This document shows positions 1 through 64,000 of a stretch of 64,000 nt of DNA, piece after piece. The notes under the pieces are model-generated. The model saw only the letters and a list, made by a program, of their open reading frames with translations. It was not told where the DNA came from and did not search any database. The position numbers and the translations under genes are program-made. This stretch comes from Streptomyces sp. NBC_01353. Its GTDB lineage: Bacteria > Actinomycetota > Actinomycetes > Streptomycetales > Streptomycetaceae. How positions within the stretch are numbered: the first letter of the stretch is position 1; every line of letters starts with the position of its first letter. The stretch covers positions 7,006,001 through 7,070,000 of the forward strand of contig NZ_CP108352.1 of the NCBI RefSeq assembly GCF_036237275.1. The letters are read 5' to 3'.

Positions 1-1402
1 GCCGTTCCAGCAGCGTCAGCATCTCTTCGCCCTGCTCCGCGGTTCGGGGGTCGGCGTTGTACCAGGCCCGGTTGGCCGACTTCGCGGCCCGTTCGCGCAG
101 CCGCGGGCTGGGGTCGTCCATCATGCGCAGCGCGCAGAGCAGCCGCACCGAGTCGTGGCGCTCCGACGCCACGCGCAGCGCCGCCGCCCGCTGCGGGTAC
201 GGCCGGTCCGGTGCGGCCCGCGCCAGCAGTTCCTCCTCCGGCACCCGGAGGGCATGCTCGGCCAGCGTGTGTGCGACCTCGCGGACCACGGCCGCCGACG
301 GATCGTCGAGCAGCCGCAGCACCCCGCGCCAGTCCCCCGGCTCCAGCACCCGCAGCCCCGCCACCGCCGACGCCCGCACCCGCGCCACCGGATGGCCCGT
401 CAGCACCCGCAGCAGGACGGTGTCCTCGTCCGTTCGCTCCTGGCACTCCGCGAGACCGACCGGCGCGTAGGGCAACGGCGCGGCCCCTCCGCACTGTCGC
501 CGGTACCACTCCGCCGGGTTCCCACCGGCTTGCCGCACCACCCAGCGCGCGCAGGCGCGCACCGTCCCCGAGCGGTCGGCGAGGAAGCGCTCCGCCTCCC
601 CGCCCCGTCCCGCCCGGTGCAGCGCCGTCACCGCGTCCGACCGGACGCCGGGCCACGGGGCCTTCAGCAGGGGATCGAGGAGCGTGGCGTCAGCCCCCTC
701 GCGGACGGCGGTCAGCACGGCCCGTGCGCACTCGTCCTGCACCACCACGTCCGGGTCCGCCGCAGCGGCACGCGCGCTCCGCGCGGGAGGAAGCCGCCCG
801 TCCGCGATCGCCCTTCGGTACGCGAAGCGGCGCGTCGGCCGGTGGGGTGCGGCGAGCAGGACGTCCAAGGTCTGCGGAGCGGCCGCCGCCACGGCCGCCT
901 CCAGGATTTCGAGCGCTCTTGCGCCGTGCAGCCGCCGGGCCGCCGACAGAACCACACCGGCGGTGGCGGCCAGTGCCTCAGGGGGGACCGGCCGCCGCAG
1001 GCCGGCCTCCAGCACTTCCAGGGCGCGCTTCCGTACCGGTTCCACCCAGTCCGCACAGCGGACCGCCACCAGTGGCAGCACCTCGGCGAGCTGCCCCGGC
1101 GGTGTCTCGGACGCCCGCTCCAGTGCTGCTTCGCGCACCCGCCCCGAGGAATGGCAGAGCGTCAGCGCGAGCTCGGGTCCGGAGATCTCTCCCTGTCCTG
1201 TGTGGTGGGGCAACGCCAACTGCCGGTACCTGTACTCCTCGCGCACGCCCCGGTCGAACTCCAGCCACAGCGCCGGTCCGCCCGGCCCGAGCACCCGACC
1301 GGGGCTCTCGCCGCGCGCCACACGCGAGGCGACGCTCCCGCCCGGCCCGGTCGGCGCATGCCGACCGGTGTCGTCCTCGTGCTGCCGCTGATGAATGGTC
1401 AT
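1..1402 (-). CDS. HEAT-repeat protein, 3' end off the window
   Basis: An uninterrupted frame of about 467 codons starts at ATG 1402 and runs off the left edge without a stop. Conceptual translation gives repeated alpha-helical units with an Arg/Ala/Val pattern, for example HPVARVRASAVAGLRVL, DDPSAAVVREVAHTLAEHA and DDPSPRLRERAAKSAN, the periodicity of HEAT or PBS-lyase-like repeats. No enzyme motif, signal peptide or membrane segment is visible. HEAT arrays usually make protein-binding superhelices, so a scaffold role is inferred only. It is divergent from argH, with about 215 bp between the starts. Overlapping frames on the other strand are Pro/Arg-rich shadows. Confidence 0.8.
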   Translation of the reverse strand, partial: MTIHQRQHEDDTGRHAPTGPGGSVASRVARGESPGRVLGPGGPALWLEFDRGVREEYRYRQLALPHHTGQGEISGPELALTLCHSSGRVREAALERASETPPGQLAEVLPLVAVRCADWVEPVRKRALEVLEAGLRRPVPPEALAATAGVVLSAARRLHGARALEILEAAVAAAAPQTLDVLLAAPHRPTRRFAYRRAIADGRLPPARSARAAAADPDVVVQDECARAVLTAVREGADATLLDPLLKAPWPGVRSDAVTALHRAGRGGEAERFLADRSGTVRACARWVVRQAGGNPAEWYRRQCGGAAPLPYAPVGLAECQERTDEDTVLLRVLTGHPVARVRASAVAGLRVLEPGDWRGVLRLLDDPSAAVVREVAHTLAEHALRVPEEELLARAAPDRPYPQRAAALRVASERHDSVRLLCALRMMDDPSPRLRERAAKSANRAWYNADPRTAEQGEEMLTLLER

Positions 1403-1466
1403 GCGACGGACCGTAGCTCCACCCCACCCCCTCCACCAGGGGTTTTCCCGTGACTAGGGGGGCGCA

Positions 1467-1503
1467 TTGACGAATCATGCGGAGGGATGCATACTCATGC
1501 ATG
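1467..1503 (+). promoter_or_regulatory. argH promoter with overlapping ARG-box-like operator
   Basis: TTGACG (1467-1472), a 17-bp spacer and CATACT (1490-1495) form a good vegetative promoter. Covering the -10 is an inverted repeat TGCAT-actc-ATGCA (1488-1501), the half-site spacing of the ArgR operator (TGAAT-4 nt-ATTCA) in its streptomycete TGCAT form. ArgR with arginine bound would repress argH here. The predicted start of transcription near 1502 leaves a leader of about 117 nt. Confidence 0.7.
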
Positions 1504-1516
1504 TCGTCGAGCGTGA

Positions 1517-3046
<1,530 letters not shown>

Positions 3047-3058
3047 CACCCACCTGCG

Positions 3059-3574
3059 TCACAGCGCCGCCGCCCAGTCCGCGAGCGCGTCGAAGTCCGG
3101 CCGGATCAGTCCGATGCGGGGATCGATGTGCAGCAACAGGGCGGCGGCGAGGTGGTTCCGGTCCACGTACTCGTGGTCGTACGACGTGATGTCGTCGTCC
3201 ACCCAGGCGAACGGCCGCCCGGCCGCGTACTCCAGGATGTACTGCGTCTTCCAGAAGGTCCCGCGAGGGGCCTTTCCGTGCATCTGGGGCCAGTCGATGA
3301 ACGGCAGCCCGGGCAGTCCGAGGTGCGGCCCTATCCAGTCGTTCGCCTCGTCCTTCCAGGTCGTCGCCCACACCAGCTCGTACGCCTCGGCCAGCGTGAG
3401 CAGCTCGGCCCCGTGGGCGGGATTCAGCCATACCCGCAACGGCTTCGCCCCCGTCCAGCCGGTGGGGCTCATCCGATGTGTGCCGTACCCCTCCGGGCGG
3501 CGCTGGGCCCGCGCCGCATAGGGATTCAGCGGTCCGTCCACGTCGATCAGCAGCAGCGGCTTCGTCATGTCCAC
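3059..3574 (-). CDS. HAD-like hydrolase family protein
   Basis: 171 residues from GTG 3574 (GGAAGGA lies 5 nt upstream); ATG 3568 is an alternative start. The N-terminus reads LLLIDVDGPLNP (residues 7-18), the DxDG nucleophile motif of the haloacid dehalogenase fold, and a late FAWVDDDITSYD segment could supply the metal-binding acidic residues. There is no signal peptide or membrane helix, so it is probably a cytoplasmic phosphatase-like protein. The substrate cannot be told. It is transcribed towards argH and away from the tetR-like gene. The operator at 3612-3637 lies just upstream and could influence this gene too. Confidence 0.75.
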   Translation of the reverse strand: MDMTKPLLLIDVDGPLNPYAARAQRRPEGYGTHRMSPTGWTGAKPLRVWLNPAHGAELLTLAEAYELVWATTWKDEANDWIGPHLGLPGLPFIDWPQMHGKAPRGTFWKTQYILEYAAGRPFAWVDDDITSYDHEYVDRNHLAAALLLHIDPRIGLIRPDFDALADWAAAL

Positions 3575-3611
3575 AGCATTCCTTCCGCGCCATCGTGAGG
3601 CGTTGATTTAT

Positions 3612-3637
3612 CGAATGAGACACCGCTGTCTCATTCG
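3612..3637. promoter_or_regulatory. Perfect inverted repeat, likely TetR autoregulatory operator
   Basis: Arms CGAATGAGACA (3612-3622) and TGTCTCATTCG (3627-3637) are exact reverse complements separated by CCGC. The right arm of the palindrome abuts TATGGT (3641-3646), a plausible -10 for the tetR-like gene, and GAGACA (3617-3622) can serve as its -35 at 18 bp. A bound repressor would block that promoter. Confidence 0.75.
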
Positions 3638-3652
3638 GTGTATGGTCGTCTC

Positions 3653-4204
3653 ATGTCAGTCGACCGCACCCAGGTGCTCCGCACCGCAGCCGCTCTGCTC
3701 TCCCGGAAATCGACCGCCACCATGGACGAGGTCGCCCGGGCCGCGGGCATCGGCCGCGCCACCCTGCACCGGCACTTCGCCGGGCGGGACGCGCTGGTCA
3801 GGGCGCTGGAGGCGATGGGCCTCAGGGAGTTCGAGGCCGCGTGCGACGCCGCACGCCTCGACGACGGTCCGGCGGACGAGGCGCTACGACGGCTTGTCGT
3901 CGAAACCGAACCCAACGCGCCGCTGCTGGCCTTCCTCGTCACGGAGAACCAGCTCTTCGAGGGCGACGACGTCGACGAGGGCTGGGCCCGGCTCGACGCG
4001 AGGGTCAGCGCCCTCTTCAGACGCGGCCAGGAGGAAGGCACCTTCCGGATCGACCTGAGCCCCGCCTGGCTCACCGAGGCCCTCTACGGCCTCGTCTCGG
4101 CCTGCGCCTGGTCCGTGATGGACGGCAGGGTCGCCCCCAACGACTTTCAGTACATGATCACCGAGCTGCTGCTCGGTGGCGCACGACGGAGCGTGGAGAA
4201 ATGA
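3653..4204 (+). CDS. TetR-family transcriptional repressor
   Basis: 183 residues from ATG 3653. The N-terminal helix-turn-helix is clear (TMDEVARAAGIGRATLHRHF, about residues 23-42), followed by a helical ligand-binding domain. TATGGT at 3641-3646 ends 6 nt before the ATG and there is no Shine-Dalgarno, so the mRNA is probably leaderless; GTG 3638 is possible but lies inside the operator edge. The gene overlaps the exporter gene by ATGA. By analogy with QacR/TetR pairs it probably represses itself and the exporter through 3612-3637 and is released by an exported drug. The ligand is unknown. Confidence 0.9.
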   Translation: MSVDRTQVLRTAAALLSRKSTATMDEVARAAGIGRATLHRHFAGRDALVRALEAMGLREFEAACDAARLDDGPADEALRRLVVETEPNAPLLAFLVTENQLFEGDDVDEGWARLDARVSALFRRGQEEGTFRIDLSPAWLTEALYGLVSACAWSVMDGRVAPNDFQYMITELLLGGARRSVEK

Positions 4205-5745
4205 GTACCACCCAGCAGCTGAACCTCACGAAGGGGACGGAGGCGAAGAGTCCCGGGCGATGGCTCGCGCTCGCGGTGCTCGTCCTGGCGGTCCTGCTGG
4301 TCGCGGTCGACGCCACCGTACTCGGTCTGGCCACGCCCTCGCTCAGCGAGGACCTCAAGCCGTCCGGCACGCAGCTGCTCTGGATCGGCGACATCTACTC
4401 GTTCGTCATCGCCGGCCTGCTCGTCTCCATGGGCTCGCTCGGTGACCGGATCGGCCGCAAGAAGCTGCTTCTGATCGGTGCGACGGCCTTCGGCGCCGTC
4501 TCCGTGCTCAACGCGTACGCCACCAGCCCCGAGATGATGATCGTCGCCCGCGCGCTCCTCGGTGTCGCCGGTGCGACGCTGATGCCGTCGACGCTGGCGC
4601 TGATCCGGAACATCTTCCACGACCCCAAGGAGCGCAGCCTCGCCATCGGCATCTGGGGCGCCACCGCCTCGGCCGGCGCGGCGGTCGGCCCGGTCGTCGG
4701 CGGAGCGCTGCTCCAACACTTCTGGTGGGGCTCGGTCTTCCTCATCAACCTGCCCGTCATGGCAGCCCTGGTCCTCGTCGGCATCAAGCTGCTGCCCGAG
4801 TCCAAGAACCCGGTCGCAGGCCCCTGGGACCTGATCAGCGTCGGACTCTCGCTCGTCGGTGTCATCGGAGTCGTCTACGCCATCAAGGAAGTCGCCTCGC
4901 ACGGCCTGACGTGGGAGGTCGTGGCGGCAACCGTCATCGGCGCCGTCACCCTGTACGCCTTCGTCCGGCGCCAGCACACGCTGACGTCGCCGCTGCTCGA
5001 CATGCGGCTGTTCAAGCACCGGGGCTTCTCGGGCGCGGTCCTGGCCGACCTGCTCACCGTCTTCGGGCTGTCCGGACTGGTCTTCTTCCTCTCCCAGTTC
5101 CTCCAGCTGGTCCAGGGGCGCGAGCCGCTGGAGGCCGGGCTTGCCGAACTGCCCGCCGCCATCGGCGCGGTGGTCACCGGTCTGATCGCGGGCCGGTACG
5201 CCCGGCGGTTCTCGGTACGCGCCATCGTCGCCGGCGGTCTCGGCGCGATCGGCCTCGCGCTCGCCGTCATCACCCTGGTCCACAAGGAGACCGGTTACCC
5301 GCTGCTCGGCGCGGCCCTGCTCGTCGTCGGCCTCGGCGCCGGATTCTCGTTCACCGTCACCGCCGACGTGATCCTCTCCAGCGTGCCCAAGGAGCAGGCG
5401 GGTTCGGCCTCCGCGGTCTCCGAGACCGCATACGAACTGGGCGCGGCGCTCGGTATCGCGCTCCTCGGCTCGATCGTCACCGGCGTCTACCAGGGCTTCG
5501 CGACCCCGGCCGGCGTCCCATCGGACGCGGCCGCGGCGGCGCACGAGTCGCTCGGCGGCGCGGTCGAGGCCACCGCCGGCCTCGCGCCGGACGTGGCGAC
5601 CGCCCTGGTCTCCGCGGCCCAGGTGGCCTTCGTGGACGGCTTGCGCATCGCGGCGGGCGTCGGCGCGGCGGTCCTCCTCGCGACGGCGGTCGCGGCCTGG
5701 TTCCTCCTGAAGGGCCAGAAGCTGGAGGACGGCGTCGAGCACTGA
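4201..5745 (+). CDS. MFS drug exporter, DHA2 (14-TM, QacA/EmrB-like)
   Basis: 514 residues, translationally coupled to the repressor gene. Hydrophobic stretches account for about 14 membrane helices. Family motifs are present: acidic residue in TM1 (VAVDATVLGLATPSL), motif A between TM2 and TM3 (GSLGDRIGRKK, about residues 79-89) and motif C, the antiporter motif in TM5 (AAVGPVVGGALL). DHA2 proteins use the proton gradient to export lipophilic or cationic toxicants, so this is probably an inner-membrane multidrug efflux pump inducible through the adjacent TetR. The exact substrate cannot be read from sequence. Confidence 0.92.
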   Translation: MSTTQQLNLTKGTEAKSPGRWLALAVLVLAVLLVAVDATVLGLATPSLSEDLKPSGTQLLWIGDIYSFVIAGLLVSMGSLGDRIGRKKLLLIGATAFGAVSVLNAYATSPEMMIVARALLGVAGATLMPSTLALIRNIFHDPKERSLAIGIWGATASAGAAVGPVVGGALLQHFWWGSVFLINLPVMAALVLVGIKLLPESKNPVAGPWDLISVGLSLVGVIGVVYAIKEVASHGLTWEVVAATVIGAVTLYAFVRRQHTLTSPLLDMRLFKHRGFSGAVLADLLTVFGLSGLVFFLSQFLQLVQGREPLEAGLAELPAAIGAVVTGLIAGRYARRFSVRAIVAGGLGAIGLALAVITLVHKETGYPLLGAALLVVGLGAGFSFTVTADVILSSVPKEQAGSASAVSETAYELGAALGIALLGSIVTGVYQGFATPAGVPSDAAAAAHESLGGAVEATAGLAPDVATALVSAAQVAFVDGLRIAAGVGAAVLLATAVAAWFLLKGQKLEDGVEH

Positions 5746-5762
5746 CGCGCAGGCGTCACAAG

Positions 5763-5802
5763 CGAAGGGCCCCGTACGGCAACTGCCGTGCGGGGCCCTT
5801 CG
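5763..5802. terminator. Bidirectional terminator hairpin
   Basis: CGAAGGGCCCCG (5763-5774) pairs perfectly with CGGGGCCCTTCG (5791-5802); the inner TACGGC/GCCGTG extends the stem around an AACT loop. It lies between the convergent exporter and acyltransferase genes. Confidence 0.9.
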
Positions 5803-5817
5803 TTCACTCCGTAGCCG

Positions 5818-6489
5818 CTACGCGGCCTTCGCCTTGGTGGCGTACATGTCCACGTACTCCTGGCCGGACAGCCGCATCACCTCGGACATCACCGAGTCCG
5901 TCACCGCCCGCAGCACATAGCGGTCGCGGTCCATGCCCTCGTACCGCGAGAACTCCATCGGCTCGCCGAAGCGCACCGTCACCCGGCCCGGCCGGGGCAG
6001 CCCCGCCCCGCCCGGCTGGATCTTGTCGGTGCCGATCATCGCGAACGGCACCACCGGCGCGCCCGTCATCAGCGTGAGGCGAGCGATGCCGGTACGGCCC
6101 CGGTACAGCCGGCCGTCGGGGGAGCGGGTGCCCTCCGGATAGATGGAGAAGATTTTGCCTTCCTCCAGCACCCGGCGGCCCGTCATCAGCGCCGCGACAC
6201 CGCCGCGGCCGCCGTCGCGGTCGACCGGGATCATGCCGACGCTGGTGAAGAACCAGGCCATCAGCCGGCCCTTGAACCCCTTGCCCGTCACGTACTCGTC
6301 CTTGCCGATGAAGAAGACCGGGCGGTCCGTGCAGATCGGCATGATCATCGAGTCGATGAAGGTCAGGTGGTTGCCCGCCAGGATCACCGGACCCGTCCCC
6401 GGGATGTTCTCGGCGCCCTCCACACGAGGGCGGAACATCAGGCGCAGGATCGGTCCGAGCACAGCCTTGATGAGTGCGAGACGGGACAA
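5818..6489 (-). CDS. 1-acyl-glycerol-3-phosphate acyltransferase family protein (PlsC-like)
   Basis: 223 residues. The start is TTG 6489, because GGAGG (6495-6499) sits immediately upstream and the longer reading frame to 6627 would add 46 low-complexity residues and run over the PHO-like repeats. A hydrophobic N-terminus (LALIKAVLGPILRLMF) precedes the acyltransferase HX4D motif (NHLTFID, His41/Asp46) and the acceptor-binding block IYPEGTRSPDG. Members transfer a fatty acyl group from acyl-ACP or acyl-CoA to lysophosphatidic acid at the cytoplasmic face of the membrane. Divergent from the glycerophosphodiesterase gene, which fits a phospholipid-turnover neighbourhood. Confidence 0.9.
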   Translation of the reverse strand: MSRLALIKAVLGPILRLMFRPRVEGAENIPGTGPVILAGNHLTFIDSMIMPICTDRPVFFIGKDEYVTGKGFKGRLMAWFFTSVGMIPVDRDGGRGGVAALMTGRRVLEEGKIFSIYPEGTRSPDGRLYRGRTGIARLTLMTGAPVVPFAMIGTDKIQPGGAGLPRPGRVTVRFGEPMEFSRYEGMDRDRYVLRAVTDSVMSEVMRLSGQEYVDMYATKAKAA

Positions 6490-6584
6490 CGGTTCCTCCG
6501 GTATCGGGACGGTCGGCGTCGATGTGTGTGGGGGACTGTGCAGGTGAGGACGATACTCGCGGGTCACCCCCCTGCGCACATCGG

Positions 6585-6628
6585 GTTCACCGAGTGGATA
6601 CACAGTGTTGACGTGTGTTTCCGCCATG
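6585..6628 (+). promoter_or_regulatory. PHO-box-like direct repeats upstream of glpQ
   Basis: Four consecutive 11-nt units begin GTTCACC, GGATACA, GTTGACG and TTTCCGC, resembling the GTTCACC-N4 direct repeats bound by Streptomyces PhoP. The first unit is an exact match and the others are partial. Low phosphate would activate glpQ through PhoP binding. Glycerophosphodiesterase genes are known PhoP targets in Streptomyces; the site itself is inferred. Confidence 0.5.
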
Positions 6629-6721
6629 TTCGGCCAGGGTCTGCCGCAGGTAGGGGGTGACTGCCTACGGTCGGAGCAGCCGTTGACAGGTGCGGGACAT
6701 CACAATTCGAAGGAGCCTTTC

Positions 6722-7882
6722 ATGACACAGGGTGAGCACCGGAGCCCGGCCCGGCGGACGGTCCTCGGGGTGGCGGGCGCGGCGGTACTGGGCGCCTCGG
6801 CGGTCCTTCCCGCGGGCGCCGCTCAGGCGGCGGAGAGCCAGGGCCGGGGACACGGCCACGGCTTCCGTTCCCTCCCCGTGCCCACCGTCATCGCCCACCG
6901 CGGCGCCAGCGGCTACCGCCCCGAGCACACCCTCGGCTCCTACCAGCTCGCCCTCGACCTCGGCGCCCATGTGATCGAGCAGGACCTCGTCCCCACCAAG
7001 GACGGCCACCTGGTCTGCCGCCATGAGAACGACATCACCGGCACCACCGATGTCGCCGACCACCCCGAGTTCGCCTCCCGCCGCACCACCAAGTCCGTCG
7101 ACGGGGTCTCCCTGACGGGATGGTTCACCGAGGACTTCACCCTCGCAGAGCTCAAGACGCTGCGCACAAAGGAACGCATCCCCGGCACCCGTCAGGAGAA
7201 CACTCTCTACGACGGCCGCTGGCAGATCCCCACCTTCGAGGAGGTGCTGCGCTGGGCCGAGCAGGAGGGGCGCCGCCGGGGCCGCGAGGTCTGGCTGCAC
7301 GTCGAGACCAAGCACCCCACCTACTTCCGCGCACTGGGCCTCGGCCTGGAGGAGCGCCTCACCAAGCTGCTGCGCCGGTACGGGCGTCACCGCGCCGACT
7401 CCGCGGTCTTCCTGCAGTCCTTCGAGCCGAGCAGCATCCAGCGCCTCGCCAAACTGGTGAACTCCCCGCGCGTGGTCCTGCTCTCCGCCGCGAACAGCCG
7501 CCCTTGGGACTTCGTCCAGGCGGGTGACCCGCGCACGGTCGCCGACCTGGTCACGCCCGCGGGACTGCGCTGGATCTCCTCGTACGCCCAGGGCATCGGC
7601 CCGACCCTGGACCTGGTCATCCCGCGCGACGCGAGCGGTCGGCTCGGCACCCCGACGACGCTGGTGCGCGACGCACACGCGGCGGGCCTCATCCTCCACC
7701 CGTACACCCAGCGCAACGAGAACAGCTTCCTGCCCGCCGAGTTCCGCCGCGGCACGGACCCGAACGCCTACGGAGACGTCTTCGGCGCCCTGAAGGCCTA
7801 CCTGGCCACGGGCATCGACGGCATCTTCTCCGACAACCCGGACACGGCACTCCTCGCGGCGGCGGACTTCACGCAGAGCTGA
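6722..7882 (+). CDS. glpQ: Secreted glycerophosphoryl diester phosphodiesterase
   Basis: 386 residues from ATG 6722, with AAGGAG just upstream. The first 40 residues form a Tat signal (ARRTVLGVAGAAVLGAS, ending near AQAAES), so the enzyme is exported folded. The catalytic domain starts with HRGASGYRPEHT (about residues 59-70), followed by IEQDLVPTKDG and H-E-N-D-I, the metal and catalytic residues of the GP-PDE TIM barrel. It hydrolyses deacylated phospholipids to glycerol-3-phosphate plus alcohol, scavenging phosphate and glycerol. PHO-box-like repeats lie upstream (6585-6628). Length and domain order are normal for actinobacterial GlpQ. Confidence 0.94.
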   Translation: MTQGEHRSPARRTVLGVAGAAVLGASAVLPAGAAQAAESQGRGHGHGFRSLPVPTVIAHRGASGYRPEHTLGSYQLALDLGAHVIEQDLVPTKDGHLVCRHENDITGTTDVADHPEFASRRTTKSVDGVSLTGWFTEDFTLAELKTLRTKERIPGTRQENTLYDGRWQIPTFEEVLRWAEQEGRRRGREVWLHVETKHPTYFRALGLGLEERLTKLLRRYGRHRADSAVFLQSFEPSSIQRLAKLVNSPRVVLLSAANSRPWDFVQAGDPRTVADLVTPAGLRWISSYAQGIGPTLDLVIPRDASGRLGTPTTLVRDAHAAGLILHPYTQRNENSFLPAEFRRGTDPNAYGDVFGALKAYLATGIDGIFSDNPDTALLAAADFTQS

Positions 7883-7889
7883 CCCAGCG

Positions 7890-7918
7890 CCACCCGGTCG
7901 GAACGCCCGACCGGGTGG
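7890..7918 (+). terminator. Terminator after glpQ
   Basis: CCACCCGGTCG (7890-7900) pairs perfectly with CGACCGGGTGG (7908-7918) around a 7-nt loop and is followed by TT. Confidence 0.8.
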
Positions 7919-7960
7919 TTTACGCCCCGTCCCGCAACCGCCTCGCCCCGGACCCGCATC

Positions 7961-8482
7961 ATGCCGGGCATGACCCACCTCCTGCGCACCCTCGCCCCCC
8001 TCCTCGCGGCGGAATCGAAGGCCGAGGCCCCGGCCGCCGGCGTCGATGCCGGAGACCTTGAACAAGCGGTCTGGCTGAGGCTCCTGGAGCGCCTCGAGAA
8101 GGACGACGCGCCCACCCACCCCGCAGACTGGCTGCGCCGGGCCGTCCGCGCCGAGGCCCGCCGCGCCCGCCGCGCCGCCCTGCGGGAACGCCCCTACCAG
8201 GGCGAGGAGGCCGCCGAACCGCACGACTCGCCCGAGAGCTCCGCCCTCGTGGCCGAACGCCGCCGTGTCGTGCGCGCCGCCGTCCGCCGTACCCCCGGCC
8301 ACTGCCCGCGGCTGCTCACCGCGATGCTCGACCCGGCCGACCCCACCTACCGGGAAATCGCAGGGGAGTTGGGTATCTCACAGGGCAGTCTGGGGCCGAT
8401 GCGTTCCCGTTGCCTGGGATGCCTGCGCAGAATGCTGGCTGCAGAGGTTCCCGCATCGACCTTGAGGGGAAGGGTGCGGTAG
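7961..8482 (+). CDS. Small sigma-70-like (ECF-type) regulator
   Basis: 173 residues from ATG 7961; ATG 7970 is equally possible. The C-terminal third reads TYREIAGELGISQGSLGPMRSRCLGCLRRML, a region 4-type helix-turn-helix as in ECF sigma factors, while the N-terminal half (DLEQAVWLRLLERLEKDD, ADWLRRAVRAEARRARR) resembles a short region 2. There is no adjacent anti-sigma gene. It may be a true sigma factor or a sigma-like DNA-binding protein; the target is unknown. A GNAT gene follows 38 bp downstream and may be co-transcribed. Confidence 0.7.
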   Translation: MPGMTHLLRTLAPLLAAESKAEAPAAGVDAGDLEQAVWLRLLERLEKDDAPTHPADWLRRAVRAEARRARRAALRERPYQGEEAAEPHDSPESSALVAERRRVVRAAVRRTPGHCPRLLTAMLDPADPTYREIAGELGISQGSLGPMRSRCLGCLRRMLAAEVPASTLRGRVR

Positions 8483-8520
8483 ACCGACCGGTGGACCAGG
8501 TGAGCGGGAGGCATGCGCAC

Positions 8521-9003
8521 ATGGGCATGAGCGTGACCATCTCAGCGGCAGACGCGCAGGACGCGGAGTACATACTCAAGCTGCAGTACCTCTGTTACCA
8601 GAGCGAGGCCGAGCTCTACGGCGACTACTCCATCGAGCCGCTCACCCAGACCCTGGACGCCCTGCGGGCCGAACTGGCCCAGGGGTACGGCCTCGTGGCA
8701 CGTCTCGGGGACGAGGTCGTCGCCTCTGTACGCGGGCGGGTCGACGAGACCGGCACCGTACGGATCGCCAAGCTCATCGTCCACCCGCGGATGCAGCGCC
8801 ACGGCCTCGGCGGTCGGCTGCTCGACGCCATCGAGAGCCACTTCGCCGGCGACCCGGTCCCCGTCGCCAAGCGGTTCCAGCTCTTCACCGGCCACCGCAG
8901 CGAGGGCAACCTCCGGCTGTACCGCAGCAAGGGCTACGAGCCGGTCGCCACCCGCGAGATCGGACCGCGACTCACCCTCGTGACCCTGGAGAAAGCGGCC
9001 TAG
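8521..9003 (+). CDS. GNAT-family N-acetyltransferase
   Basis: 160 residues. ATG 8521 is preceded by GGGAGG (about 8506-8511); ATG 8527 is a nearby alternative. The acetyl-CoA binding motif A is present: IAKLIVHPRMQRHGLGGRLLDAIE (V-x-P-x-x-R/Q-x-x-G-x-G/A pattern), followed by FTGHRSEGNLRLYRSKGYEP, the usual GNAT motif B. It should transfer acetyl from acetyl-CoA to an amine. The substrate is unknown. It lies just behind the sigma-like gene and converges with two small membrane-protein genes. Confidence 0.88.
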   Translation: MGMSVTISAADAQDAEYILKLQYLCYQSEAELYGDYSIEPLTQTLDALRAELAQGYGLVARLGDEVVASVRGRVDETGTVRIAKLIVHPRMQRHGLGGRLLDAIESHFAGDPVPVAKRFQLFTGHRSEGNLRLYRSKGYEPVATREIGPRLTLVTLEKAA

Positions 9004-9030
9004 GCGCTCGCCCCGGAAGACCGCGTACGC

Positions 9031-9441
9031 CTAGGCGCTCGCACGGGAACGGCGGAGCCACCAGATCCCGGTCACCGGCAGCAGCACCGGGATGAAGATG
9101 TAGCCGTAGCCGTAGTCCGACCAGACCGTCGCGTCGGGGAACGCGGACGGGTCCGCGAGCGTCCAGGTCCCCACGGTCAATACGCCCACCAGCTCGGCGG
9201 CGCAGCACACCAGCGCCGCCCTGCGGGCCGTCTCCCCGCCCCTGACCAGCGTGTACGTGATGAAGGCGTACACCACGGCCGCCACCGCCGACAGCGCGTA
9301 CGCCAGCGGCGCCCGGTCGAACTCGGTCGCGATCTGGTAGATCGAGCGCGAGACCGCGCCGACCGACATCACTCCGTACAGCCAGACCAGCAGCATGCCG
9401 GGGCCCTTGACCAGGCGCCCGGCTCCCTCGGTCGCACTCAT
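9031..9441 (-). CDS. Small integral membrane protein, unknown function
   Basis: 136 residues with about four hydrophobic helices (GMLLVWLYGVMSVGAV, LAYALSAVAAVVYAFITYTLV, ALVCCAAELVGVLTVGTW, YIFIPVLLPVTGIWWL). No recognised domain. The start codon ATG 9441 lies one base past the stop of the upstream membrane-protein gene, so the two are almost certainly one operon and perhaps one complex. Function cannot be assigned. Confidence 0.8.
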   Translation of the reverse strand: MSATEGAGRLVKGPGMLLVWLYGVMSVGAVSRSIYQIATEFDRAPLAYALSAVAAVVYAFITYTLVRGGETARRAALVCCAAELVGVLTVGTWTLADPSAFPDATVWSDYGYGYIFIPVLLPVTGIWWLRRSRASA

Positions 9442-9442
9442 C

Positions 9443-9805
9443 TCAGCCCACCGTCCAGATGTCGAAGAGACGCACCTCGAGCACCGCGAGCACGACCGCG
9501 CCGGCCGCCACCGTCGCCGAGCCCCAGCGGCTCCGCTCCGCGAGTGACATGAACCCGGCCGCCGGGACGGCGCAGAGCGAGCCCAACAGATACGCGACGA
9601 AGATCGTCGTGCCCTCCTCGGCCTTCTCGCCGCGCGAGAGCTGCACGATGCCGACGATCAGCTGGACGAGTGCGAGGAAGGTCACCACGGCCATGCCGAT
9701 GAAGTGCCAGTCCTTGGTGGGCTGATCACGGGTGAAGGCGAAACCGCACCAGGCGGCGAGGGCGAGCGCGGCCACCGAGACCGCGACCGTCAGGGCGTCA
9801 AGCAT
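9443..9805 (-). CDS. Small integral membrane protein, unknown function
   Basis: 120 residues with four predicted helices (LTVAVSVAALALAAWCGFAF, FIGMAVVTFLALVQLIVGIV, IFVAYLLGSLCAVPAAGFM, SATVAAGAVVLAVLEV). The promoter is visible on the minus strand: TAATAC (9820-9815) ends 9 nt before ATG 9805 and no Shine-Dalgarno is present, suggesting a nearly leaderless transcript. It is the first gene of a two-gene unit with 9031-9441. No family is recognised. Confidence 0.8.
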   Translation of the reverse strand: MLDALTVAVSVAALALAAWCGFAFTRDQPTKDWHFIGMAVVTFLALVQLIVGIVQLSRGEKAEEGTTIFVAYLLGSLCAVPAAGFMSLAERSRWGSATVAAGAVVLAVLEVRLFDIWTVG

Positions 9806-10133
9806 GGGCCGAGGGTATTACGGGCCAAAAGGCCCGATGCGCTCGGCCCCCCCACTCCCCGTAGGGTCGAGAGCCACGAAGCCGCTCGGTGAGGCACGGC
9901 CGGGCGGCGGGCGGGAGGACCGTGGCCTTGACCACAACCCAGACCGTCCCGAGCTCGACGCCGATGTCGTCGTGACCGACCTGTCGGAGGTGTCCGCGCA
10001 GGCCACGGACGGGGGACCGGAAGTCACCGCCGGGGCGTGACGGCCGAGCGAAGTGTCCGCATGGCGTCTCGGCGATGTCCGCTATTCGGACGCCCCCGAT
10101 TCGGCCTGACAGGTGCGTGCTTTACTTGCAGAC
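9806..10133. other. Intergenic region between membrane operon and met leader
   Basis: No convincing gene. A small hairpin CGGGCC-AAAA-GGCCCG (9821-9836) overlaps the -10 of the leftward gene. A short open stretch up to TGA 10040 has streptomycete-like codon use over its last 30 codons but no clear start, and may be a gene remnant. The right end holds regulatory repeats (10054-10091). Confidence 0.4.
10054..10126 (+). promoter_or_regulatory. Promoter region of the met leader with spaced repeats
   Basis: TGTCCGC occurs at 10054-10060 and again at 10076-10082, exactly 22 bp (two helical turns) apart. The second copy is half of an inverted repeat GTCCG-ctatt-CGGAC (10077-10091). TTTACT (10121-10126) is a plausible -10 that ends 7 nt before the leader ATG. 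The repeats lie upstream of the -35 zone, as an activator site might. The binding protein is unknown. Confidence 0.4.
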
Positions 10134-10220
10134 ATGACCACGACGAGCAGCCGCACCCTTGCGACCGAGGCGATCAGCACGCCCGGTGCTCGTTGTATGT
10201 GTCGAATGTGCGCCTTCTGA
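10134..10220 (+). CDS. Cys/Met-rich leader peptide (attenuator) ahead of metNIQ
   Basis: 28 codons from ATG 10134 to TGA 10218-10220. The peptide begins with a Thr/Ser-rich stretch and ends ARCMCRMCAF: three Cys and two Met within six codons (10194-10211), two of the Cys using TGT, rare in this GC-rich genome. The ATG lies 7 nt after TTTACT with no Shine-Dalgarno, so it is read from a leaderless mRNA. Polycysteine leaderless leader ORFs are known as cysteine-responsive attenuators in mycobacteria. Here the mixed Cys/Met run precedes a methionine importer, so I infer that ribosome stalling when Cys or Met is scarce controls metNIQ. Confidence 0.65.
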   Translation: MTTTSSRTLATEAISTPGARCMCRMCAF

Positions 10221-10234
10221 GGGCAACCGACTGT

Positions 10235-10262
10235 GGGGGCACCCCCGGCCGAAGGCTGGGGG
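10235..10262 (+). terminator. Attenuator-like hairpin with competing pairing
   Basis: CCCCCGGCC (10242-10250) pairs with GGCTGGGGG (10254-10262) through a GAA loop, with one G-U pair. The same CCCCC can instead pair with GGGGG at 10235-10239, 14 nt past the leader stop. A ribosome at the stop would cover that GGGGG and allow the downstream hairpin; one stalled on the Cys codons would not. There is no U tract. From memory, similar GC hairpins recur in Streptomyces intergenic DNA, so a generic repeat is the alternative. Confidence 0.5.
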
Positions 10263-10460
10263 ACTTGCGCCCCGAAGCGAGACCCCGACGGCCGAGCCGA
10301 TCCGCCCGCCCTTCCGGCGCCGGACCGTGCCCGCCCCCGCGCACGCGCTGCCTTCCGGCCACCCGCTGGACCAGCCCACTTCGCGCCTGACTGTCCGAAC
10401 GACGAATGCCCCGTGCCCGGCGGACCCCGCGCCGCGCACTCGACAGTGACGGAAACCCCT

Positions 10461-11507
10461 GTGATCACCACTTCGGGCCTGACCAAGGTCTACGAGTCGC
10501 GAGGCCGCCAGGTCACCGCTCTGGACGGCGTCGACCTCCACGTCCGCGAGGGCGAGGTGTTCGGCGTGATCGGCCAGAGCGGCGCCGGCAAATCCTCGCT
10601 CATCCGCTGCGTCAACCTCCTGGAGCGCCCCACCTCCGGCACCGTGACCGTCGACGGCGTCGACCTCACCGCGCTGGCGGCGAACGGCCGCCGCGCCGGC
10701 AAGGACCTGCGCCGCGCCCGCTCCAGCATCGGCATGGTCTTCCAGCACTTCAACCTGCTGTCCTCGCGCACCGTCAAGGACAACATCGAGCTGCCGCTGG
10801 AGATCCTCGGCGTCTCCGGCGCCGAGCGCACCAGCCGCGCCCTGGAACTCCTCGACCTCGTCGGCCTCGCCGACAAGGCCAACTCCTACCCCGGTCAGCT
10901 GTCCGGCGGTCAGAAGCAGCGCGTCGGCATTGCCCGCGCCCTGGCCGGCAACCCGAAGGTGCTGCTCTCCGACGAGGCCACCAGCGCCCTCGACCCGGAG
11001 ACCACCCGCTCCATCCTCCAGCTGCTGCGCGACCTCAACCGGCAGCTCGGCCTCACCGTCCTGCTCATCACGCACGAGATGGACGTCGTCAAGACGATCT
11101 GCGACTCGGCCGCGCTGATGCAGAAGGGCCGGATCGTCGAGTCCGGCACCGTCAGCGAACTGCTCGCCACCCCCGGCTCCGAGCTGGCGGCCGAGCTCTT
11201 CCCCGTCAGCGGCGCCGCCACCGGCCCCGACCGCACGGTCGTCGACGTCACCTTCCACGGCGAGGCCGCCACGCAGCCGGTGATCTCCCAGCTCTCCCGC
11301 ACGTACAACATCGACATCTCGATCCTCGGCGCCGCGATGGACACCGTCGGCGGCAAGCAGATCGGCCGGATGCGGATCGAACTGCCCGGACGGTACGAGG
11401 AGAACGTCGTGCCCGTCGGCTTCCTCCGTGAACAGGGCCTCCAGGTCGACGCCGTCGACGAAGAGACCGCCCCCACCGCGGAACTGGTCAAGGAAGGTGC
11501 CAAGTGA
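10461..11507 (+). CDS. metN: Methionine ABC importer, ATP-binding subunit
   Basis: 348 residues from GTG 10461 (GTG 10446 is an alternative; neither has a strong ribosome site). ABC motifs are intact: Walker A GQSGAGKSS (residues 38-46), signature LSGGQKQR, Walker B VLLSDEATSALD and the H-loop ITHEMD. The C-terminal ~90 residues (ISQLSRTYNIDISILGAAMD...) are the NIL domain, the methionine-binding regulatory domain that shuts transport when internal methionine is high. It drives uptake of methionine with MetI and MetQ. It overlaps metI by GTGA and lies downstream of the leader peptide and hairpin. Confidence 0.95.
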   Translation: MITTSGLTKVYESRGRQVTALDGVDLHVREGEVFGVIGQSGAGKSSLIRCVNLLERPTSGTVTVDGVDLTALAANGRRAGKDLRRARSSIGMVFQHFNLLSSRTVKDNIELPLEILGVSGAERTSRALELLDLVGLADKANSYPGQLSGGQKQRVGIARALAGNPKVLLSDEATSALDPETTRSILQLLRDLNRQLGLTVLLITHEMDVVKTICDSAALMQKGRIVESGTVSELLATPGSELAAELFPVSGAATGPDRTVVDVTFHGEAATQPVISQLSRTYNIDISILGAAMDTVGGKQIGRMRIELPGRYEENVVPVGFLREQGLQVDAVDEETAPTAELVKEGAK

Positions 11508-12172
11508 CCTGGTCGGAGATGCAGCCCCTGCTGGAGCAGGGCACGGTCGACACCCTCTACATGGTCCTGTGGGCCACGCTCGTCACCGTCCTCGGCGGAC
11601 TGCCGCTCGGCATCCTCCTCGTCCTCACGGACAAGGGCGGGCTGCTCCAGAACACCGTGGTCAACAAGGTCGTCGGCGTGATCGTGAACATCGGCCGTTC
11701 GCTGCCGTTCATCATCCTGCTGATCGCGCTGATCCCCTTCACCACCTTCGTCGTGGGCACCTTCATCGGCCCCACCGCGATGATCGTGCCGCTCGCCATC
11801 GGCGCCATCCCGTTCTTCGCGCGCCTCGTCGAGACGTCGGTCCGCGAGGTCGACCACGGACTCGTCGAAGCCGTCCAGTCCATGGGCGGCTCCGTGCCCA
11901 CGATCATCCGCAAGGTGCTGCTGCCGCAGGCGCTGCCCTCGCTGGTCTCCGGAGTCACCACCACCGTCATCGTGCTCGTCGGCTACTCCGCCATGGCCGG
12001 CGCGGTCGGCGGCGAGGGCCTCGGCTCCAAGGCGATCACCTACGGATACCAGCGCTTCGACACCCAGTTCATGCTGGTCACCGTCGTCGTCCTGATCGCG
12101 ATCGTCACCGTCGTCCAGCTCATCGGCGACCTCGCCGTCCGCCTCCTCGCCCGCCGAGGACGCACCGCCTGA
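11504..12172 (+). CDS. metI: Methionine ABC importer, permease subunit
   Basis: 222 residues, GTG start overlapping the metN stop. Five hydrophobic helices and the cytoplasmic EAA loop typical of the family (VDHGLVEAVQSMGGSVPTII, about residues 114-133), which contacts the ATPase. Length matches MetI of other bacteria. It forms the inner-membrane channel as a homodimer with two MetN. Its order between metN and metQ is the usual metNIQ operon order. Confidence 0.95.
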   Translation: MTWSEMQPLLEQGTVDTLYMVLWATLVTVLGGLPLGILLVLTDKGGLLQNTVVNKVVGVIVNIGRSLPFIILLIALIPFTTFVVGTFIGPTAMIVPLAIGAIPFFARLVETSVREVDHGLVEAVQSMGGSVPTIIRKVLLPQALPSLVSGVTTTVIVLVGYSAMAGAVGGEGLGSKAITYGYQRFDTQFMLVTVVVLIAIVTVVQLIGDLAVRLLARRGRTA

Positions 12173-12263
12173 CCACGGCGCACCCCACAGACTTCGTCCT
12201 TCGAAGAAGAGCCCGGACTTGTTGTCCAGGCGTCCACCGCACCACCAGAAAGAGGCACTTTTC

Positions 12264-13124
12264 GTGCGTAAGAACATCAAGCTCACCGCCGGTATCGCCG
12301 CCACCGCCGCACTCGCCCTGGGCCTCTCCGCCTGCGGCACGTCGTCGGACCCGTCCTCCTCGAAGGACTCGGCCGGCTCCGCCGACAAGGCGCTCGTCGT
12401 CGCCGCGTCCCCGACGCCGCACGCCGACATCCTCAACTACGTCAAGGACAACCTCGCCGCGAAGGAGGGCCTGAAGCTGGAGGTGAAGGAGTTCACGGAC
12501 TACGTCCTGCCGAACACCGCCACCGAGACCGGCCAGGTCGACGCCAACTTCTTCCAGCACAAGCCGTACCTCGACGACTTCAACCTGAAGAACAAGACCC
12601 ACATCGTCCCGGTGGTCAACGTCCACCTGGAGCCCCTCGGCCTCTACTCCAAGAAGGTCAAGGACCTCAAGGACATCAAGGCCGGCCAGACCATCGCCGT
12701 GCCCAACGACACCACCAACGGCGGCCGTGCGCTCAAGCTGCTCGCCGACAACGGGCTCATCACCCTCAAGGACGGCGTCGGCTCCAACGCCAAGCTCTCC
12801 GACATCACGGACAAGAAGGGCCTGGAGTTCAAGGAGTTGGAGGCCGCCACCGTGCCCCGCGCCCTGAACGACGTGGACGCCGCGGTCGTCAACGGCAACT
12901 ACGCCATCGAGGCCAAGCTCAACCCGGCCACCGACTCCCTGGTCCTGGAGAAGGCGGAGGGCAACCCCTACGCCAACTTCCTCGCCGTCAAGGAGGGCAA
13001 CGAGAAGGACGCGCGCGTGCAGAAGCTCGTCAAGCTCCTCAACTCGCCCGAGGTGAAGAAGTACATCGAGGACACCTACAAGAACGGTGCGGTCGTCCCG
13101 GCCTTCGGCACTGCCGCCAAGTAA
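12264..13124 (+). CDS. metQ: Methionine-binding lipoprotein
   Basis: 286 residues from GTG 12264, with AGAAAGAGG upstream. A lipoprotein signal peptide is evident (KNIKLTAGIAATAALALGLSACG, lipobox LSAC with the lipidated Cys near residue 24), followed by a Ser/Asp linker and the NLPA/MetQ fold (VVAASPTPHADIL, GQVDANFFQHKPYLDDF, VNVHLEPLGLYSKK). It captures D- or L-methionine outside the membrane and delivers it to MetI. It lies 91 bp after metI, and a strong terminator closes the operon. Confidence 0.95.
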   Translation: MRKNIKLTAGIAATAALALGLSACGTSSDPSSSKDSAGSADKALVVAASPTPHADILNYVKDNLAAKEGLKLEVKEFTDYVLPNTATETGQVDANFFQHKPYLDDFNLKNKTHIVPVVNVHLEPLGLYSKKVKDLKDIKAGQTIAVPNDTTNGGRALKLLADNGLITLKDGVGSNAKLSDITDKKGLEFKELEAATVPRALNDVDAAVVNGNYAIEAKLNPATDSLVLEKAEGNPYANFLAVKEGNEKDARVQKLVKLLNSPEVKKYIEDTYKNGAVVPAFGTAAK

Positions 13125-13147
13125 GGCTCGCAGTACAGTTCTTGTGA

Positions 13148-13186
13148 CGAAGGCCCCCGCATCCCGTCCGATGCGCGGGGCCTTCG
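13148..13186 (+). terminator. Terminator of the metNIQ operon
   Basis: CGAAGGCCCC and GCATC on the left pair with GATGC and GGGGCCTTCG on the right, around a CCGTCC loop; one-base bulges interrupt the arms. It begins 24 bp after the metQ stop. Confidence 0.85.
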
Positions 13187-13300
13187 GCGCTCCCCGCCTC
13201 ATCTGACGCCACATCGGACCCGGCCATGCACACCTACGGCTTCATACTGCATGCTGTGCGTTCACGGTCGATTCGGACGGTCCTCGGCATGGAGCTGCGC

Positions 13301-13936
13301 ATGACTCACACCTTTCCGGACATCTCCATCAACACGGACCGGTTGGTGCTGCGCGCGCTCGAAGAGGCCGACGCTCCGGCGCTCGCCGAGATGATGAACG
13401 ACGAGATGGTCGCGGCCTGGACCGCCGTCCCCCAGCCGTTCACCGAAGAGGCCGCGCATCGGTGGATCACGGAGTACGCGCCCACCGAGCGCACCGCAGG
13501 CCGCGGGCTCGACCTCGCCGTGACCGAGTTCCTCACCCAGCGGCTCGTGGGCATCATCCAGCTGGGCAAAACCAACTGGCGGGTGCGGTCCACCGAGATG
13601 TCGTACATCGTCGCCCCCTGGGCCCGTGGCGAGGGTTACGCCTCCGAAGCCGCCCTCGCCACCGCCCAGTGGCTCTTCGGCGACCAGGGCTTCGAGCGCA
13701 TCGAGCTGCGCACCGCCGCCGACAACACCGCCTCCCAGCAGGTCGCGCAGAAGATCGGCTGCATCAGCGAAGGCATCCTGCGCGGCGCCTGCATAGCCCG
13801 CACCCGCACCGAGGACGGCGACTGGGCCGACCTTCGCACCGACTTCATCCTGTGGGGCCTGCTCCCCGAGGACCTCGAAGGCGTCGCCGACCAGATGGCC
13901 GAGGCCGGATACTCCTCGTTCACCGACTGGAGCTGA
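13301..13936 (+). CDS. GNAT acetyltransferase, RimJ/RimL type
   Basis: 211 residues. ATG 13301 is chosen because GGAG (13291-13294) lies 6 nt upstream; ATG 13289 and longer starts are possible. The protein begins with INTDRLVLRALEEADAPALAEMM, typical of RimJ/RimL N-acetyltransferases, and has the acetyl-CoA block YIVAPWARGEGYASEAALATAQWLF and the terminal RIELRTAADNTASQQVAQKIGCISEG. It should acetylate a protein N-terminus or a small amine. Next to cobL but in its own unit; no functional link is evident. Confidence 0.9.
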   Translation: MTHTFPDISINTDRLVLRALEEADAPALAEMMNDEMVAAWTAVPQPFTEEAAHRWITEYAPTERTAGRGLDLAVTEFLTQRLVGIIQLGKTNWRVRSTEMSYIVAPWARGEGYASEAALATAQWLFGDQGFERIELRTAADNTASQQVAQKIGCISEGILRGACIARTRTEDGDWADLRTDFILWGLLPEDLEGVADQMAEAGYSSFTDWS

Positions 13937-14007
13937 GCGGGCCACCTGCTCCGGGGTACCCTCGACACCCCCCGACCTGCGACAAAGACCTCAGGAGACA
14001 GACGACG

Positions 14008-15234
14008 ATGGCCGACCGGGTCACGGTGATCGGCTGGGACGGCTCGCCCCTCACCGCAGCGGCCCGGTCCGCGCTCTCCGCCGCCACCCTCGTGGCCGGG
14101 GCACCGCACCACCTCGCCCTGCCCGAGGTGCCGCCGGGAGCCGAGCGCATCCGCCTCGGCAGCGTCGACCTCGCCGCCCGCCGCATCGCCGGCCACCGCG
14201 GCACCGCCGTCGTCCTCGCCGACGGCGACCCCGGCTTCTTCGGCGTCGTCCGCACACTGCGCGCCCCCGAGCACGGCCTCGAGGTCGAGGTCGTCCCCGC
14301 GGTCTCCTCCGTCGCCGCCGCCTTCGCCCGCGCCGGAATGCCCTGGGACGACGCCCGGATCGTCGTCGCGCACCAGCGCACCCTGCGCCGCGCCGTGAAC
14401 GTCTGCCGCGCCCACCCCAAGGTCGCCGTCCTCACCTCGCCGGGCGCCGGCCCCGCCGAACTGGCCCTCCTCCTCGACGGCGTGCACCGGACCTTCGTCA
14501 TCTGCGAGGAGCTCGGCACCGACCGTGAGCAGGTCACCGTCCTCACCTCCGACAAGGCCGCCGACCACGCCTGGCGCGACCCGAACGTCGTGATCGTCAT
14601 CGGCGGATCCGCCGGGGGACAGGGCGGGGGCTGGCTGATGGGGCACGAGACGCCGAAGGTACGGGGCTGGGCACTGCCGCCGGAGGAGACGGGCGGCGGA
14701 ATAGGCACCGGCTCGCGTACCGGCACCGGCAGCGGGGAGACCCCCGTCCTGCGCGCCGCCCAACTGGCTCGCCTCGGTCCGCGCGTCGGCGACCTCGTCT
14801 GGGACATCGGCTGCGGCAGCGGCGCCCTCTCGGTCGAGGCCGCCCGCTTCGGCGCGGCCGTCATCGCCGTGGACGCCGACCCGGACGCCTGCGCCCGCAC
14901 CGAGGCCGCCGCCCGCCGCGACGGTGTCCAGCTGCAGGCCGTGCGCGGCCGCGCCCCCCACGTACTGGAACGGCTCCCCGAACCCGATGTCGTACGGATC
15001 GGCGGCGGCGGCGTCCCCGTCGTCACCGCCTGCACCGACCGCAGGCCCGAACGGATCGTCACCCACGCCTCCACCCGCGACGAGGCGGAGGCCATCGGCG
15101 CGGCGCTCACCGACGGCGGCTACATCGTCGAATGCGCCCTGCTGCAGAGCGTCGGCCTCGACCCGGCCGACTGGTCGGAACGTGACCGCACCGTCGTCTT
15201 CCTGATCTCCGGGCGCCGGTCGACCTCCCCCTAG
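14008..15234 (+). CDS. cobL: Precorrin-6Y C5,15-methyltransferase (decarboxylating), CbiE-CbiT fusion
   Basis: 408 residues from ATG 14008 (AGGAGA at 13992-13997). Residues 1-200 are the tetrapyrrole methylase CbiE domain (VTVIGWDGSPLT, LADGDPGFFG, VPAVSSVAAAFARAGMPWDDA). Residues ~250-408 are the class I SAM methyltransferase CbiT domain (VWDIGCGSGALSVEAA, residues ~265-280, then VIAVDADPDAC). A Gly/Thr-rich linker of ~45 residues joins them. The enzyme methylates C5 and C15 and removes the acetate carboxyl at ring C during adenosylcobalamin synthesis. It is upstream of the BluB-CobT and cobA genes, forming a small cobalamin group. Confidence 0.95.
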   Translation: MADRVTVIGWDGSPLTAAARSALSAATLVAGAPHHLALPEVPPGAERIRLGSVDLAARRIAGHRGTAVVLADGDPGFFGVVRTLRAPEHGLEVEVVPAVSSVAAAFARAGMPWDDARIVVAHQRTLRRAVNVCRAHPKVAVLTSPGAGPAELALLLDGVHRTFVICEELGTDREQVTVLTSDKAADHAWRDPNVVIVIGGSAGGQGGGWLMGHETPKVRGWALPPEETGGGIGTGSRTGTGSGETPVLRAAQLARLGPRVGDLVWDIGCGSGALSVEAARFGAAVIAVDADPDACARTEAAARRDGVQLQAVRGRAPHVLERLPEPDVVRIGGGGVPVVTACTDRRPERIVTHASTRDEAEAIGAALTDGGYIVECALLQSVGLDPADWSERDRTVVFLISGRRSTSP

Positions 15235-15566
15235 GGGGTGTCCGGGAATCCCCACCCGTGACCCTGCCGCGCCGCAGGGCCAGGTAGGCTGGCGGATTGT
15301 TGTACCGCAGCCGGACCTTCAATACTTTGTTCGTCAATGTCCGGAAGTAGGGGCCCCATTGGGTCGCTGATGTGGTACGGAGCAACCGGGGGACGCGCGA
15401 CGTGGCGCAGTCCACAGCAAACCGTGGCGGATCCGCCTGTCATGACGGCCGATGGCCGCGACAATGCTGGGGTGTCCGCGCGTCATTCGTGCCGCACGGC
15501 GCGCACGCTCGTTCTTGTTGACGGGTGAAGGTCTGAAGGAGCACAACCGATGGGCGAGGGGTACGC
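15235..15566. other. Leader/intergenic region upstream of bluB-cobT
   Basis: About 330 bp, less GC-rich than its surroundings. TAGGCT (near 15282-15287) could be a -10, giving a leader of about 270 nt. It contains an imperfect stem CCGGAC...GTCCGG (about 15311-15343), the palindrome GGCGGATCCGCC, and a six-codon frame (ATG 15550, peptide MGEGYA) with an AAGGAG site whose TGA overlaps the bluB-cobT ATG. I looked for a B12-box and cobalamin-riboswitch core and did not find them. Small frames here have poor codon use. Confidence 0.4.
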
Positions 15567-18500
15567 ATGACGGACACCGGCCAGGTCCCGGGCGAGGGGC
15601 TGCCGGAGAACGCAGGCATGGTCGAGCAGCCGGGCATCCCCGCTCCGGGCGCGTACACCTTCCTGGACCCCTCCGATAACGCAGCCGAGGACGACGACCT
15701 GCTCCTGATGCCGGGCGCGCAGGGCGCGTGGAGCGAGCACCAGCCGGGCGCCGTGCCCGTGCCGCCCGTCGCCGTACCGGTGCCCGGGATGATGCCGGGG
15801 CAGCCGCAGCACGTGGGTGACCCGCTCACGGACCCGCTGGCGGGTCCGATCGCCGACGCCCTCGCCGCGCAGGCGCCGGTGGCAACGGCTCCGGTCGCGC
15901 CGGTCGTCCACGAGGCCGTCTCCACACCGGCGCACGGAGTGCCCGTGGCCCCGCAGGAGCCGGTCCTCACCGACCACGGTTACGAGCCCGGGATCCTGGA
16001 CACCGGCGCCCACGAGGCGGCCGGCCGCGACTCCGGCTCGGTCGACCTCAGCGCGGTACGCGTACCGCAGCCCGCCGCGGCTCCGGTCCCGCCGCCCGCC
16101 CGCCGTCCGCTGCACATGGGCCCGCCCGTGCCCGAGGCCAGCGGGGGAGTCGTGCGCTCGCTCGCCGACCGCGGACCCGCCGGCGTACCGGCAGCCGCGT
16201 CCGTTCCCATGCCCGTCCCGGCGGCCGCACCGGTCGGCGCCCCCGTCGCCGCCCCGACGCCCACCCCGATGCCGGCGCCGATGCCCGCCCGTATGCAGGG
16301 CCCGCCGACGACCGGTCCCGAGTACCTCGACATCCCGCAGGAGCAGCCGGTCGCGCCGGTCGCCCCCCAGCTCGGCGAGAGCCCGCCGCAGGGCGCCGTG
16401 CCGTGGGACCCGCAGCCCCAGGGGCCCGTCGCGGCGCCCGAGCCTGCGCCGCAGGCGGTACCCGCAGAAACGGTCGGCCAGTTCGTCCAGGTCGAGGGCA
16501 CGGTCCCGACCACCCCGCACCTGGCGCCGACGCCAGTGGTCGAGGTCGTCGAGGTCGTCGAGGCAGCGGCGGAGCCGGTCCCGGCACCGGAGCCCCTGCC
16601 CGAGGCCGAGCCGCAGCCCGAGCCGGTACAGGTGCAGGTCGTCGAGCCGGTCGCCGAGGAGCCCGCGGTCGAGGTTGTGGCCGAGGTCCCGGTCGAGGTC
16701 CCGGTCGACGTTCCCGTCACGGCCGAGGTGCCGGTGGAGGAGGTCTCCGCGGCCGTCCCCGCCCCGCGCGACGGTGGTCCGTCCGCCGCCGTTCCCGTAC
16801 CGCCGGTCGAGGTCGAGGCTGCGGCTGAGCCCGTTGTCGAGGCGGTGGCCGAGGTTCAGCCGGAGCCGGTCCCTGAGGTTGTCGCCGAGCCCGTGGCCGA
16901 GCCGGCCGTCGAGCCCGTCGCCGAGGTGGCGCCGGAGCCCGAGGGGGAGCCGGTCGCCGAGGTTCCCGTCGCCGAGCAGCCCGCCGTGGACGAGCCCGCC
17001 GTGGTGGAGGCGGTCGCCGTGGTGGAGCCGGTCGCCGAGGTCGGCGAGCAGGAGCAGACCGAGCCGTCGCCCCAGGCCGAGGCCGTCGAGGCCGTGGAAC
17101 CCGTCGAGGCCGTGGAGCCCCTTGAGGCTGTGGAGGCCGTCGAGGAGCCCGCCGTCGAAGAGCCGTCGGCGGACGAGCCGGTGGCCGAGGAGCCCTCGGC
17201 CGAGGACGCCGAGGAGGCTCAGGAGCCGGAGGCGCCCGGCGCCCCGGCGCCCGGGTACGGCGAGGCCGAGCGCGAGGCCGTGCTGCGCGTGATGCGCGAG
17301 CGCCGCGACATTCGCAACGGCTTCCGGTCCGACCCGATCCCGCACGAGGTGCTGCTCCGCGTCCTGGAGGCCGCCCACACGGCCCCCAGCGTCGGCCACT
17401 CCCAGCCCTGGGACTTCGTCGTCATCCGCTCCGCCGAGACCCGCCGGAGCATGCACGAGCTCGCCCAGCGCCAGCGTGAGGCCTACGCGCAGTCGCTGCC
17501 CAAGGCCCGGGCGAAGCAGTTCAAGGAACTGAAGATCGAGGCCATCCTCGACACCCCGGTCAACATCGTCGTCACCGCCGACCCCACGCGGGGCGGCCGG
17601 CACACCCTGGGCCGCTACACGCAGCCGCAGATGGCGCCGTACTCCTCCGCGCTCGCCGTCGAGAACCTGTGGCTCGCCGCCCGTGCCGAAGGCCTCGGCG
17701 TCGGCTGGGTCAGCTTCTTCGACGAGCGCGAGATGGTCCGCTCGCTCGGCCTCCCCGAGCACCTGGAGGTCGTCGCGTACCTGTGCGTCGGGTACGTCGA
17801 CGAGTTCCCCGAGGAGCCCGAGCTGATGCAGGCGGGCTGGTCCAAGCGCCGCCCGCTGTCCTGGGTCGTCCACGAGGAGACGTACGGCCGCCGCGCGCTG
17901 CCCGGCGAGGAGCCGCACGACCTGCTCCAGGAGACCATCGCCAACATCCGCCCGCTGGACGCCAAGGCGCTCGGCGAGGCGTGGGAGCGGCAGAAGCGCA
18001 TGACGAAGCCCGCAGGGGCGCTCGGCATGCTGGAGATCATCTCCGCGCAGCTCTCCGGGCTCTCCCGGATGTGCCCGCCGCCGATCCCGGAGCCCGCGGC
18101 CGTCGCGATCTTCGCCGGCGACCACGGTGTGCACGCCCAGGGCGTCACCGCCTGGCCCCAGGAGGTGACCGGCCAGATGGTCGCGAACTTCCTCGGTGGC
18201 GGAGCGGTCTGCAACGCCTTCGCGAACCAGGTCGGCGCCGAGGTGTGCGTCATCGACGTCGGCGTCGCCTCCGACCTGCCGTCCACGCCGGGGCTGCTGC
18301 CCCGCAAGGTCCGCGCCGGCACGGGCGACTTCACGACCGGTCTCGCGATGACCCGCGAGGAGGTGCTCGCCGCGATCGAGGTGGGCATCGAGACCGCGCG
18401 GGACCTGGTGGCGGCGGGCAACAAGGCGCTGCTGACCGGTGAGATGGGCATCGCGAACACGACCGCGTCCGCGGCCCTGATCTCCGTGTACACGGGGGTC

Positions 18501-18971
18501 GACCCGGTCGAGGTCACCGGTCGCGGCACCGGCATCAACGACGAGATGCACGCGCGGAAGGTGGACGTGGTCCGTCGCGCCCTCGACCTCCACAAGCCGG
18601 ACCCGGCGGACCCGATCGGTGTCCTGTCGGCGATCGGCGGCCTGGAGCACGCGGCGCTCGTCGGCCTGATCCTGGGTGCGGCCTCGCTGCGCACCCCGGT
18701 CGTCCTGGACGGCGTCTCGACGGGCGCGGCGGCCCTGCTGGCCCGGGCGATCGCGCCCGAGTCCCTGGCGGCCTGCATCGCGGGCCACCGCAGCGCGGAG
18801 CCCGGCCATGTCGCGGCGCTCAACAAGCTGGGCCTGCGCCCGCTGGTCGACCTCGACCTCCGCCTCGGCGAGGGCACCGGCGCCCTGCTTGCCCTCCCGG
18901 TCGTCCAGAGCGCGGCCCGCGCGATGCACGAGGTGGCGACGTTCGACTCGGCGGGCGTGACGGAGAAGTAA
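15567..18971 (+). CDS. cobT: BluB-CobT fusion with long disordered N-terminus (lower ligand synthesis and activation)
   Basis: 1,134 residues from ATG 15567 (GAGGGG upstream). Residues 1 to ~560 are low-complexity, dominated by Pro, Glu, Val and Ala (repeated [16 protein letters not shown] types). Residues ~563-785 are a BluB flavin destructase domain ([54 protein letters not shown]), which makes 5,6-dimethylbenzimidazole from FMNH2. Residues ~785-1134 are CobT ([31 protein letters not shown], catalytic Glu near 1102 in RLGEGTGA), which activates the base as alpha-ribazole phosphate. Fusing the two couples making and loading of the lower ligand. The role of the acidic tail is unknown; tethering or solubility are guesses. 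Confidence 0.92.
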   Translation: [1134 protein letters not shown]

Positions 18972-18995
18972 CCCCCGCCTGCCCCCGTGACCGGT

Positions 18996-19032
18996 GTGCC
19001 CACCCTTCCGCCCCGGCGGAACAGGTGGGCAC
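18996..19032 (+). terminator. Terminator after bluB-cobT
   Basis: GTGCCCACC (18996-19004) pairs with GGTGGGCAC (19024-19032), and inside it TTCCGCC-CC-GGCGGAA extends the stem after a small internal loop. Confidence 0.85.
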
Positions 19033-19223
19033 GGCCCACGGGGGCGGCGCGTGTCCAAGGGCCGTCAGGTCCGAGGGCCCGGCCCTGAGGGACATCCGTC
19101 ACAGGTCACCCACCCCCGGTGACCGATATCGTTGGCACCGGTCAACGAACCGCGCCCCCACCAGCCGCTTCACCGCCGCAGCGGCCCCGCACACGCTTCG
19201 CCCCTCCGAGGAGCCGCACACCC

Positions 19224-20456
19224 ATGGCCGAGCACGCCGCGCACCCCGCCTACCCCGTAGGACTCCGCCTCTCCGGCCGTCGCGTCGTCGTCTTCGGCGG
19301 CGGCCAGGTCGCCCAGCGCCGGCTCCCCGCCCTGATCGCCGCCGGCGCCGACATCACCCTCGTCTCCCCGTCCGCCACCCCCTCCGTCGAGGCGATGGCC
19401 GAGGCCGGCGAGATCACCTGGGTCAGGCGTCGTTACGAGGACGGGGACATCGCCGACGCCTGGTACGCGCTCGTCGCCACCAGCGACCCCGTCGCCAACG
19501 CCGCCGCCTCCGCCGAGGCCGAGCGCACCAAGACCTGGTGCGTACGTTCCGACGACGCCGACGCGGCCACCGCCTGGACCCCGGCCACCGGCCGCAGCGA
19601 GGGTGTGACCGTCGCCGTGCTCACCGGCCACGACCCGCGCCGTTCCGCCGCCGTGCGCGACGCGATCGTCGAGGGCCTGCGGGACGGCTCGCTCGCGGCC
19701 CCGCAGCACCGCTCCCGTACCCCCTTCGTGGCGCTGGTCGGCGGCGGCCCCGGTGACCCGGACCTGATCACGGTCCGCGGCCGCCGACTGCTCGCCGAGG
19801 CCGACGTCGTCATCGCCGACCGCCTGGGCCCCCGCGACCTGCTCGACGAGCTGCCCCCGCACGTCGAGGTGATCGACGCGGCGAAGATCCCGTACGGCCG
19901 GTTCATGGCCCAGGAGGCCATCAACAACGCGCTGATCGAGCACGCCAAGGCCGGCAGGTCCGTCGTACGACTCAAGGGCGGCGACCCGTTCGTCTTCGGC
20001 CGCGGCATGGAGGAGGCCCAGGCGCTGGCGGCGGAGGGCATCACCTGCACCGTCGTCCCCGGCATCTCCAGCTCGATCTCGGTCCCCGGCGCGGCCGGCA
20101 TCCCGGTCACCCACCGCGGTGTGGCGCACGAGTTCACCGTGGTCAGCGGCCATGTCGCCCCCGACGACCCGCGTTCGCTGGTCGACTGGGCGTCGCTCGC
20201 CAAGCTCACCGGCACGCTCGTGATCCTGATGGGCGTCGACAAGATCGGGAAGATCGCCGAGGCGCTGATCGCCCACGGCAAGGCCCCCGAGACCCCGCTC
20301 GCCCTCGTCCAGGAGGGCACCACGGCCGCCCAGCGCCGTGTGGACGCCACGCTCGCCACGGTCGCGGAGACGGTCACGGCGCAGGAGGTCCGCCCGCCGG
20401 CCGTCATCGTCATCGGAGAGGTCGTCGGAGAGGGCCCCGACAAGCTCGTGAAGTAA
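19224..20456 (+). CDS. cobA: Uroporphyrinogen-III C-methyltransferase with siroheme-synthase N-domain
   Basis: 410 residues from ATG 19224, preceded by GAGGAG. Residues ~15-160 are the NAD-dependent precorrin-2 dehydrogenase/ferrochelatase type domain of CysG (RVVVFGGGQVAQRRLPALIAAGA). Residues ~168-405 are the SAM uroporphyrinogen methyltransferase (VALVGGGPGDPDLITVRG, VVRLKGGDPFVFGRG, VVPGISSSISVPGAAGIP). It makes precorrin-2, shared by cobalamin and siroheme. The architecture is that of CysG rather than stand-alone CobA, so it can also feed siroheme for sulfite and nitrite reductases. It lies downstream of the cobalamin genes but behind a terminator. Confidence 0.93.
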   Translation: MAEHAAHPAYPVGLRLSGRRVVVFGGGQVAQRRLPALIAAGADITLVSPSATPSVEAMAEAGEITWVRRRYEDGDIADAWYALVATSDPVANAAASAEAERTKTWCVRSDDADAATAWTPATGRSEGVTVAVLTGHDPRRSAAVRDAIVEGLRDGSLAAPQHRSRTPFVALVGGGPGDPDLITVRGRRLLAEADVVIADRLGPRDLLDELPPHVEVIDAAKIPYGRFMAQEAINNALIEHAKAGRSVVRLKGGDPFVFGRGMEEAQALAAEGITCTVVPGISSSISVPGAAGIPVTHRGVAHEFTVVSGHVAPDDPRSLVDWASLAKLTGTLVILMGVDKIGKIAEALIAHGKAPETPLALVQEGTTAAQRRVDATLATVAETVTAQEVRPPAVIVIGEVVGEGPDKLVK

Positions 20457-20486
20457 CCAGGGGTGATCGAACCCCCGCCGCACACA

Positions 20487-20515
20487 TTGGCACCGCACCC
20501 CGGACAAGGCAGTAT
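20487..20515 (+). promoter_or_regulatory. Leaderless promoter of the SpoU methylase gene
   Basis: TTGGCA (20487-20492), 17-bp spacer, CAGTAT (20510-20515). The predicted +1 coincides with GTG 20522, and no Shine-Dalgarno is present. Confidence 0.75.
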
Positions 20516-20521
20516 CACCTC

Positions 20522-21340
20522 GTGGCCGAACTCATCACCATCGACGATCCCGACGACCCGCGCCTGCGCGACTACATCGGGCTGACCGACGTCGAGCTGC
20601 GCCGCCGACGCGAGCCCGCGGAGGGCCTGTTCATCGCCGAGGGCGAGAAGGTCATCCGTCGGGCCCGGCAGGCCGGGTACGAGATGCGGTCGATGCTGCT
20701 GTCCGCGAAGTGGGTCGACGTCATGCGCGACGTCATCGACGAGGTTCCGGCGCCCGTGTACGCGGTGCAGCCGGAGCTCGCCGAACGCGTCACCGGCTAC
20801 CACGTGCACCGTGGCGCCCTCGCCTCCATGCAGCGCAAGCCGCTGCCGAGCGCCGAGGACCTGCTCCGTACCACCCGCCGGGTCGCCGTCATGGAGTCGG
20901 TCAACGACCACACCAACATCGGCGCCATCTTCCGCAGCGCCGCCGCCCTCGGGATGGACGCGGTCCTGCTCTCCCCGGACTGCGCGGACCCGCTGTACCG
21001 CCGGTCCGTGAAGGTCTCCATGGGCGCGGTCTTCTCCGTCCCGTACGCCCGTCTGGACACCTGGCCGCGTGGGCTGGAGGCGGTACGGGAGGCGGGCTTC
21101 AAGCTCCTCGCCCTCACCCCGGACGAGAAGGCCTCCCCGATCGACGTGGCGGCCCCGCACAAGCTGGAGCGGGCGGCCCTGATGCTCGGCGCGGAGGGCG
21201 ACGGCCTGTCCACACAGGCGCTGCGCGCCGCCGACGAATGGGTCCGCATCCCGATGGCCCATGGAGTCGACTCGCTGAACGTGGGCGCGGCCGCCGCCGT
21301 CGCCTTCTACGCGGTCGCCTCGGGCCGGCCCCAGGACTAG
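20522..21340 (+). CDS. SpoU/TrmH-family RNA 2'-O-methyltransferase
   Basis: 272 residues from GTG 20522, apparently leaderless. The N-terminal ~100 residues form a substrate-binding domain (AEGLFIAEGEKVIRRARQAGYEMRSML). The C-terminal knotted SPOUT domain has motif 1 NDHTNIGAIFRSAAALG, motif 2 LMLGAEGDGLS and motif 3 VDSLNVGAAAAVAFY. It methylates a ribose 2'-OH in rRNA or tRNA using SAM. Family resistance enzymes (thiostrepton type) share this architecture, but nothing points to a resistance role here. The target nucleotide is unknown. Confidence 0.92.
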   Translation: MAELITIDDPDDPRLRDYIGLTDVELRRRREPAEGLFIAEGEKVIRRARQAGYEMRSMLLSAKWVDVMRDVIDEVPAPVYAVQPELAERVTGYHVHRGALASMQRKPLPSAEDLLRTTRRVAVMESVNDHTNIGAIFRSAAALGMDAVLLSPDCADPLYRRSVKVSMGAVFSVPYARLDTWPRGLEAVREAGFKLLALTPDEKASPIDVAAPHKLERAALMLGAEGDGLSTQALRAADEWVRIPMAHGVDSLNVGAAAAVAFYAVASGRPQD

Positions 21341-21364
21341 GGGGCGTCCGGCGGATCATGGCCG

Positions 21365-21390
21365 GGCCCTAGGGCCTACGGCCCTGGGCC
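21365..21390. terminator. Hairpin between convergent genes
   Basis: GGCCCTAGGGCC (21365-21376) pairs with GGCCCTGGGCC (21380-21390) around a TAC loop with one bulged A. It is 24 bp past the methylase stop and 7 bp before the end of the leftward DUF2000 gene. Confidence 0.6.
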
Positions 21391-21396
21391 GTCCGC

Positions 21397-21876
21397 TCAG
21401 GGGTGCATCCGTGCGCCCTTGAGGACCTTGTCCACCGCGTTGCGCGGCCCGTACACGGCCATCCCCACCAGATCCAGCGCGTCCCTGCCCACGGCCCGGA
21501 CCGCCGCCCGGTTGTCCCGGTCGTTGCCCGTGCCGAAGAGGTCCGAGGTGAAGACCGCCGCCGGCAGTCCACGGGACAGAGCCCGGCCGTGGGCGGCGGT
21601 GAGCACCTCCTTCGTCCCCTCGAACACGAGCACCGGCTGACGGAACATCGGCAGGTACTTCGTGCCGTCGGCGTCCTCGTACGGCTCCCCGATCACCTCG
21701 GGCGCCGCCGTGCCGATGCCGCTGACCAGGAAGGCCGTCACGTTCAGCCGCTGCCAGGGCTCCAGGTCGGCGCGCAGCAGCACGGCGATCTTCGTGTCGA
21801 AGCGCACCGGTGCGCTCGTGTCCACCGCATCGTTCCCGGCCTCGACCGGCGTTCCGTTCTCGTCGTTCGTTCTCAT
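21397..21876 (-). CDS. DUF2000-family protein
   Basis: 159 residues taking ATG 21876; longer starts up to 22002 would run through the divergent AraC gene start and are unlikely. The core FDTKIAVLLRADLEPWQRLNVTAFLVSGI followed by DADGTKYLPMFRQPVLVFEG is characteristic of DUF2000, small proteins structurally related to peptidyl-tRNA hydrolase II-like folds, with no proven activity. There is no signal or membrane segment. Divergent from an AraC-family regulator 49 bp away, which probably controls it, a common arrangement for this pair. Confidence 0.85.
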   Translation of the reverse strand: MRTNDENGTPVEAGNDAVDTSAPVRFDTKIAVLLRADLEPWQRLNVTAFLVSGIGTAAPEVIGEPYEDADGTKYLPMFRQPVLVFEGTKEVLTAAHGRALSRGLPAAVFTSDLFGTGNDRDNRAAVRAVGRDALDLVGMAVYGPRNAVDKVLKGARMHP

Positions 21877-21925
21877 ACGTCGAGACTGCGGGATCCGCAC
21901 GGTCGCCGTCTTGTACGTTCTTTGC

Positions 21926-22753
21926 ATGACGTCCCGGCAGGAGATCTCCGCATGGCGCCCGTCGGTTCCGGGGGTCACGGAGGTCTTCCACGCGCGCTTC
22001 ACCGAGCACGCGTACCCGATGCACGTCCATGACGACTGGACGCTGCTGATCGTCGACGACGGCGCGGTCCGCTACGACCTGGACCGCCATGAGCGCGGCA
22101 CCCCGAACGGGACCGTCAGCCTGCTCCCGCCGTACGTCCCGCACAACGGCTCACCCGCCACCGCCCACGGCTTCCGCAAGCGCGTGCTCTACCTCGACCT
22201 GACGCAACTGGACGAGGGCCTCATCGGGGCGGCCGTCGACCGACCGGACCTCGCCGACCCCGTGCTGCGCCGCCGCGTCGAGCAGCTGCACACCGCGCTC
22301 GCACGGCCGGGCGACGAACTGGAGGCGGAGAGCCGTCTGGCGCTCATCGGCCGGCGGCTGCGCACCCACCTGAGCACAGCTCCAGCCGCCGACCTTGCGG
22401 CAGGACCCGACCGGGCCATGCGCGACGGCGGAATCGCCCAGGACTTCCGGGACCTCCTCGACACGCGGCTGCGCGAAGGGACCACGCTCCAGGAGGCCGC
22501 GTCCGTCCTCCACGCCCATCCCGCACATCTCGTCCGTGCCTTCAGTGCCGCGTTCGGGATCGCGCCCCACCAGTACTTGATGTCCCGCCGCGTGAGCCTC
22601 GCCCGACGGCTGCTCCTCGACGGCCGGCCGCCCGGCGAGGTGGCCGGCGCCACCGGCTTCTACGACCAGTCCCACCTCACCCGGCACTTCAAGCGGGTCT
22701 GGGGCGTCACCCCGGGCAGGTACGCCCGTACCGGACGCGCGGACCGCGACTGA
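21926..22753 (+). CDS. AraC-family transcriptional regulator
   Basis: 275 residues from ATG 21926. TACGTT (21913-21918) ends 7 nt upstream and there is no Shine-Dalgarno, so it is probably leaderless. The N-terminal cupin-like sensor contains HARFTEHAYPMHVHDDWTLLIVDDGAVRYDL. The C-terminal double helix-turn-helix spans about residues 175-270 (LQEAASVLHAHPAHLVRAFSAAFGIAPHQYL, then GEVAGATGFYDQSHLTRHFKRVWGVTPGRYAR). It probably regulates the divergent DUF2000 gene. The signal molecule is unknown. Confidence 0.92.
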   Translation: MTSRQEISAWRPSVPGVTEVFHARFTEHAYPMHVHDDWTLLIVDDGAVRYDLDRHERGTPNGTVSLLPPYVPHNGSPATAHGFRKRVLYLDLTQLDEGLIGAAVDRPDLADPVLRRRVEQLHTALARPGDELEAESRLALIGRRLRTHLSTAPAADLAAGPDRAMRDGGIAQDFRDLLDTRLREGTTLQEAASVLHAHPAHLVRAFSAAFGIAPHQYLMSRRVSLARRLLLDGRPPGEVAGATGFYDQSHLTRHFKRVWGVTPGRYARTGRADRD

Positions 22754-22775
22754 TCCGCCGGCAGGTCCGGGCCCC

Positions 22776-23936
22776 TCAGCCCTGGAGCGCCTGGGCGGCC
22801 GCGATGCCCAGGGCCACGACCAGCGTCACCACGACGAAGACGAAGAGCCGCTGGCGCAGCAGACGCGGATTGGCGGGGCGGCGGCCCGTCGAGGTCGTGC
22901 GCGCGCCGCCGGGCCGGGAGGGCGCGGGACGCCCGTTGGGCCGGGACTGCGAGGCGCGCGAAGAGCCGCCGCCCGTGCGGGGAGCGGACGGCCGCGAGGC
23001 CGGACCCTGGGCCCGGCCCTGCGTGGTGCGCTCGGTGTACCGCTCCGTCGGACGGCTGTCGGTCGACTGCTCCGTACGCTCCCGCTGCACCGGCGGGCGG
23101 GCGGCGGGCAGTCCCTGAGCCTCGCGGGCCGCGATCTCCTTGAGCCGCATGGAGAGTTGCAGGGTGCTGGGACGCTCCTCGGGATCCTTCGCCAGACAGG
23201 CCCGGACGAGCGGGGCCAGCGCGTCCGGTACGCCGTTCAGCTGGGGCTCCTCGTGCACCACCCGGTAGAGCATGACCTCCGAACTGCCGTGTCCGAAGGG
23301 CGAGTCCGCCATCGCCGCGTACGCCAGGGTGGCGCCGAGCGAGAACACGTCCGTGGCCGGGGTGACGGCCGCGCCCCGCACCTGTTCGGGCGCGAGGAAG
23401 CCGGGGGAGCCGACGGCCGTGCCCACATGGGTGAGGGTGCTGGCGCCGGTGGCCCAGGCGATGCCGAAGTCGATGATCCGCGGTCCCTTGGGGGAGAGCA
23501 GGATGTTCGAGGGCTTGAGGTCCCGGTGGACGACCCCGGCCTCGTGGACGGCGACCAGGCCCTCCGAGAGCGCCGCCCCGATCGCGGCCACGTCGGCGGC
23601 CCGCAGCGGGCCCTCCTCGGCGACGCGGTCGTGCAGCGAGGGGCCGGGGACGTACTGGGTGGCGAACCAGGGGCGGTCGGCCTCCAGGTCGGCGGCGACC
23701 AGCCGGGCGGTGCAGCCGCCCCGGATCCGCCGGGCCGCGGAGACCTCGCGGGCGAAGCGCGACCGGAACTCCTGGTCCTCGGCCAGATCGGGCCGGATCA
23801 CCTTCAGCGCCACGCGCTGACCGCGGCGGTCGGACCCCAGGTACACGACCCCCATACCGCCGGCGCCGAGTCGCCGGTGGAGCCGGAACGACCCGACGAT
23901 CCGCGGATCCTCGCGCCGGAGCCGCATCATCGCCAT
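22776..23936 (-). CDS. Membrane-anchored Ser/Thr protein kinase (Hanks type)
   Basis: 386 residues from ATG 23936, chosen because GAGGGGAC sits just upstream; GTG/ATG further out add only 10 residues. Kinase motifs are complete: glycine loop LGAGGMGVVYLG, Lys45 in VALKVIRPD, HRDLKPSNILL and DFGIAWATG. After residue ~265 comes a Pro/Arg/Thr-rich juxtamembrane linker, then one C-terminal helix (LFVFVVVTLVVALGIAAAQAL) with almost no extracellular part. It is therefore a PknB-like kinase without PASTA sensors. Substrates are unknown. It converges with the AraC gene. Confidence 0.94.
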   Translation of the reverse strand: MAMMRLRREDPRIVGSFRLHRRLGAGGMGVVYLGSDRRGQRVALKVIRPDLAEDQEFRSRFAREVSAARRIRGGCTARLVAADLEADRPWFATQYVPGPSLHDRVAEEGPLRAADVAAIGAALSEGLVAVHEAGVVHRDLKPSNILLSPKGPRIIDFGIAWATGASTLTHVGTAVGSPGFLAPEQVRGAAVTPATDVFSLGATLAYAAMADSPFGHGSSEVMLYRVVHEEPQLNGVPDALAPLVRACLAKDPEERPSTLQLSMRLKEIAAREAQGLPAARPPVQRERTEQSTDSRPTERYTERTTQGRAQGPASRPSAPRTGGGSSRASQSRPNGRPAPSRPGGARTTSTGRRPANPRLLRQRLFVFVVVTLVVALGIAAAQALQG

Positions 23937-24131
23937 GTCCGTCCCCTCGTCCGTTCGACGTGGCACAGCTTACGTATTGCCGCCCCGGTGTGCTCATAGG
24001 CCGCGCCCTCGCGCAGGGATCGATTGTCAGTGCTGGGGAGGACACTTGAGGGGTGGTCAGGACGGCGCAGTGGACGCCCGTCCGAGCCGCGGGATTCTCC
24101 AACATCCAATCGTAGAAGGGGGATTCGGTCG

Positions 24132-24365
24132 ATGAAGGGTGATCGTGTGGAGATAGTCGTGGATGCGGGGGCCACGACACGGACGTACGAAGTGGTGGCA
24201 AGCCGGGCGGGCCGGAGGGTGGAGACGGCGGTGCGGCGAGGGGTGGTGGAAGTGAGCGAAGTCACGAGGACCGGGGTGGTCGTGCGGACGGCCCGCTTCA
24301 TGGCGAGCCGGGTCCTCGCACTGGTCGAGCAGCCGGTACCCCTCAGGGAAGACCCTCAGTCCTAG
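24132..24365 (+). CDS. Small conserved-looking protein of unknown function
   Basis: 77 residues from ATG 24132, with GAAGGGGG upstream. The sequence alternates beta-type segments (RVEIVVDAGATTRTYEVVASRAGRRVETAVRRGVVEVSEVTRTGVVVRTARFMASRV, broken here into its visible pattern of Val and Arg) with no membrane helix. Codon use is streptomycete-like, supporting a real gene. It lies between the kinase gene (divergent) and a tiny membrane-protein gene. No family is recognised; a nucleic-acid-binding role would fit its basic charge but is a guess. Confidence 0.65.
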   Translation: MKGDRVEIVVDAGATTRTYEVVASRAGRRVETAVRRGVVEVSEVTRTGVVVRTARFMASRVLALVEQPVPLREDPQS

Positions 24366-24553
24366 GGCGGTCTCTCCACCCAGGGGAGTACGCCGTGGGG
24401 GTACTCGTCATCCTCATGGAGGCCCGGAGATCGGTACGCGGGCATGACGTCCGGGCGGCATCGGATCCCTAGTGTTGAGGTCAAGCGGCGGGTGCAGCAC
24501 TCGTCCCCCGAGGTCAGACACCCGCCGCTGCCAGACGAGACAGGAGAGGACCC

Positions 24554-24721
24554 ATGGCGTACCCGGCACCGCGGATCAGCACCCGACCTTCGGGCCGCCG
24601 TCACCCCCTGGTGGCGACCGCCATGGTCCTTCCTCTCGCGACCCTGCTGGTCGTCGTCTTCGGCGGCTGGGACGCAGTGGTCACACAGGCGTCGTCCGTG
24701 GGCGTGATGCTGGGGCGCTGA
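24554..24721 (+). CDS. 55-residue single-pass membrane protein
   Basis: ATG 24554 follows AGGAGAGGA and the frame ends at TGA 24721. A basic N-terminus (PRISTRPSGRRHP) precedes one helix (LVATAMVLPLATLLVVVFGGW) and a short polar tail. A possible -10 TAGTGT (about 24470-24475) lies upstream, giving a leader of about 75 nt. A strong terminator follows (24812-24839). Too small for domain assignment, but codon bias, ribosome site and terminator all argue it is real. Confidence 0.65.
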   Translation: MAYPAPRISTRPSGRRHPLVATAMVLPLATLLVVVFGGWDAVVTQASSVGVMLGR

Positions 24722-24811
24722 GCGGCGCCCCGGACCCGGGAGAGCGGCCCGGGTCGGGGACATCCGGCCAACAACCCCGTGGGGACGGGGGTGCGGCGGA
24801 CGGCAGCGTGC

Positions 24812-24839
24812 GGCCGGTCAGCTGGGGAGCTGACCGGCC
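24812..24839 (+). terminator. Strong terminator
   Basis: GGCCGGTCAGCT (24812-24823) and AGCTGACCGGCC (24828-24839) form a perfect 12-bp stem with a GGGG loop. Confidence 0.9.
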
Positions 24840-25160
24840 CTCGCGCTTTCCGGCAGCCCGATGCCGTGAGTGCGGTAGGCCAACCGCCGGGCCCGGCCGG
24901 CGCGGACCCGAGGCCGGCCACGTCGGCGCCGCTTCGCCTTCCCCCGGCGCGAGCGCCGCCCCGCCCCCGGGCGGCGGGAAGCTGCTCCATCGGCCCGGGC
25001 ATGGCGCACACTCGGCCTCCCGCGGCGTGAAGCCGCCGCTTCGGGGTCCTGGGGCGGAGCCCCCGGGGAGTTCAGCACCCACCAGCCTTCGGCAGGGTTC
25101 AGGCGAGGGGTGGGGCAGGGGAGCCCCCTCCGTCGGCAGCGCAGCGCGTACGCTCCCCGC
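24840..25160. other. GC-rich intergenic stretch without a gene
   Basis: No frame with acceptable codon use or a ribosome site. Around 25040-25065 it contains a CTGGGGCGGAGCCCC-type element, a short hairpin that from memory recurs in streptomycete intergenic DNA. TACGCT (25149-25154) at its right end is the likely -10 of the next gene. Confidence 0.5.
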
Positions 25161-26096
25161 GTGGAGCACGCCCAACTCGAACAGCTCAGCGCCCTCGCGC
25201 GCGACGCCGCGCACCGCGCCGACCCGGCCTGCGGGTGCGCCCCGCACACCACCGGCGTTCTCGCCGACCGTGACGACGGCACCGTCGTGCGCCACGGCGC
25301 CGTCGTCGTCAAGGCCCACGCCCCCGGCATCGACCTCCACCAGCACGCCGCCCGCATCGCCGTCGCCGCGCTCGACGCGCTCGACGGGATCCTCCTGCCG
25401 CCCCAGGCCCAACCAACCCCCACCCACGACGCCCGCCCCCTCACCGCCTGGCCCTACGGCACCCCCGTCGACCCCGCCGATCCCGACGCCGCCCCCTGGG
25501 AGGACGCGGCGCGGCTCCTCGCACGGCTCCACCGCACCCCGCCGCCCCCCGCACTCCCGGCCATGCGCGCCCCCGCCAAGGCCGCCCTCGCCGTCGAGCG
25601 GATGCGCCGGACCGACGGCGCACCCCGCACCGCCGTCGAGGCCGTGCTGAGCGCCTGGCGCACCCTCCCGGACGAGCCCGCCGACCGCCGCCTCCTCTGC
25701 CACGGCGACTTCCATCTCGGCCAGCTCGTCCGCGATCCACGGACACCCCACGGCCCCTGGCTCCTCATCGACGTGGACGACCTCGGCCTCGGCGACCCCG
25801 CCTGGGACCTCGCCCGGCCCGCCGCCTGGTTCGCCGCCGGCATCCTGCCCCCGGACGTCTGGTCCCGCTTCCTCGACGCGTACCACCAGGCCGACGGCCC
25901 CGCCGTCGCCGCCCGCGACCCCTGGGCCCAACTCGACGTCCCCGCCCGCGCCCTGACCGTCCAGACCGCGGCCCTCGCCCTCGCCAAGTCCACCGCCGAG
26001 AAGCGCCCCCTCGACGAGGTCGAGGAAGTGATGATCGACACCTGCGCCCGAATAGGTTCGCTCCGAACCGAGTTGACCCCGCCTGCGTCCTCCTAA
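25161..26096 (+). CDS. Aminoglycoside-phosphotransferase-fold protein
   Basis: 311 residues from GTG 25161. TACGCT ends 6 nt upstream and no Shine-Dalgarno is present, so it is probably leaderless. The APH fold is recognisable from LLCHGDFHLGQLV (about residues 178-190) and LLIDVDDLGLGDPAWDLARP, the catalytic loop and metal-binding DxD. The usual Asn of HGDxxxxN is Gln here, and the N-terminal lobe is short, so phosphotransfer activity needs caution. Possible substrates are sugars, antibiotics or small metabolites. No resistance context is visible. Confidence 0.85.
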   Translation: MEHAQLEQLSALARDAAHRADPACGCAPHTTGVLADRDDGTVVRHGAVVVKAHAPGIDLHQHAARIAVAALDALDGILLPPQAQPTPTHDARPLTAWPYGTPVDPADPDAAPWEDAARLLARLHRTPPPPALPAMRAPAKAALAVERMRRTDGAPRTAVEAVLSAWRTLPDEPADRRLLCHGDFHLGQLVRDPRTPHGPWLLIDVDDLGLGDPAWDLARPAAWFAAGILPPDVWSRFLDAYHQADGPAVAARDPWAQLDVPARALTVQTAALALAKSTAEKRPLDEVEEVMIDTCARIGSLRTELTPPASS

Positions 26097-26136
26097 GCTG
26101 AGAGCACCATCCGAACGGCAGGGAGTTGAGCCGAAC

Positions 26137-26418
26137 ATGCAGTGTCCCAAGTGTCATGCGGCCATGCACACGTACAACCGCAACGGTGTCCAGATCGAGC
26201 AGTGCAGCGGTTGCCGCGGGATATTCCTGGACTACGGCGAGCTGGAGGCCCTGACCCGGCTCGAGTCCCAGTGGGTGCAGCAGGCCCCGCCCGCCCCGCC
26301 TGCCTACCCGGCGCAGGCCGCCCCCGCCGCCCCGGCCTGGGGCGCCCCGCACCACGGCGGCCACCACGGCGGTCACCACCACCAGCGCGGCTTCGGCCGG
26401 ATGCTCTTCTCCTCCTGA
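26137..26418 (+). CDS. TFIIB-type zinc-ribbon protein
   Basis: 93 residues from ATG 26137 with GGGAG upstream. Two knuckles, CPKC (residues 3-6) and CSGC (about 23-26), form a zinc ribbon followed by the family helix GIFLDYGELEALTRLE. A Pro/Ala linker and a His/Gly-rich tail (HHGGHHGGHHHQRG) follow, which could bind additional metal. A -10-like TAAGCT overlaps the stop of the APH-fold gene. The function of this widespread bacterial family is unknown; nucleic-acid or protein binding is possible. Confidence 0.88.
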   Translation: MQCPKCHAAMHTYNRNGVQIEQCSGCRGIFLDYGELEALTRLESQWVQQAPPAPPAYPAQAAPAAPAWGAPHHGGHHGGHHHQRGFGRMLFSS

Positions 26419-26435
26419 GCGGGAGCGGGCACGAC

Positions 26436-26470
26436 GAAGCCCCCGGCCGCGAGATGCGGCCGGGGGCTTC
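26436..26470. terminator. Bidirectional terminator for Zn-ribbon gene and tRNA array
   Basis: GAAGCCCCCGGCCGC (26436-26450) pairs perfectly with GCGGCCGGGGGCTTC (26456-26470) around GAGAT. It closes both the rightward protein gene and the leftward tRNA array. Confidence 0.95.
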
Positions 26471-26474
26471 GGGG

Positions 26475-26549
26475 TGGTGCGCGATACTGGGATTGAACCA
26501 GTGACCTCTTCCGTGTCAGGGAAGCGCTCTCCCGCTGAGCTAATCGCGC
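26475..26549 (-). tRNA. tRNA-Val (GAC), copy 1
   Basis: On the minus strand the 72-nt body folds as a standard cloverleaf: acceptor GCGCGAT/ATCGCGC, D arm GCTC, anticodon loop CTGACAC giving GAC, T loop TTCAATC. The 3' CCA is encoded (26475-26477). Last gene of the array, next to the terminator. Confidence 0.96.
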
Positions 26550-26588
26550 GGGACGGTCCCGAACCATACAGGACCAGCTGTTACTGCG

Positions 26589-26660
26589 TGCGCGATACTG
26601 GGATTGAACCAGTGACCTCTTCCGTGTCAGGGAAGCGCTCTCCCGCTGAGCTAATCGCGC
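26589..26660 (-). tRNA. tRNA-Val (GAC), copy 2
   Basis: Sequence identical to copy 1 over the 72-nt body, anticodon GAC. No CCA is encoded: the next bases are CGC, so CCA must be added by tRNA nucleotidyltransferase. Confidence 0.96.
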
Positions 26661-26699
26661 GGGACGGTCCATGCGGACCGGATCTTCGGTTGTTCTGCG

Positions 26700-26771
26700 T
26701 GCGCGATACTGGGATTGAACCAGTGACCTCTTCCGTGTCAGGGAAGCGCTCTCCCGCTGAGCTAATCGCGC
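26700..26771 (-). tRNA. tRNA-Val (GAC), copy 3
   Basis: Identical 72-nt body, anticodon GAC, no encoded CCA. Its 5' end at 26771 is separated by a single base from the CCA end of tRNA-Cys. Confidence 0.96.
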
Positions 26772-26772
26772 T

Positions 26773-26846
26773 TGGAGGTGGAGACGGGATTTGAACCCGT
26801 GTAGACGGCTTTGCAGGCCGTTGCCTCGCCTCTCGGCCACTCCACC
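26773..26846 (-). tRNA. tRNA-Cys (GCA)
   Basis: Acceptor GGTGGAG/CTCCACC with U discriminator, anticodon loop CTGCAAA giving GCA, T loop TTCAAAT, encoded CCA at 26773-26775. Second gene of the Gly-Cys-Val-Val-Val array. Confidence 0.96.
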
Positions 26847-26885
26847 AGGAGTGAATACGGGGGTTCGGGAAGATCCCCCACATCG

Positions 26886-26958
26886 AGCGGACGACGAGAT
26901 TCGAACTCGCGACCCTCACCTTGGCAAGGTGATGCTCTACCAACTGAGCCACGTCCGC
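26886..26958 (-). tRNA. tRNA-Gly (GCC)
   Basis: Acceptor GCGGACG/CGTCCGC, D loop AGTTGGTA, anticodon loop TTGCCAA giving GCC, T loop TTCGAAT, U discriminator, no encoded CCA. First gene of the array; the promoter lies at 27001-27028. Confidence 0.96.
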
Positions 26959-27000
26959 TTGTCGTTTCCGTTCCGCTTGCGCGTCCCGGCGACGTGTTGA

Positions 27001-27028
27001 ACTCTAGCGGATTCCTGGGCCAGCACAA
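27001..27028 (-). promoter_or_regulatory. Promoter of the tRNA array
   Basis: On the minus strand TTGTGC (27028-27023) and TAGAGT (27006-27001) are 16 bp apart (17 bp if TTTGTG is the -35). The predicted start lies about 36 nt before the 5' end of tRNA-Gly. Confidence 0.65.
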
Positions 27029-27189
27029 AAACGCGTTTCCGCAGCGTGCTGAGCTGCGTACCCAGCCGGGCGGCCAGGAGCGTTCGCGCGGCGTTCACTC
27101 CTCGTGTTCCCGACGTGGCTCGCAGCCGCCCCCGGCGAGCGCCCCGGCGTACGCCCGCCATCCCTCACCCACCCGCCTAGACTCGATCC

Positions 27190-28242
27190 GTGCACGACCT
27201 TGCTCCCCTGGCCCGCTTCGGCGGCCTCGTCGCGACCGACCTGCGGGATGTCACCAGTGATCCCGAGGCCCTGGACTCCGCCGGCTTCTGGGCCGTCTCC
27301 GCGGACTTCGAGGGCCGTCTGACCTGCGCCCGCTTCGGCGACGTACGACCGGACCCCGTCCGCGCGCCCGACCCCGGAGCCTGGCGCGGGCCTGCAGTGG
27401 GTGACTGGACGTCCTCGCTCGACCGCGCCGCGTACATCGCCGGCGTCCGCGCGATCCGCGCGCACATCGTGCGGGGCGAGGTCTACCAGGCCAACCTCTG
27501 CCGTGTGATGTCCGCGCCGCTGCCCGACCCGCACGCCGCCGACGTCGACGCCCTCACCGCCGTCCTGGCCCGCGGCAACCCCGCCCCGTACGCGGGAACG
27601 ATTCGGCTGCCCGCCCACGGGGTGGAGATCGCCACCGCCTCCCCCGAGCTCTATCTGCGCCGCGAGGGACGCACCATCGAGTCCGGCCCCATCAAGGGCA
27701 CCGCGCGGACCGCCGACGGCCTCCTGGAGAAGGACCACGCCGAGAACGTGATGATCGTGGACCTCGTGCGGAACGACCTCGGCCGGGTCTGCGCGAGCGG
27801 CTCGGTCACCGTCCCCGAGCTGTGCGCCGTCGAAGCCCACCCCGGCCTCGTCCATCTCGTCTCCACCGTCCGCGGCGACCTCGACGAGAGCGTCGGCTGG
27901 CGGGAACTGCTCGACGCGACCTTCCCGCCCGGCTCCGTCACCGGCGCCCCCAAGTCGAGCGCCCTGCGGATCATCAAGGCCCTGGAGACCGCGCCCCGCG
28001 GCCCGTACTGCGGAGGCATCGGCTGGGTCGACGCCGACCGGCGCACCGCGGAGCTCGCCGTCGGCATACGCACCTTCTGGATCGACCGTGCCGAGGGCGT
28101 GCTCCGCTTCGGCACCGGCGCCGGCATCACCTGGGGCTCCGACCCCGAGCGCGAGTGGGCGGAGACCGAATTGAAGGCGTCCCGCCTGCTGGCGGTAGCG
28201 TCGGGCACGTACGAGGCAAGTGGAAAGGCCATATCTCGATGA
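27190..28242 (+). CDS. pabB: Aminodeoxychorismate synthase component I (chorismate-binding)
   Basis: 350 residues from GTG 27190. TAGACT (27178-27183) ends 6 nt upstream and no Shine-Dalgarno exists, so the mRNA is leaderless. Chorismate-utilising motifs are present in order: YQANLCRVMSAPL, ESGPIKGTART (PIKGT as in PabB), DLVRNDLGRV, FPPGSVTGAPK and GAGITWGSDPE. It aminates chorismate to 4-amino-4-deoxychorismate for folate, with a glutaminase partner not seen in this window. Its N-terminal part is shorter than E. coli PabB. It overlaps pabC by ATGA. Confidence 0.92.
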   Translation: MHDLAPLARFGGLVATDLRDVTSDPEALDSAGFWAVSADFEGRLTCARFGDVRPDPVRAPDPGAWRGPAVGDWTSSLDRAAYIAGVRAIRAHIVRGEVYQANLCRVMSAPLPDPHAADVDALTAVLARGNPAPYAGTIRLPAHGVEIATASPELYLRREGRTIESGPIKGTARTADGLLEKDHAENVMIVDLVRNDLGRVCASGSVTVPELCAVEAHPGLVHLVSTVRGDLDESVGWRELLDATFPPGSVTGAPKSSALRIIKALETAPRGPYCGGIGWVDADRRTAELAVGIRTFWIDRAEGVLRFGTGAGITWGSDPEREWAETELKASRLLAVASGTYEASGKAISR

Positions 28243-29066
28243 AACTCTGGGTCAACGGCGGGCTGTACGACGCGGCGGAAGCCCGGGTCTCCGTACTGGA
28301 CCACGGTCTGACCGTCGGCGACGGCGTCTTCGAGACGGTCAAGGCCGAGCGCGGCGAGACCTTCGCCCTCACTCTCCACCTGGAGCGCCTCACCCGCTCC
28401 GCACGCGGGCTCGGCCTGCCCGACCCCGACCTCGACGAGGTCCGCCGCGCCTGCGCCGCCGTCCTCGAGGCCAACCCGATGGAGCTGGGCCGGCTCCGCA
28501 TCACGTACACCGGCGGAATCTCCCCGCTCGGCTCCGAGCGCGGCGACGAGGGCGCCGGCCTGGTCGTGGCGCTCGGCGAGACGGGCCGCCGCGCGGACTC
28601 GACCGCCGTGATCACGGTCCCCTGGACCCGCAACGAGCGCGGCGCGGTCACCGGCCTGAAGACCACCTCGTACGCCGAGAACGTCGTCGCCCTGGCCAGG
28701 GCACGTGAACAGGGCGCCTCCGAGGCGCTGTTCGCCAACACCGTCGGTCGGCTCTGCGAGGGCACCGGGTCCAATGTCTTCGTCGTGATCGACGGCCGGA
28801 TCCACACCCCGCCCGTCTCGTCCGGCTGCCTGGCGGGCATCACCCGCGCCCTCGCGGTGCAGTGGACCGGCGCGGAGGAGACCGACCTTCCGTTCGACGT
28901 CCTGGAGAGCGCCGAGGAGATCTTCCTGACCTCGACCCTCCGCGACATCCAGTCCGTCCACCGGGTCGACGGGCGCGAGCTGACCGGCGCCCCGGGCCCC
29001 GTGACCGCCAAGGCGATGCGGATCTTCGACGAGCGCGCGGCGGCCGGCAGGGACCCGCACCTCTAA
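28239..29066 (+). CDS. pabC: Class IV aminotransferase, probable aminodeoxychorismate lyase
   Basis: 275 residues, ATG 28239 overlapping the pabB stop. The fold-type IV PLP family is shown by VSVLDHGLTVGDGVFETVKA near the N-terminus, the Schiff-base lysine in GLKTTSYAENVVAL, and LFANTVGRLCEGTGSNVFVVIDG with LAGITRALAV. Coupling to pabB supports a role converting aminodeoxychorismate to p-aminobenzoate plus pyruvate. Without context it could be read as a branched-chain or D-amino acid aminotransferase, since these families share the motifs. Confidence 0.88.
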   Translation: MKLWVNGGLYDAAEARVSVLDHGLTVGDGVFETVKAERGETFALTLHLERLTRSARGLGLPDPDLDEVRRACAAVLEANPMELGRLRITYTGGISPLGSERGDEGAGLVVALGETGRRADSTAVITVPWTRNERGAVTGLKTTSYAENVVALARAREQGASEALFANTVGRLCEGTGSNVFVVIDGRIHTPPVSSGCLAGITRALAVQWTGAEETDLPFDVLESAEEIFLTSTLRDIQSVHRVDGRELTGAPGPVTAKAMRIFDERAAAGRDPHL

Positions 29067-29104
29067 ACCGGATGACGGACGGCCGCCGGGTGGGTAGAAC
29101 ACCG

Positions 29105-29947
29105 ATGATGACCACCACCCTGCGGCCGACCGGGCCGCTTCAGCAGACCCCCGGCGGCGACCGTTCACGCACCTACGACGTCTGCGTGAACAGCCGTCGC
29201 GTCGGCTCCGTGCATCTCGCCACCGCCCCCGGATTCGGCGCCGCGGCCGGTGTGATCGATGCCCTGAGCATCGACGAGAAGGACCGCCGCCGCGGCCGTG
29301 GCACGGTCGCCGCGCTCGCCGCCGAGGAGGTGCTGCGCGGCTGGGGCTGCGGCGAGGTCCAGATCTCCGTACCGGCGGACGCCCGGGCGGCGCTGCGGAT
29401 GGCCGACGCCCTCGGGTACACCGAACGCAGCCGGAACATGGTCAAGGAGCTGCCGGGCGAGCCGCCCGAGCTGCCCCAGGGCGTCACCGTCCGCCCCATG
29501 ACCGAGGCGGAGTACGGGGACTGGGAGGCGACGGCCAGGGACGCCTTCGCGCAGAGCTGGATCGACCGGGGTGTGGCGCAGGACCAGGCGCGGGCCAAGG
29601 CCGAGGCCAGCCACCGGGAGCTGCTTCCGCAGGGACTGGCCACGCCCGGCACGGCGATCAACCTGGCGTTGCGGGACGGCGAGGTCGTCGGTCAGGTGTG
29701 GACCGCCGCCCGTGAGCTGGAGCCCGGGGTCTCGGGCAGCTACGTCTACGACATCGAGGTCGCGGAGGGAGCTCGGGGCCATGGCTACGGCCGCGCCCTG
29801 ATGCTGCTCGCCGAGCGGGTCGCGATCGACGCCGGCGAGCGCCTGCTGGGACTCCATGTCTTCACGGGCAACACGCCGGCGATCCGGCTCTACGAGTCGC
29901 TCGGCTACCGGACGACGCGCGTCAACAGCTACAAGCGGCTGCTCTAG
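29105..29947 (+). CDS. Double-GNAT-domain acetyltransferase
   Basis: 280 residues from ATG 29105 (ATG 29108 equally likely). TAGAAC (29095-29100) lies just upstream without a ribosome site, so it is probably leaderless. The N-terminal half holds a degenerate GNAT unit (IDALSIDEKDRRRGRGTVAALAAEEVLRGWGCGEVQISV). The C-terminal half has a canonical one (YVYDIEVAEGARGHGYGRALMLLAERVAIDAGERLLGLHVFTGNTPAIRLYESLGYRTT). Mycothiol synthase MshD has a similar two-GNAT plan, but the specific signatures are not clear enough to assign it. Substrate unknown. Confidence 0.87.
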   Translation: MMTTTLRPTGPLQQTPGGDRSRTYDVCVNSRRVGSVHLATAPGFGAAAGVIDALSIDEKDRRRGRGTVAALAAEEVLRGWGCGEVQISVPADARAALRMADALGYTERSRNMVKELPGEPPELPQGVTVRPMTEAEYGDWEATARDAFAQSWIDRGVAQDQARAKAEASHRELLPQGLATPGTAINLALRDGEVVGQVWTAARELEPGVSGSYVYDIEVAEGARGHGYGRALMLLAERVAIDAGERLLGLHVFTGNTPAIRLYESLGYRTTRVNSYKRLL

Positions 29948-29962
29948 GCCGTGACCGGCGGG

Positions 29963-30478
29963 CTAGTCGGCGAGGAGGCGGTCGACGATCGCCTCGACGC
30001 GCTCGCGCAGGCCGTCCTGGCTCTTGCCGCCGTCCAGGCGCTCGCCGCCCACGACATAGGTCGGCGTACCGGTGACCTTGATCGCCTTGCCCTCGGCCTG
30101 GTCGGCGTCGACGGTCAGCAGATGCCGGCCGTCGATCAGGGCGGTGTCGAACTCCTCCGCGTCCAGGCCCAGTTCGCTCGCGACGTCCAGGAGGACCGGC
30201 TCGCCCCGGTCGCCCAGCTCCGCCGTCCTGGTGAGCAGCGCCTCCGCGTACGGCCAGCCCTTGCCCTGGTCGGCCGCCTCCTCCGCGGCCTGGGCGGCGG
30301 CGTAGGCGTGCTTGTGCTTCTCGAGCGGGAAGTGCCGAAGCTGTACGTCGATCCGCTCGCCGTACTTCTCGCGCAGCGCGCGCACGTCGTCGAGCGCGCG
30401 GAAGCAGTCGGAGCACTGGAGGTCGAACCAGGCCTCCACGGCGACGGGGGAGGTGGACGGGGTGGTGGAGTCACTCAT
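29963..30478 (-). CDS. DsbA-family thiol oxidoreductase-like protein, cytoplasmic
   Basis: 171 residues from ATG 30478. The thioredoxin-fold start VEAWFDLQCSDCFRAL carries a CxxC (Cys22-Ser-Asp-Cys25). The cis-proline loop is VTGTPTYVVGGERLDG, and the helical insertion typical of DsbA/FrnE (HAYAAAQAAEEAADQGKGWPYAEALL) lies between. No signal peptide is present, unlike exported DsbA, so it probably works in the cytoplasm like FrnE-type isomerases. It converges with the GNAT gene; the upstream divergent gene encodes a small membrane protein. Confidence 0.88.
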   Translation of the reverse strand: MSDSTTPSTSPVAVEAWFDLQCSDCFRALDDVRALREKYGERIDVQLRHFPLEKHKHAYAAAQAAEEAADQGKGWPYAEALLTRTAELGDRGEPVLLDVASELGLDAEEFDTALIDGRHLLTVDADQAEGKAIKVTGTPTYVVGGERLDGGKSQDGLRERVEAIVDRLLAD

Positions 30479-30644
30479 GGGAGCAGTCTTCCAGCCGCCG
30501 GAGACCGGGCCCAACCGGGACCTGGGGAGGAGATCCGCAGGGGGTGACCCGGAGATCTCCCTGAGGTCCGCCCGGAAGATGGCCGTGAGCGGCCTCACCG
30601 GTGCAGGATGGAAGGGACGTATCGCCCTGGCCCAGGAGGATCGC

Positions 30645-31073
30645 ATGCTCGCCGAGACCATCTTTTCCGCGGTGTCCGTGGCGGGACTGGGCATTGCCGC
30701 GATCACGGCGTACCGCAAGCGTTTCCTCGCCGCGACGCGGATCGCCGCCTACTCCCTCGTGCCCATCGGCCTGGTCATGACCGGGGCGGTGGAGTGGGCC
30801 TTCGACACGGCCTTCAGCCCGACCGCCTGGGCCGGCTTCGGTGTGCTCGGCGCGGCCTGGCTGCTCTTCATGTCCACGCGCGCCGTCGACCGGCGCAGGA
30901 AGGGGCGCACGGAGGCGACCGAGGGCGCCCGGCCCGATAGCGTCGCCGCACCGGCCGCTTCGGCCCCCGCGCTGGGGCAGGGGCAGCGCGGGACGACCCC
31001 GAAGCCGCAGGCCAAGCAGGCAGGGGACGACTTCAGCGACATCGAGGCGATCCTGAAGAAGCACGGGATCTGA
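30645..31073 (+). CDS. Small two- or three-helix membrane protein, unknown function
   Basis: 142 residues from ATG 30645 with a strong AGGAGGA site. The helices are AETIFSAVSVAGLGIAAITAY, IAAYSLVPIGLVMTGAVEWAF and AWAGFGVLGAAWLLFMS. A charged cytoplasmic tail follows, Pro/Ala/Gln-rich, ending in the compact acidic motif DDFSDIEAILKKHGI. That short C-terminal helix looks like a protein-docking peptide and is the most conserved-looking part. Family and function are unknown. A second tiny membrane-protein gene follows 79 bp later. Confidence 0.8.
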   Translation: MLAETIFSAVSVAGLGIAAITAYRKRFLAATRIAAYSLVPIGLVMTGAVEWAFDTAFSPTAWAGFGVLGAAWLLFMSTRAVDRRRKGRTEATEGARPDSVAAPAASAPALGQGQRGTTPKPQAKQAGDDFSDIEAILKKHGI

Positions 31074-31152
31074 CGGGCTCGGTATCCACGGGATGGGATG
31101 AACGGCCCTCCCCGAGGGGCGTGTTGCGGGCGGTCCCGGGTGTCGCTGCGCC

Positions 31153-31320
31153 ATGATCGCCCCCGAGATGCTGGATACCTCGCGGGATCACGCCCCCGCC
31201 CCCACCGAAGAGCCGCGCGGTTGCCTGTTCGCGCTCTCCCAGCCGCCGCTGATGATCTTCCTCGCGGTCATCGGCTGTCTGCTCCTGATGGCCGCCGTGC
31301 ACGATCTGTTCCTGCTGTGA
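31153..31320 (+). CDS. 55-residue single-pass membrane protein
   Basis: ATG 31153 to TGA 31320. A hydrophilic Pro/Glu-rich N-terminus (DHAPAPTEEPRG) precedes one hydrophobic segment (CLFALSQPPLMIFLAVIGCLLLMAAVHDLFLL, described here by its ends) reaching the C-terminus. Third positions are mostly G or C. A clear Shine-Dalgarno is lacking. It lies between a small membrane-protein gene and the end of the CGNR gene. Function unknown. Confidence 0.6.
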   Translation: MIAPEMLDTSRDHAPAPTEEPRGCLFALSQPPLMIFLAVIGCLLLMAAVHDLFLL

Positions 31321-31339
31321 GGGGCCGGATCGGGCTGGA

Positions 31340-31909
31340 TCAGCCGGCGGCTTCCTTGCGGCGCGCCCGGTACGCGGCCACGTGGAGCCGGTTACCGCAG
31401 GTGCGGCTGTCGCAGTACCGGCGGGAACGATTGCGGGAGAGGTCGACGAAGGCCCGGCCGCAGTCCGGGGCCTCGCAGCGCCGCAGGCGCTCCTGCTCGC
31501 CCGCCACCACGATGAACGCCAGCGCCATGCCGCAGTCCGCGGCGAGGTGGTCGGTGATCGACGCGCCCGGCGCGAAGTAGTGCACATGCCAGTCGTAGCC
31601 GTCGTGGTCGGTGAGCTGTGGGGTCGTGCCCGCGGCCGCCACCAGCTGGTTGATCAGCGTCGCCGCGATCCGGGCGTCCGGCGCCGCGAAGACGGCCGTG
31701 AACCTGGCGCGCACCTCGCGCACGCCCCGCAGGTCGTTCTCGTCGAGCTCGCCGACGCCGCTGATGTCATGAGCCCGCACGAAGGTGTGCAGCGACTGGA
31801 GGTCCGCGAGTTCGTCGTCACGGTCGCCCTGGGGGGCGGTGTTCATCAGATCGACGACGGTGTCGAGGGCGATCCGGGTGTCGTGGGGGATCAGCACGAT
31901 TCGCTCCAT
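31340..31909 (-). CDS. CGNR zinc-finger (ABATE-type) regulator
   Basis: 189 residues from ATG 31909. An N-terminal all-helical stress-sensing domain (ABATE) precedes the zinc finger RCEAPDCGRAFVDLSRNRSRRYCDSRTCGNRLHVAAYRARR near the C-terminus (described by its CxxxxC...CxxxxCGNR ligands). CGNR proteins are thought to be DNA-binding regulators; targets are unknown. A -10-like TAGAGT lies about 40 nt upstream on the minus strand. The gene precedes ssgB on the same strand only distantly and in the opposite order of reading. Confidence 0.9.
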   Translation of the reverse strand: MERIVLIPHDTRIALDTVVDLMNTAPQGDRDDELADLQSLHTFVRAHDISGVGELDENDLRGVREVRARFTAVFAAPDARIAATLINQLVAAAGTTPQLTDHDGYDWHVHYFAPGASITDHLAADCGMALAFIVVAGEQERLRRCEAPDCGRAFVDLSRNRSRRYCDSRTCGNRLHVAAYRARRKEAAG

Positions 31910-32162
31910 GGCCGGCTGCGGGCGGGCGCCCGCGAATTGCGCTGACTCTAGCGGCTTCGCCGCGTGTCGCCCGGAGCGGTCCGAAAGCGGGCCGGAACGG
32001 GGCCGAAACCATGCTTCGACCCGCCGTCCGTGACCCGGAAACGGGCATCGGCGTCCTCCTCGCGCCGGCTGCGCGGTGAGGGCGCCGATGTCTGCCGTAT
32101 GGGTTTGTCCGCGCGGCGCCGTCTCCCCGAGTCGGACGGCGCCGTGCGGCTCTCGGCCTGGC

Positions 32163-32576
32163 TCAGCTGTCGGCCAGGATGTGCGAGAGCTCTGTATCGA
32201 GGTCGAAGTGGCGGTGCTCGGTGCCCGGTGGCACGGCGGCGTCGGTCCGCTTCAGGAACGACTCCAGGGCCCTCGCCGGGGCCTCGAGCAGGGCTTCGCC
32301 CTCGGGGGAACTCAACGCGATGCAGACGACGCCCTGACCGTGACTGCGGGACGGCCAGACTCTGACGTCGCCGGTGCCGGTGGGCCGGTGCAGCCCCTCG
32401 GCGAGAAGGTCGCGGGCGAAGACCCACTCGACCGTCTCCTCGGCTCCGGTGTGGAAGGTGGCGTGCACGGCATACGGATCGGCCGTGTCATACCGCAGGC
32501 CCGCGGGTACAGGCAGTGAGGACTCGCTCGACACAACGAGGCGCAGGTGCAGCTCGCAGCTGACCGTGGTGTTCAT
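32163..32576 (-). CDS. ssgB: SsgB, sporulation-specific cell division activator
   Basis: 137 residues from ATG 32576, exactly the expected size, with GAAAGG upstream. The sequence VSCELHLRLVVSSESSLPVPAGLRYDTADPYAVHATFHTGAEETVEWVFARDLL (seen here from its start and end) and the terminal LDTELSHILADS match SsgA-like proteins of the SsgB type. In Streptomyces SsgB, placed by SsgA, recruits FtsZ to future septa in aerial hyphae; mutants fail to sporulate. The gene stands alone. GTTTAC and GTAG blocks about 80 nt upstream could belong to a stress-sigma promoter, but I cannot decide this. Confidence 0.93.
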   Translation of the reverse strand: MNTTVSCELHLRLVVSSESSLPVPAGLRYDTADPYAVHATFHTGAEETVEWVFARDLLAEGLHRPTGTGDVRVWPSRSHGQGVVCIALSSPEGEALLEAPARALESFLKRTDAAVPPGTEHRHFDLDTELSHILADS

Positions 32577-32766
32577 AAGCGCCAGGGCCTTTCGCTCAGT
32601 GTGCGCTCGGGGATTCGCACGTCGGCGAAATCGACATGCCACCTACGGTGCCGTTGTAAACCCCTCTGTCTGTTTTGTGATCGTTCAGGTAGCTCGTTCG
32701 GGGGTGTGTGACTTGGGGTAATACGGCCATTCTGGTGATGGTCGTGAATCCGGTAGGTTGGGGCGT

Positions 32767-33189
32767 ATGAATGCGGAGAGTGATGAGCGCACCGGGGAGT
32801 CCGCGGTCAACGGGGAATCCGAGCTGGGATCCCGGGCCCCCGAGTTCATCAAGGCCCGTCGGACCCTGCACCTGAGCTGGCAGGTCGGCGTTTTCATCGT
32901 GGGACTGGCGGTCGTGGGGGCGGGCGTCGTCATGCTCCCGTTGCCCGGCCCCGGCTGGCTGGTGATCTTCGGCGGTATGGCGATCTGGGCCACCGAGTTC
33001 GTCTGGGCGCAGCTCGTGCTCCGCTGGACGAAGCGGAAGGTCACCGAGGCCGCTCAGCGGGCGCTCGATCCGAAGGTCCGGCGCCGCAACATCATCCTGA
33101 CCACGATCGGTCTGGTGATCATCGCGGTGCTGCTCGGTTTCTATCTCTGGAAGTACGGCTTCGTCATGCCGTGGAAGATCAACGACTGA
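32767..33189 (+). CDS. PGPGW-motif small membrane protein (TIGR02611-like)
   Basis: 140 residues from ATG 32767. TAGGTT (32754-32759) ends 7 nt upstream with no ribosome site, so it is probably leaderless. A charged N-terminus precedes LSWQVGVFIVGLAVVGAGVVMLPLPGPGW, which contains the PGPGW signature, then FGGMAIWATEFVWAQ and a second hydrophobic pair near the C-terminus (IILTTIGLVIIAVLLGFYLW). The family is widespread in actinobacteria but uncharacterised. It is followed by a tRNA-Val gene. Confidence 0.85.
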   Translation: MNAESDERTGESAVNGESELGSRAPEFIKARRTLHLSWQVGVFIVGLAVVGAGVVMLPLPGPGWLVIFGGMAIWATEFVWAQLVLRWTKRKVTEAAQRALDPKVRRRNIILTTIGLVIIAVLLGFYLWKYGFVMPWKIND

Positions 33190-33242
33190 CCTGAAGGCGG
33201 TCGGGCGCCCCTCTGACATGGGGTAATGTTTGCGGTGCGCCC

Positions 33243-33317
33243 GGGCGATTAGCTCAGTGGGAGAGCGCTTCGTTCACACCGAAGAGGTCACTGGTTCGAA
33301 CCCAGTATCGCCCACCA
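33243..33317 (+). tRNA. tRNA-Val (CAC), CCA encoded
   Basis: Acceptor GGGCGAT/ATCGCCC, anticodon loop TTCACAC giving CAC, T loop TTCGAAC, A discriminator, and an encoded CCA (33315-33317). TAATGT (33224-33229) is a possible -10. Confidence 0.96.
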
Positions 33318-33324
33318 CCCGGAC

Positions 33325-33362
33325 CGAAGGCCCGGAGACTGGATCCAGTCTCCGGGCCTTCG
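33325..33362. terminator. 38-bp perfect palindrome terminator
   Basis: The 19-nt arms are exact reverse complements centred on GGATCC; as RNA this gives a ~17-bp stem with a tiny loop. It lies between tRNA-Val and the leftward membrane-protein gene and can terminate both. Confidence 0.93.
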
Positions 33363-33373
33363 GCGTTCCCCCG

Positions 33374-35953
33374 TCACCTCATGCGGCCGAGCCGCTCCCG
33401 GAGCCGGCGGGCGTCCCGCAGCCGCTGTTCGTATGTCGCGCCCACCGCGAGGAGCAGCAGTCCGGCCAGCGCCGGGGGCAGCCAGCGGGGGAGGGCGCCG
33501 ACGACCTGGACCACGTACGGGGCCAGCTCGTGCAGCCCGTCGAGGGCGAGCACCGAGCCGCCGAGCACGAGCAGCGCCTGCAGCCTGAACCGGGCGCCCA
33601 GCAGCGTCACCACGAGCGCGGCGAGGCCGAGGAGCAGCGGGCGCGGCCAGTCGGGGTCCGCCCAGGCGGCGAAGAGGCTCGGCACCAGCGTCGCCGCGAG
33701 GCCGGGGCCGTACGCCACCCAGGACGAGGCCTCGGGGTCGCGGCGCCGGCGCAGCACGCCGACCACGAGTGCGGGCACGGTGACCGGCAGCGTGTACGCC
33801 TCCGGGGTCTCCACGTCCCACACGGCGAGCCGCACCCAGGTCGCGACGAGGAACAGCGCCGCGGCCGTCCACGAGGCGAACGGGCGCCGCTCGGGGCGGA
33901 CGGCCGTCGCCGCCGCGACCACCCCGCACAGGGCGAGGACGAGCGCGAGAACGGCCGGCCGCGAGGCGGCCAGGGCGAGCGCGAGGACCGCCACGGCCGC
34001 ACCGCTGATCTCCAGGGGCAGGGCGACCGGATGGCGCCGCAGCCGGGCTCCCGCCGCGGCGGCGGCCGCCGGGACCACGAGCAGGGCGAGAGCAGTTTGG
34101 TGGTCCTGGAGCTCCGCGGCGGCCGCCCCGGCGCGCACGAGGCCCGCCGCCGTACCGACCGCGACACAGGCCGCCACGGCCCGCCGCGCGCCCTCGGCGA
34201 GGAACGCGACCGCGCCGAAGAGCCCGAGCAGGACGCCCAGCACGGTGAACGTCGCCGCTCGCGTGTCCAGGGCCGCCGCGACCGTACTCGCCGCCGTCGC
34301 GAGCCCGCAGCCGAGTGCACTCCATCCGAGAACCTCCCGCGGCGACGCCGGTACACCGACGACACCCGGGCCCGCCCCGGGTCCCCAACCGGCCCACTGG
34401 CCCTGCGGGGCGGGACCGGAGGCCTCGGCGGCGCCGGAAGCGGGAGCTGTGGCCTGCGGCGTCGGCCCGGCGTCTTCGCCGGCCTCGGCACCCGTGGCCG
34501 CGTCGCCGGTCTCGGCGCCGTCCGTCTCGCCCGTTCCGGCCGTGGCCACGGCCGGAACCGGGACTCCCCGTGCCGGCGTCCCCGGGCGGGACGCCAGGAA
34601 CAGGGCCGCCGCGGTCGTCAGGAGTTGGAGTCCGAGGGTGGGTGCGTAGGGGAGGTGCAGGGAGAGCGGGAGGGCCGTCAGGAACGACCACGTGAGGAGG
34701 AGCGCGCCGCAGCGGGTCCAGAGGCGCGGCACCGCCGACAGGGCCGCCGCCGCGACGAGCAGGACCAGCGGGGCCGTCGACGGGTACCAGGTCAGCACGT
34801 CGTCCGTGTGCGTGCCCGACCACACCGGGGTCGTCCGCGCCAGGGGAGCGAGCAGCGCCGCCGCCACCGGCGGCAGCGCCCAGGCCACGCCCAGCGCCAG
34901 CACGCCGGCCCCCGCGCCCGCCAGGCCCCGCTTCACGGCACGCGGCGCCGAGGACCGCAGGACCGCCGCCAGGGCGACCGCGCACAGCACGTACCCCGGC
35001 ACCTCCCAGTCGCCCGGCAGCACCACCCGCAGCACACCGCCCACCGCCGCGATCACCGCGAGCCCCGCGACCACGGACGCGGCCTCCGCGGCCTTGGCCA
35101 CCCTCGCCCAGCTACCGCTGGGAGGTGCCCCCATCGCCAGGGTCAGCGCCACCCCCGCGCAGGCCAGCAGCAGCGCACCCGCCGGAATCGCCGAGGACAG
35201 CGACAGGCTGCCGCCCGTCACCAGGGCCCAGCCGCCCAGCACCCCGGCGCCGATGCCCGCCGTCGTCCGTACCGCCGCCGGCTTCACCCACAGCACCACG
35301 GCCAGATCCATCACCGCCGTCACGAGCGCCGCCCAGCCCAGCGCGAGCGCGCTGCCGTCCGCCGCCAGCACGCCCAGCGGCAGCGGCAGTTGCGCCGTCA
35401 CCACCGCCACCGGCAGGGGTATCCGCAGCCGTCCCAGCGCCGAGCCGTACGCCGTCCAGGCGCCGGCGAGGACCGCCGAGGCCACCGCGGTGTATCCGAG
35501 AGGGTCGGTGCCGGGCAGTGCGACGCGATGCAGCGCGTACGCGTCGAGCACCATCAGCACCAGGCCGAGCGCCGCCACCGACTCCGCCGTGGAGCCGAGG
35601 CCCCGGCGCAGCAGGAGCACCGGCGCGGCCAGCGCGGCCGACGTCACCACGCCCAGGACGGCCGCACGGCCGCCGATCCCCATCGAACCCCAGCTCACCA
35701 GCGTGAAGGCGAGCGCCGCGATCGTCAGCAGCACCCCGCCCAGGGTGAGCAGTACGTTCTGCGCACTGCGCGGGGTCGAGTCCGCCACCGGCCCGGAGGC
35801 GGCCCGTGGCGGGGCCGGGAACGTCATGGGCGGCTGCAGTACCCGCAGCAGCCAGGCCCGGCGGGCCAGCAACTGGGACCGGCGAGCGTCGAGTTGTGCC
35901 AGCTCGCGGTCGACGAGCCGCAGCTCGTCCGCGGGTGGCAGGGCGTTGTCCAT
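33374..35953 (-). CDS. Large multi-spanning membrane protein, unknown function
   Basis: 859 residues from ATG 35953. A short N-terminal coiled-coil-like segment (ELRLVDRELAQLDARRSQLLARRAWLL, beginning near residue 10) precedes more than 15 hydrophobic helices rich in Ala, Leu, Val and Gly, with a Thr/Glu/Ala-rich hydrophilic loop near residues 465-520. CACACT on the minus strand (35965-35960) ends 6 nt before the ATG, so the mRNA is probably leaderless. No transporter signature is recognised. It is divergent from the SRPBCC gene with an unusually symmetric promoter region. The opposite strand also stays open for 1,028 codons but encodes an Arg/Gln-rich shadow. Confidence 0.85.
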   Translation of the reverse strand: MDNALPPADELRLVDRELAQLDARRSQLLARRAWLLRVLQPPMTFPAPPRAASGPVADSTPRSAQNVLLTLGGVLLTIAALAFTLVSWGSMGIGGRAAVLGVVTSAALAAPVLLLRRGLGSTAESVAALGLVLMVLDAYALHRVALPGTDPLGYTAVASAVLAGAWTAYGSALGRLRIPLPVAVVTAQLPLPLGVLAADGSALALGWAALVTAVMDLAVVLWVKPAAVRTTAGIGAGVLGGWALVTGGSLSLSSAIPAGALLLACAGVALTLAMGAPPSGSWARVAKAAEAASVVAGLAVIAAVGGVLRVVLPGDWEVPGYVLCAVALAAVLRSSAPRAVKRGLAGAGAGVLALGVAWALPPVAAALLAPLARTTPVWSGTHTDDVLTWYPSTAPLVLLVAAAALSAVPRLWTRCGALLLTWSFLTALPLSLHLPYAPTLGLQLLTTAAALFLASRPGTPARGVPVPAVATAGTGETDGAETGDAATGAEAGEDAGPTPQATAPASGAAEASGPAPQGQWAGWGPGAGPGVVGVPASPREVLGWSALGCGLATAASTVAAALDTRAATFTVLGVLLGLFGAVAFLAEGARRAVAACVAVGTAAGLVRAGAAAAELQDHQTALALLVVPAAAAAAGARLRRHPVALPLEISGAAVAVLALALAASRPAVLALVLALCGVVAAATAVRPERRPFASWTAAALFLVATWVRLAVWDVETPEAYTLPVTVPALVVGVLRRRRDPEASSWVAYGPGLAATLVPSLFAAWADPDWPRPLLLGLAALVVTLLGARFRLQALLVLGGSVLALDGLHELAPYVVQVVGALPRWLPPALAGLLLLAVGATYEQRLRDARRLRERLGRMR

Positions 35954-36036
35954 GTGCGGAGTGTGGCCCCGGACCCACGGAAGGGGTATGCGCGGGGGTA
36001 CTCATATCCCCGCCTGAGTACGTACACACTGGGGAC
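35954..36036. promoter_or_regulatory. Symmetric divergent leaderless promoters with overlapping inverted repeats
   Basis: Each strand has CACACT exactly 6 nt before its ATG (minus 35965-35960, plus 36025-36030). Between them lie two overlapping inverted repeats: GTACTCA (35998-36004)/TGAGTAC (36015-36021), and GCGGGG (35992-35997)/CCCCGC (36008-36013). A protein bound here could control both genes. Confidence 0.55.
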
Positions 36037-36531
36037 ATGGACTGGTGCCGCTACCGCTTCCGCAGCGTCTGGCAGTTGGCCGCCCCGCCCGACGCGGTCT
36101 ACGCCGTGCTCGAACGTGCCGAGGAGTACCCCCGGTGGTGGCCCCAGGTCCGCGAGGTCGTCCCCGTCGACGAGCTCACCGGCACGGCCCGCTTCCGCTC
36201 CCTGCTCCCGTACGACCTCGTGGTCACCGCGGAAGCCCGGCGCCGGGACCCCGTCGCCCGCGTCCTGGAGGTCTCGCTGCGCGGCGATCTGGAGGGCTGG
36301 GCACGCTGGACCCTGACCTCCCGCAGCACGGGAACCCGCGCGGTCTACGAGCAGGAGGTCGAGGTGACCAGCCCCCTCATGCGCCGCCTCGCGGTCCCCG
36401 GCCGGCCCGTCTTCCGTGCCAACCACGCCCTGATGATGCGCGCCGGTCGGCGCGGCCTGGCGGCCAGACTGGCGGGGCCCCGTGAGGGCGGCACGTCCCG
36501 GCCGACGACGGGGGACAGCGGGCCGGTTTGA
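36037..36531 (+). CDS. SRPBCC (START/polyketide-cyclase-like) protein
   Basis: 164 residues from ATG 36037, probably leaderless. The helix-grip fold signature is clear: YRFRSVWQLAAPPDAVYAVLERAEEYPRWWPQVREVVPV at the start (read from its ends), with the WWP motif typical of coenzyme Q-binding/cyclase-like members, then a beta-sheet region and the C-terminal helix FRANHALMMRAGRRGLAARL. Such proteins bind hydrophobic ligands; many are not enzymes. Its stop codon overlaps the -35 of the next tRNA promoter. Ligand unknown. Confidence 0.88.
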   Translation: MDWCRYRFRSVWQLAAPPDAVYAVLERAEEYPRWWPQVREVVPVDELTGTARFRSLLPYDLVVTAEARRRDPVARVLEVSLRGDLEGWARWTLTSRSTGTRAVYEQEVEVTSPLMRRLAVPGRPVFRANHALMMRAGRRGLAARLAGPREGGTSRPTTGDSGPV

Positions 36532-36557
36532 AGGAAGCCCGCGGAAACCTGTATGGT
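36528..36557 (+). promoter_or_regulatory. Promoter of second tRNA-Val(CAC)
   Basis: TTGAAG (36528-36533), 18-bp spacer, TATGGT (36552-36557). The -35 overlaps the stop codon of the SRPBCC gene. Confidence 0.7.
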
Positions 36558-36570
36558 TCAACCCGTTCCC

Positions 36571-36642
36571 GGGCGATTAGCTCAGCGGGAGAGCACTTCG
36601 TTCACACCGAAGGGGTCACTGGTTCGATCCCAGTATCGCCCA
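36571..36642 (+). tRNA. tRNA-Val (CAC), CCA not encoded
   Basis: Same acceptor and anticodon (CAC) as the copy at 33243 but with differences in the D loop, variable region and T loop (TTCGATC), and CCG instead of CCA after the discriminator. Confidence 0.96.
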
Positions 36643-36650
36643 CCGGGAGA

Positions 36651-36678
36651 GGCCGGTCCGTCGAAAGACGGACCGGCC
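36651..36678. terminator. Terminator with GAAA tetraloop
   Basis: GGCCGGTCCGTC (36651-36662) and GACGGACCGGCC (36667-36678) form a perfect 12-bp stem with loop GAAA, followed by TT. It serves tRNA-Val and the convergent exonuclease gene. Confidence 0.93.
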
Positions 36679-36710
36679 TTCCGCATTCCCGGCCTCACCG
36701 CAGCCGTCCC

Positions 36711-37439
36711 TCACGCCGCCGTCCGCATCTCCGGACGGAGCGGCCACGCCGGATCCACCGTCTCCGGCGTCCCGTTGCGCGTGAACCACGCCTGCAGCCC
36801 GCGCGCCTGCGCCGCGTGCCACACCGCCTGCAGGGTGTGCAGCTCCGCCGGCGACAGCCGCTCGAGCCGGGACGTGAAACGCCGCGCCACCGCCCGTACG
36901 ACATCCAGCGCCGCCGCCGCGTCGGCCGCCGCGTCGTGCGCGCCGTCCAGCTCCACGCCGTACTGCGCACACAGATCCGTCAGCGTCCGGCGGCCCTTGC
37001 GGTAGCGGTCCAGATGCTTGTCGAGCACCCGCGGATCCAGCACGCACAGCGACGCGTTCTCCAGATAGCGACCCAGCGAGGAGGCGCGATGGCGCCGCAG
37101 CTCGCGGTCCAGGATCGTCAGATCGAACGGCGCGTTCATCACCACCAACGGCCTGCCCGCCGCACACTGTTCGGCGAGCGCCCGCCCCAACTCCTCCATC
37201 ACGGGTGCGGGCCAGCGCCCGTGCCGCTGCAGATGTTCATCCGTCAGACCATGGACCTCCGTGGCCGCAGCGGGCACCGGAATCCCGGGATTGACCAGCC
37301 AGCGCGTCACCCGCGGACGCCCCCCGGCCGTGTCCTGGACGACGAGGGCGGCCGAGACGATCCGGTCCTCCTCGACGTCGACTCCTGTGGTTTCCGTGTC
37401 GAATGCGGCCAGGGGCCCGTCGTACCAGTGCGTCGTCAT
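36711..37439 (-). CDS. DEDDh 3'-5' exonuclease (DnaQ-like)
   Basis: 242 residues from ATG 37439 with GAGGAG upstream. Exonuclease motif I AAFDTETTG (Asp14, Glu16), motif II VVMNAPFDLTILDREL and motif III HDAAADAAAALDVV (His and Asp) are all present, so the metal-dependent catalytic set is intact. The C-terminal ~50 residues (LERLSPAELHTLQAVWHAAQARGLQAWF) form an extra helical domain. It removes nucleotides from 3' ends of DNA or RNA. It is stand-alone rather than a polymerase subunit, and divergent from the DUF4365 gene. Confidence 0.93.
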   Translation of the reverse strand: MTTHWYDGPLAAFDTETTGVDVEEDRIVSAALVVQDTAGGRPRVTRWLVNPGIPVPAAATEVHGLTDEHLQRHGRWPAPVMEELGRALAEQCAAGRPLVVMNAPFDLTILDRELRRHRASSLGRYLENASLCVLDPRVLDKHLDRYRKGRRTLTDLCAQYGVELDGAHDAAADAAAALDVVRAVARRFTSRLERLSPAELHTLQAVWHAAQARGLQAWFTRNGTPETVDPAWPLRPEMRTAA

Positions 37440-37559
37440 CCCCGAACTCCTCGCACCTATGCGGCAGATGGCGATCCCCCTGCCCGAATCGGTGATACCC
37501 GGGCTGTTTGCGCCGTACGCGGGCCGGTGACAACACAGATGACGGGGAAGGGAATTGAC

Positions 37560-38126
37560 ATGGCGCTCGCCCAGCCCGAATCGGGAGGGCTGCCGCCCCA
37601 GCGGGCAGCATCACTGCGCGGCTCACTCGCCACCACCGCCTGCATGGAGACGCTCCAGGTCGGATATCTCCACGCGGTCGCGGCCGCGGCGGGCTGCTCG
37701 CTGTCGCAGCCCTTTCCGGACAACGGAATCGACTGGCACGTGAGCCACAGCGCTCCCGGCCACACCGTCGACGACGAAGTGACCATCAAGGTGCAGCTCA
37801 AGTGCACCTACCAGCTGGCGCCGCGGCCGCCTGGGCCCGCGTTCTCCTTCACCCTCGACAACGACCACCTGGTGAAGCTGGCGCGGACCCCCGTTTCGGT
37901 GCACAAGATCCTGGTCGTGATGATCGTGCCGCGCTCCCAGGACGACTGGCTGCGGGCCGGCCACGACCGGCTCGACCTGCGGCACTGCTGCTACTGGATC
38001 AACCTGGCCGGCCACCCGGTCACGGGACGGCGCCGGACGACCGTGCGCATACCGACGGCACGGATCTTCGACGACCGGGCGCTCTGCGAGATCATGACCC
38101 GGGTCGGCGTGGGAGGGAGACCTTGA
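37560..38126 (+). CDS. DUF4365 protein, putative PD-(D/E)XK-type nuclease
   Basis: 188 residues from ATG 37560 with AAGGGA upstream. The N-terminal half reads as a PD-(D/E)XK core of the QxK subtype: Glu30 in a helix (METLQVGYLHAVAAAAGCSLS), Asp58 in NGIDWHV, and Gln79-x-Lys81 in IKVQLKCT. The rest (FTLDNDHLVKLARTPVSVHKILVVMIVP, CYWINLAGHP, RRTTVRIPTARIFD) is the DUF4365 fold. If active it is a DNA-cleaving or repair nuclease, but activity in this family is unproven. Its stop TGA shares a base with the next gene's ATG, so the two products are made together. Confidence 0.8.
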   Translation: MALAQPESGGLPPQRAASLRGSLATTACMETLQVGYLHAVAAAAGCSLSQPFPDNGIDWHVSHSAPGHTVDDEVTIKVQLKCTYQLAPRPPGPAFSFTLDNDHLVKLARTPVSVHKILVVMIVPRSQDDWLRAGHDRLDLRHCCYWINLAGHPVTGRRRTTVRIPTARIFDDRALCEIMTRVGVGGRP

Positions 38127-39400
38127 TGCACCGACCGATCGAGGAACCAGGAGGCGGGTCCGGATTCGGGCCCGCGCTGCCACCGTTCCGCCCTCATCCC
38201 ACGCCCGGCGACATCCCCGGCGGCCCCTGGGCCGAGACCGGGGGCGCGCCGGACCCCGGACGGGTCGACCCGCTCGTCCTCGGCGCGCTCCTCGCCCGCC
38301 ACGGCTGGCGGCGACGCGGCGGGGCCGCGGGCCGCTACAGCCGCTGGACCCCTCCGTCTTCGGGCGGTTCGACCGGCGCCACGAGCCTGCTCGTGCCCGA
38401 GAGCCGCGCCTTCCCCGACTGCGAGGACCTGCTCGGGGAGGCGCTCACCGCCCTCCAGCACAGCGCGGCGCCGTCCGCCCGAGAGGTCTTGGTGGGACTG
38501 ACCGTGCCCAGCGACGAGATCCGCTGGTGGCGCGACGTGCCGCCCGGACCCGCGGGCACCGTCCCGTGGACCGTCCAGGAACAGCTCAGGTCCGCCGCCC
38601 GCCAGCTCCTCCTCGCCGGCGCGCTCGCCGTCCGTGGCCGTGCGGGGTACTACGGCGCCAGGCACCGCCGCCAGGCCCAGGCGTCCTTGGAGGCCGTCGT
38701 CGTGGGGGCGGCGCCGGGCGGCCGGGGTCTGACCGCGTTCGTCCCCGTCGACCCCGGCCGGGCGATCGCCGTACGGCTCTACCACGCGCTCTACGCGGCG
38801 CGGGAGGCCACCGACTACCAGCGGGCGACCGGTGGCATGGAGGCCTTCGACGCGGCGGTGGAGGCCGGGGTGAGCCGCGAGCTGACCGAGGCCCTCGTGG
38901 CACTGGTGCGGGGCACCGAGGGCGCCCGGGTCGCGCTGGAGTGGGCCCCCGCGGCCGGGACCCCGGTGGGCTGCGCGGCGCGGCCCGAGCCCGTGGAGTT
39001 CTCGGCGGGCGATCTGCCCGCGCTGCGCGAGGCCGGCGCCCGCTATCTGACCGACGAGCCGTCCGTACCGGTGCGGATCACCGGGGCAGTCGTCCGGATG
39101 CGCCGTTCCGGCCCGCGCGGCGAGGGAACGGTACGCCTGCGGGTCCTGGGCGGCGCCGAGGTGCCGCACGTGCGGGTCACCCTGGACGAGGAGTCGTACC
39201 GCACGGCGGGCCACGCCCATCTCGTGGGGCTGCCGATCCGGGTCGTGGGACGGCTGGAGAGCCGGGGAGGGTTCCGGCGGCTGACCGATGCCTCGGGAGT
39301 CGTACCGGTGCAGGTCGACGAGGCGGAGCGGGACCGGCTGATGAAGTCCCTCCACGAGAACCTCGACTTCTTCGAGGAGGCCTGCGGGCCGGGCGAGTGA
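38126..39400 (+). CDS. Uncharacterised protein coupled to DUF4365
   Basis: 424 residues, ATG 38126 overlapping the previous stop by one base; GGGAGGGAGA provides the ribosome site. A Gly/Pro-rich N-terminus is followed by a helical mid-region ([37 protein letters not shown]). The C-terminal part ([29 protein letters not shown] ... [37 protein letters not shown], read from its ends) has the beta-strand rhythm of an OB-fold. I do not recognise the family. Coupling suggests it works with the putative nuclease, perhaps as a nucleic-acid-binding partner (inference). Confidence 0.75.
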
Positions 39401-39617
39401 CCCGTTGCGGGACCGGTGCCGCCGGGGCGCCGCGTTGGCAACGGTGGCCTCATGGGCCTGGCGAGTGAGCCGAAGGGCGCGCCGCTGTGAGCCCGGCTCT
39501 CAGCGGCCGGCGGAGCACCGAGCCCTTAGGATTACTGCGACGCGGCACCTCGTCTCTGCCGCGCACCGTCGACGCCGGCACTTCGTGTCTGCCTGCGCCC
39601 TTATGGAAAGAGCATCC

Positions 39618-41594
39618 GTGTCTGATGTCCGTGTGACCGTTCAGTCCGCCTCAGGAGCCGAGGATCGGGCGGTGAGCGCGGGCACCACCGCCGGCGCACT
39701 GTTCGCCGACGACCGGTCCGTGATCGCCGCCCGCGTCGGCGGTGAGCTGAAGGACCTCACCTACGTCGTCGCCGAGGGCGATGTCGTCGAACCCGTCGAG
39801 ATCTCGTCCCCGGACGGCCTCGACATCCTGCGCCACTCCACCGCGCACGTCATGGCCCAGGCCGTGCAGGAGCTCTTCCCCGAGGCCAAGCTGGGCATCG
39901 GCCCGCCGGTCCGTGACGGCTTCTACTACGACTTCGACGTCGAGAAGCCGTTCACCCCCGAGGATCTCAAGGCCATCGAGAAGAAGATGCAGGAGATCCA
40001 GAAGCGGGGGCAGCGCTTCTCCCGCCGTGTGGTGACCGACGAGGCCGCCCGCGAGGAGCTCGCGGACGAGCCGTACAAGCTGGAGCTCATCGGCATCAAG
40101 GGCTCCGCCTCGACCGACGACGGTGCCAACGTCGAGGTCGGCGGCGGCGAGCTCACCATCTACGACAACCTGGACGCCAAGACCGGCGACCTGTGCTGGA
40201 AGGACCTCTGCCGAGGCCCCCACCTGCCCACCACCCGGAACATCCCGGCGTTCAAGCTGATGCGCAACGCCGCCGCCTACTGGCGCGGCAGCGAGAAGAA
40301 CCCGATGCTCCAGCGCATCTACGGCACCGCCTGGCCCTCGAAGGACGAGCTGAAGGCCCACCTCGACTTCCTCGCCGAGGCCGAGAAGCGCGACCACCGC
40401 AAGCTCGGCAACGAGCTCGACCTCTTCTCCATCCCGGACGAGATCGGCTCCGGCCTCGCCGTCTTCCACCCCAAGGGCGGCATCATCCGCCGGGTCATGG
40501 AGGACTACTCGCGCAAGCGCCACGAGGAGGAGGGCTACGAGTTCGTCTACTCGCCGCACGCCACCAAGGGCAAGCTGTTCGAGAAGTCGGGCCACCTCGA
40601 CTGGTACGCCGAGGGCATGTACCCCCCCATGCAGCTCGACGAGGGCGTGGACTACTACCTCAAGCCCATGAACTGCCCGATGCACAACCTGATCTTCGAC
40701 GCGCGTGGGCGCTCCTACCGTGAGCTGCCGCTGCGCCTCTTCGAGTTCGGCACCGTGTACCGGTACGAGAAGTCCGGCGTCGTGCACGGCCTGACCCGGG
40801 CCCGCGGCTTCACCCAGGACGACGCGCACATCTACTGCACCAAGGAGCAGATGGCGGAGGAGCTCGACAAGACCCTCACCTTCGTCCTGAACCTGCTGCG
40901 CGACTACGGTCTGACCGACTTCTACCTGGAACTGTCCACCAAGGACCCGGAGAAGTTCGTCGGCTCGGACGAGATCTGGGAGGAGGCCACCGCGGTCCTC
41001 CAACAGGTCGCCGAGAAGCAGGGCCTCCCGCTCACCCCCGACCCGGGCGGCGCCGCCTTCTACGGCCCGAAGATCTCCGTGCAGGCGCGCGACGCCATCG
41101 GCCGCACCTGGCAGATGTCGACCGTGCAGCTCGACTTCAACCTGCCGGAGCGCTTCGACCTGGAGTACACCGGCCCCGACGGCACCAAGCAGCGCCCGGT
41201 CATGATCCACCGCGCGCTGTTCGGCTCCATCGAGCGCTTCTTCGCGGTGCTGCTCGAGCACTACGCGGGCGCCATGCCGCCGTGGCTGGCCCCGGTGCAG
41301 GCGACCGGCATCCCGATCGGCGACGCGCACATCCCGTACCTGCAGGAGTTCGCCGCCAAGGCGAAGAAGCAGGGGCTGCGGGTCGAGGTCGACGCCTCCT
41401 CGGACCGGATGCAGAAGAAGATCCGCAACGCGCAGAAGCAGAAGGTCCCGTTCATGATCATCGCGGGTGACGAGGACATGGCCAACGGCGCCGTCTCCTT
41501 CCGCTACCGCGACGGTTCGCAGGAGAACGGCATCCCCGTCGACGAGGCCATCGCCAAGATCGCCAAGATCGTCGAGGACCGCGTCCAGGTCTGA
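39618..41594 (+). CDS. thrS: Threonyl-tRNA synthetase
   Basis: 658 residues from GTG 39618; GGAAAGAG (39605-39612) lies 5 nt upstream, which favours GTG over ATG 39603. Domains in order: TGS (residues ~1-65), the second additional (editing-like) domain with [11 protein letters not shown], the class II catalytic core with zinc-site Cys in [10 protein letters not shown] and motif 2 [32 protein letters not shown] (read from its ends), motif 3 [16 protein letters not shown], and the anticodon-binding domain. It charges tRNA-Thr. A -10-like TAGGAT (near 39528) gives a ~85-nt leader containing CGCGGCA/TGCCGCG. No T-box is seen. Confidence 0.97.
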
Positions 41595-41611
41595 CGGTCC
41601 GCCACGCGAGC

Positions 41612-42289
41612 TCAGGAGGCCCCCGGGGAATCCCCCGGGGGCCTCTTCTCGTCCTCCCGCCTGAACGACTGGATCAGCCAGGACGAGAACGAACCCGTCA
41701 CCGCCCCGATCAGCGCGACACCGCACGCCATCATCCCCACCGCGATGATCCGGCCGACCGGGGTCACCGGGGTCACGTCCCCGTACCCCACCGTCGTCAG
41801 CGTCTCGGCGGCCCACCAGATCGAGTCCCCGAAGGTACGGATCGTGGCGCCAGGCGCCCCGCGCTCGTGCTGGTAGACCGCGAGCGCGCCGGCGAAGCCG
41901 AGCAGGGTGACCGTGATGCTGGAGTAGGCCATGACCCGGGCATAGAGGGTCAGGCGCGGCTTGTCGTGGCGGCGCTGGATCCGGTCGTAGATCTTCACCA
42001 TCTGCAGGGGCCGCAGCAGCGGCAGCACCACGACCAGCGTGCCCAGGAGGTGCGCGCGGACGAAGCGCAGCGGGCCGAGGCCGCTGAGCCGGAGCCGTAC
42101 CGCGTAGTCGAGGATGAAGACGCCCCAGGTCGCCAGGGTGATCGCCAGGCAGAGGTCCAGCCAGACCTGGTCCAGGTCCTGGGCCAGCACCCGTACCGTG
42201 TACCCGGCGAGGAAGAGCAGGGACGCCACCGCGAGCGGTGTCTCCATGCGCCGGTCCCAGCGCTCCTGCTTCCCCGGCGACTCGTTCAT
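41612..42289 (-). CDS. Voltage-gated-type potassium channel subunit
   Basis: 225 residues from ATG 42289. Two-part plan: a voltage-sensor-like N-terminal region of about four helices with a short basic S4-like segment (LLRPLQMVKIYDRIQRRHDK), then a pore region with helix S5, the selectivity filter TLTTVGYGDVTP (about residues 163-174) and S6 (IIAVGMMACGVALIGAVTGSF). TVGYGD is the K+ filter. A tetramer would pass K+ across the membrane. There is no RCK or cyclic-nucleotide domain. Its last codons lie inside the terminator hairpin shared with thrS. Confidence 0.92.
   Translation of the reverse strand: MNESPGKQERWDRRMETPLAVASLLFLAGYTVRVLAQDLDQVWLDLCLAITLATWGVFILDYAVRLRLSGLGPLRFVRAHLLGTLVVVLPLLRPLQMVKIYDRIQRRHDKPRLTLYARVMAYSSITVTLLGFAGALAVYQHERGAPGATIRTFGDSIWWAAETLTTVGYGDVTPVTPVGRIIAVGMMACGVALIGAVTGSFSSWLIQSFRREDEKRPPGDSPGAS
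41616..41645. terminator. Terminator of thrS, embedded in the channel gene's 3' end
   Basis: GAGGCCCCCGGGG (41616-41628) pairs perfectly with CCCCGGGGGCCTC (41633-41645). The hairpin lies 21 bp past thrS and within the final 11 codons of the convergent channel gene. Confidence 0.88.
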
Positions 42290-42367
42290 CGGATCAGCAT
42301 CTCCGAGGCCGGGTGATCAACGCCCCGGCGACACGTTCCGAACGGGCGAAGCAATATGCTGCACAGC

Positions 42368-42928
42368 ATGACGATTGAGCCGGAGCAGCAGATCGGAGTG
42401 GGGACGCAGGACGCGTTCCAGCGCCTGTGGACGCCTCACCGGATGGCGTACATCCAGGGCGAGAACAAGCCGACCGGGCCAGGGGCCGAGGACGGCTGTC
42501 CCTTCTGTTCGATCCCGGCGAAGTCGGACGAGGACGGGCTCGTGATCGCGCGCGGCGAGAAGGTGTACGCCGTGCTCAATCTCTACCCGTACAACGGCGG
42601 GCATCTGATGGTCGTGCCGTACCGCCACATCGCCGACTACACGGATCTCGACGCGGAGGAGACCGTCGAGCTCGGCGAGTTCACCAAGCGGGCGATGATC
42701 GCGCTGCGGTCCGCCTCCGGCGCGCACGGCTTCAACATCGGCATGAACCAGGGTTCGGTCGCGGGCGCCGGTATCGCCGCCCATCTGCACCAGCACGTGG
42801 TGCCCCGCTGGGGCGGCGACACCAACTTCATGCCGGTCGTCGGCCACACCAAGGTGCTGCCGCAGCTCCTCGCCGACACCCGCACCATGCTCGCCGCCGC
42901 CTGGCCGGCCTCGTCCGAGCTCGCCTGA
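42368..42928 (+). CDS. HIT-family nucleotide hydrolase/phosphorylase
   Basis: 186 residues from ATG 42368. TATGCT (42355-42360) ends 7 nt upstream and no ribosome site is seen, so it is leaderless. The zinc-type Cys pair DGCPFCSIP is followed by VYAVLNLYPYNGGHLMVVPYRH and the histidine triad AAHLHQHVVPRWGGDTNFM, as in Ap4A phosphorylase-like members. It cleaves dinucleoside polyphosphates or AMP conjugates. A HIT gene between thrS and pgsA is conserved in actinobacteria. Here the channel gene, a membrane-protein gene and an EF-G paralogue have been inserted around it. Confidence 0.93.
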   Translation: MTIEPEQQIGVGTQDAFQRLWTPHRMAYIQGENKPTGPGAEDGCPFCSIPAKSDEDGLVIARGEKVYAVLNLYPYNGGHLMVVPYRHIADYTDLDAEETVELGEFTKRAMIALRSASGAHGFNIGMNQGSVAGAGIAAHLHQHVVPRWGGDTNFMPVVGHTKVLPQLLADTRTMLAAAWPASSELA

Positions 42929-42983
42929 GGCGAGCCCGGACGCGCCCCGCCCCTGGGCACTCCGGCCCCCGGGCCCCCGGCGT

Positions 42984-44666
42984 CTACGCGTCGTAGACGT
43001 CGGCCTTCTTCGGGCCGGGCTCCTGGACCAAGCCGCTCAGGATCAGCGAGCGGTTGGTGAAGCGCTCGGTGTCCACGCCGTGCTCCTCGAGCACCTTGAT
43101 CGTCGCGGCGTGGACGGCGCGCATCACGGGTGTCGCCGTACGGATGGCGTCGTCGGCCATGAAGCGGTGCCGCCAGGGCTGTGCCGCCCAGGCGTGCCGC
43201 AGCCCGAAGGGCTCGGGCAGGACGAGCTTGCCGCCGAGGAAGTCCAGGATCGGCGGGAACCAGGTCAGCGGGGCGCGCACCGCCAGCCGCACCACCTCGT
43301 CGGTGTCGACCAGCGGCAGCTGGATCTCCCTGGTCTCCCAGAACCGGACGGTCTTGGAGACCTCCTTGGTCTTCGCCTTGGGCTTGGTGGTGAAGAGGGA
43401 GTGGACGGGTCCCAGGGCGTGGCCGGTGACCTCCACGCGCAGTGTGTGCAGCAGTGAGGTGACCGTGATCATCATGGTCAGGACCAACTGGCCGTCCCAG
43501 AGCGTGAACTGGACCCCGAGGTAGTGGCGATTGCCGCTGCCGAACTGCTGGTCGTTGCAGATGCGCTGTATCTCGTGCGGCTTCACCTGGAAATGGACGA
43601 TGTTCTCGCCGTCGGGACGGGCGACCTCGTCGGCACCCTCGCCGACCGGGGAGACGATCCAGTGCTTGACGGTCGGCTTGGGGAAACCGGTCTTGAGGGA
43701 GCCGCGCTCCAGAAGCGTGAGCTGGTCGTGGATCTTCCGAACGACGTCCCAGGCGCGGAAGTCGTGGATCTCCGTGCCCTCCTTGGGGACCAGCTCCTCG
43801 GCGAGCGTCCAGCTGCCCCAGCGCGTGCCCATGCCCAGTATTCCCTTGGGGCCCGCGTAGAAGACGACGTTGGACTGCTGCTCGGCGGTGAGCTTCTCCA
43901 GGTTCTGTCGGAGGGCCTCGGCCGCCTTCTCGGTCGGGTCCTGGGGTACGGCCTCGGGGACCTTGGCGCCGATGCCGCCGCCGCTCAGCAGGGCGGACCA
44001 GCGCTCGCGCAGATCCTTGGCCGTGGACTCGCAGACCCGCTTGGCGAGGAACCAGCCAACGATCGGGGCCACGATCATGGCCCGGAGATACAAGGACAGC
44101 ACCCCGTCGACGGGCAGCTTGATCATGACGATGGCGGCGAGCAGGCCGGCGCCGACCAGAAGAGCCGTGCCGACGGCGCTGGTGCGCTTGTTCTCCGTGC
44201 CGGCGACCATGCGGCGCAGCTGGATGACCCCGAGCCAGAGCAGCAGGCCGGGCAGGAAGAGGATGCCGAAGACCAGGGTGATCAGCGTCAGCCTGGTATC
44301 CCGCTGCTTGCGGATCCCGGTGGCGGCCAGGCAGTGCTCGACCACGGGCTGCGGTTCGGTGCCGAACGACTGGATCAGCGGCTTGCGGGCGCCGCCGAGC
44401 GTCCGTACCTGCACCGCCCGCGAGAAGGCTTCACCGAGGTCCGGACGGAAGAGCTTCTTCCACTTCCCTTCCTTGACCGTCGACTTGTGCCAGTCGTTGT
44501 TGGCGTTGAGGATCTCCTCGACCGGGCCGTCGCGGTACGCGGCGGAGGCGAGGGCGTGCGTGGCCGCCGTCTGTCCGTCGGAGCCCTGGAGGGGAATCTG
44601 CGCCCCGGGTCCGAAACTGCCCATCGTCACCTGATGCCCCCATCGCCGCGTGCCCGCGTGGTTCAC
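42984..44666 (-). CDS. Large membrane-associated protein of unknown function
   Basis: 560 residues from GTG 44666 (AGAGGGA upstream); ATG 44624 is a plausible later start. A hydrophilic N-terminus of ~125 residues precedes helices LITLVFGILFLPGLLLWLGVI, GTALLVGAGLLAAIVMI and LYLRAMIVAPIVGWFLA. The C-terminal ~340 residues are soluble with a mixed alpha/beta pattern (VVFYAGPKGILGMGTRWGSWTLAEELVPK, YLGVQFTLWDGQLVLTMMITVTS, LRVEVTGHALGP). No family is recognised. Position between the HIT gene and the EF-G paralogue is specific to the streptomycete version of this locus. Confidence 0.8.
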   Translation of the reverse strand: MNHAGTRRWGHQVTMGSFGPGAQIPLQGSDGQTAATHALASAAYRDGPVEEILNANNDWHKSTVKEGKWKKLFRPDLGEAFSRAVQVRTLGGARKPLIQSFGTEPQPVVEHCLAATGIRKQRDTRLTLITLVFGILFLPGLLLWLGVIQLRRMVAGTENKRTSAVGTALLVGAGLLAAIVMIKLPVDGVLSLYLRAMIVAPIVGWFLAKRVCESTAKDLRERWSALLSGGGIGAKVPEAVPQDPTEKAAEALRQNLEKLTAEQQSNVVFYAGPKGILGMGTRWGSWTLAEELVPKEGTEIHDFRAWDVVRKIHDQLTLLERGSLKTGFPKPTVKHWIVSPVGEGADEVARPDGENIVHFQVKPHEIQRICNDQQFGSGNRHYLGVQFTLWDGQLVLTMMITVTSLLHTLRVEVTGHALGPVHSLFTTKPKAKTKEVSKTVRFWETREIQLPLVDTDEVVRLAVRAPLTWFPPILDFLGGKLVLPEPFGLRHAWAAQPWRHRFMADDAIRTATPVMRAVHAATIKVLEEHGVDTERFTNRSLILSGLVQEPGPKKADVYDA

Positions 44667-44851
44667 CGCGTATCCCTCTGCGGCCTGTTCCCAACTACCG
44701 CGCCCCGCACACCTGCTGAGCTGGGCACCACAGCGTAGCCGGGTACCGGCGGATGCGTCACGGGTCGGCCGGATGCCGCCCGTCGGACGGGAGTCGGACG
44801 GGCGACATCCGGCCGTGGGGGAGGGGGTGAGAGAGACGGGGGAGGTGACTG

Positions 44852-44885
44852 GGGCCTGTCCGGCGGATCAGGGTCGGACAGGCCC
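44852..44885 (-). terminator. Terminator hairpin downstream of the EF-G-like gene
   Basis: GGGCCTGTCC (44852-44861) and GGACAGGCCC (44876-44885) form a perfect 10-bp stem with a 14-nt loop, just past the stop of the leftward gene. Confidence 0.7.
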
Positions 44886-44890
44886 TGGGC

Positions 44891-47092
44891 TCACTTCTCC
44901 GCCTGCCCGCGGATCTTGTCCGCGAGATGGGGCGGCATGGCCTCGTGACGGGCGTACGCGCGGTCGAAGCGGCCGGTGCCGTGCGAGACGGACCGGAGGT
45001 CGATCGCGTACCGGCCGATTTCGATCTCAGGGACCTCGGCGCGGACCAACGTCCGGCCGGGACCGGCCTGTTCGGTCCCGACGACCCGTCCGCGCCGCCC
45101 CGACAGATCGCTCATCACCGGCCCCACGTACTCGTCGGGGACGAGGACCTGGACCTCGGCCACCGGCTCCAGAAGCTGGATGCTCGCCTCGGCTGCCGCC
45201 TCGCGCAGCGCGAGCGCGCCCGCCGTCTGGAAGGCGGCGTCGGAGGAGTCGACCGAGTGGGCCTTGCCGTCGCGCAGCGTGATCCGCACGTCGACCAGCG
45301 GATATCCGGCGGCGACCCCGCGCGCGGCCTGGGCGCGTACCCCCTTCTCGACGGAGGGGATGAACTGGCGCGGCACCGCCCCGCCCACCACCTTGTCGAC
45401 GAACTCGATGCCGCTGCCCGGGGGAAGCGGCTCCACGTCGATCTCGCAGATCGCGTACTGGCCGTGTCCGCCGGACTGCTTCACATGCCGGCCCCGGCCG
45501 GCCGACGGCCCGCCGAAGGTCTCACGGAGCGACACCTTGTGCGGCACCGCGTCCACTTGCACTCCGTACCGGTGGCGCAGCCGCTCCAGGGCCACGTCCA
45601 TATGGGCTTCGCCGAGACACCACAGCACGACCTGACGGGTGTCCTGATTCTGCTCCAGGCGCATGGTGGGGTCCTCGGCGACGAGCCGGGCCAGGCCCTG
45701 GGAGAGCCGGTCCTCGTCTGCCTTGCTGTGCGCCTCGATCGCGAGCGGCAGCAGCGGATCGGGCATCGTCCAGGGCTCCATCAGGAGCGGGTCGTCCTTG
45801 GCGGAGAGGGTGTCACCGGTCTCCGCGCGGCCGAGCTTGGCGACACAGGCGAGATCGCCCGCGATGACCCGGTTGAGCGTGCGCTGCTGCTTGCCGAAGG
45901 GCGAGGTCAGCGCGCCGACCCGCTCGTCGACATCGTGGTCCTCGTGACCCCGGTCGGTCAGCCCGTGCCCCGAGACATGGACGGTCTCGTCGGGGCGCAG
46001 GGTGCCGGAGAAGACCCGGACCAGCGAGATCCGGCCGACATAGGGGTCGGAGGCGGTTTTCACGACCTCCGCGACGAGCGGACCGTCGGGGTCGCAGGTG
46101 ACCGCCGGCCGCGGGACGCCGTCGGGAGTGGTGACGGCGGGCGCCTCGCGCTCCAGCGGGGTGGGGAAGCCGCCGGTGATCAGTTCGAGCAGCTCGACGG
46201 TGCCGAGCCCCTGCTTACCGCTGTCCGCGGCGGGCGCCGCGGCCAGCACCGGATGGAACGTGCCACGGGCGACGGCCTTCTCCAGGTCGTCGATGAGCGA
46301 CTTGATGTCGATCTCCTCGCCGCCGAGATACCGGTCCATGAGGGTCTCGTCCTCGCTCTCCGCGATGATCCCCTCGATCAGCCGGTTACGGGCCTCCGCG
46401 AGCAGCTCCTGCTGACCGCCGTCCGGCGGATTCTCCTGCTGTACGCCCGTGGAGTAGTCGAAGATCCGCTCCGAGAGCAGTCCGACCAAGCCGGTGGTCG
46501 GGGCGTGGCCGTCCGGCGCCTCGGGGCCGTGGACGGGCAGATAGAGCGGGAGTACGGCATCGGGGTCGTCGCCGCCGAAGATCGAGGAGCAGACGGCGGT
46601 CAGCTCGTCGAAGCCGGTGCGAGCCGTGTCCAGGTGAGTGACGACGATGGCGCGGGGCATTCCGACCGCCGCGCACTCCTCCCAGACCATGCGGGTCGAC
46701 CCCGCGATCGCGTCGGCCTCCTGGGCGGCCGAGACGACGAAGAGGGCCGCGTCCGCCGCGCGCAGACCGGCCCTCAGCTCCCCGACGAAGTCGGCATATC
46801 CCGGGGTGTCGAGGAGATTGATCTTGCACCCGCCCCATTCGAGGGGGACGAGGGAGAGCTGTACGGAACGTTGCTGGCGGTGCTCGATCTCGTCGTAGTC
46901 GGAGACCGTTCCGCCGTCCTCGACGCGCCCTGCCCGGTTGACCGCCCCCGCGGTCAGCGCGAGCGCCTCGACGAGCGTCGTCTTTCCCGATCCGCTGTGG
47001 CCGACCAGCACCACGTTCCGTACGGCCGAGGGCCGGTCGGCCGTTGGAGCCCTGCCGGCGGCTCCGGAGTGTGCGTTCGCCTTGTCGCCCAT
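44891..47092 (-). CDS. EF-G-like translational GTPase (FusA2 type)
   Basis: 733 residues from ATG 47092 with GGGAGGAAC upstream. G1 is GHSGSGKTTLVEAL (about residues 31-44) and G3 DTPGYADF. The G4 position reads VVTHLDTAR, with Thr-His in place of the canonical Asn-Lys of NKxD, and the switch I region reads RSVQLS rather than RGITI. EF-G domains II-V follow in order, ending with the domain IV/V blocks QFIPSVEKGVRAQAARG and VQVLVPDEYVGPVMSDLSGRRGRV. It is shorter in the G' region and probably not the housekeeping EF-G. A stress or ribosome-recycling role is inferred from paralogues. Confidence 0.9.
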   Translation of the reverse strand: MGDKANAHSGAAGRAPTADRPSAVRNVVLVGHSGSGKTTLVEALALTAGAVNRAGRVEDGGTVSDYDEIEHRQQRSVQLSLVPLEWGGCKINLLDTPGYADFVGELRAGLRAADAALFVVSAAQEADAIAGSTRMVWEECAAVGMPRAIVVTHLDTARTGFDELTAVCSSIFGGDDPDAVLPLYLPVHGPEAPDGHAPTTGLVGLLSERIFDYSTGVQQENPPDGGQQELLAEARNRLIEGIIAESEDETLMDRYLGGEEIDIKSLIDDLEKAVARGTFHPVLAAAPAADSGKQGLGTVELLELITGGFPTPLEREAPAVTTPDGVPRPAVTCDPDGPLVAEVVKTASDPYVGRISLVRVFSGTLRPDETVHVSGHGLTDRGHEDHDVDERVGALTSPFGKQQRTLNRVIAGDLACVAKLGRAETGDTLSAKDDPLLMEPWTMPDPLLPLAIEAHSKADEDRLSQGLARLVAEDPTMRLEQNQDTRQVVLWCLGEAHMDVALERLRHRYGVQVDAVPHKVSLRETFGGPSAGRGRHVKQSGGHGQYAICEIDVEPLPPGSGIEFVDKVVGGAVPRQFIPSVEKGVRAQAARGVAAGYPLVDVRITLRDGKAHSVDSSDAAFQTAGALALREAAAEASIQLLEPVAEVQVLVPDEYVGPVMSDLSGRRGRVVGTEQAGPGRTLVRAEVPEIEIGRYAIDLRSVSHGTGRFDRAYARHEAMPPHLADKIRGQAEK

Positions 47093-47373
47093 GGTCTGTT
47101 CCTCCCGATCGCTTGCACCGGTCGCGCGGCGTGGGCCGCCTGTACGGTGCGGCGGGGCGCGGGCGCGAGGGAGTCGGCGCGGGAGGGGATCGCGTGCAGC
47201 TCCGGCGATGCCCGCGGTGGTCCTTCGAGCTTTGCACCGACGTCAGGGCGCGTCCATACGTCGTACACGACGCGACAGGGCGGGTGGCCGACGGAACGGC
47301 AGGGTGGTCCTGGCTACGATGGGCGGGCCGGTGGTCGTAGGGGCCGCGCGGCCCACCGAACCTCGGGAAGGCC

Positions 47374-48042
47374 ATGCTGAACAAGTACGCGCGTGCATTT
47401 TTTACGCGTGTCCTCACACCGTTCGCCGCGTTTCTGCTTCGCCGGGGCGTCAGCCCCGACGCGGTCACGCTCATCGGCACGGCCGGAGTGATGGCGGGTG
47501 CACTGGTCTTCTTCCCCAGGGGAGAGTTCTTCTGGGGCACGATCGTCATCACGCTCTTCGTCTTCTCCGACCTCGTCGACGGCAACATGGCCCGGCAGGC
47601 CGGGATCTCCAGCCGGTGGGGCGCGTTCCTCGACTCGACCCTCGACCGGGTCGCCGACGGCGCCATCTTCGGTGGCTTCGCGCTCTGGTACGCGGGTACG
47701 GGCAACGACAACGTGCTGTGCGCGGTCTCCATCTTCTGCCTGGCCAGCGGCCAGGTCGTCTCGTACACCAAGGCGCGTGGTGAATCGATTGGCCTGCCGG
47801 TCGCGGTCAACGGCCTGGTGGAACGGGCCGAGCGGCTGGTGATCTCACTGGTCGCCGCGGGTCTCGCCGGACTGCACGCCTTCGGCGTGCCCGGCATCGA
47901 CGTGCTGCTGCCGATCGCGCTGTGGATCGTCGCCGTGGGCTCCGCGGTGACGCTGGGGCAGCGCGTGGTGACGGTACGACGGGAGTCGGCGGAGGCGGAC
48001 GCGGCCGCGTCCGCCGCAGGGGGGAACGAGGCGACGTCATGA
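47374..48042 (+). CDS. pgsA: CDP-alcohol phosphatidyltransferase, phosphatidylinositol-phosphate synthase type
   Basis: 222 residues from ATG 47374 (GGGAAGG close upstream; TACGAT at 47315-47320 is a possible -10). Six hydrophobic helices and the complete family motif D-x2-DG-x2-AR-x8-G-x3-D-x3-D in SDLVDGNMARQAGISSRWGAF and LDSTLDRVADG. In actinobacteria the enzyme at this locus joins CDP-diacylglycerol to inositol-1-phosphate, giving PI-phosphate, the precursor of phosphatidylinositol and its mannosides. It overlaps the acyltransferase gene by ATGA and heads a three-gene operon. Confidence 0.94.
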   Translation: MLNKYARAFFTRVLTPFAAFLLRRGVSPDAVTLIGTAGVMAGALVFFPRGEFFWGTIVITLFVFSDLVDGNMARQAGISSRWGAFLDSTLDRVADGAIFGGFALWYAGTGNDNVLCAVSIFCLASGQVVSYTKARGESIGLPVAVNGLVERAERLVISLVAAGLAGLHAFGVPGIDVLLPIALWIVAVGSAVTLGQRVVTVRRESAEADAAASAAGGNEATS

Positions 48043-48965
48043 GTGGCGCGAGTGGGATGAAGGACCGGCTGACCGACGGGCTGTACGGGCTCGGCTGGTC
48101 GACCGTGAAGAAACTGCCGGAGCCCGTGGCGACGGGGCTCGGCCGGCGGATCGCCGACTACGCCTGGAAGCGGCGCGGCAAGAGCGTGCTGCGCCTGGAG
48201 TCCAACCTCGCGCGCGTGGTCCCCGACGCCACACCCGAGCGGCTCGCCGAGCTGTCGAAGGCCGGGATGCGCTCGTACATGCGGTACTGGATGGAGTCCT
48301 TCCGGCTGCCGACCTGGACCAAGGAACGCGTCGACGACGGCTTCGACATCAAGGACGTCCACCTTCTGAAGGACGGCCTGGCCTCGGGGCGCGGCGTCAT
48401 CCTCGCGCTGCCGCACCTGGCCAACTGGGACCTCGCGGGCGTGTGGGTGACCCGCTCGCTCGGCGTGCCCTTCACCACGGTCGCGGAGCGGCTCAAGCCG
48501 GAGACGCTGTACGACCGCTTCGTCGCCTACCGCGAGTCGCTGGGCATGGAGGTCCTGCCGCACACCGGCGGATCCGCCTTCGGCACGCTGGCGCGGCGGC
48601 TGCGGGCCGGTGGCCTGATCTGTCTGGTCGCAGACCGCGACCTCTCCGCCTCCGGCATCGAGGTCAAGTTCTTCGGCGAGACGGCGCGCATGCCGGCCGG
48701 TCCGGCGATGCTCGCCCAGCAGACGGGCGCGCTGCTGCTGCCCGTGACCCTCTGGTACGACGACACCCCGGTCATGAAGGGGCGGGTGCACGCACCGATC
48801 GACGTACCCGAGACAGGTACCCGGGTTGAAAAGACGTCCCTGATGACACAGGCGCTGGCCGATGCCTTCGCCGGCGGTATCGCGGACCATCCGGAGGACT
48901 GGCACATGCTGCAACGACTGTGGCTCGCGGACCTGGAGGAGCGCGGGGAGGAAGGGCGGACGTGA
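48039..48965 (+). CDS. patA: Phosphatidylinositol mannoside acyltransferase (LpxL/HtrB fold)
   Basis: 308 residues, coupled to pgsA by ATGA. The lipid A acyltransferase-like fold is shown by the catalytic HX4D in LALPHLANWDLAG and by LVADRDLSASGIEVKFFGE, followed by PAGPAMLAQQTGALLLPV. In mycobacteria the gene in this position, between pgsA and pimA, acylates the mannose of PIM1/PIM2 at the cytoplasmic side of the membrane. The same role is inferred from the conserved order. It overlaps pimA by GTGA. Confidence 0.92.
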   Translation: MSGASGMKDRLTDGLYGLGWSTVKKLPEPVATGLGRRIADYAWKRRGKSVLRLESNLARVVPDATPERLAELSKAGMRSYMRYWMESFRLPTWTKERVDDGFDIKDVHLLKDGLASGRGVILALPHLANWDLAGVWVTRSLGVPFTTVAERLKPETLYDRFVAYRESLGMEVLPHTGGSAFGTLARRLRAGGLICLVADRDLSASGIEVKFFGETARMPAGPAMLAQQTGALLLPVTLWYDDTPVMKGRVHAPIDVPETGTRVEKTSLMTQALADAFAGGIADHPEDWHMLQRLWLADLEERGEEGRT

Positions 48966-50170
48966 AGATCGGCATCGTCTGCCCGTACTCCTGGGACGTA
49001 CCGGGCGGCGTCCAGTTCCACATCCGCGACCTGGCGGAGCACCTGATCCGGCTGGGTCACGAGGTGTCCGTCCTCGCGCCCGCCGACGACGAGACGCCAC
49101 TGCCGCCGTACGTCGTCTCGGCGGGGCGGGCCGTGCCGGTGCCGTACAACGGCTCGGTGGCCCGGCTCAACTTCGGCTTCCTGTCGGCGGCGCGCGTGCG
49201 GCGCTGGCTGCACGACGGCACCTTCGACGTCATCCACATCCACGAGCCGGCCTCGCCCTCGCTCGGGCTGCTGAGCTGCTGGGCGGCACAGGGGCCGATC
49301 GTGGCCACCTTCCACACCTCGAACCCGCGCTCACGGGCGATGATCGCGGCCTACCCGATCCTGCAACCCGCCCTGGAGAAGATCAGTGCGCGGATCGCGG
49401 TGAGCGAGTACGCGCGCCGCACGCTGGTCGAGCATCTGGGCGGCGACGCCGTCGTCATTCCCAACGGCGTCGACGTGGACTTCTTCGCGCGGGCCGAGCC
49501 GAAGGAGGAGTGGCAGACAGAAGGGGCGCGAAGCTCCGGCGAGGGCGGTGGTGAGCGACGGGGGGGCACGCTGGGGTTCATCGGCCGGATCGACGAACCG
49601 CGCAAGGGCCTCCCGGTCCTGATGAAGGCCCTGCCGAAGATCCTCGCCGAGCGGCCGGAGACCCGTCTCCTGGTCGCCGGGCGCGGCGACGAGGAGGAGG
49701 CGGTGGCCTCGCTGCCGCGGGAGATGCGGTCGCGCGTCGAGTTCCTCGGGATGGTCAGCGACGAGGACAAGGCGCGACTGCTGCGCAGCGTCGACGTCTA
49801 CGTGGCGCCGAACACGGGTGGCGAGAGCTTCGGGATCATCCTGGTCGAGGCGCTGTCGGCGGGAGCGCCGGTCCTCGCCTCGGACCTGGACGCGTTCGCC
49901 CAGGTCCTCGACCAGGGAGCGGCGGGCGAGCTGTTCGCCAACGAGGACGCGGACGCGCTGGCCGATGCGGCGATCCGGCTGCTCGGGGACGAGGTACGGC
50001 GCGACGAGCTGCGCAAGCGCGGCAGCGCGCACGTACGGCGCTTCGACTGGTCGACGGTGGGCGCGGACATCCTCGCGGTCTACGAGACGGTGACGGACGG
50101 CGCGGCCTCGGTGGCGACGGACGAACGCACGGGGCTGCGGGCCAGGTTCGGTCTGGCGTCGAGGGACTGA
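48962..50170 (+). CDS. pimA: Phosphatidylinositol alpha-mannosyltransferase
   Basis: 402 residues from GTG 48962, coupled to patA. GT4 glycosyltransferase with the N-terminal acceptor domain (IGIVCPYSWDVPGGVQFHIRDLAEHL), HIHEPASPSL and FHTSNP, then the C-terminal GDP-mannose domain with GFIGRIDEPRKGLPVLMKAL and the E-x7-E motif in GESFGIILVEAL. It adds the first mannose to phosphatidylinositol. Compared with mycobacterial PimA there is an extra hydrophilic Glu/Gly-rich insert (about residues 183-202) just before the GFIGR strand, at the interdomain hinge. Confidence 0.94.
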   Translation: MKIGIVCPYSWDVPGGVQFHIRDLAEHLIRLGHEVSVLAPADDETPLPPYVVSAGRAVPVPYNGSVARLNFGFLSAARVRRWLHDGTFDVIHIHEPASPSLGLLSCWAAQGPIVATFHTSNPRSRAMIAAYPILQPALEKISARIAVSEYARRTLVEHLGGDAVVIPNGVDVDFFARAEPKEEWQTEGARSSGEGGGERRGGTLGFIGRIDEPRKGLPVLMKALPKILAERPETRLLVAGRGDEEEAVASLPREMRSRVEFLGMVSDEDKARLLRSVDVYVAPNTGGESFGIILVEALSAGAPVLASDLDAFAQVLDQGAAGELFANEDADALADAAIRLLGDEVRRDELRKRGSAHVRRFDWSTVGADILAVYETVTDGAASVATDERTGLRARFGLASRD

Positions 50171-50267
50171 GCGGGCTTCGGGGCCTGGGAGTCCGGCCGA
50201 CCCAGGACCCGGCCCGGTCCTCAGCGGGTGCGGCCGGCCGAAGAGTCGGGGCGGGCCCCACGCGCGC

Positions 50268-50399
50268 GTGGAGCCGGTGACCGCCGGGCAGACGTACGAC
50301 TTCGCGGCCGAGTTCGGTGTCCCGTACCGCCCCTGGCTCGACCGGCTCGACGCTCTCCGACGGGCGGACGGCAACGGTCCGGTTCGCCCACGACCGTGA
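50268..50399 (+). CDS. Short possible coding frame or gene remnant
   Basis: GTG 50268 to TGA 50399, 43 residues, with good streptomycete codon bias over TAGQTYDFAAEFGVPYRPWL and DRLDALRRADG. No ribosome site or promoter is evident. It may be a decayed gene between pimA and the next gene; mycobacteria carry a NUDIX gene around this position. Weak call. Confidence 0.3.
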   Translation: MEPVTAGQTYDFAAEFGVPYRPWLDRLDALRRADGNGPVRPRP

Positions 50400-50444
50400 C
50401 CTGTGGGAAGGGGGCCTGCCACCGCGACGGTAGCCTGTGCGCCC

Positions 50445-50987
50445 GTGACCGAAACCCTGATCTGGACCGTCGTCGCGCTCATCGCGATCGGCCTGTACCT
50501 CAGCTGGACCGCCGGGCGGCTCGACCGGCTGCACGCGCGGATCGACGCGGCCCGCGCCGCCCTCGACGCCCAGCTGCTCCGCCGGGCCTCGGTCGCCCAG
50601 GAACTGGCCACGTCCGGGGTCCTCGACCCGGCCGCCTCGATCGTGCTCTACGAGGCCGCGCACGCCGCCCGGCAGGCCGAGGAGGACCAGCGCGAGGTCG
50701 CGGAGAGCGAGCTGAGCCAGGCCCTGCGCGCCGTGTTCGGGGAGCCTGAGCAGGTCGAGGCGGTACGGGCGGCCCCCGGCGGCGAGGAGGCCGCCAACGA
50801 GCTCGCGGCAGCCGTCCGCCGCGTGCCGATGGCCCGCAGGTTCCACAACGACGCCGTACGCGCCGCCCGAGCCCTGCGCCGCCACCGCACGGTGCGCTGG
50901 TTCCGGCTTGCCGGTCACGCTCCGTTCCCGCTGGCCTTCGAAATGGACGACGAACCGCCCGTCGCCCTTGCCGATCGCCCGGCCTGA
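50445..50987 (+). CDS. Membrane-anchored LemA-like protein
   Basis: 180 residues from GTG 50445; TAGCCT (50431-50436) ends 8 nt upstream and no ribosome site is visible. A single N-terminal helix ([20 protein letters not shown]) is followed by a long amphipathic helical domain ([31 protein letters not shown], read from its start), which resembles LemA proteins, whose soluble part faces outside. The C-terminus is Arg-rich. Function unknown. The gene lies upstream of pdxS but has its own promoter-like hexamer. Confidence 0.8.
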
Positions 50988-51109
50988 CCCCCGTAACCTG
51001 CGAAAACAGCGAAAACGATCCACCGCCTACGCATTGGCCCTTGATGTGGACTGGTGGTGGCCTGTTTCCTCACTCTTGTCTCAACACCGCTTTCCCGAGT
51101 GAGGTCCCC

Positions 51110-52024
51110 GTGTCCACCACGCTTCCCAACAGCACCCAGTCTCCCGAGACCGGCACCGCGCGCGTCAAGCGCGGCATGGCCGAGCAGCTCAAGGGCGGCG
51201 TGATCATGGACGTGGTCAACGCCGAGCAGGCGAAGATCGCCGAGGACGCCGGCGCCGTGGCCGTCATGGCCCTGGAGCGGGTCCCCGCCGACATCCGCAA
51301 GGACGGCGGTGTCGCCCGCATGTCCGACCCGAACATGATCGAAGAGATCATCGGCGCGGTCTCCATCCCGGTCATGGCCAAGTCCCGCATCGGCCACTTC
51401 GTCGAGGCCCAGGTCCTGCAGTCCCTCGGTGTCGACTACATCGACGAGTCCGAGGTCCTCACCCCGGCCGACGAGGTCAACCACTCCGACAAGTGGGCCT
51501 TCACCACCCCCTTCGTCTGTGGCGCCACCAACCTGGGCGAGGCCCTGCGCCGCATCGCCGAGGGAGCGGCCATGATCCGCTCCAAGGGTGAGGCCGGCAC
51601 CGGCAACGTCGTCGAGGCCGTGCGCCACCTGCGCCAGATCAAGAACGAGATCGCCAAGCTGCGCGGCTTCGACAACAACGAGCTGTTCGCCGCCGCCAAG
51701 GACCTGCGCGCCCCGTACGAGCTCGTCAAGGAGGTCGCCGAGCTCGGCAAGCTGCCGGTCGTGCTGTTCTCCGCCGGTGGTGTCGCCACCCCCGCCGACG
51801 CCGCGCTGATGCGCCAGCTCGGCGCCGAGGGCGTCTTCGTCGGCTCCGGCATCTTCAAGTCGGGCGACCCGGCCAAGCGCGCCGCCGCCATCGTGAAGGC
51901 CACCACCTTCTACGACGACCCGAAGATCATCGCGGACGCCTCCCGCAACCTGGGCGAGGCCATGGTCGGCATCAACTGCGACGAGCTCTCCGAGTCCGAG
52001 CGCTACGCCAACCGTGGCTGGTAA
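51110..52024 (+). CDS. pdxS: Pyridoxal 5'-phosphate synthase, PdxS subunit
   Basis: 304 residues from GTG 51110 (GAGG upstream). The (beta/alpha)8 enzyme condenses ribose-5-phosphate, glyceraldehyde-3-phosphate and ammonia into PLP. The catalytic lysines are present in [18 protein letters not shown] and [14 protein letters not shown], along with [15 protein letters not shown] and the phosphate loop [27 protein letters not shown] (read from its ends). It is highly conserved and of full length. It forms a 12-mer that binds PdxT glutaminase; pdxT starts 7 bp later, in the same operon. Confidence 0.98.
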
Positions 52025-52030
52025 TCACCC

Positions 52031-52621
52031 ATGAGCACACCCGTGATCGGTGTCCTGGCCCTCCAGGGCGACGTACGGGAGCACCTGATCGCCCTGGCCT
52101 CGGCTGACGCCGTGGCCAGGCCGGTCCGGCGCCCCGAGGAGCTCGCCGAGGTCGACGGCCTCGTCATACCCGGCGGCGAGTCCACCACCATCTCCAAGCT
52201 GGCCGAGCTCTTCGGCCTGATGGAGCCGCTGCGCGAGCGCATCGCCGCCGGACTGCCGGTGTACGGCACCTGCGCCGGCCTGATCATGCTCGCCGACAAG
52301 ATCCTCGACCCGCGCTCGGGCCAGGAGACCTTCGGCGGCATAGACATGATCGTCCGGCGCAACGCGTTCGGACGGCAGAACGAGTCCTTCGAGGCCGGTG
52401 TCACCGTCACCGGCATCGAGGACGGCCCCGTCGAGGGCGTCTTCATCCGCGCCCCGTGGGTCGAGTCCGTCGGTGCCCAGGTCGAGGTCCTCGCGGAGCA
52501 CGAGGGTCATATCGTGGCCGTACGGCAGGGTCAGGCCATGGCGACCTCGTTCCACCCCGAACTCACCGGCGATCACCGCATTCACGCCCTGTTCGTCGAC
52601 ATGGTGCGCGCCGCGGTGTGA
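52031..52621 (+). CDS. pdxT: Pyridoxal 5'-phosphate synthase, glutaminase subunit
   Basis: 196 residues from ATG 52031. Class I-type glutamine amidotransferase: [12 protein letters not shown] at the start, [20 protein letters not shown], the nucleophile elbow [11 protein letters not shown] (Cys near residue 80) and the His-Glu pair in [15 protein letters not shown]. It hydrolyses glutamine and channels ammonia to PdxS. It is immediately downstream of pdxS, and a -10-like TAGGAT (52633-52638) for the next gene follows its stop. Confidence 0.98.
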
Positions 52622-52683
52622 CGAGGTCCCGGTAGGATCTCTGGGGTTCGTTCAGAAATGGGTTACGCGAAGGAGACAGGCAG

Positions 52684-53436
52684 ATGTCCGGCCACTCTAA
52701 ATGGGCTACGACGAAGCACAAGAAGGCCGTGATCGATGCCAAGCGCGGCAAGCTCTTCGCGAAGCTGATCAAGAACATCGAGGTCGCCGCCCGGACCGGC
52801 GGTGCCGATCTGGACGGTAACCCGACGCTGTTCGACGCCGTACAGAAGGCGAAGAAGAGCTCCGTCCCGAACAAGAACATCGACTCGGCGATCAAGCGCG
52901 GCGGCGGCCTCGAGGCCGGCGGCGTCGACTACGAGACGATCATGTACGAGGGCTACGGCCCGAACGGTGTCGCGGTGCTCATCGAGTGCCTCACCGACAA
53001 CCGCAACCGTGCCGCCTCCGACGTCCGCGTCGCCATGACCCGCAACGGCGGTTCGATGGCCGACCCCGGCTCGGTCTCGTACCTGTTCAACCGCAAGGGC
53101 GTCATCGTGCTGCCCAAGGCCGAACTGACCGAGGACGACGTCCTCGGCGCTGTGCTCGACGCGGGCGCCGAGGAGGTCAACGACCTCGGTGAGAGCTTCG
53201 AGGTCATCAGCGAGGCCACCGACATGGTCGCGGTCCGCACCGCCCTCCAGGAGGCCGGGATCGACTACGACTCCGCCGACTCCAACTTCGTCCCGACCAT
53301 GCAGGTCGAGCTCGACGAAGAGGGCGCGCGCAAGATCTTCAAGCTGATCGACGCGCTCGAGGACAGCGACGACGTGCAGAACGTCTTCGCCAACTTCGAC
53401 GTCAGCGACGAGGTCATGGAGAAGGTCGACGCCTGA
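52684..53436 (+). CDS. yebC: YebC/PmpR-family protein
   Basis: 250 residues from ATG 52684 with GAAGGAGACAGG upstream. The family signature is at the N-terminus ([22 protein letters not shown]), with AIKRGGG and [23 protein letters not shown] in the middle. Family members act as DNA-binding regulators or as ribosome-associated factors that relieve stalling on proline-rich stretches, depending on subtype. The position upstream of ruvCAB is conserved across actinobacteria. A strong terminator (53454-53489) separates it from ruvC. Confidence 0.97.
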
Positions 53437-53453
53437 GCGCGGTCGTTTCTCGC

Positions 53454-53489
53454 AGCGGGCCGACGGGGACACACCCCCGTCGGCCCGCT
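53454..53489 (+). terminator. Strong terminator after yebC
   Basis: AGCGGGCCGACGGGG (53454-53468) pairs perfectly with CCCCGTCGGCCCGCT (53475-53489) around ACACAC, followed by a short T-containing run. Confidence 0.93.
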
Positions 53490-53568
53490 GTCGTTCGTGC
53501 GGCGTTGTCAGTGGCAGCGGATAGCCTGCACAAACAGATTTACGAAGACGGTCCAGGGAGGGGCTCAG

Positions 53569-54102
53569 GTGCGCGTGCTGGGGGTTGACCCGGGGCTGAC
53601 CCGGTGCGGTGTCGGCGTCGTCGAAGGCGTCGCAGGGCGGCCCCTGACCATGCTCGGCGTGGGCGTCGTGCGGACGGCCGCCGACGCCGACATCGGCATA
53701 CGCCTGGTCGGCATCGAGCGCGGCATCGAGGAGTGGCTCGACCGCTTCTCGCCCGAACTGGTCGCCGTGGAGCGGGTGTTCAGCCAGCACAACGTGCGTA
53801 CGGTCATGGGCACGGCGCAGGCAAGCGCCGTCGCCATGCTCTGCGCCTCGCGCCGCGGCATCCCCGTCGCCCTGCACACCCCCAGCGAGGTCAAGGCCGC
53901 CGTCACCGGCAGCGGACGCGCCGACAAGGCCCAGGTCGGAGCCATGGTGACCCGGCTGCTCCGGCTCTCCGCCCCGCCCAAGCCGGCCGACGCCGCCGAC
54001 GCCCTCGCCCTGGCCATCTGTCACATCTGGCGAGCCCCGGCCCAGAACCGACTCCAGCAGGCCGTCGCCGCCCATCACGCAACGAAAGGCCGTTCCGCAT
54101 GA
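53569..54102 (+). CDS. ruvC: Crossover junction endodeoxyribonuclease
   Basis: 177 residues from GTG 53569 with AGGGAGGGG upstream; TAGCCT (53522-53527) may be the -10. RuvC catalytic acidic residues are in [11 protein letters not shown] (Asp7), [11 protein letters not shown] (Glu) and [12 protein letters not shown] (the two C-terminal Asp). It resolves Holliday junctions by paired nicks. It overlaps ruvA by ATGA, so the two proteins are made in step. Confidence 0.97.
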
Positions 54103-54731
54103 TCGCCTTTGTCAGCGGCCCGGTCGCCGCGCTCGCCCCCACCACCGCGGTCATCGAGGTCGGCGGCGTCGGCATGGCCGTCCAGTGCACGCCGAACACC
54201 ATCGCCGGCCTGAGGATCGGTCAGGAGGCGCGGCTGGCCACGTCGTTGGTGGTTCGTGAGGACTCCCTGACGCTGTACGGCTTCGCGGACGACGACGAGC
54301 GGCAGGTCTTCGAACTGCTCCAGACCGCGAGCGGTGTCGGACCCCGCCTCGCCCAGGCCATGCTCGGCGTGCACAGCCCCGACGCGCTGCGCCTCGCCGT
54401 CTCCACCGGGGACGAGAAGACGCTCACCGCCGTCCCCGGCATCGGCAAGAAGGGGGCGCAGAAGCTCCTCCTCGAACTGAAGGACAAGCTGGGGCAGCCG
54501 CTCGGCACCGGCGGCCTCGTCGGCGCGCAGCGGGCGGCGGCCTCCGGTCCGGCGCCGTGGACGGAGCAGCTGGCCGCCGCGCTGATCGGCCTCGGCTACG
54601 CGAGCCGCGAGGCGGAGGAGGCGGTGTCGGCGGTCACGCCCCAGGCGGAGGCGGCGATCGCCTCCGGCGGCTCGGCCCCGGTCCCCCAGCTCTTGAGGGC
54701 CGCCCTCCAGACCTTGAACCGGTCACGCTGA
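54099..54731 (+). CDS. ruvA: Holliday junction branch migration protein RuvA
   Basis: 210 residues from ATG 54099. Domain I OB-fold begins [23 protein letters not shown], domain II has the helix-hairpin-helix motifs [17 protein letters not shown] and [23 protein letters not shown], and the C-terminal three-helix domain III ([16 protein letters not shown]) binds RuvB. It forms a tetramer that holds the four-way junction. A 230-bp gap with a large hairpin repeat separates it from ruvB. Confidence 0.97.
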
Positions 54732-54849
54732 CATGCCCGCTGCGCGGGGCCTCTTCCCCACCCCGCCCTCCCCCCAGACTTCGTCCGGGGGGACCCCCAT
54801 CCCGAACTGGGGGCAAGCCCCCAGACTCCGTACGGCCTGCGGCCGTGTC

Positions 54850-54911
54850 CTCAATCGCCGGACGGGCTGATTTTCCGCCCGGCGGAAGATTCAGCCCCGC
54901 CGGCGATTGAG
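54850..54911. repeat. Long imperfect inverted repeat (intergenic, REP-like)
   Basis: Outer arms CTCAATCGCCGG (54850-54861) and CCGGCGATTGAG (54900-54911) are exact complements; inner arms GGGCTGA/TCAGCCC and TTCCGCC/GGCGGAA continue the stem. From memory, elements with the AATCGCCGG...CCGGCGATT arms recur in many streptomycete intergenic regions. It could stall or protect the ruvCA transcript. Confidence 0.8.
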
Positions 54912-54961
54912 CCCCCGCCCCCCAAAGACACGTACCGCACGACACCACGAAGGCAGACACC

Positions 54962-56041
54962 GTGAACTGGGACGACGAGACCGCACCCGCAGCCGAGGAA
55001 CGCCTCGTCGGCGCCTCCGCCGACGGTGACGACCAGGCCGTCGAGGCGGCCCTGCGGCCCAAGGACCTCAGCGAGTTCGTCGGCCAGGAGAAGGTGCGCC
55101 AGCAGCTCGACCTGGTCCTCAAGGCCGCCCGCCAACGCGGAGCCACCGCCGACCACGTCCTGCTCTCCGGCGCTCCGGGCCTCGGTAAGACCACCCTGTC
55201 GATGATCATCGCGGCGGAGATGAACGCCCCGATCCGGATCACCTCCGGCCCCGCCATCCAGCACGCCGGAGACCTCGCCGCGATCCTCTCCTCCCTCCAG
55301 GAGGGAGAGATCCTTTTCCTCGACGAGATCCACCGCATGTCCCGCCCCGCCGAGGAGATGCTCTACATGGCGATGGAGGACTTCCGCGTCGACGTGATCG
55401 TCGGCAAGGGCCCCGGCGCCACCGCCATCCCGCTGGAGCTCCCGCCCTTCACCCTGGTCGGCGCCACCACCAGGGCCGGACTCCTGCCGCCCCCGCTCCG
55501 GGACCGCTTCGGCTTCACCGCCCACATGGAGTTCTACGACCCCGCCGAGCTCGAGCGCGTCATCCACCGCTCCGCCGGACTCCTCGACGTCGAGATCGAC
55601 CCCGCCGGAGCCGCCGAGATCGCCGGCCGCTCCCGGGGCACCCCTCGAATCGCCAACCGTCTCCTGCGCCGCGTCCGCGACTACGCCCAGGTCAGGGCCG
55701 ACGGCGTGATCAACCGCGAGATCTCCGCCGCCGCACTCGCGGTGTACGAGGTGGACAGCCGCGGTCTCGACCGTCTGGACCGCGCCGTCCTGGAGGCCCT
55801 GCTCAAGCTCTTCGGCGGTGGCCCGGTCGGCCTGTCGACCCTCGCGGTCGCGGTGGGGGAGGAGCGGGAGACCGTCGAGGAGGTCGCCGAACCCTTCCTC
55901 GTACGAGAGGGACTCCTGGCGCGTACGCCCCGTGGTCGGGTCGCCACTCCCGCGGCATGGACCCATCTCGGACTCGTTCCGCCGCAGGCAGCGGCCCCGG
56001 GCGCGCCAGGAAGCGGACAACAGGGGCTCTTCGGGGCGTGA
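54962..56041 (+). CDS. ruvB: Holliday junction branch migration helicase RuvB
   Basis: 359 residues from GTG 54962. AAA+ ATPase: Walker [14 protein letters not shown] (about residues 71-83), Walker [10 protein letters not shown], sensor 1 [11 protein letters not shown] and the arginine-finger region PPPLRDRFG, followed by the C-terminal winged helix ([30 protein letters not shown], read from its ends). The hexamer pumps DNA through the RuvA junction complex. A 20-residue Asp/Glu/Ala-rich N-terminal extension makes it slightly longer than E. coli RuvB. Confidence 0.98.
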
Positions 56042-56100
56042 CGGCGCCGTGACGGCGCGGAGACTCGTCGGACGAGGAACGACGGTGCGATGCTGGACGT

Positions 56101-56130
56101 TGTTCCAATGATGCGGACTCGCCTAGACTC
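56101..56130 (+). promoter_or_regulatory. Promoter of the yajC-secDF-apt operon
   Basis: TTGTTC (56101-56106), 18-bp spacer, TAGACT (56125-56130). The predicted start near 56137 gives an ~80-nt leader to yajC. Confidence 0.7.
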
Positions 56131-56217
56131 CGCCGATGCCGACCTTTCTGGCCGGCACGCCCACCCCCGAAGATCAGGCCGCGGGATCTCCGCGTCCGTG
56201 CGAAGGAAACCCGTCCC

Positions 56218-56685
56218 GTGAGTATCGTGACCCTCCTCCCCTTCATCGTCCTCATCGGGGCCATGTTCCTGATGACCCGCTCTGCGAAGAAGAAGCAGCA
56301 GGCGGCCGCGCAGATGCGCGACGAGATGCAGCCCGGCACCGGCGTGCGGACGATCGGGGGGATGTACGCCACCGTCAAGGAGATCGGCGACGAGACCGTC
56401 CTCCTCGAGGTCGCTCCCGGCGTGCACGCCGTCTACGCGAAGAACGCCATCGGCGCGGTCCTCGCGGACGACGAGTACAACCGCATCGTCCACGGCGACG
56501 AGCCGGACACCGAGACGGTCGTCCCGGACGACGCCTCCTCGCTGACCGAGTCGGTCGACGCCGACACGTCGGACGAGGTCGCCGAGGACGCCAAGCCGGA
56601 CCTGACCAAGAAGGTGGAGGCCGTCGAGGCCGACGCCGAGGTCAAGAAGGACGACAAGGCCGGCGGCGAGACCGAGGCTAAGTAG
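56218..56685 (+). CDS. yajC: Preprotein translocase subunit YajC
   Basis: 155 residues from GTG 56218 (GAAGGAAAC upstream). One N-terminal helix (VTLLPFIVLIGAMFLMT), the basic stop SAKKKQQ, then the conserved MQPGTGVRTIGGMYATVKEIGDETVLLEVAPGVHAVYAKNAI (read from its ends) and an acidic Lys/Glu/Asp-rich tail longer than in E. coli. It associates with SecDF at the SecYEG channel. Operon with secD and secF, as in most bacteria. Confidence 0.95.
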   Translation: MSIVTLLPFIVLIGAMFLMTRSAKKKQQAAAQMRDEMQPGTGVRTIGGMYATVKEIGDETVLLEVAPGVHAVYAKNAIGAVLADDEYNRIVHGDEPDTETVVPDDASSLTESVDADTSDEVAEDAKPDLTKKVEAVEADAEVKKDDKAGGETEAK

Positions 56686-56829
56686 TCGCGACCGGGGACC
56701 GGAGGACGCCCACCGGCGTCCACGGTCCCCGGCACGGTTCCACGTCTGCGGGGGCAGGTCCCCACACACACTTCGTGGCCGCACCGCGCACACCCGGCGC
56801 AGGGCGGTTGGACAGGGAGAAACGACAAG

Positions 56830-58587
56830 GTGGCAGCACCGAAGAAGGGCCGACGGCCGGCGGGGGGCCAGAGCAGGCCGGGGCGTGCCCTGGCTCTGAT
56901 CCTGATCGCCATGGTCGCGCTCACGGGCGGAATGTTCTGGTCCGGTCACACCACGCCGCGTCTGGGCATCGACCTCGCGGGCGGTACGTCGATCACGCTG
57001 AAGGCGAAGGCCGATCCCGGTCAGGAAGACGCCGTCAACGAGACCAACATGAACACCGCGGTCGGCATCATCGAGCGTCGTGTCAACGGTCTGGGTGTCT
57101 CCGAGGCCGAGGTCCAGACACAGGGCCAAGAGAACATCATCGTGAACATCCCCCGGGGTGTGAACGAGAAGCAGGCCCGTGAGCAGGTCGGCACCACGGC
57201 CCAGCTCTACTTCCGGCCCGTTCTGACCTACGCGCCCTCGCAGCAGCCCGCGCCGGACGCGAGCTCCTCCGCCTCGCCGAAGCCCTCGGCCTCCGGAGCG
57301 ACCGCCGACAGTGGCAAGAAGGACGAGAAGTCCGCCACACCGTCGTCGAGCGCCTCCACCCAGGGCCGCGCGGTCTCCGAGGCCCTGAAGGCCCCGAGCC
57401 CCACGCCGACCGCGAGCGGTTCCGCCACCCCGAAGAGCTCGGACAGCCCCAAGCCCTCGGCCACGCCGAGCGCCGACCCCGCGGCCTCCGCCCTTGAGCA
57501 GAAGTTCGCGGCCCTGAACTGCCTCGACCCGAAGCAGCGCGCCGCCGCCGGCCAGGGCGTCAAGCCCGAGGCCTCCACCGTCGCCTGTGGCAAGAACGCC
57601 ATCGGCCAGTGGGAGAAGTACCTCCTCGGCCCGGCCGAGGTCGACGGCAAGGACGTCGACGACGCCAGTGGCGTCTTCGACCAGCAGCGCGGCATGTGGA
57701 TCGTGAACATGGAGTTCACGAGCGAGGGCGCCAAGAAGTTCTCGCAGATCACCAGCAAGCTGTCGCAGCAGCAGGAGCCGCAGAACCAGTTCGCGATCGT
57801 GCTGGACGGCGAGGTCGTCTCGGCACCGTCGGTGCGCACCACGCTGAGCGCCAACGCGGAGATCTCCGGCAGCTTCAACCAGCAGTCGGCCCAGGACCTC
57901 GGCAACATCCTGTCCTACGGTGCCCTGCCGCTCTCCTTCGACACCCAGAGCGTCGACACGGTCACCGCCGCCCTCGGCGGCGAGCAGCTGGAGGCGGGTC
58001 TGATCGCCGGTGCGATCGGTCTGGCCCTGGTCGTCCTCTACCTGGTGATCTACTACCGCGGCCTGTCCTTCGTGGCGCTGCTCAGCCTTCTGGCCTCGGC
58101 AATCCTCACGTACGTGATCATGGCCCTGCTCGGCCCGGCCATCGGCTTCGCGCTGAACCTGCCGGCCGTCTGTGGCGCCATCGTCGCCATCGGTATCACC
58201 GCCGACTCGTTCATCGTCTACTTCGAACGCATCCGCGACGAGATCCGCGAGGGGCGCACGCTCCGCCCGGCCGTCGAGCGCGCGTGGCCCCGTGCCCGCC
58301 GCACGATTCTCGTCTCCGACTTCGTGTCGTTCCTCGCCGCCGCCGTGCTCTTCCTCGTCACCGTCGGCAAGGTCCAGGGCTTCGCGTTCACGCTCGGTCT
58401 GACCACCCTGCTCGACGTGGTCGTCGTGTTCCTCTTCACCAAGCCGCTGATGACGCTGCTCGCACGGACCAAGTTCTACGGCGAGGGTCACGCCTGGTCC
58501 GGACTGGACCCGAAGCGCCTCGGCGCCAAGCCGCCGCTGCGCCGCTCCCGCCGTGTCTCCGCCCCCGTCGACCCGAAGGAGGCGTGA
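56830..58587 (+). CDS. secD: Protein translocase subunit SecD
   Basis: 585 residues from GTG 56830. TM1 (ALALILIAMVALTGGMFW), then GIDLAGGTSITL, the P1 periplasmic head with IIERRVNGLGVSEAEVQTQGQENIIVNIPG-type motif (here ending IPRGVN), and C-terminal TM2-6 with GLIAGAIGLALVVLYLVIYYRG and ITADSFIVYFERIRDEIREG. A Ser/Pro/Ala/Lys-rich low-complexity insert of about 80 residues (~135-220) interrupts the P1 head. SecDF uses the proton gradient to pull exported proteins outwards. It abuts secF. Confidence 0.96.
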   Translation: MAAPKKGRRPAGGQSRPGRALALILIAMVALTGGMFWSGHTTPRLGIDLAGGTSITLKAKADPGQEDAVNETNMNTAVGIIERRVNGLGVSEAEVQTQGQENIIVNIPRGVNEKQAREQVGTTAQLYFRPVLTYAPSQQPAPDASSSASPKPSASGATADSGKKDEKSATPSSSASTQGRAVSEALKAPSPTPTASGSATPKSSDSPKPSATPSADPAASALEQKFAALNCLDPKQRAAAGQGVKPEASTVACGKNAIGQWEKYLLGPAEVDGKDVDDASGVFDQQRGMWIVNMEFTSEGAKKFSQITSKLSQQQEPQNQFAIVLDGEVVSAPSVRTTLSANAEISGSFNQQSAQDLGNILSYGALPLSFDTQSVDTVTAALGGEQLEAGLIAGAIGLALVVLYLVIYYRGLSFVALLSLLASAILTYVIMALLGPAIGFALNLPAVCGAIVAIGITADSFIVYFERIRDEIREGRTLRPAVERAWPRARRTILVSDFVSFLAAAVLFLVTVGKVQGFAFTLGLTTLLDVVVVFLFTKPLMTLLARTKFYGEGHAWSGLDPKRLGAKPPLRRSRRVSAPVDPKEA

Positions 58588-58588
58588 G

Positions 58589-59686
58589 ATGGCGAAGAAG
58601 CGCGACAGTCTCGGCGCCCGGCTCAACCGCGGTGAGGTCGCCTACGACTTCATCGCGAACCGCAAGCTCTGGTACGGCCTGTCCATCCTGATCACCATCA
58701 CGGCCATCGTCGCCCTGGCCGTCCGCGGCCTGAACATGGGCATCGAGTTCCAGGGCGGTGCCGTCTTCACCACCCCGAAGTCGGAAGTCTCCGTCTCCCA
58801 GGCCCAGGAGTACGCGGAAGAGGCCTCCGGCCACGACGCGCTCGTCCAGAAGCTCGGCAGCGGCGCGCTGCGCATCCAGGTCGGCGGTCTCGACACCGCG
58901 AAGTCCGACCAGGTCCGCGCGGAGCTCGCCAAGGATCTCAACATCGCCGAGGACAAGATCGCGGCGGAGCTGGTCGGTCCGAGCTGGGGTGAGCAGATCG
59001 CCACCAAGGCATGGACCGGTCTCGCGGTCTTCATGATCCTCGTGGTGATCTATCTGGCCATCGCCTTCGAGTGGAGAATGGCGGTAGCGGCGCTCATCGC
59101 CCTGATCCACGACCTGACCATCACCGTCGGCATCTATTCGCTCGTCGGGTTCGAGGTCACGGTCGGTACGGTCATCGGTCTGCTGACGATCCTCGGCTAC
59201 TCGCTGTACGACACGGTCGTCGTCTTCGACTCCCTCAAGGAGGGAACGAAGGACATCACCAAGCAGACCCGCTACACGTACAGCGATCTGGCCAACAAGT
59301 CGATCAACGGCACCCTGATCCGTTCGATCAACACCACCGTCGTGGCCCTGCTGCCGGTCGCCGGTCTGCTCTTCATCGGTGGCGGTGTCCTCGGCGCCGG
59401 CATGTTGAACGACATCTCGCTGTCGCTGTTCGTCGGTCTCGCCGCCGGTGCGTACTCCTCGATCTTCATCGCCACCCCGCTCGTCGCCGACCTCAAGGAG
59501 CGCGAGCCGGCGATCAAGGCGCTCAGGAAGCGGGTGCTCGCCAAGCGGGCCTCCGCGGCCGCCAAGGGCGAGTCCCTGGACGGCCCCGACGCCGACGACA
59601 GCGCCGAGGGCTTCGAGGACGAGGACCGGACCGCCATGGTGGGCCAGCGCGGCCGCCGCGGCAGGTCGTCGGAGCGCCACGGATGA
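58589..59686 (+). CDS. secF: Protein translocase subunit SecF
   Basis: 365 residues from ATG 58589, one base after the secD stop. It begins NRKLWYGLSILITITAIVALAV (TM1) then GIEFQGGAVF, and the TM4-5 signature TILGYSLYDTVVVFDSLKEG (family D/E-containing motif) is intact. The C-terminal ~60 residues are a charged tail. It works with SecD and YajC as the proton-driven motor of late protein export. It overlaps apt by ATGA. Confidence 0.97.
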   Translation: MAKKRDSLGARLNRGEVAYDFIANRKLWYGLSILITITAIVALAVRGLNMGIEFQGGAVFTTPKSEVSVSQAQEYAEEASGHDALVQKLGSGALRIQVGGLDTAKSDQVRAELAKDLNIAEDKIAAELVGPSWGEQIATKAWTGLAVFMILVVIYLAIAFEWRMAVAALIALIHDLTITVGIYSLVGFEVTVGTVIGLLTILGYSLYDTVVVFDSLKEGTKDITKQTRYTYSDLANKSINGTLIRSINTTVVALLPVAGLLFIGGGVLGAGMLNDISLSLFVGLAAGAYSSIFIATPLVADLKEREPAIKALRKRVLAKRASAAAKGESLDGPDADDSAEGFEDEDRTAMVGQRGRRGRSSERHG

Positions 59687-60234
59687 CCGACGTGACGCAG
59701 GACACCGCGGGCCTGCTGCTCAGCCGGATCCGTGACGTCCCCGACTACCCGAAGCCGGGCGTGCTGTTCAAGGACATCACCCCGCTGCTCGCGGACCCGG
59801 AGGCGTTCACCGCCCTGACCGACACCCTCGCCACGCTGTGCACCACGCACGGTGCGACGAAGATCGTCGGCCTCGAGGCGCGCGGCTTCATCCTCGCCGC
59901 CCCGGTGGCCGTCCGCGCGGGCCTGGGCTTCATCCCGGTCCGCAAGGCCGGCAAGCTGCCCGGAGCGACGCTGAAGCAGGCGTACGAGCTGGAGTACGGC
60001 ACCGCCGAGATCGAGGTGCACGCCGAGGACCTGGCCGCGGGTGACCGCGTCATGGTCATCGACGACGTCCTCGCCACCGGCGGCACCGCCGAGGCCTCGC
60101 TGGAGCTCATCCGGAGGGCCGGCGCCGAGGTCGCGGGTGTCTCGGTCCTCATGGAGCTCGGCTTCCTCGCCGGGCGGGCCCGACTGGAGCCCGCGCTGCG
60201 CGGCGCCCCGCTGGAGGCGCTGATCACGGTCTGA
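59683..60234 (+). CDS. apt: Adenine phosphoribosyltransferase
   Basis: 183 residues, coupled to secF by ATGA. The type I PRTase PRPP-binding motif VMVIDDVLATGGTA (about residues 122-135), GLEARGFILAAPVAVRAGLGFIPVRKAGKLPG and the N-terminal FKDITPLLADP identify Apt. It salvages adenine to AMP using PRPP. The secF-apt-relA order is conserved in streptomycetes and mycobacteria. A strong terminator follows, so relA has its own promoter. Confidence 0.97.
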   Translation: MTDVTQDTAGLLLSRIRDVPDYPKPGVLFKDITPLLADPEAFTALTDTLATLCTTHGATKIVGLEARGFILAAPVAVRAGLGFIPVRKAGKLPGATLKQAYELEYGTAEIEVHAEDLAAGDRVMVIDDVLATGGTAEASLELIRRAGAEVAGVSVLMELGFLAGRARLEPALRGAPLEALITV

Positions 60235-60255
60235 CACCGCACCATGTGCAGTGAG

Positions 60256-60288
60256 GGGGGCGCCCCGGGGAATCCCCGGGGCGCCCCC
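60256..60288 (+). terminator. Terminator after apt
   Basis: GGGGGCGCCCCGGGG (60256-60270) pairs perfectly with CCCCGGGGCGCCCCC (60274-60288) with loop AAT, then a TTTT run. Confidence 0.94.
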
Positions 60289-60437
60289 GCCGTTTTCCCG
60301 GTATGTCCCGGAACGGGACCCATCCGGCGCGTGGTGCCCGTCTCACCCCCCGCACGCGTGAGCACGGTGGCTCCCGGGTCGATACCATGGCCTTTCCGGG
60401 CCTGACCGGGGGACCCGGAACCGCACGAGGAGCGCTC

Positions 60438-62912
<2,475 letters not shown>

Positions 62913-62932
62913 CGCGGACATACGAGATGCGA

Positions 62933-62971
62933 GAAGGGCCCCGGCACCTGTCACAGGTACCGGGGCCCTTC
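62933..62971. terminator. Bidirectional terminator between relA and DUF349 gene
   Basis: GAAGGGCCCCGG (62933-62944) pairs with CCGGGGCCCTTC (62960-62971), and ACCTGT/ACAGGT continues the stem after one mismatch. Confidence 0.93.
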
Positions 62972-62986
62972 CCGTACGACCGGCTG

Positions 62987-64000
62987 TCAGCCGCCGAACT
63001 CCTGCAGACCCTTGAGCGCCTGGTCCAGGAGCGCCTGGCGGCCCTCCAGCTCACGGCCCAGCTTGTCGGCCTTGGCGTCGTTGCCCGCCGCGCGGGCCGC
63101 GTCGATCTGCTTCTGCAGCTTGTCGACCGCGTCCTGCAGCTGGCCCGTCAGACCCGCGGCACGCGCGCGTGCCTCCGGGTTGGTCCGGCGCCACTCCGAC
63201 TCCTCGGCCTCCTGCAGCGCCCGCTCCACCGCGTGCATCCGGCCCTCGACCTTCGGGCGGGCGTCGCGCGGCACGTGGCCGATGGCCTCCCAGCGCTCGT
63301 TGATGGAGCGGAAGGCCGCACGGGCCGCCTTCAGATCCGCCACGGGCACCAGCTTCTCGGCCTCGACCGCGAGCTCCTCCTTCAGCTTGAGGTTCTCGGT
63401 CTGCTCCGCGTCCCGCTCGGCGAAGACATCGCCGCGCGCCGCGAAGAACACGTCCTGGGCGCCGCGGAAGCGGTTCCACAGGTCGTCCTCGTGCTCGCGC
63501 TGGGCGCGGCCCACCGCCTTCCACTCCGCCATCAGCTCGCGGTAGCGGGCGGCCGTGCCACCCCAGTCCGTGGAGTTGGAGAGCGACTCGGCCTCCGCGA
63601 CCAGCTTCTCCTTGGCCTTGCGGGCCTCCTCGCGCTGCGCGTCCAGCGAGGCGAAGTGCGCCTTGCGGCGCTTGGAGAACGCCGAGCGGGCGTGCGAGAA
63701 GCGGTGCCACAGCTCGTCGTCCGACTTCCGGTCCAGCCGCGGCAGGCCCTTCCAGGTGTCCACGAGCGCGCGCAGCCGCTCACCGGCGGCCCGCCACTGC
63801 TCGCTCTGCGCCAGCTCCTCGGCCTCCTTGACCAGAGCCTCCTTGGCGCCCCGCGCCTCGTCGGTCTGCTTGGCCTTCTGGACCTTGCGCTCCTCGCGGC
63901 GCGACTCCACCGTCTCGACCAGCTTGTCGAGACGGGTGGTCAGCGCGGCGAGGTCACCCACGGCGTGATGCTCGTCGACCTGCTGCCGGATGTGGTCGAT
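62987..64000 (-). CDS. DUF349-domain protein, 5' end off the window
   Basis: The frame is open to the right edge (338 codons visible; GTG 63961 is internal, since upstream codons IDHIRQQVDEHHAV are in frame and coding-like). The protein is almost entirely helical and charged, with repeated units of ~70 residues (QSEQWRAAGERLRALVDTWKGLPR, STDWGGTAARYRELMAEWKAVGR, VADLKAARAAFRSINERWEAIGH), each with the W-x(n)-W-K/E-x-I/V-G/P signature of DUF349. The C-terminus is coiled-coil-like. Such proteins are ribosome- or RNA-associated in some species; the role here is unknown. Confidence 0.9.
   Translation of the reverse strand: MDHIRQQVDEHHAVGDLAALTTRLDKLVETVESRREERKVQKAKQTDEARGAKEALVKEAEELAQSEQWRAAGERLRALVDTWKGLPRLDRKSDDELWHRFSHARSAFSKRRKAHFASLDAQREEARKAKEKLVAEAESLSNSTDWGGTAARYRELMAEWKAVGRAQREHEDDLWNRFRGAQDVFFAARGDVFAERDAEQTENLKLKEELAVEAEKLVPVADLKAARAAFRSINERWEAIGHVPRDARPKVEGRMHAVERALQEAEESEWRRTNPEARARAAGLTGQLQDAVDKLQKQIDAARAAGNDAKADKLGRELEGRQALLDQALKGLQEFGG

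Follow-up and report, generated by a model that had tools for sequence, protein, structure and literature searches.

The sequence analyzed was a 64,000-nt stretch of Streptomyces sp. NBC_01353 (NZ_CP108352.1), referred to below in its whole length as the window. At the locus described here, a 28-codon open reading frame precedes three genes whose products carry, in order, ABC_tran and NIL domains, a BPD_transp_1 domain and an NlpA lipoprotein domain. These domains uphold the assignment of the genes as metNIQ in a preliminary description of this DNA. For the first protein, the best NCBIfam model was MetN, with a score below the curated cut-off (382.9 of 499.7 bits). The features of the locus are as follows.

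10077-10091, unstranded: palindrome GTCCGCTATTCGGAC, a candidate operator upstream of the leader promoter
10121-10126, plus strand: -10 hexamer TTTACT, 7 nt before the leader ATG
10134-10220, plus strand: metL-type leader-peptide ORF of 28 codons, putatively leaderless, as is the S. lividans orthologue (PMC8079986)
10140-10148, plus strand: 5' strand of P1, which closes the predicted three-way junction by pairing with 10188-10196
10152-10163, plus strand: junction hairpin P2
10164-10187, plus strand: junction hairpin P3
10188-10196, plus strand: 3' strand of P1, ending at the first Cys codon
10194-10211, plus strand: candidate sensor codons, the Cys/Met run TGT ATG TGT CGA ATG TGC
10203-10208, plus strand: CGA-ATG core; CGA precedes the last ATG in 172 of 176 leaders
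10219-10224, plus strand: GAGGGC, which overlaps or follows the leader stop and is retained in most relatives, with a TGA or a TAG stop
10233-10262, plus strand: strain-specific inserted repeat that forms the hairpin described earlier, outside the conserved element
10264-10281, plus strand: conserved hairpin CUUGC-GCCCCGAA-GCGAG, with compensatory changes, a conserved loop and no U tract
10413-10439, plus strand: hairpin P5, adjoining the metN ribosome-binding site, with both-side changes in 7 of 8 pairs
10440-10452, plus strand: mini-hairpin P7 (YCG:YGG), extending over the GG of the likely metN Shine-Dalgarno sequence, with both-side changes in 1 of 3 pairs
10461-11507, plus strand: metN, ABC ATPase with NIL domain
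11504-12172, plus strand: metI, permease
12264-13124, plus strand: metQ, NlpA-type lipoprotein

The leader ORF runs from the ATG at 10134 to the TGA at 10218-10220 and would encode the peptide MTTTSSRTLATEAISTPGARCMCRMCAF. Its coordinates, and the position of its ATG 7 nt past a -10-like hexamer, agree with the preliminary description, as does the composition of codons 21-26, where five of the six are Cys or Met codons and TGT occurs twice. The six frames of the window contain 119,255 six-codon stretches free of stops, and of these the leader run alone has at least five Cys/Met codons, the chance level being a mean of 0.1 (20 shuffles of dinucleotide blocks). The leader peptide gave no NCBIfam or Pfam match, and the leader models NF042933, NF042934 and NF042936 did not match it with E-values of up to 10. 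The same genome has two other leaders, MSGTGIALVSRRHVDLGRMSSAMCPVR and MVSHDVSEVTPGSVLLVARLHVDLCRLASAM (L264:1215-1298 and L265:1961-2056), that pass the cut-off of NF042934 (putative leader peptide); they precede what we take, from family searches and the S. coelicolor gene order, to be the sulfite reductase and cysM operons. The sulfur genes of this genome would therefore carry at least two kinds of leader.

To compare the locus among relatives, MetN was searched in 150 genomes of the same genus, 143 of which gave matches at E 1e-100. The upstream regions of metN were compared for 140 loci of the genus and nine from outside it; the same-genus set excludes G008, G074 and G106, whose MetN matches were truncated, as well as a second copy present in G002. 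A regular expression recovered the leader in 136 of the same-genus loci and in none of the nine from outside the genus (L141-L149). The leader of L010 differs in its fifth residue and hence falls outside the expression, L135 and L138 carry a leader of another version that was recovered by an RNA model, and L128 was unusable, with only 152 nt of upstream sequence. The leader was thus found upstream of metN in all 139 usable same-genus loci. Across the family, a covariance model of leader plus hairpin (R1) matched in 167 of 249 genomes and in 12 of 17 Streptomycetaceae genera. When genomes were drawn from the whole class, 29 of 296 had a match, 28 of them from the same genus and one from another family (G622), whose leader has a GTG start, ends in TRCRRMCGC and has metN downstream. 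We followed up 19 genomes in which leader or metN had earlier been missed. Fourteen of them had no MetN match at 1e-85; in 13 of these, R1 gave nothing better than E 0.1, and the remaining one is a 79%-complete assembly with the leader RNA at a contig end. Four of the five with metN have an R1 match just upstream, weak in two cases (E 0.04 and 0.10); the fifth, G177, lacks one. A further 42 loci were included (L193-L234), of which L230, with MTTTNHRILATEATAPGVRRMCRMCA, is outside the counts. In some other genera the N-terminus of the peptide is very different (MTATTTCTPTGTAPAG...), and the ending R-M-C is present in 40 of the 41 further leaders.

The composition of the leader end is conserved as well. 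Within the last 12 codons, Cys is present in 177 of 177 leaders (1 to 5 each) and Met in 176, so that the alignment of metNIQ upstream regions proposed in the preliminary description bears out both the ORF and its codons. The single Met-less leader, L132, has four Cys and ends in ARCRCCTCAR. Individual sensor positions are not invariant; of the 108 leaders with 28 codons, 30 have Arg at position 26 and 10 have it at position 21. The CGA at 10203-10205 is a rare Arg codon (two of the 38 CGN codons in metNIQ are CGA), and it is also retained in genera that lost the consensus pairing of the same-genus sequences.

The existence of the element is already known from S. lividans TK24, where metL (SLIV_29928), encoding MSTTSDRTPATEATTTPGARCMCRRMCAF before metNIQ, has been published as a methionine attenuator with a start that is leaderless by RNA-seq and with several hairpins and no typical terminator (PMC8079986). 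The leader peptides of L055 and L066 are identical to that of metL. The leader described here resembles metL in its position before metNIQ, its type of peptide, its leaderless start and the lack of a clear terminator. It differs in what has been reported of it: metL was described as methionine-dependent in one strain, and the passages on metL drawn on here, including its entry in a table of eight attenuators, name several methionines and threonines, not cysteines, and give no cysteine role, conservation, junction or metN-site hairpin. Beyond that paper, we found no description of the leader in the open-licence literature searched, and neither its wide conservation, nor Cys codons as sensors, nor the folded RNA was found described there. 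The reach of the leader, its cysteine codons and its RNA architecture are what the present analysis adds. In the preliminary description a mixed Cys/Met leader before a methionine importer had been considered new; the mixed character is real and conserved, whereas the element as such had been published as S. lividans metL. The view of the S. lividans authors (PMC8079986), a methionine-only attenuator in which the cysteines are incidental, agrees with the methionine-importer context and with the Met codons of 176 of 177 leaders. We consider it unlikely, since it leaves the conserved Cys without explanation, which extends to all 177 leaders and is fourfold in the Met-less L132. On the data, cysteine, methionine or both may be sensed.

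The reading frame of the leader was examined by the distance from the ATG to the CG[AC]ATG core, which was used instead of ORF length modulo 3, a circular test. This distance is a multiple of three in all 176 leaders having the core, comprising 135 of 135 same-genus leaders with eight different lengths (L132 being without core) and 41 of 41 divergent leaders with seven lengths. The distances from the core to the next conserved hairpin span all three frame classes (78, 28 and 25 of 131, and 15, 3 and 12 of 30). The same-genus leaders in this test were picked as ORFs, and the divergent ones came from loci matched by the RNA model and were selected with Cys near the end; without the latter condition, the same ORF was the sole candidate in 41 of 41. 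A one-base insertion 3' of the core turns TGA into TAG, and a stop is retained. Because the frame is conserved, together with the TGA/TAG stop and the fixed spacing to the -10 hexamer, we infer that the leader ORF is translated. With its codons for amino acids of the pathway, it has the makeup predicted for leader-peptide attenuators in general, a short ORF of this kind before the operon. An alternative would be a riboswitch-like RNA on which the ORF is fortuitous. The third codon bases of the ORF are conserved and the RNA has a strong covarying fold (see below), as such an RNA would have; it is nevertheless most improbable, considering that the frame is held in 176 of 176 leaders across eight and seven spacings, that the stop persists as TGA or TAG, that the start is fixed 6-7 nt from the -10 hexamer, and that Rfam gave nothing in 9900-10600, neither at the gathering score nor up to E 10.

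A TT[TA]A[CA]T hexamer precedes the ATG in all 136 leaders, ending 6 nt (68 leaders) or 7 nt (68 leaders) away. Together with the S. lividans orthologue (PMC8079986), this spacing points to a leaderless start, as is characteristic of the mycobacterial Cys-responsive leaders. Upstream of the promoter, GTCCG-N5-CGGAC occurs at most 110 nt from the leader in 84 of the 136 loci, the window's included, and a stricter palindrome pattern has 10 sites in the own genome, the reversed control giving 0. A DNA-binding protein acting on the upstream region, with the leader of little effect, could make use of the palindrome at 10077-10091, which adjoins the promoter. Oxidative stress in S. coelicolor was reported to raise metN, metI and metQ 5.2-, 3.5- and 2.3-fold together with sulfate-to-cysteine genes, a change at the mRNA level that was ascribed to SenS/SenR, for which a site was predicted upstream of metN (PMC4991794). 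The joint rise with the cysteine genes fits the sulfur-sensing attenuator favoured below; that it is seen in mRNA and ascribed to SenS/SenR counts against it. As the main source of control, such a protein is quite unlikely, because the conservation of leader and RNA would be left unaccounted for; moreover, the neighbours of the other strict palindrome sites in the genome, judged by eye, include no recognizable sulfur genes or regulon.

From 68 diverse sequences of the genus, RNAalifold predicts that the RNA of the ORF contains a three-way junction, with P1 formed by nt 7-15 and 55-63 of the leader and with P2 and P3 as its hairpins. The variable codons 6, 8-9 and 14-15 lie mostly in unpaired parts of the junction. 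In the window's own sequence, nt 1-67 of the leader fold into the junction at -28.9 kcal/mol (z -3.58; 0 of 200 shuffles). On a shorter alignment (A1), P2 and P3 were retained and P1 was not. For 63 sequences, 96.7% of the cells are paired, and both-side changes occur in 14 cells and six pairs (0 of 500 shuffles); the slide control at -2 also gave six pairs, but 8 cells instead of 14, and 38% pairing. With 52 distinct sequences reaching other genera, 93.5% of the cells are paired and 27 show both-side changes (0 of 500 shuffles, best slide 10), 19 of the 27 being one and the same replacement of G-C by A-U, which may have occurred just once. Among the most divergent leaders, single-sequence folds place a stem near the Cys codons in, for example, L195, L203 and L207, and show no clear stem of this kind in others such as L209 and L215. 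The support from covariation for a conserved three-way junction with compensatory changes is thus good rather than decisive, since the structure shuffles ignore relatedness and coding. A1 contained 63 of the 68 sequences, omitting L028, L087 and L092 (hairpin pattern not found) and L079 and L129 (long rows). Alignments A2 and A3 used every second of the 68 (34); A2 was without L129 and L134 and had its divergent leaders restricted to the ATE/PG[VIL]R type, A3 was without L194, L205, L228 and L230 (metN start not recognised or another family), and the family fold was without L194, L228 and L230.

Between leader and metN, the preliminary description had proposed an anti-terminator/terminator switch, in which GGGGG (10235-10239), starting 14 nt past the leader stop, would pair with CCCCC (10242-10246) and thereby compete with a GC-rich hairpin at 10242-10262. 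The hairpin does fold as described. Across columns 10233-10259, however, 90-100% of 135 relatives have gaps, the 21-mer has 15 copies in the own genome at up to two mismatches (reversed control 0), and a loose hairpin pattern applied to the first 80 nt past the stop matched only in the window. We accordingly discarded the GGGGG/CCCCC pair as belonging to a dispersed repeat that was inserted in this strain. From the proposed attenuation logic, the conserved in-frame Cys/Met leader before metNIQ stands and the switch does not. Another copy of the GC-rich hairpin repeat is present in the window at 54771-54791 on the minus strand (CCCCCGGACGAAGTCTGGGGG).

Conserved structures are also predicted at the metN initiation region. 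P5 and P7 together have eight pairs and 37 cells with both-side changes (0 of 500 shuffles), with 86% of the cells paired; the slide control at -2 gave nine pairs and 39 cells, with 45% paired and a covariation score of 0.19 versus 0.26. RNAalifold on the 68 same-genus sequences further pairs UGUCGA of the leader (10200-10205) with UCGACA (10440-10445) at 0.79-0.99 per pair. This leader-metN pairing was rejected: it shows no compensatory change, its flanking pairs are lost in other genera, and the duplex energy is no better than that of shuffles (p 0.2 for the window; mean z -0.65 for 68 sequences and -0.53 for 39). When the Cys codons were masked in a fold model of 49 sequences, the Shine-Dalgarno sequence was not freed (0.41 free, versus 0.38-0.40 masked), the strand upstream of it became free, and masking at the first Cys codon slightly closed the metN start region (0.50 to 0.43). 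Of the two alternative RNA structures expected of a leader-peptide attenuator, the analysis thus yielded conserved structures and no mutually exclusive pair, with the leader-metN pairing at chance and the Shine-Dalgarno sequence not released by masking. Control of translation, preferred in the preliminary description, would agree with the covariation seen around the metN start, and both the masking of the Cys codons and the leader-metN pairing speak against it. Since the likely Shine-Dalgarno sequence is flanked and in part covered by the metN-site structures, we prefer control of metN translation.

The same leader could instead act by premature termination, which would take place at the hairpin 10264-10281 or be brought about by Rho acting on the C-rich spacer, in both cases blocked by a ribosome stalled near the stop. 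This output would be compatible with the sensing half of the preferred explanation, and the two are not exclusive. The hairpin shows compensatory changes and its loop is conserved, the spacer is rich in C (C 0.46 and G 0.29 over 136 loci), the changes of metNIQ in S. coelicolor were at the mRNA level (PMC4991794), and Rho has been proposed for mycobacterial cys leaders (PMC1262725). We nonetheless regard termination as doubtful. The hairpin is followed by acccc in place of a U tract, and a terminator scan of 9950-10600 gave nothing terminator-like downstream of the leader, the sole site being inside the ORF (10176-10190); the intrinsic terminator of a classical attenuator, a hairpin with a U tract before the first gene, is thus absent. 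Besides, the excess of C over G in the spacer (C-minus-G) reaches no more than the 92nd percentile of the window, and the hairpin sequence is missing in several relatives of one sister genus (L197, L213, L214, L216). We also discarded a second possible anti-structure, in which GAGGGC would pair with the hairpin's 5' arm; its column counts were inconsistent (two pairs at 80 of 136, a third at 4 of 136), which is not a fair test because the one-base insertion shifts the register.

The reading that we favour, with a probability of about 0.6, is a leaderless Cys/Met-sensing attenuator of metNIQ whose output is probably at the initiation of metN translation. The mRNA would begin at or beside the leader AUG, and the ribosome would therefore enter without a Shine-Dalgarno sequence, open the three-way junction (codons 3-21) and then read the Cys/Met run just upstream of the stop. 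With Cys-tRNA and/or Met-tRNA charged, the ribosome would pass and terminate, the leader and the metN initiation region would refold and expression would be low; with a sulfur amino acid scarce, stalling on the run would favour another RNA state and metNIQ would be up. The ORF, its frame and Cys/Met codons, the position of the promoter, the linkage to metN and the conserved structure in the ORF and at the metN start are observed in the sequences; translation and stalling, the amino acid sensed, communication from one end of the element to the other and metN initiation as the output are inferred. A more specific version, which we put forward tentatively, is that Cys-tRNA and Met-tRNA are both tested by the frame, that the three-way junction controls ribosome entry at metN, and that the element is a separate leader class present in most sampled Streptomycetaceae genera.

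Among known systems, the polycysteine leaderless attenuators of mycobacteria (Canestrari et al. 2020) resemble the metN leader in that a short leaderless ORF, with Cys codons close to its stop, lies ahead of sulfur genes. Judging from their names, the models NF042933, NF042934 and NF042936 derive from that work; unlike the peptides they represent, the metN leader has no match to them, contains Met as well as Cys codons and appears to have its ORF folded into a junction. The cys/cbs leaders of Actinobacteria (Seliverstov et al. 2005, PMC1262725) likewise carry their Cys codons close to the stop and lack a conserved terminator, but precede other genes in other lineages, and the parts of that survey drawn on here report no conserved RNA regulatory structures upstream of methionine operons. 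If the favoured reading holds, methionine import in Streptomyces would be set by the supply of both sulfur amino acids via one leaderless ORF, and the RNA structure and the codons of the leader would have been selected together. Cysteine attenuation would then extend from mycobacteria to antibiotic producers, a leader class missed by the NCBIfam and Rfam models used here would be added, and the element would provide a test bed for the action of terminator-less leaderless leaders, which was left open by the survey of Seliverstov et al. (PMC1262725). Elsewhere in the window, a cluster of five tRNA genes, three of them with equal scores, is located on the minus strand at 26478-26958.
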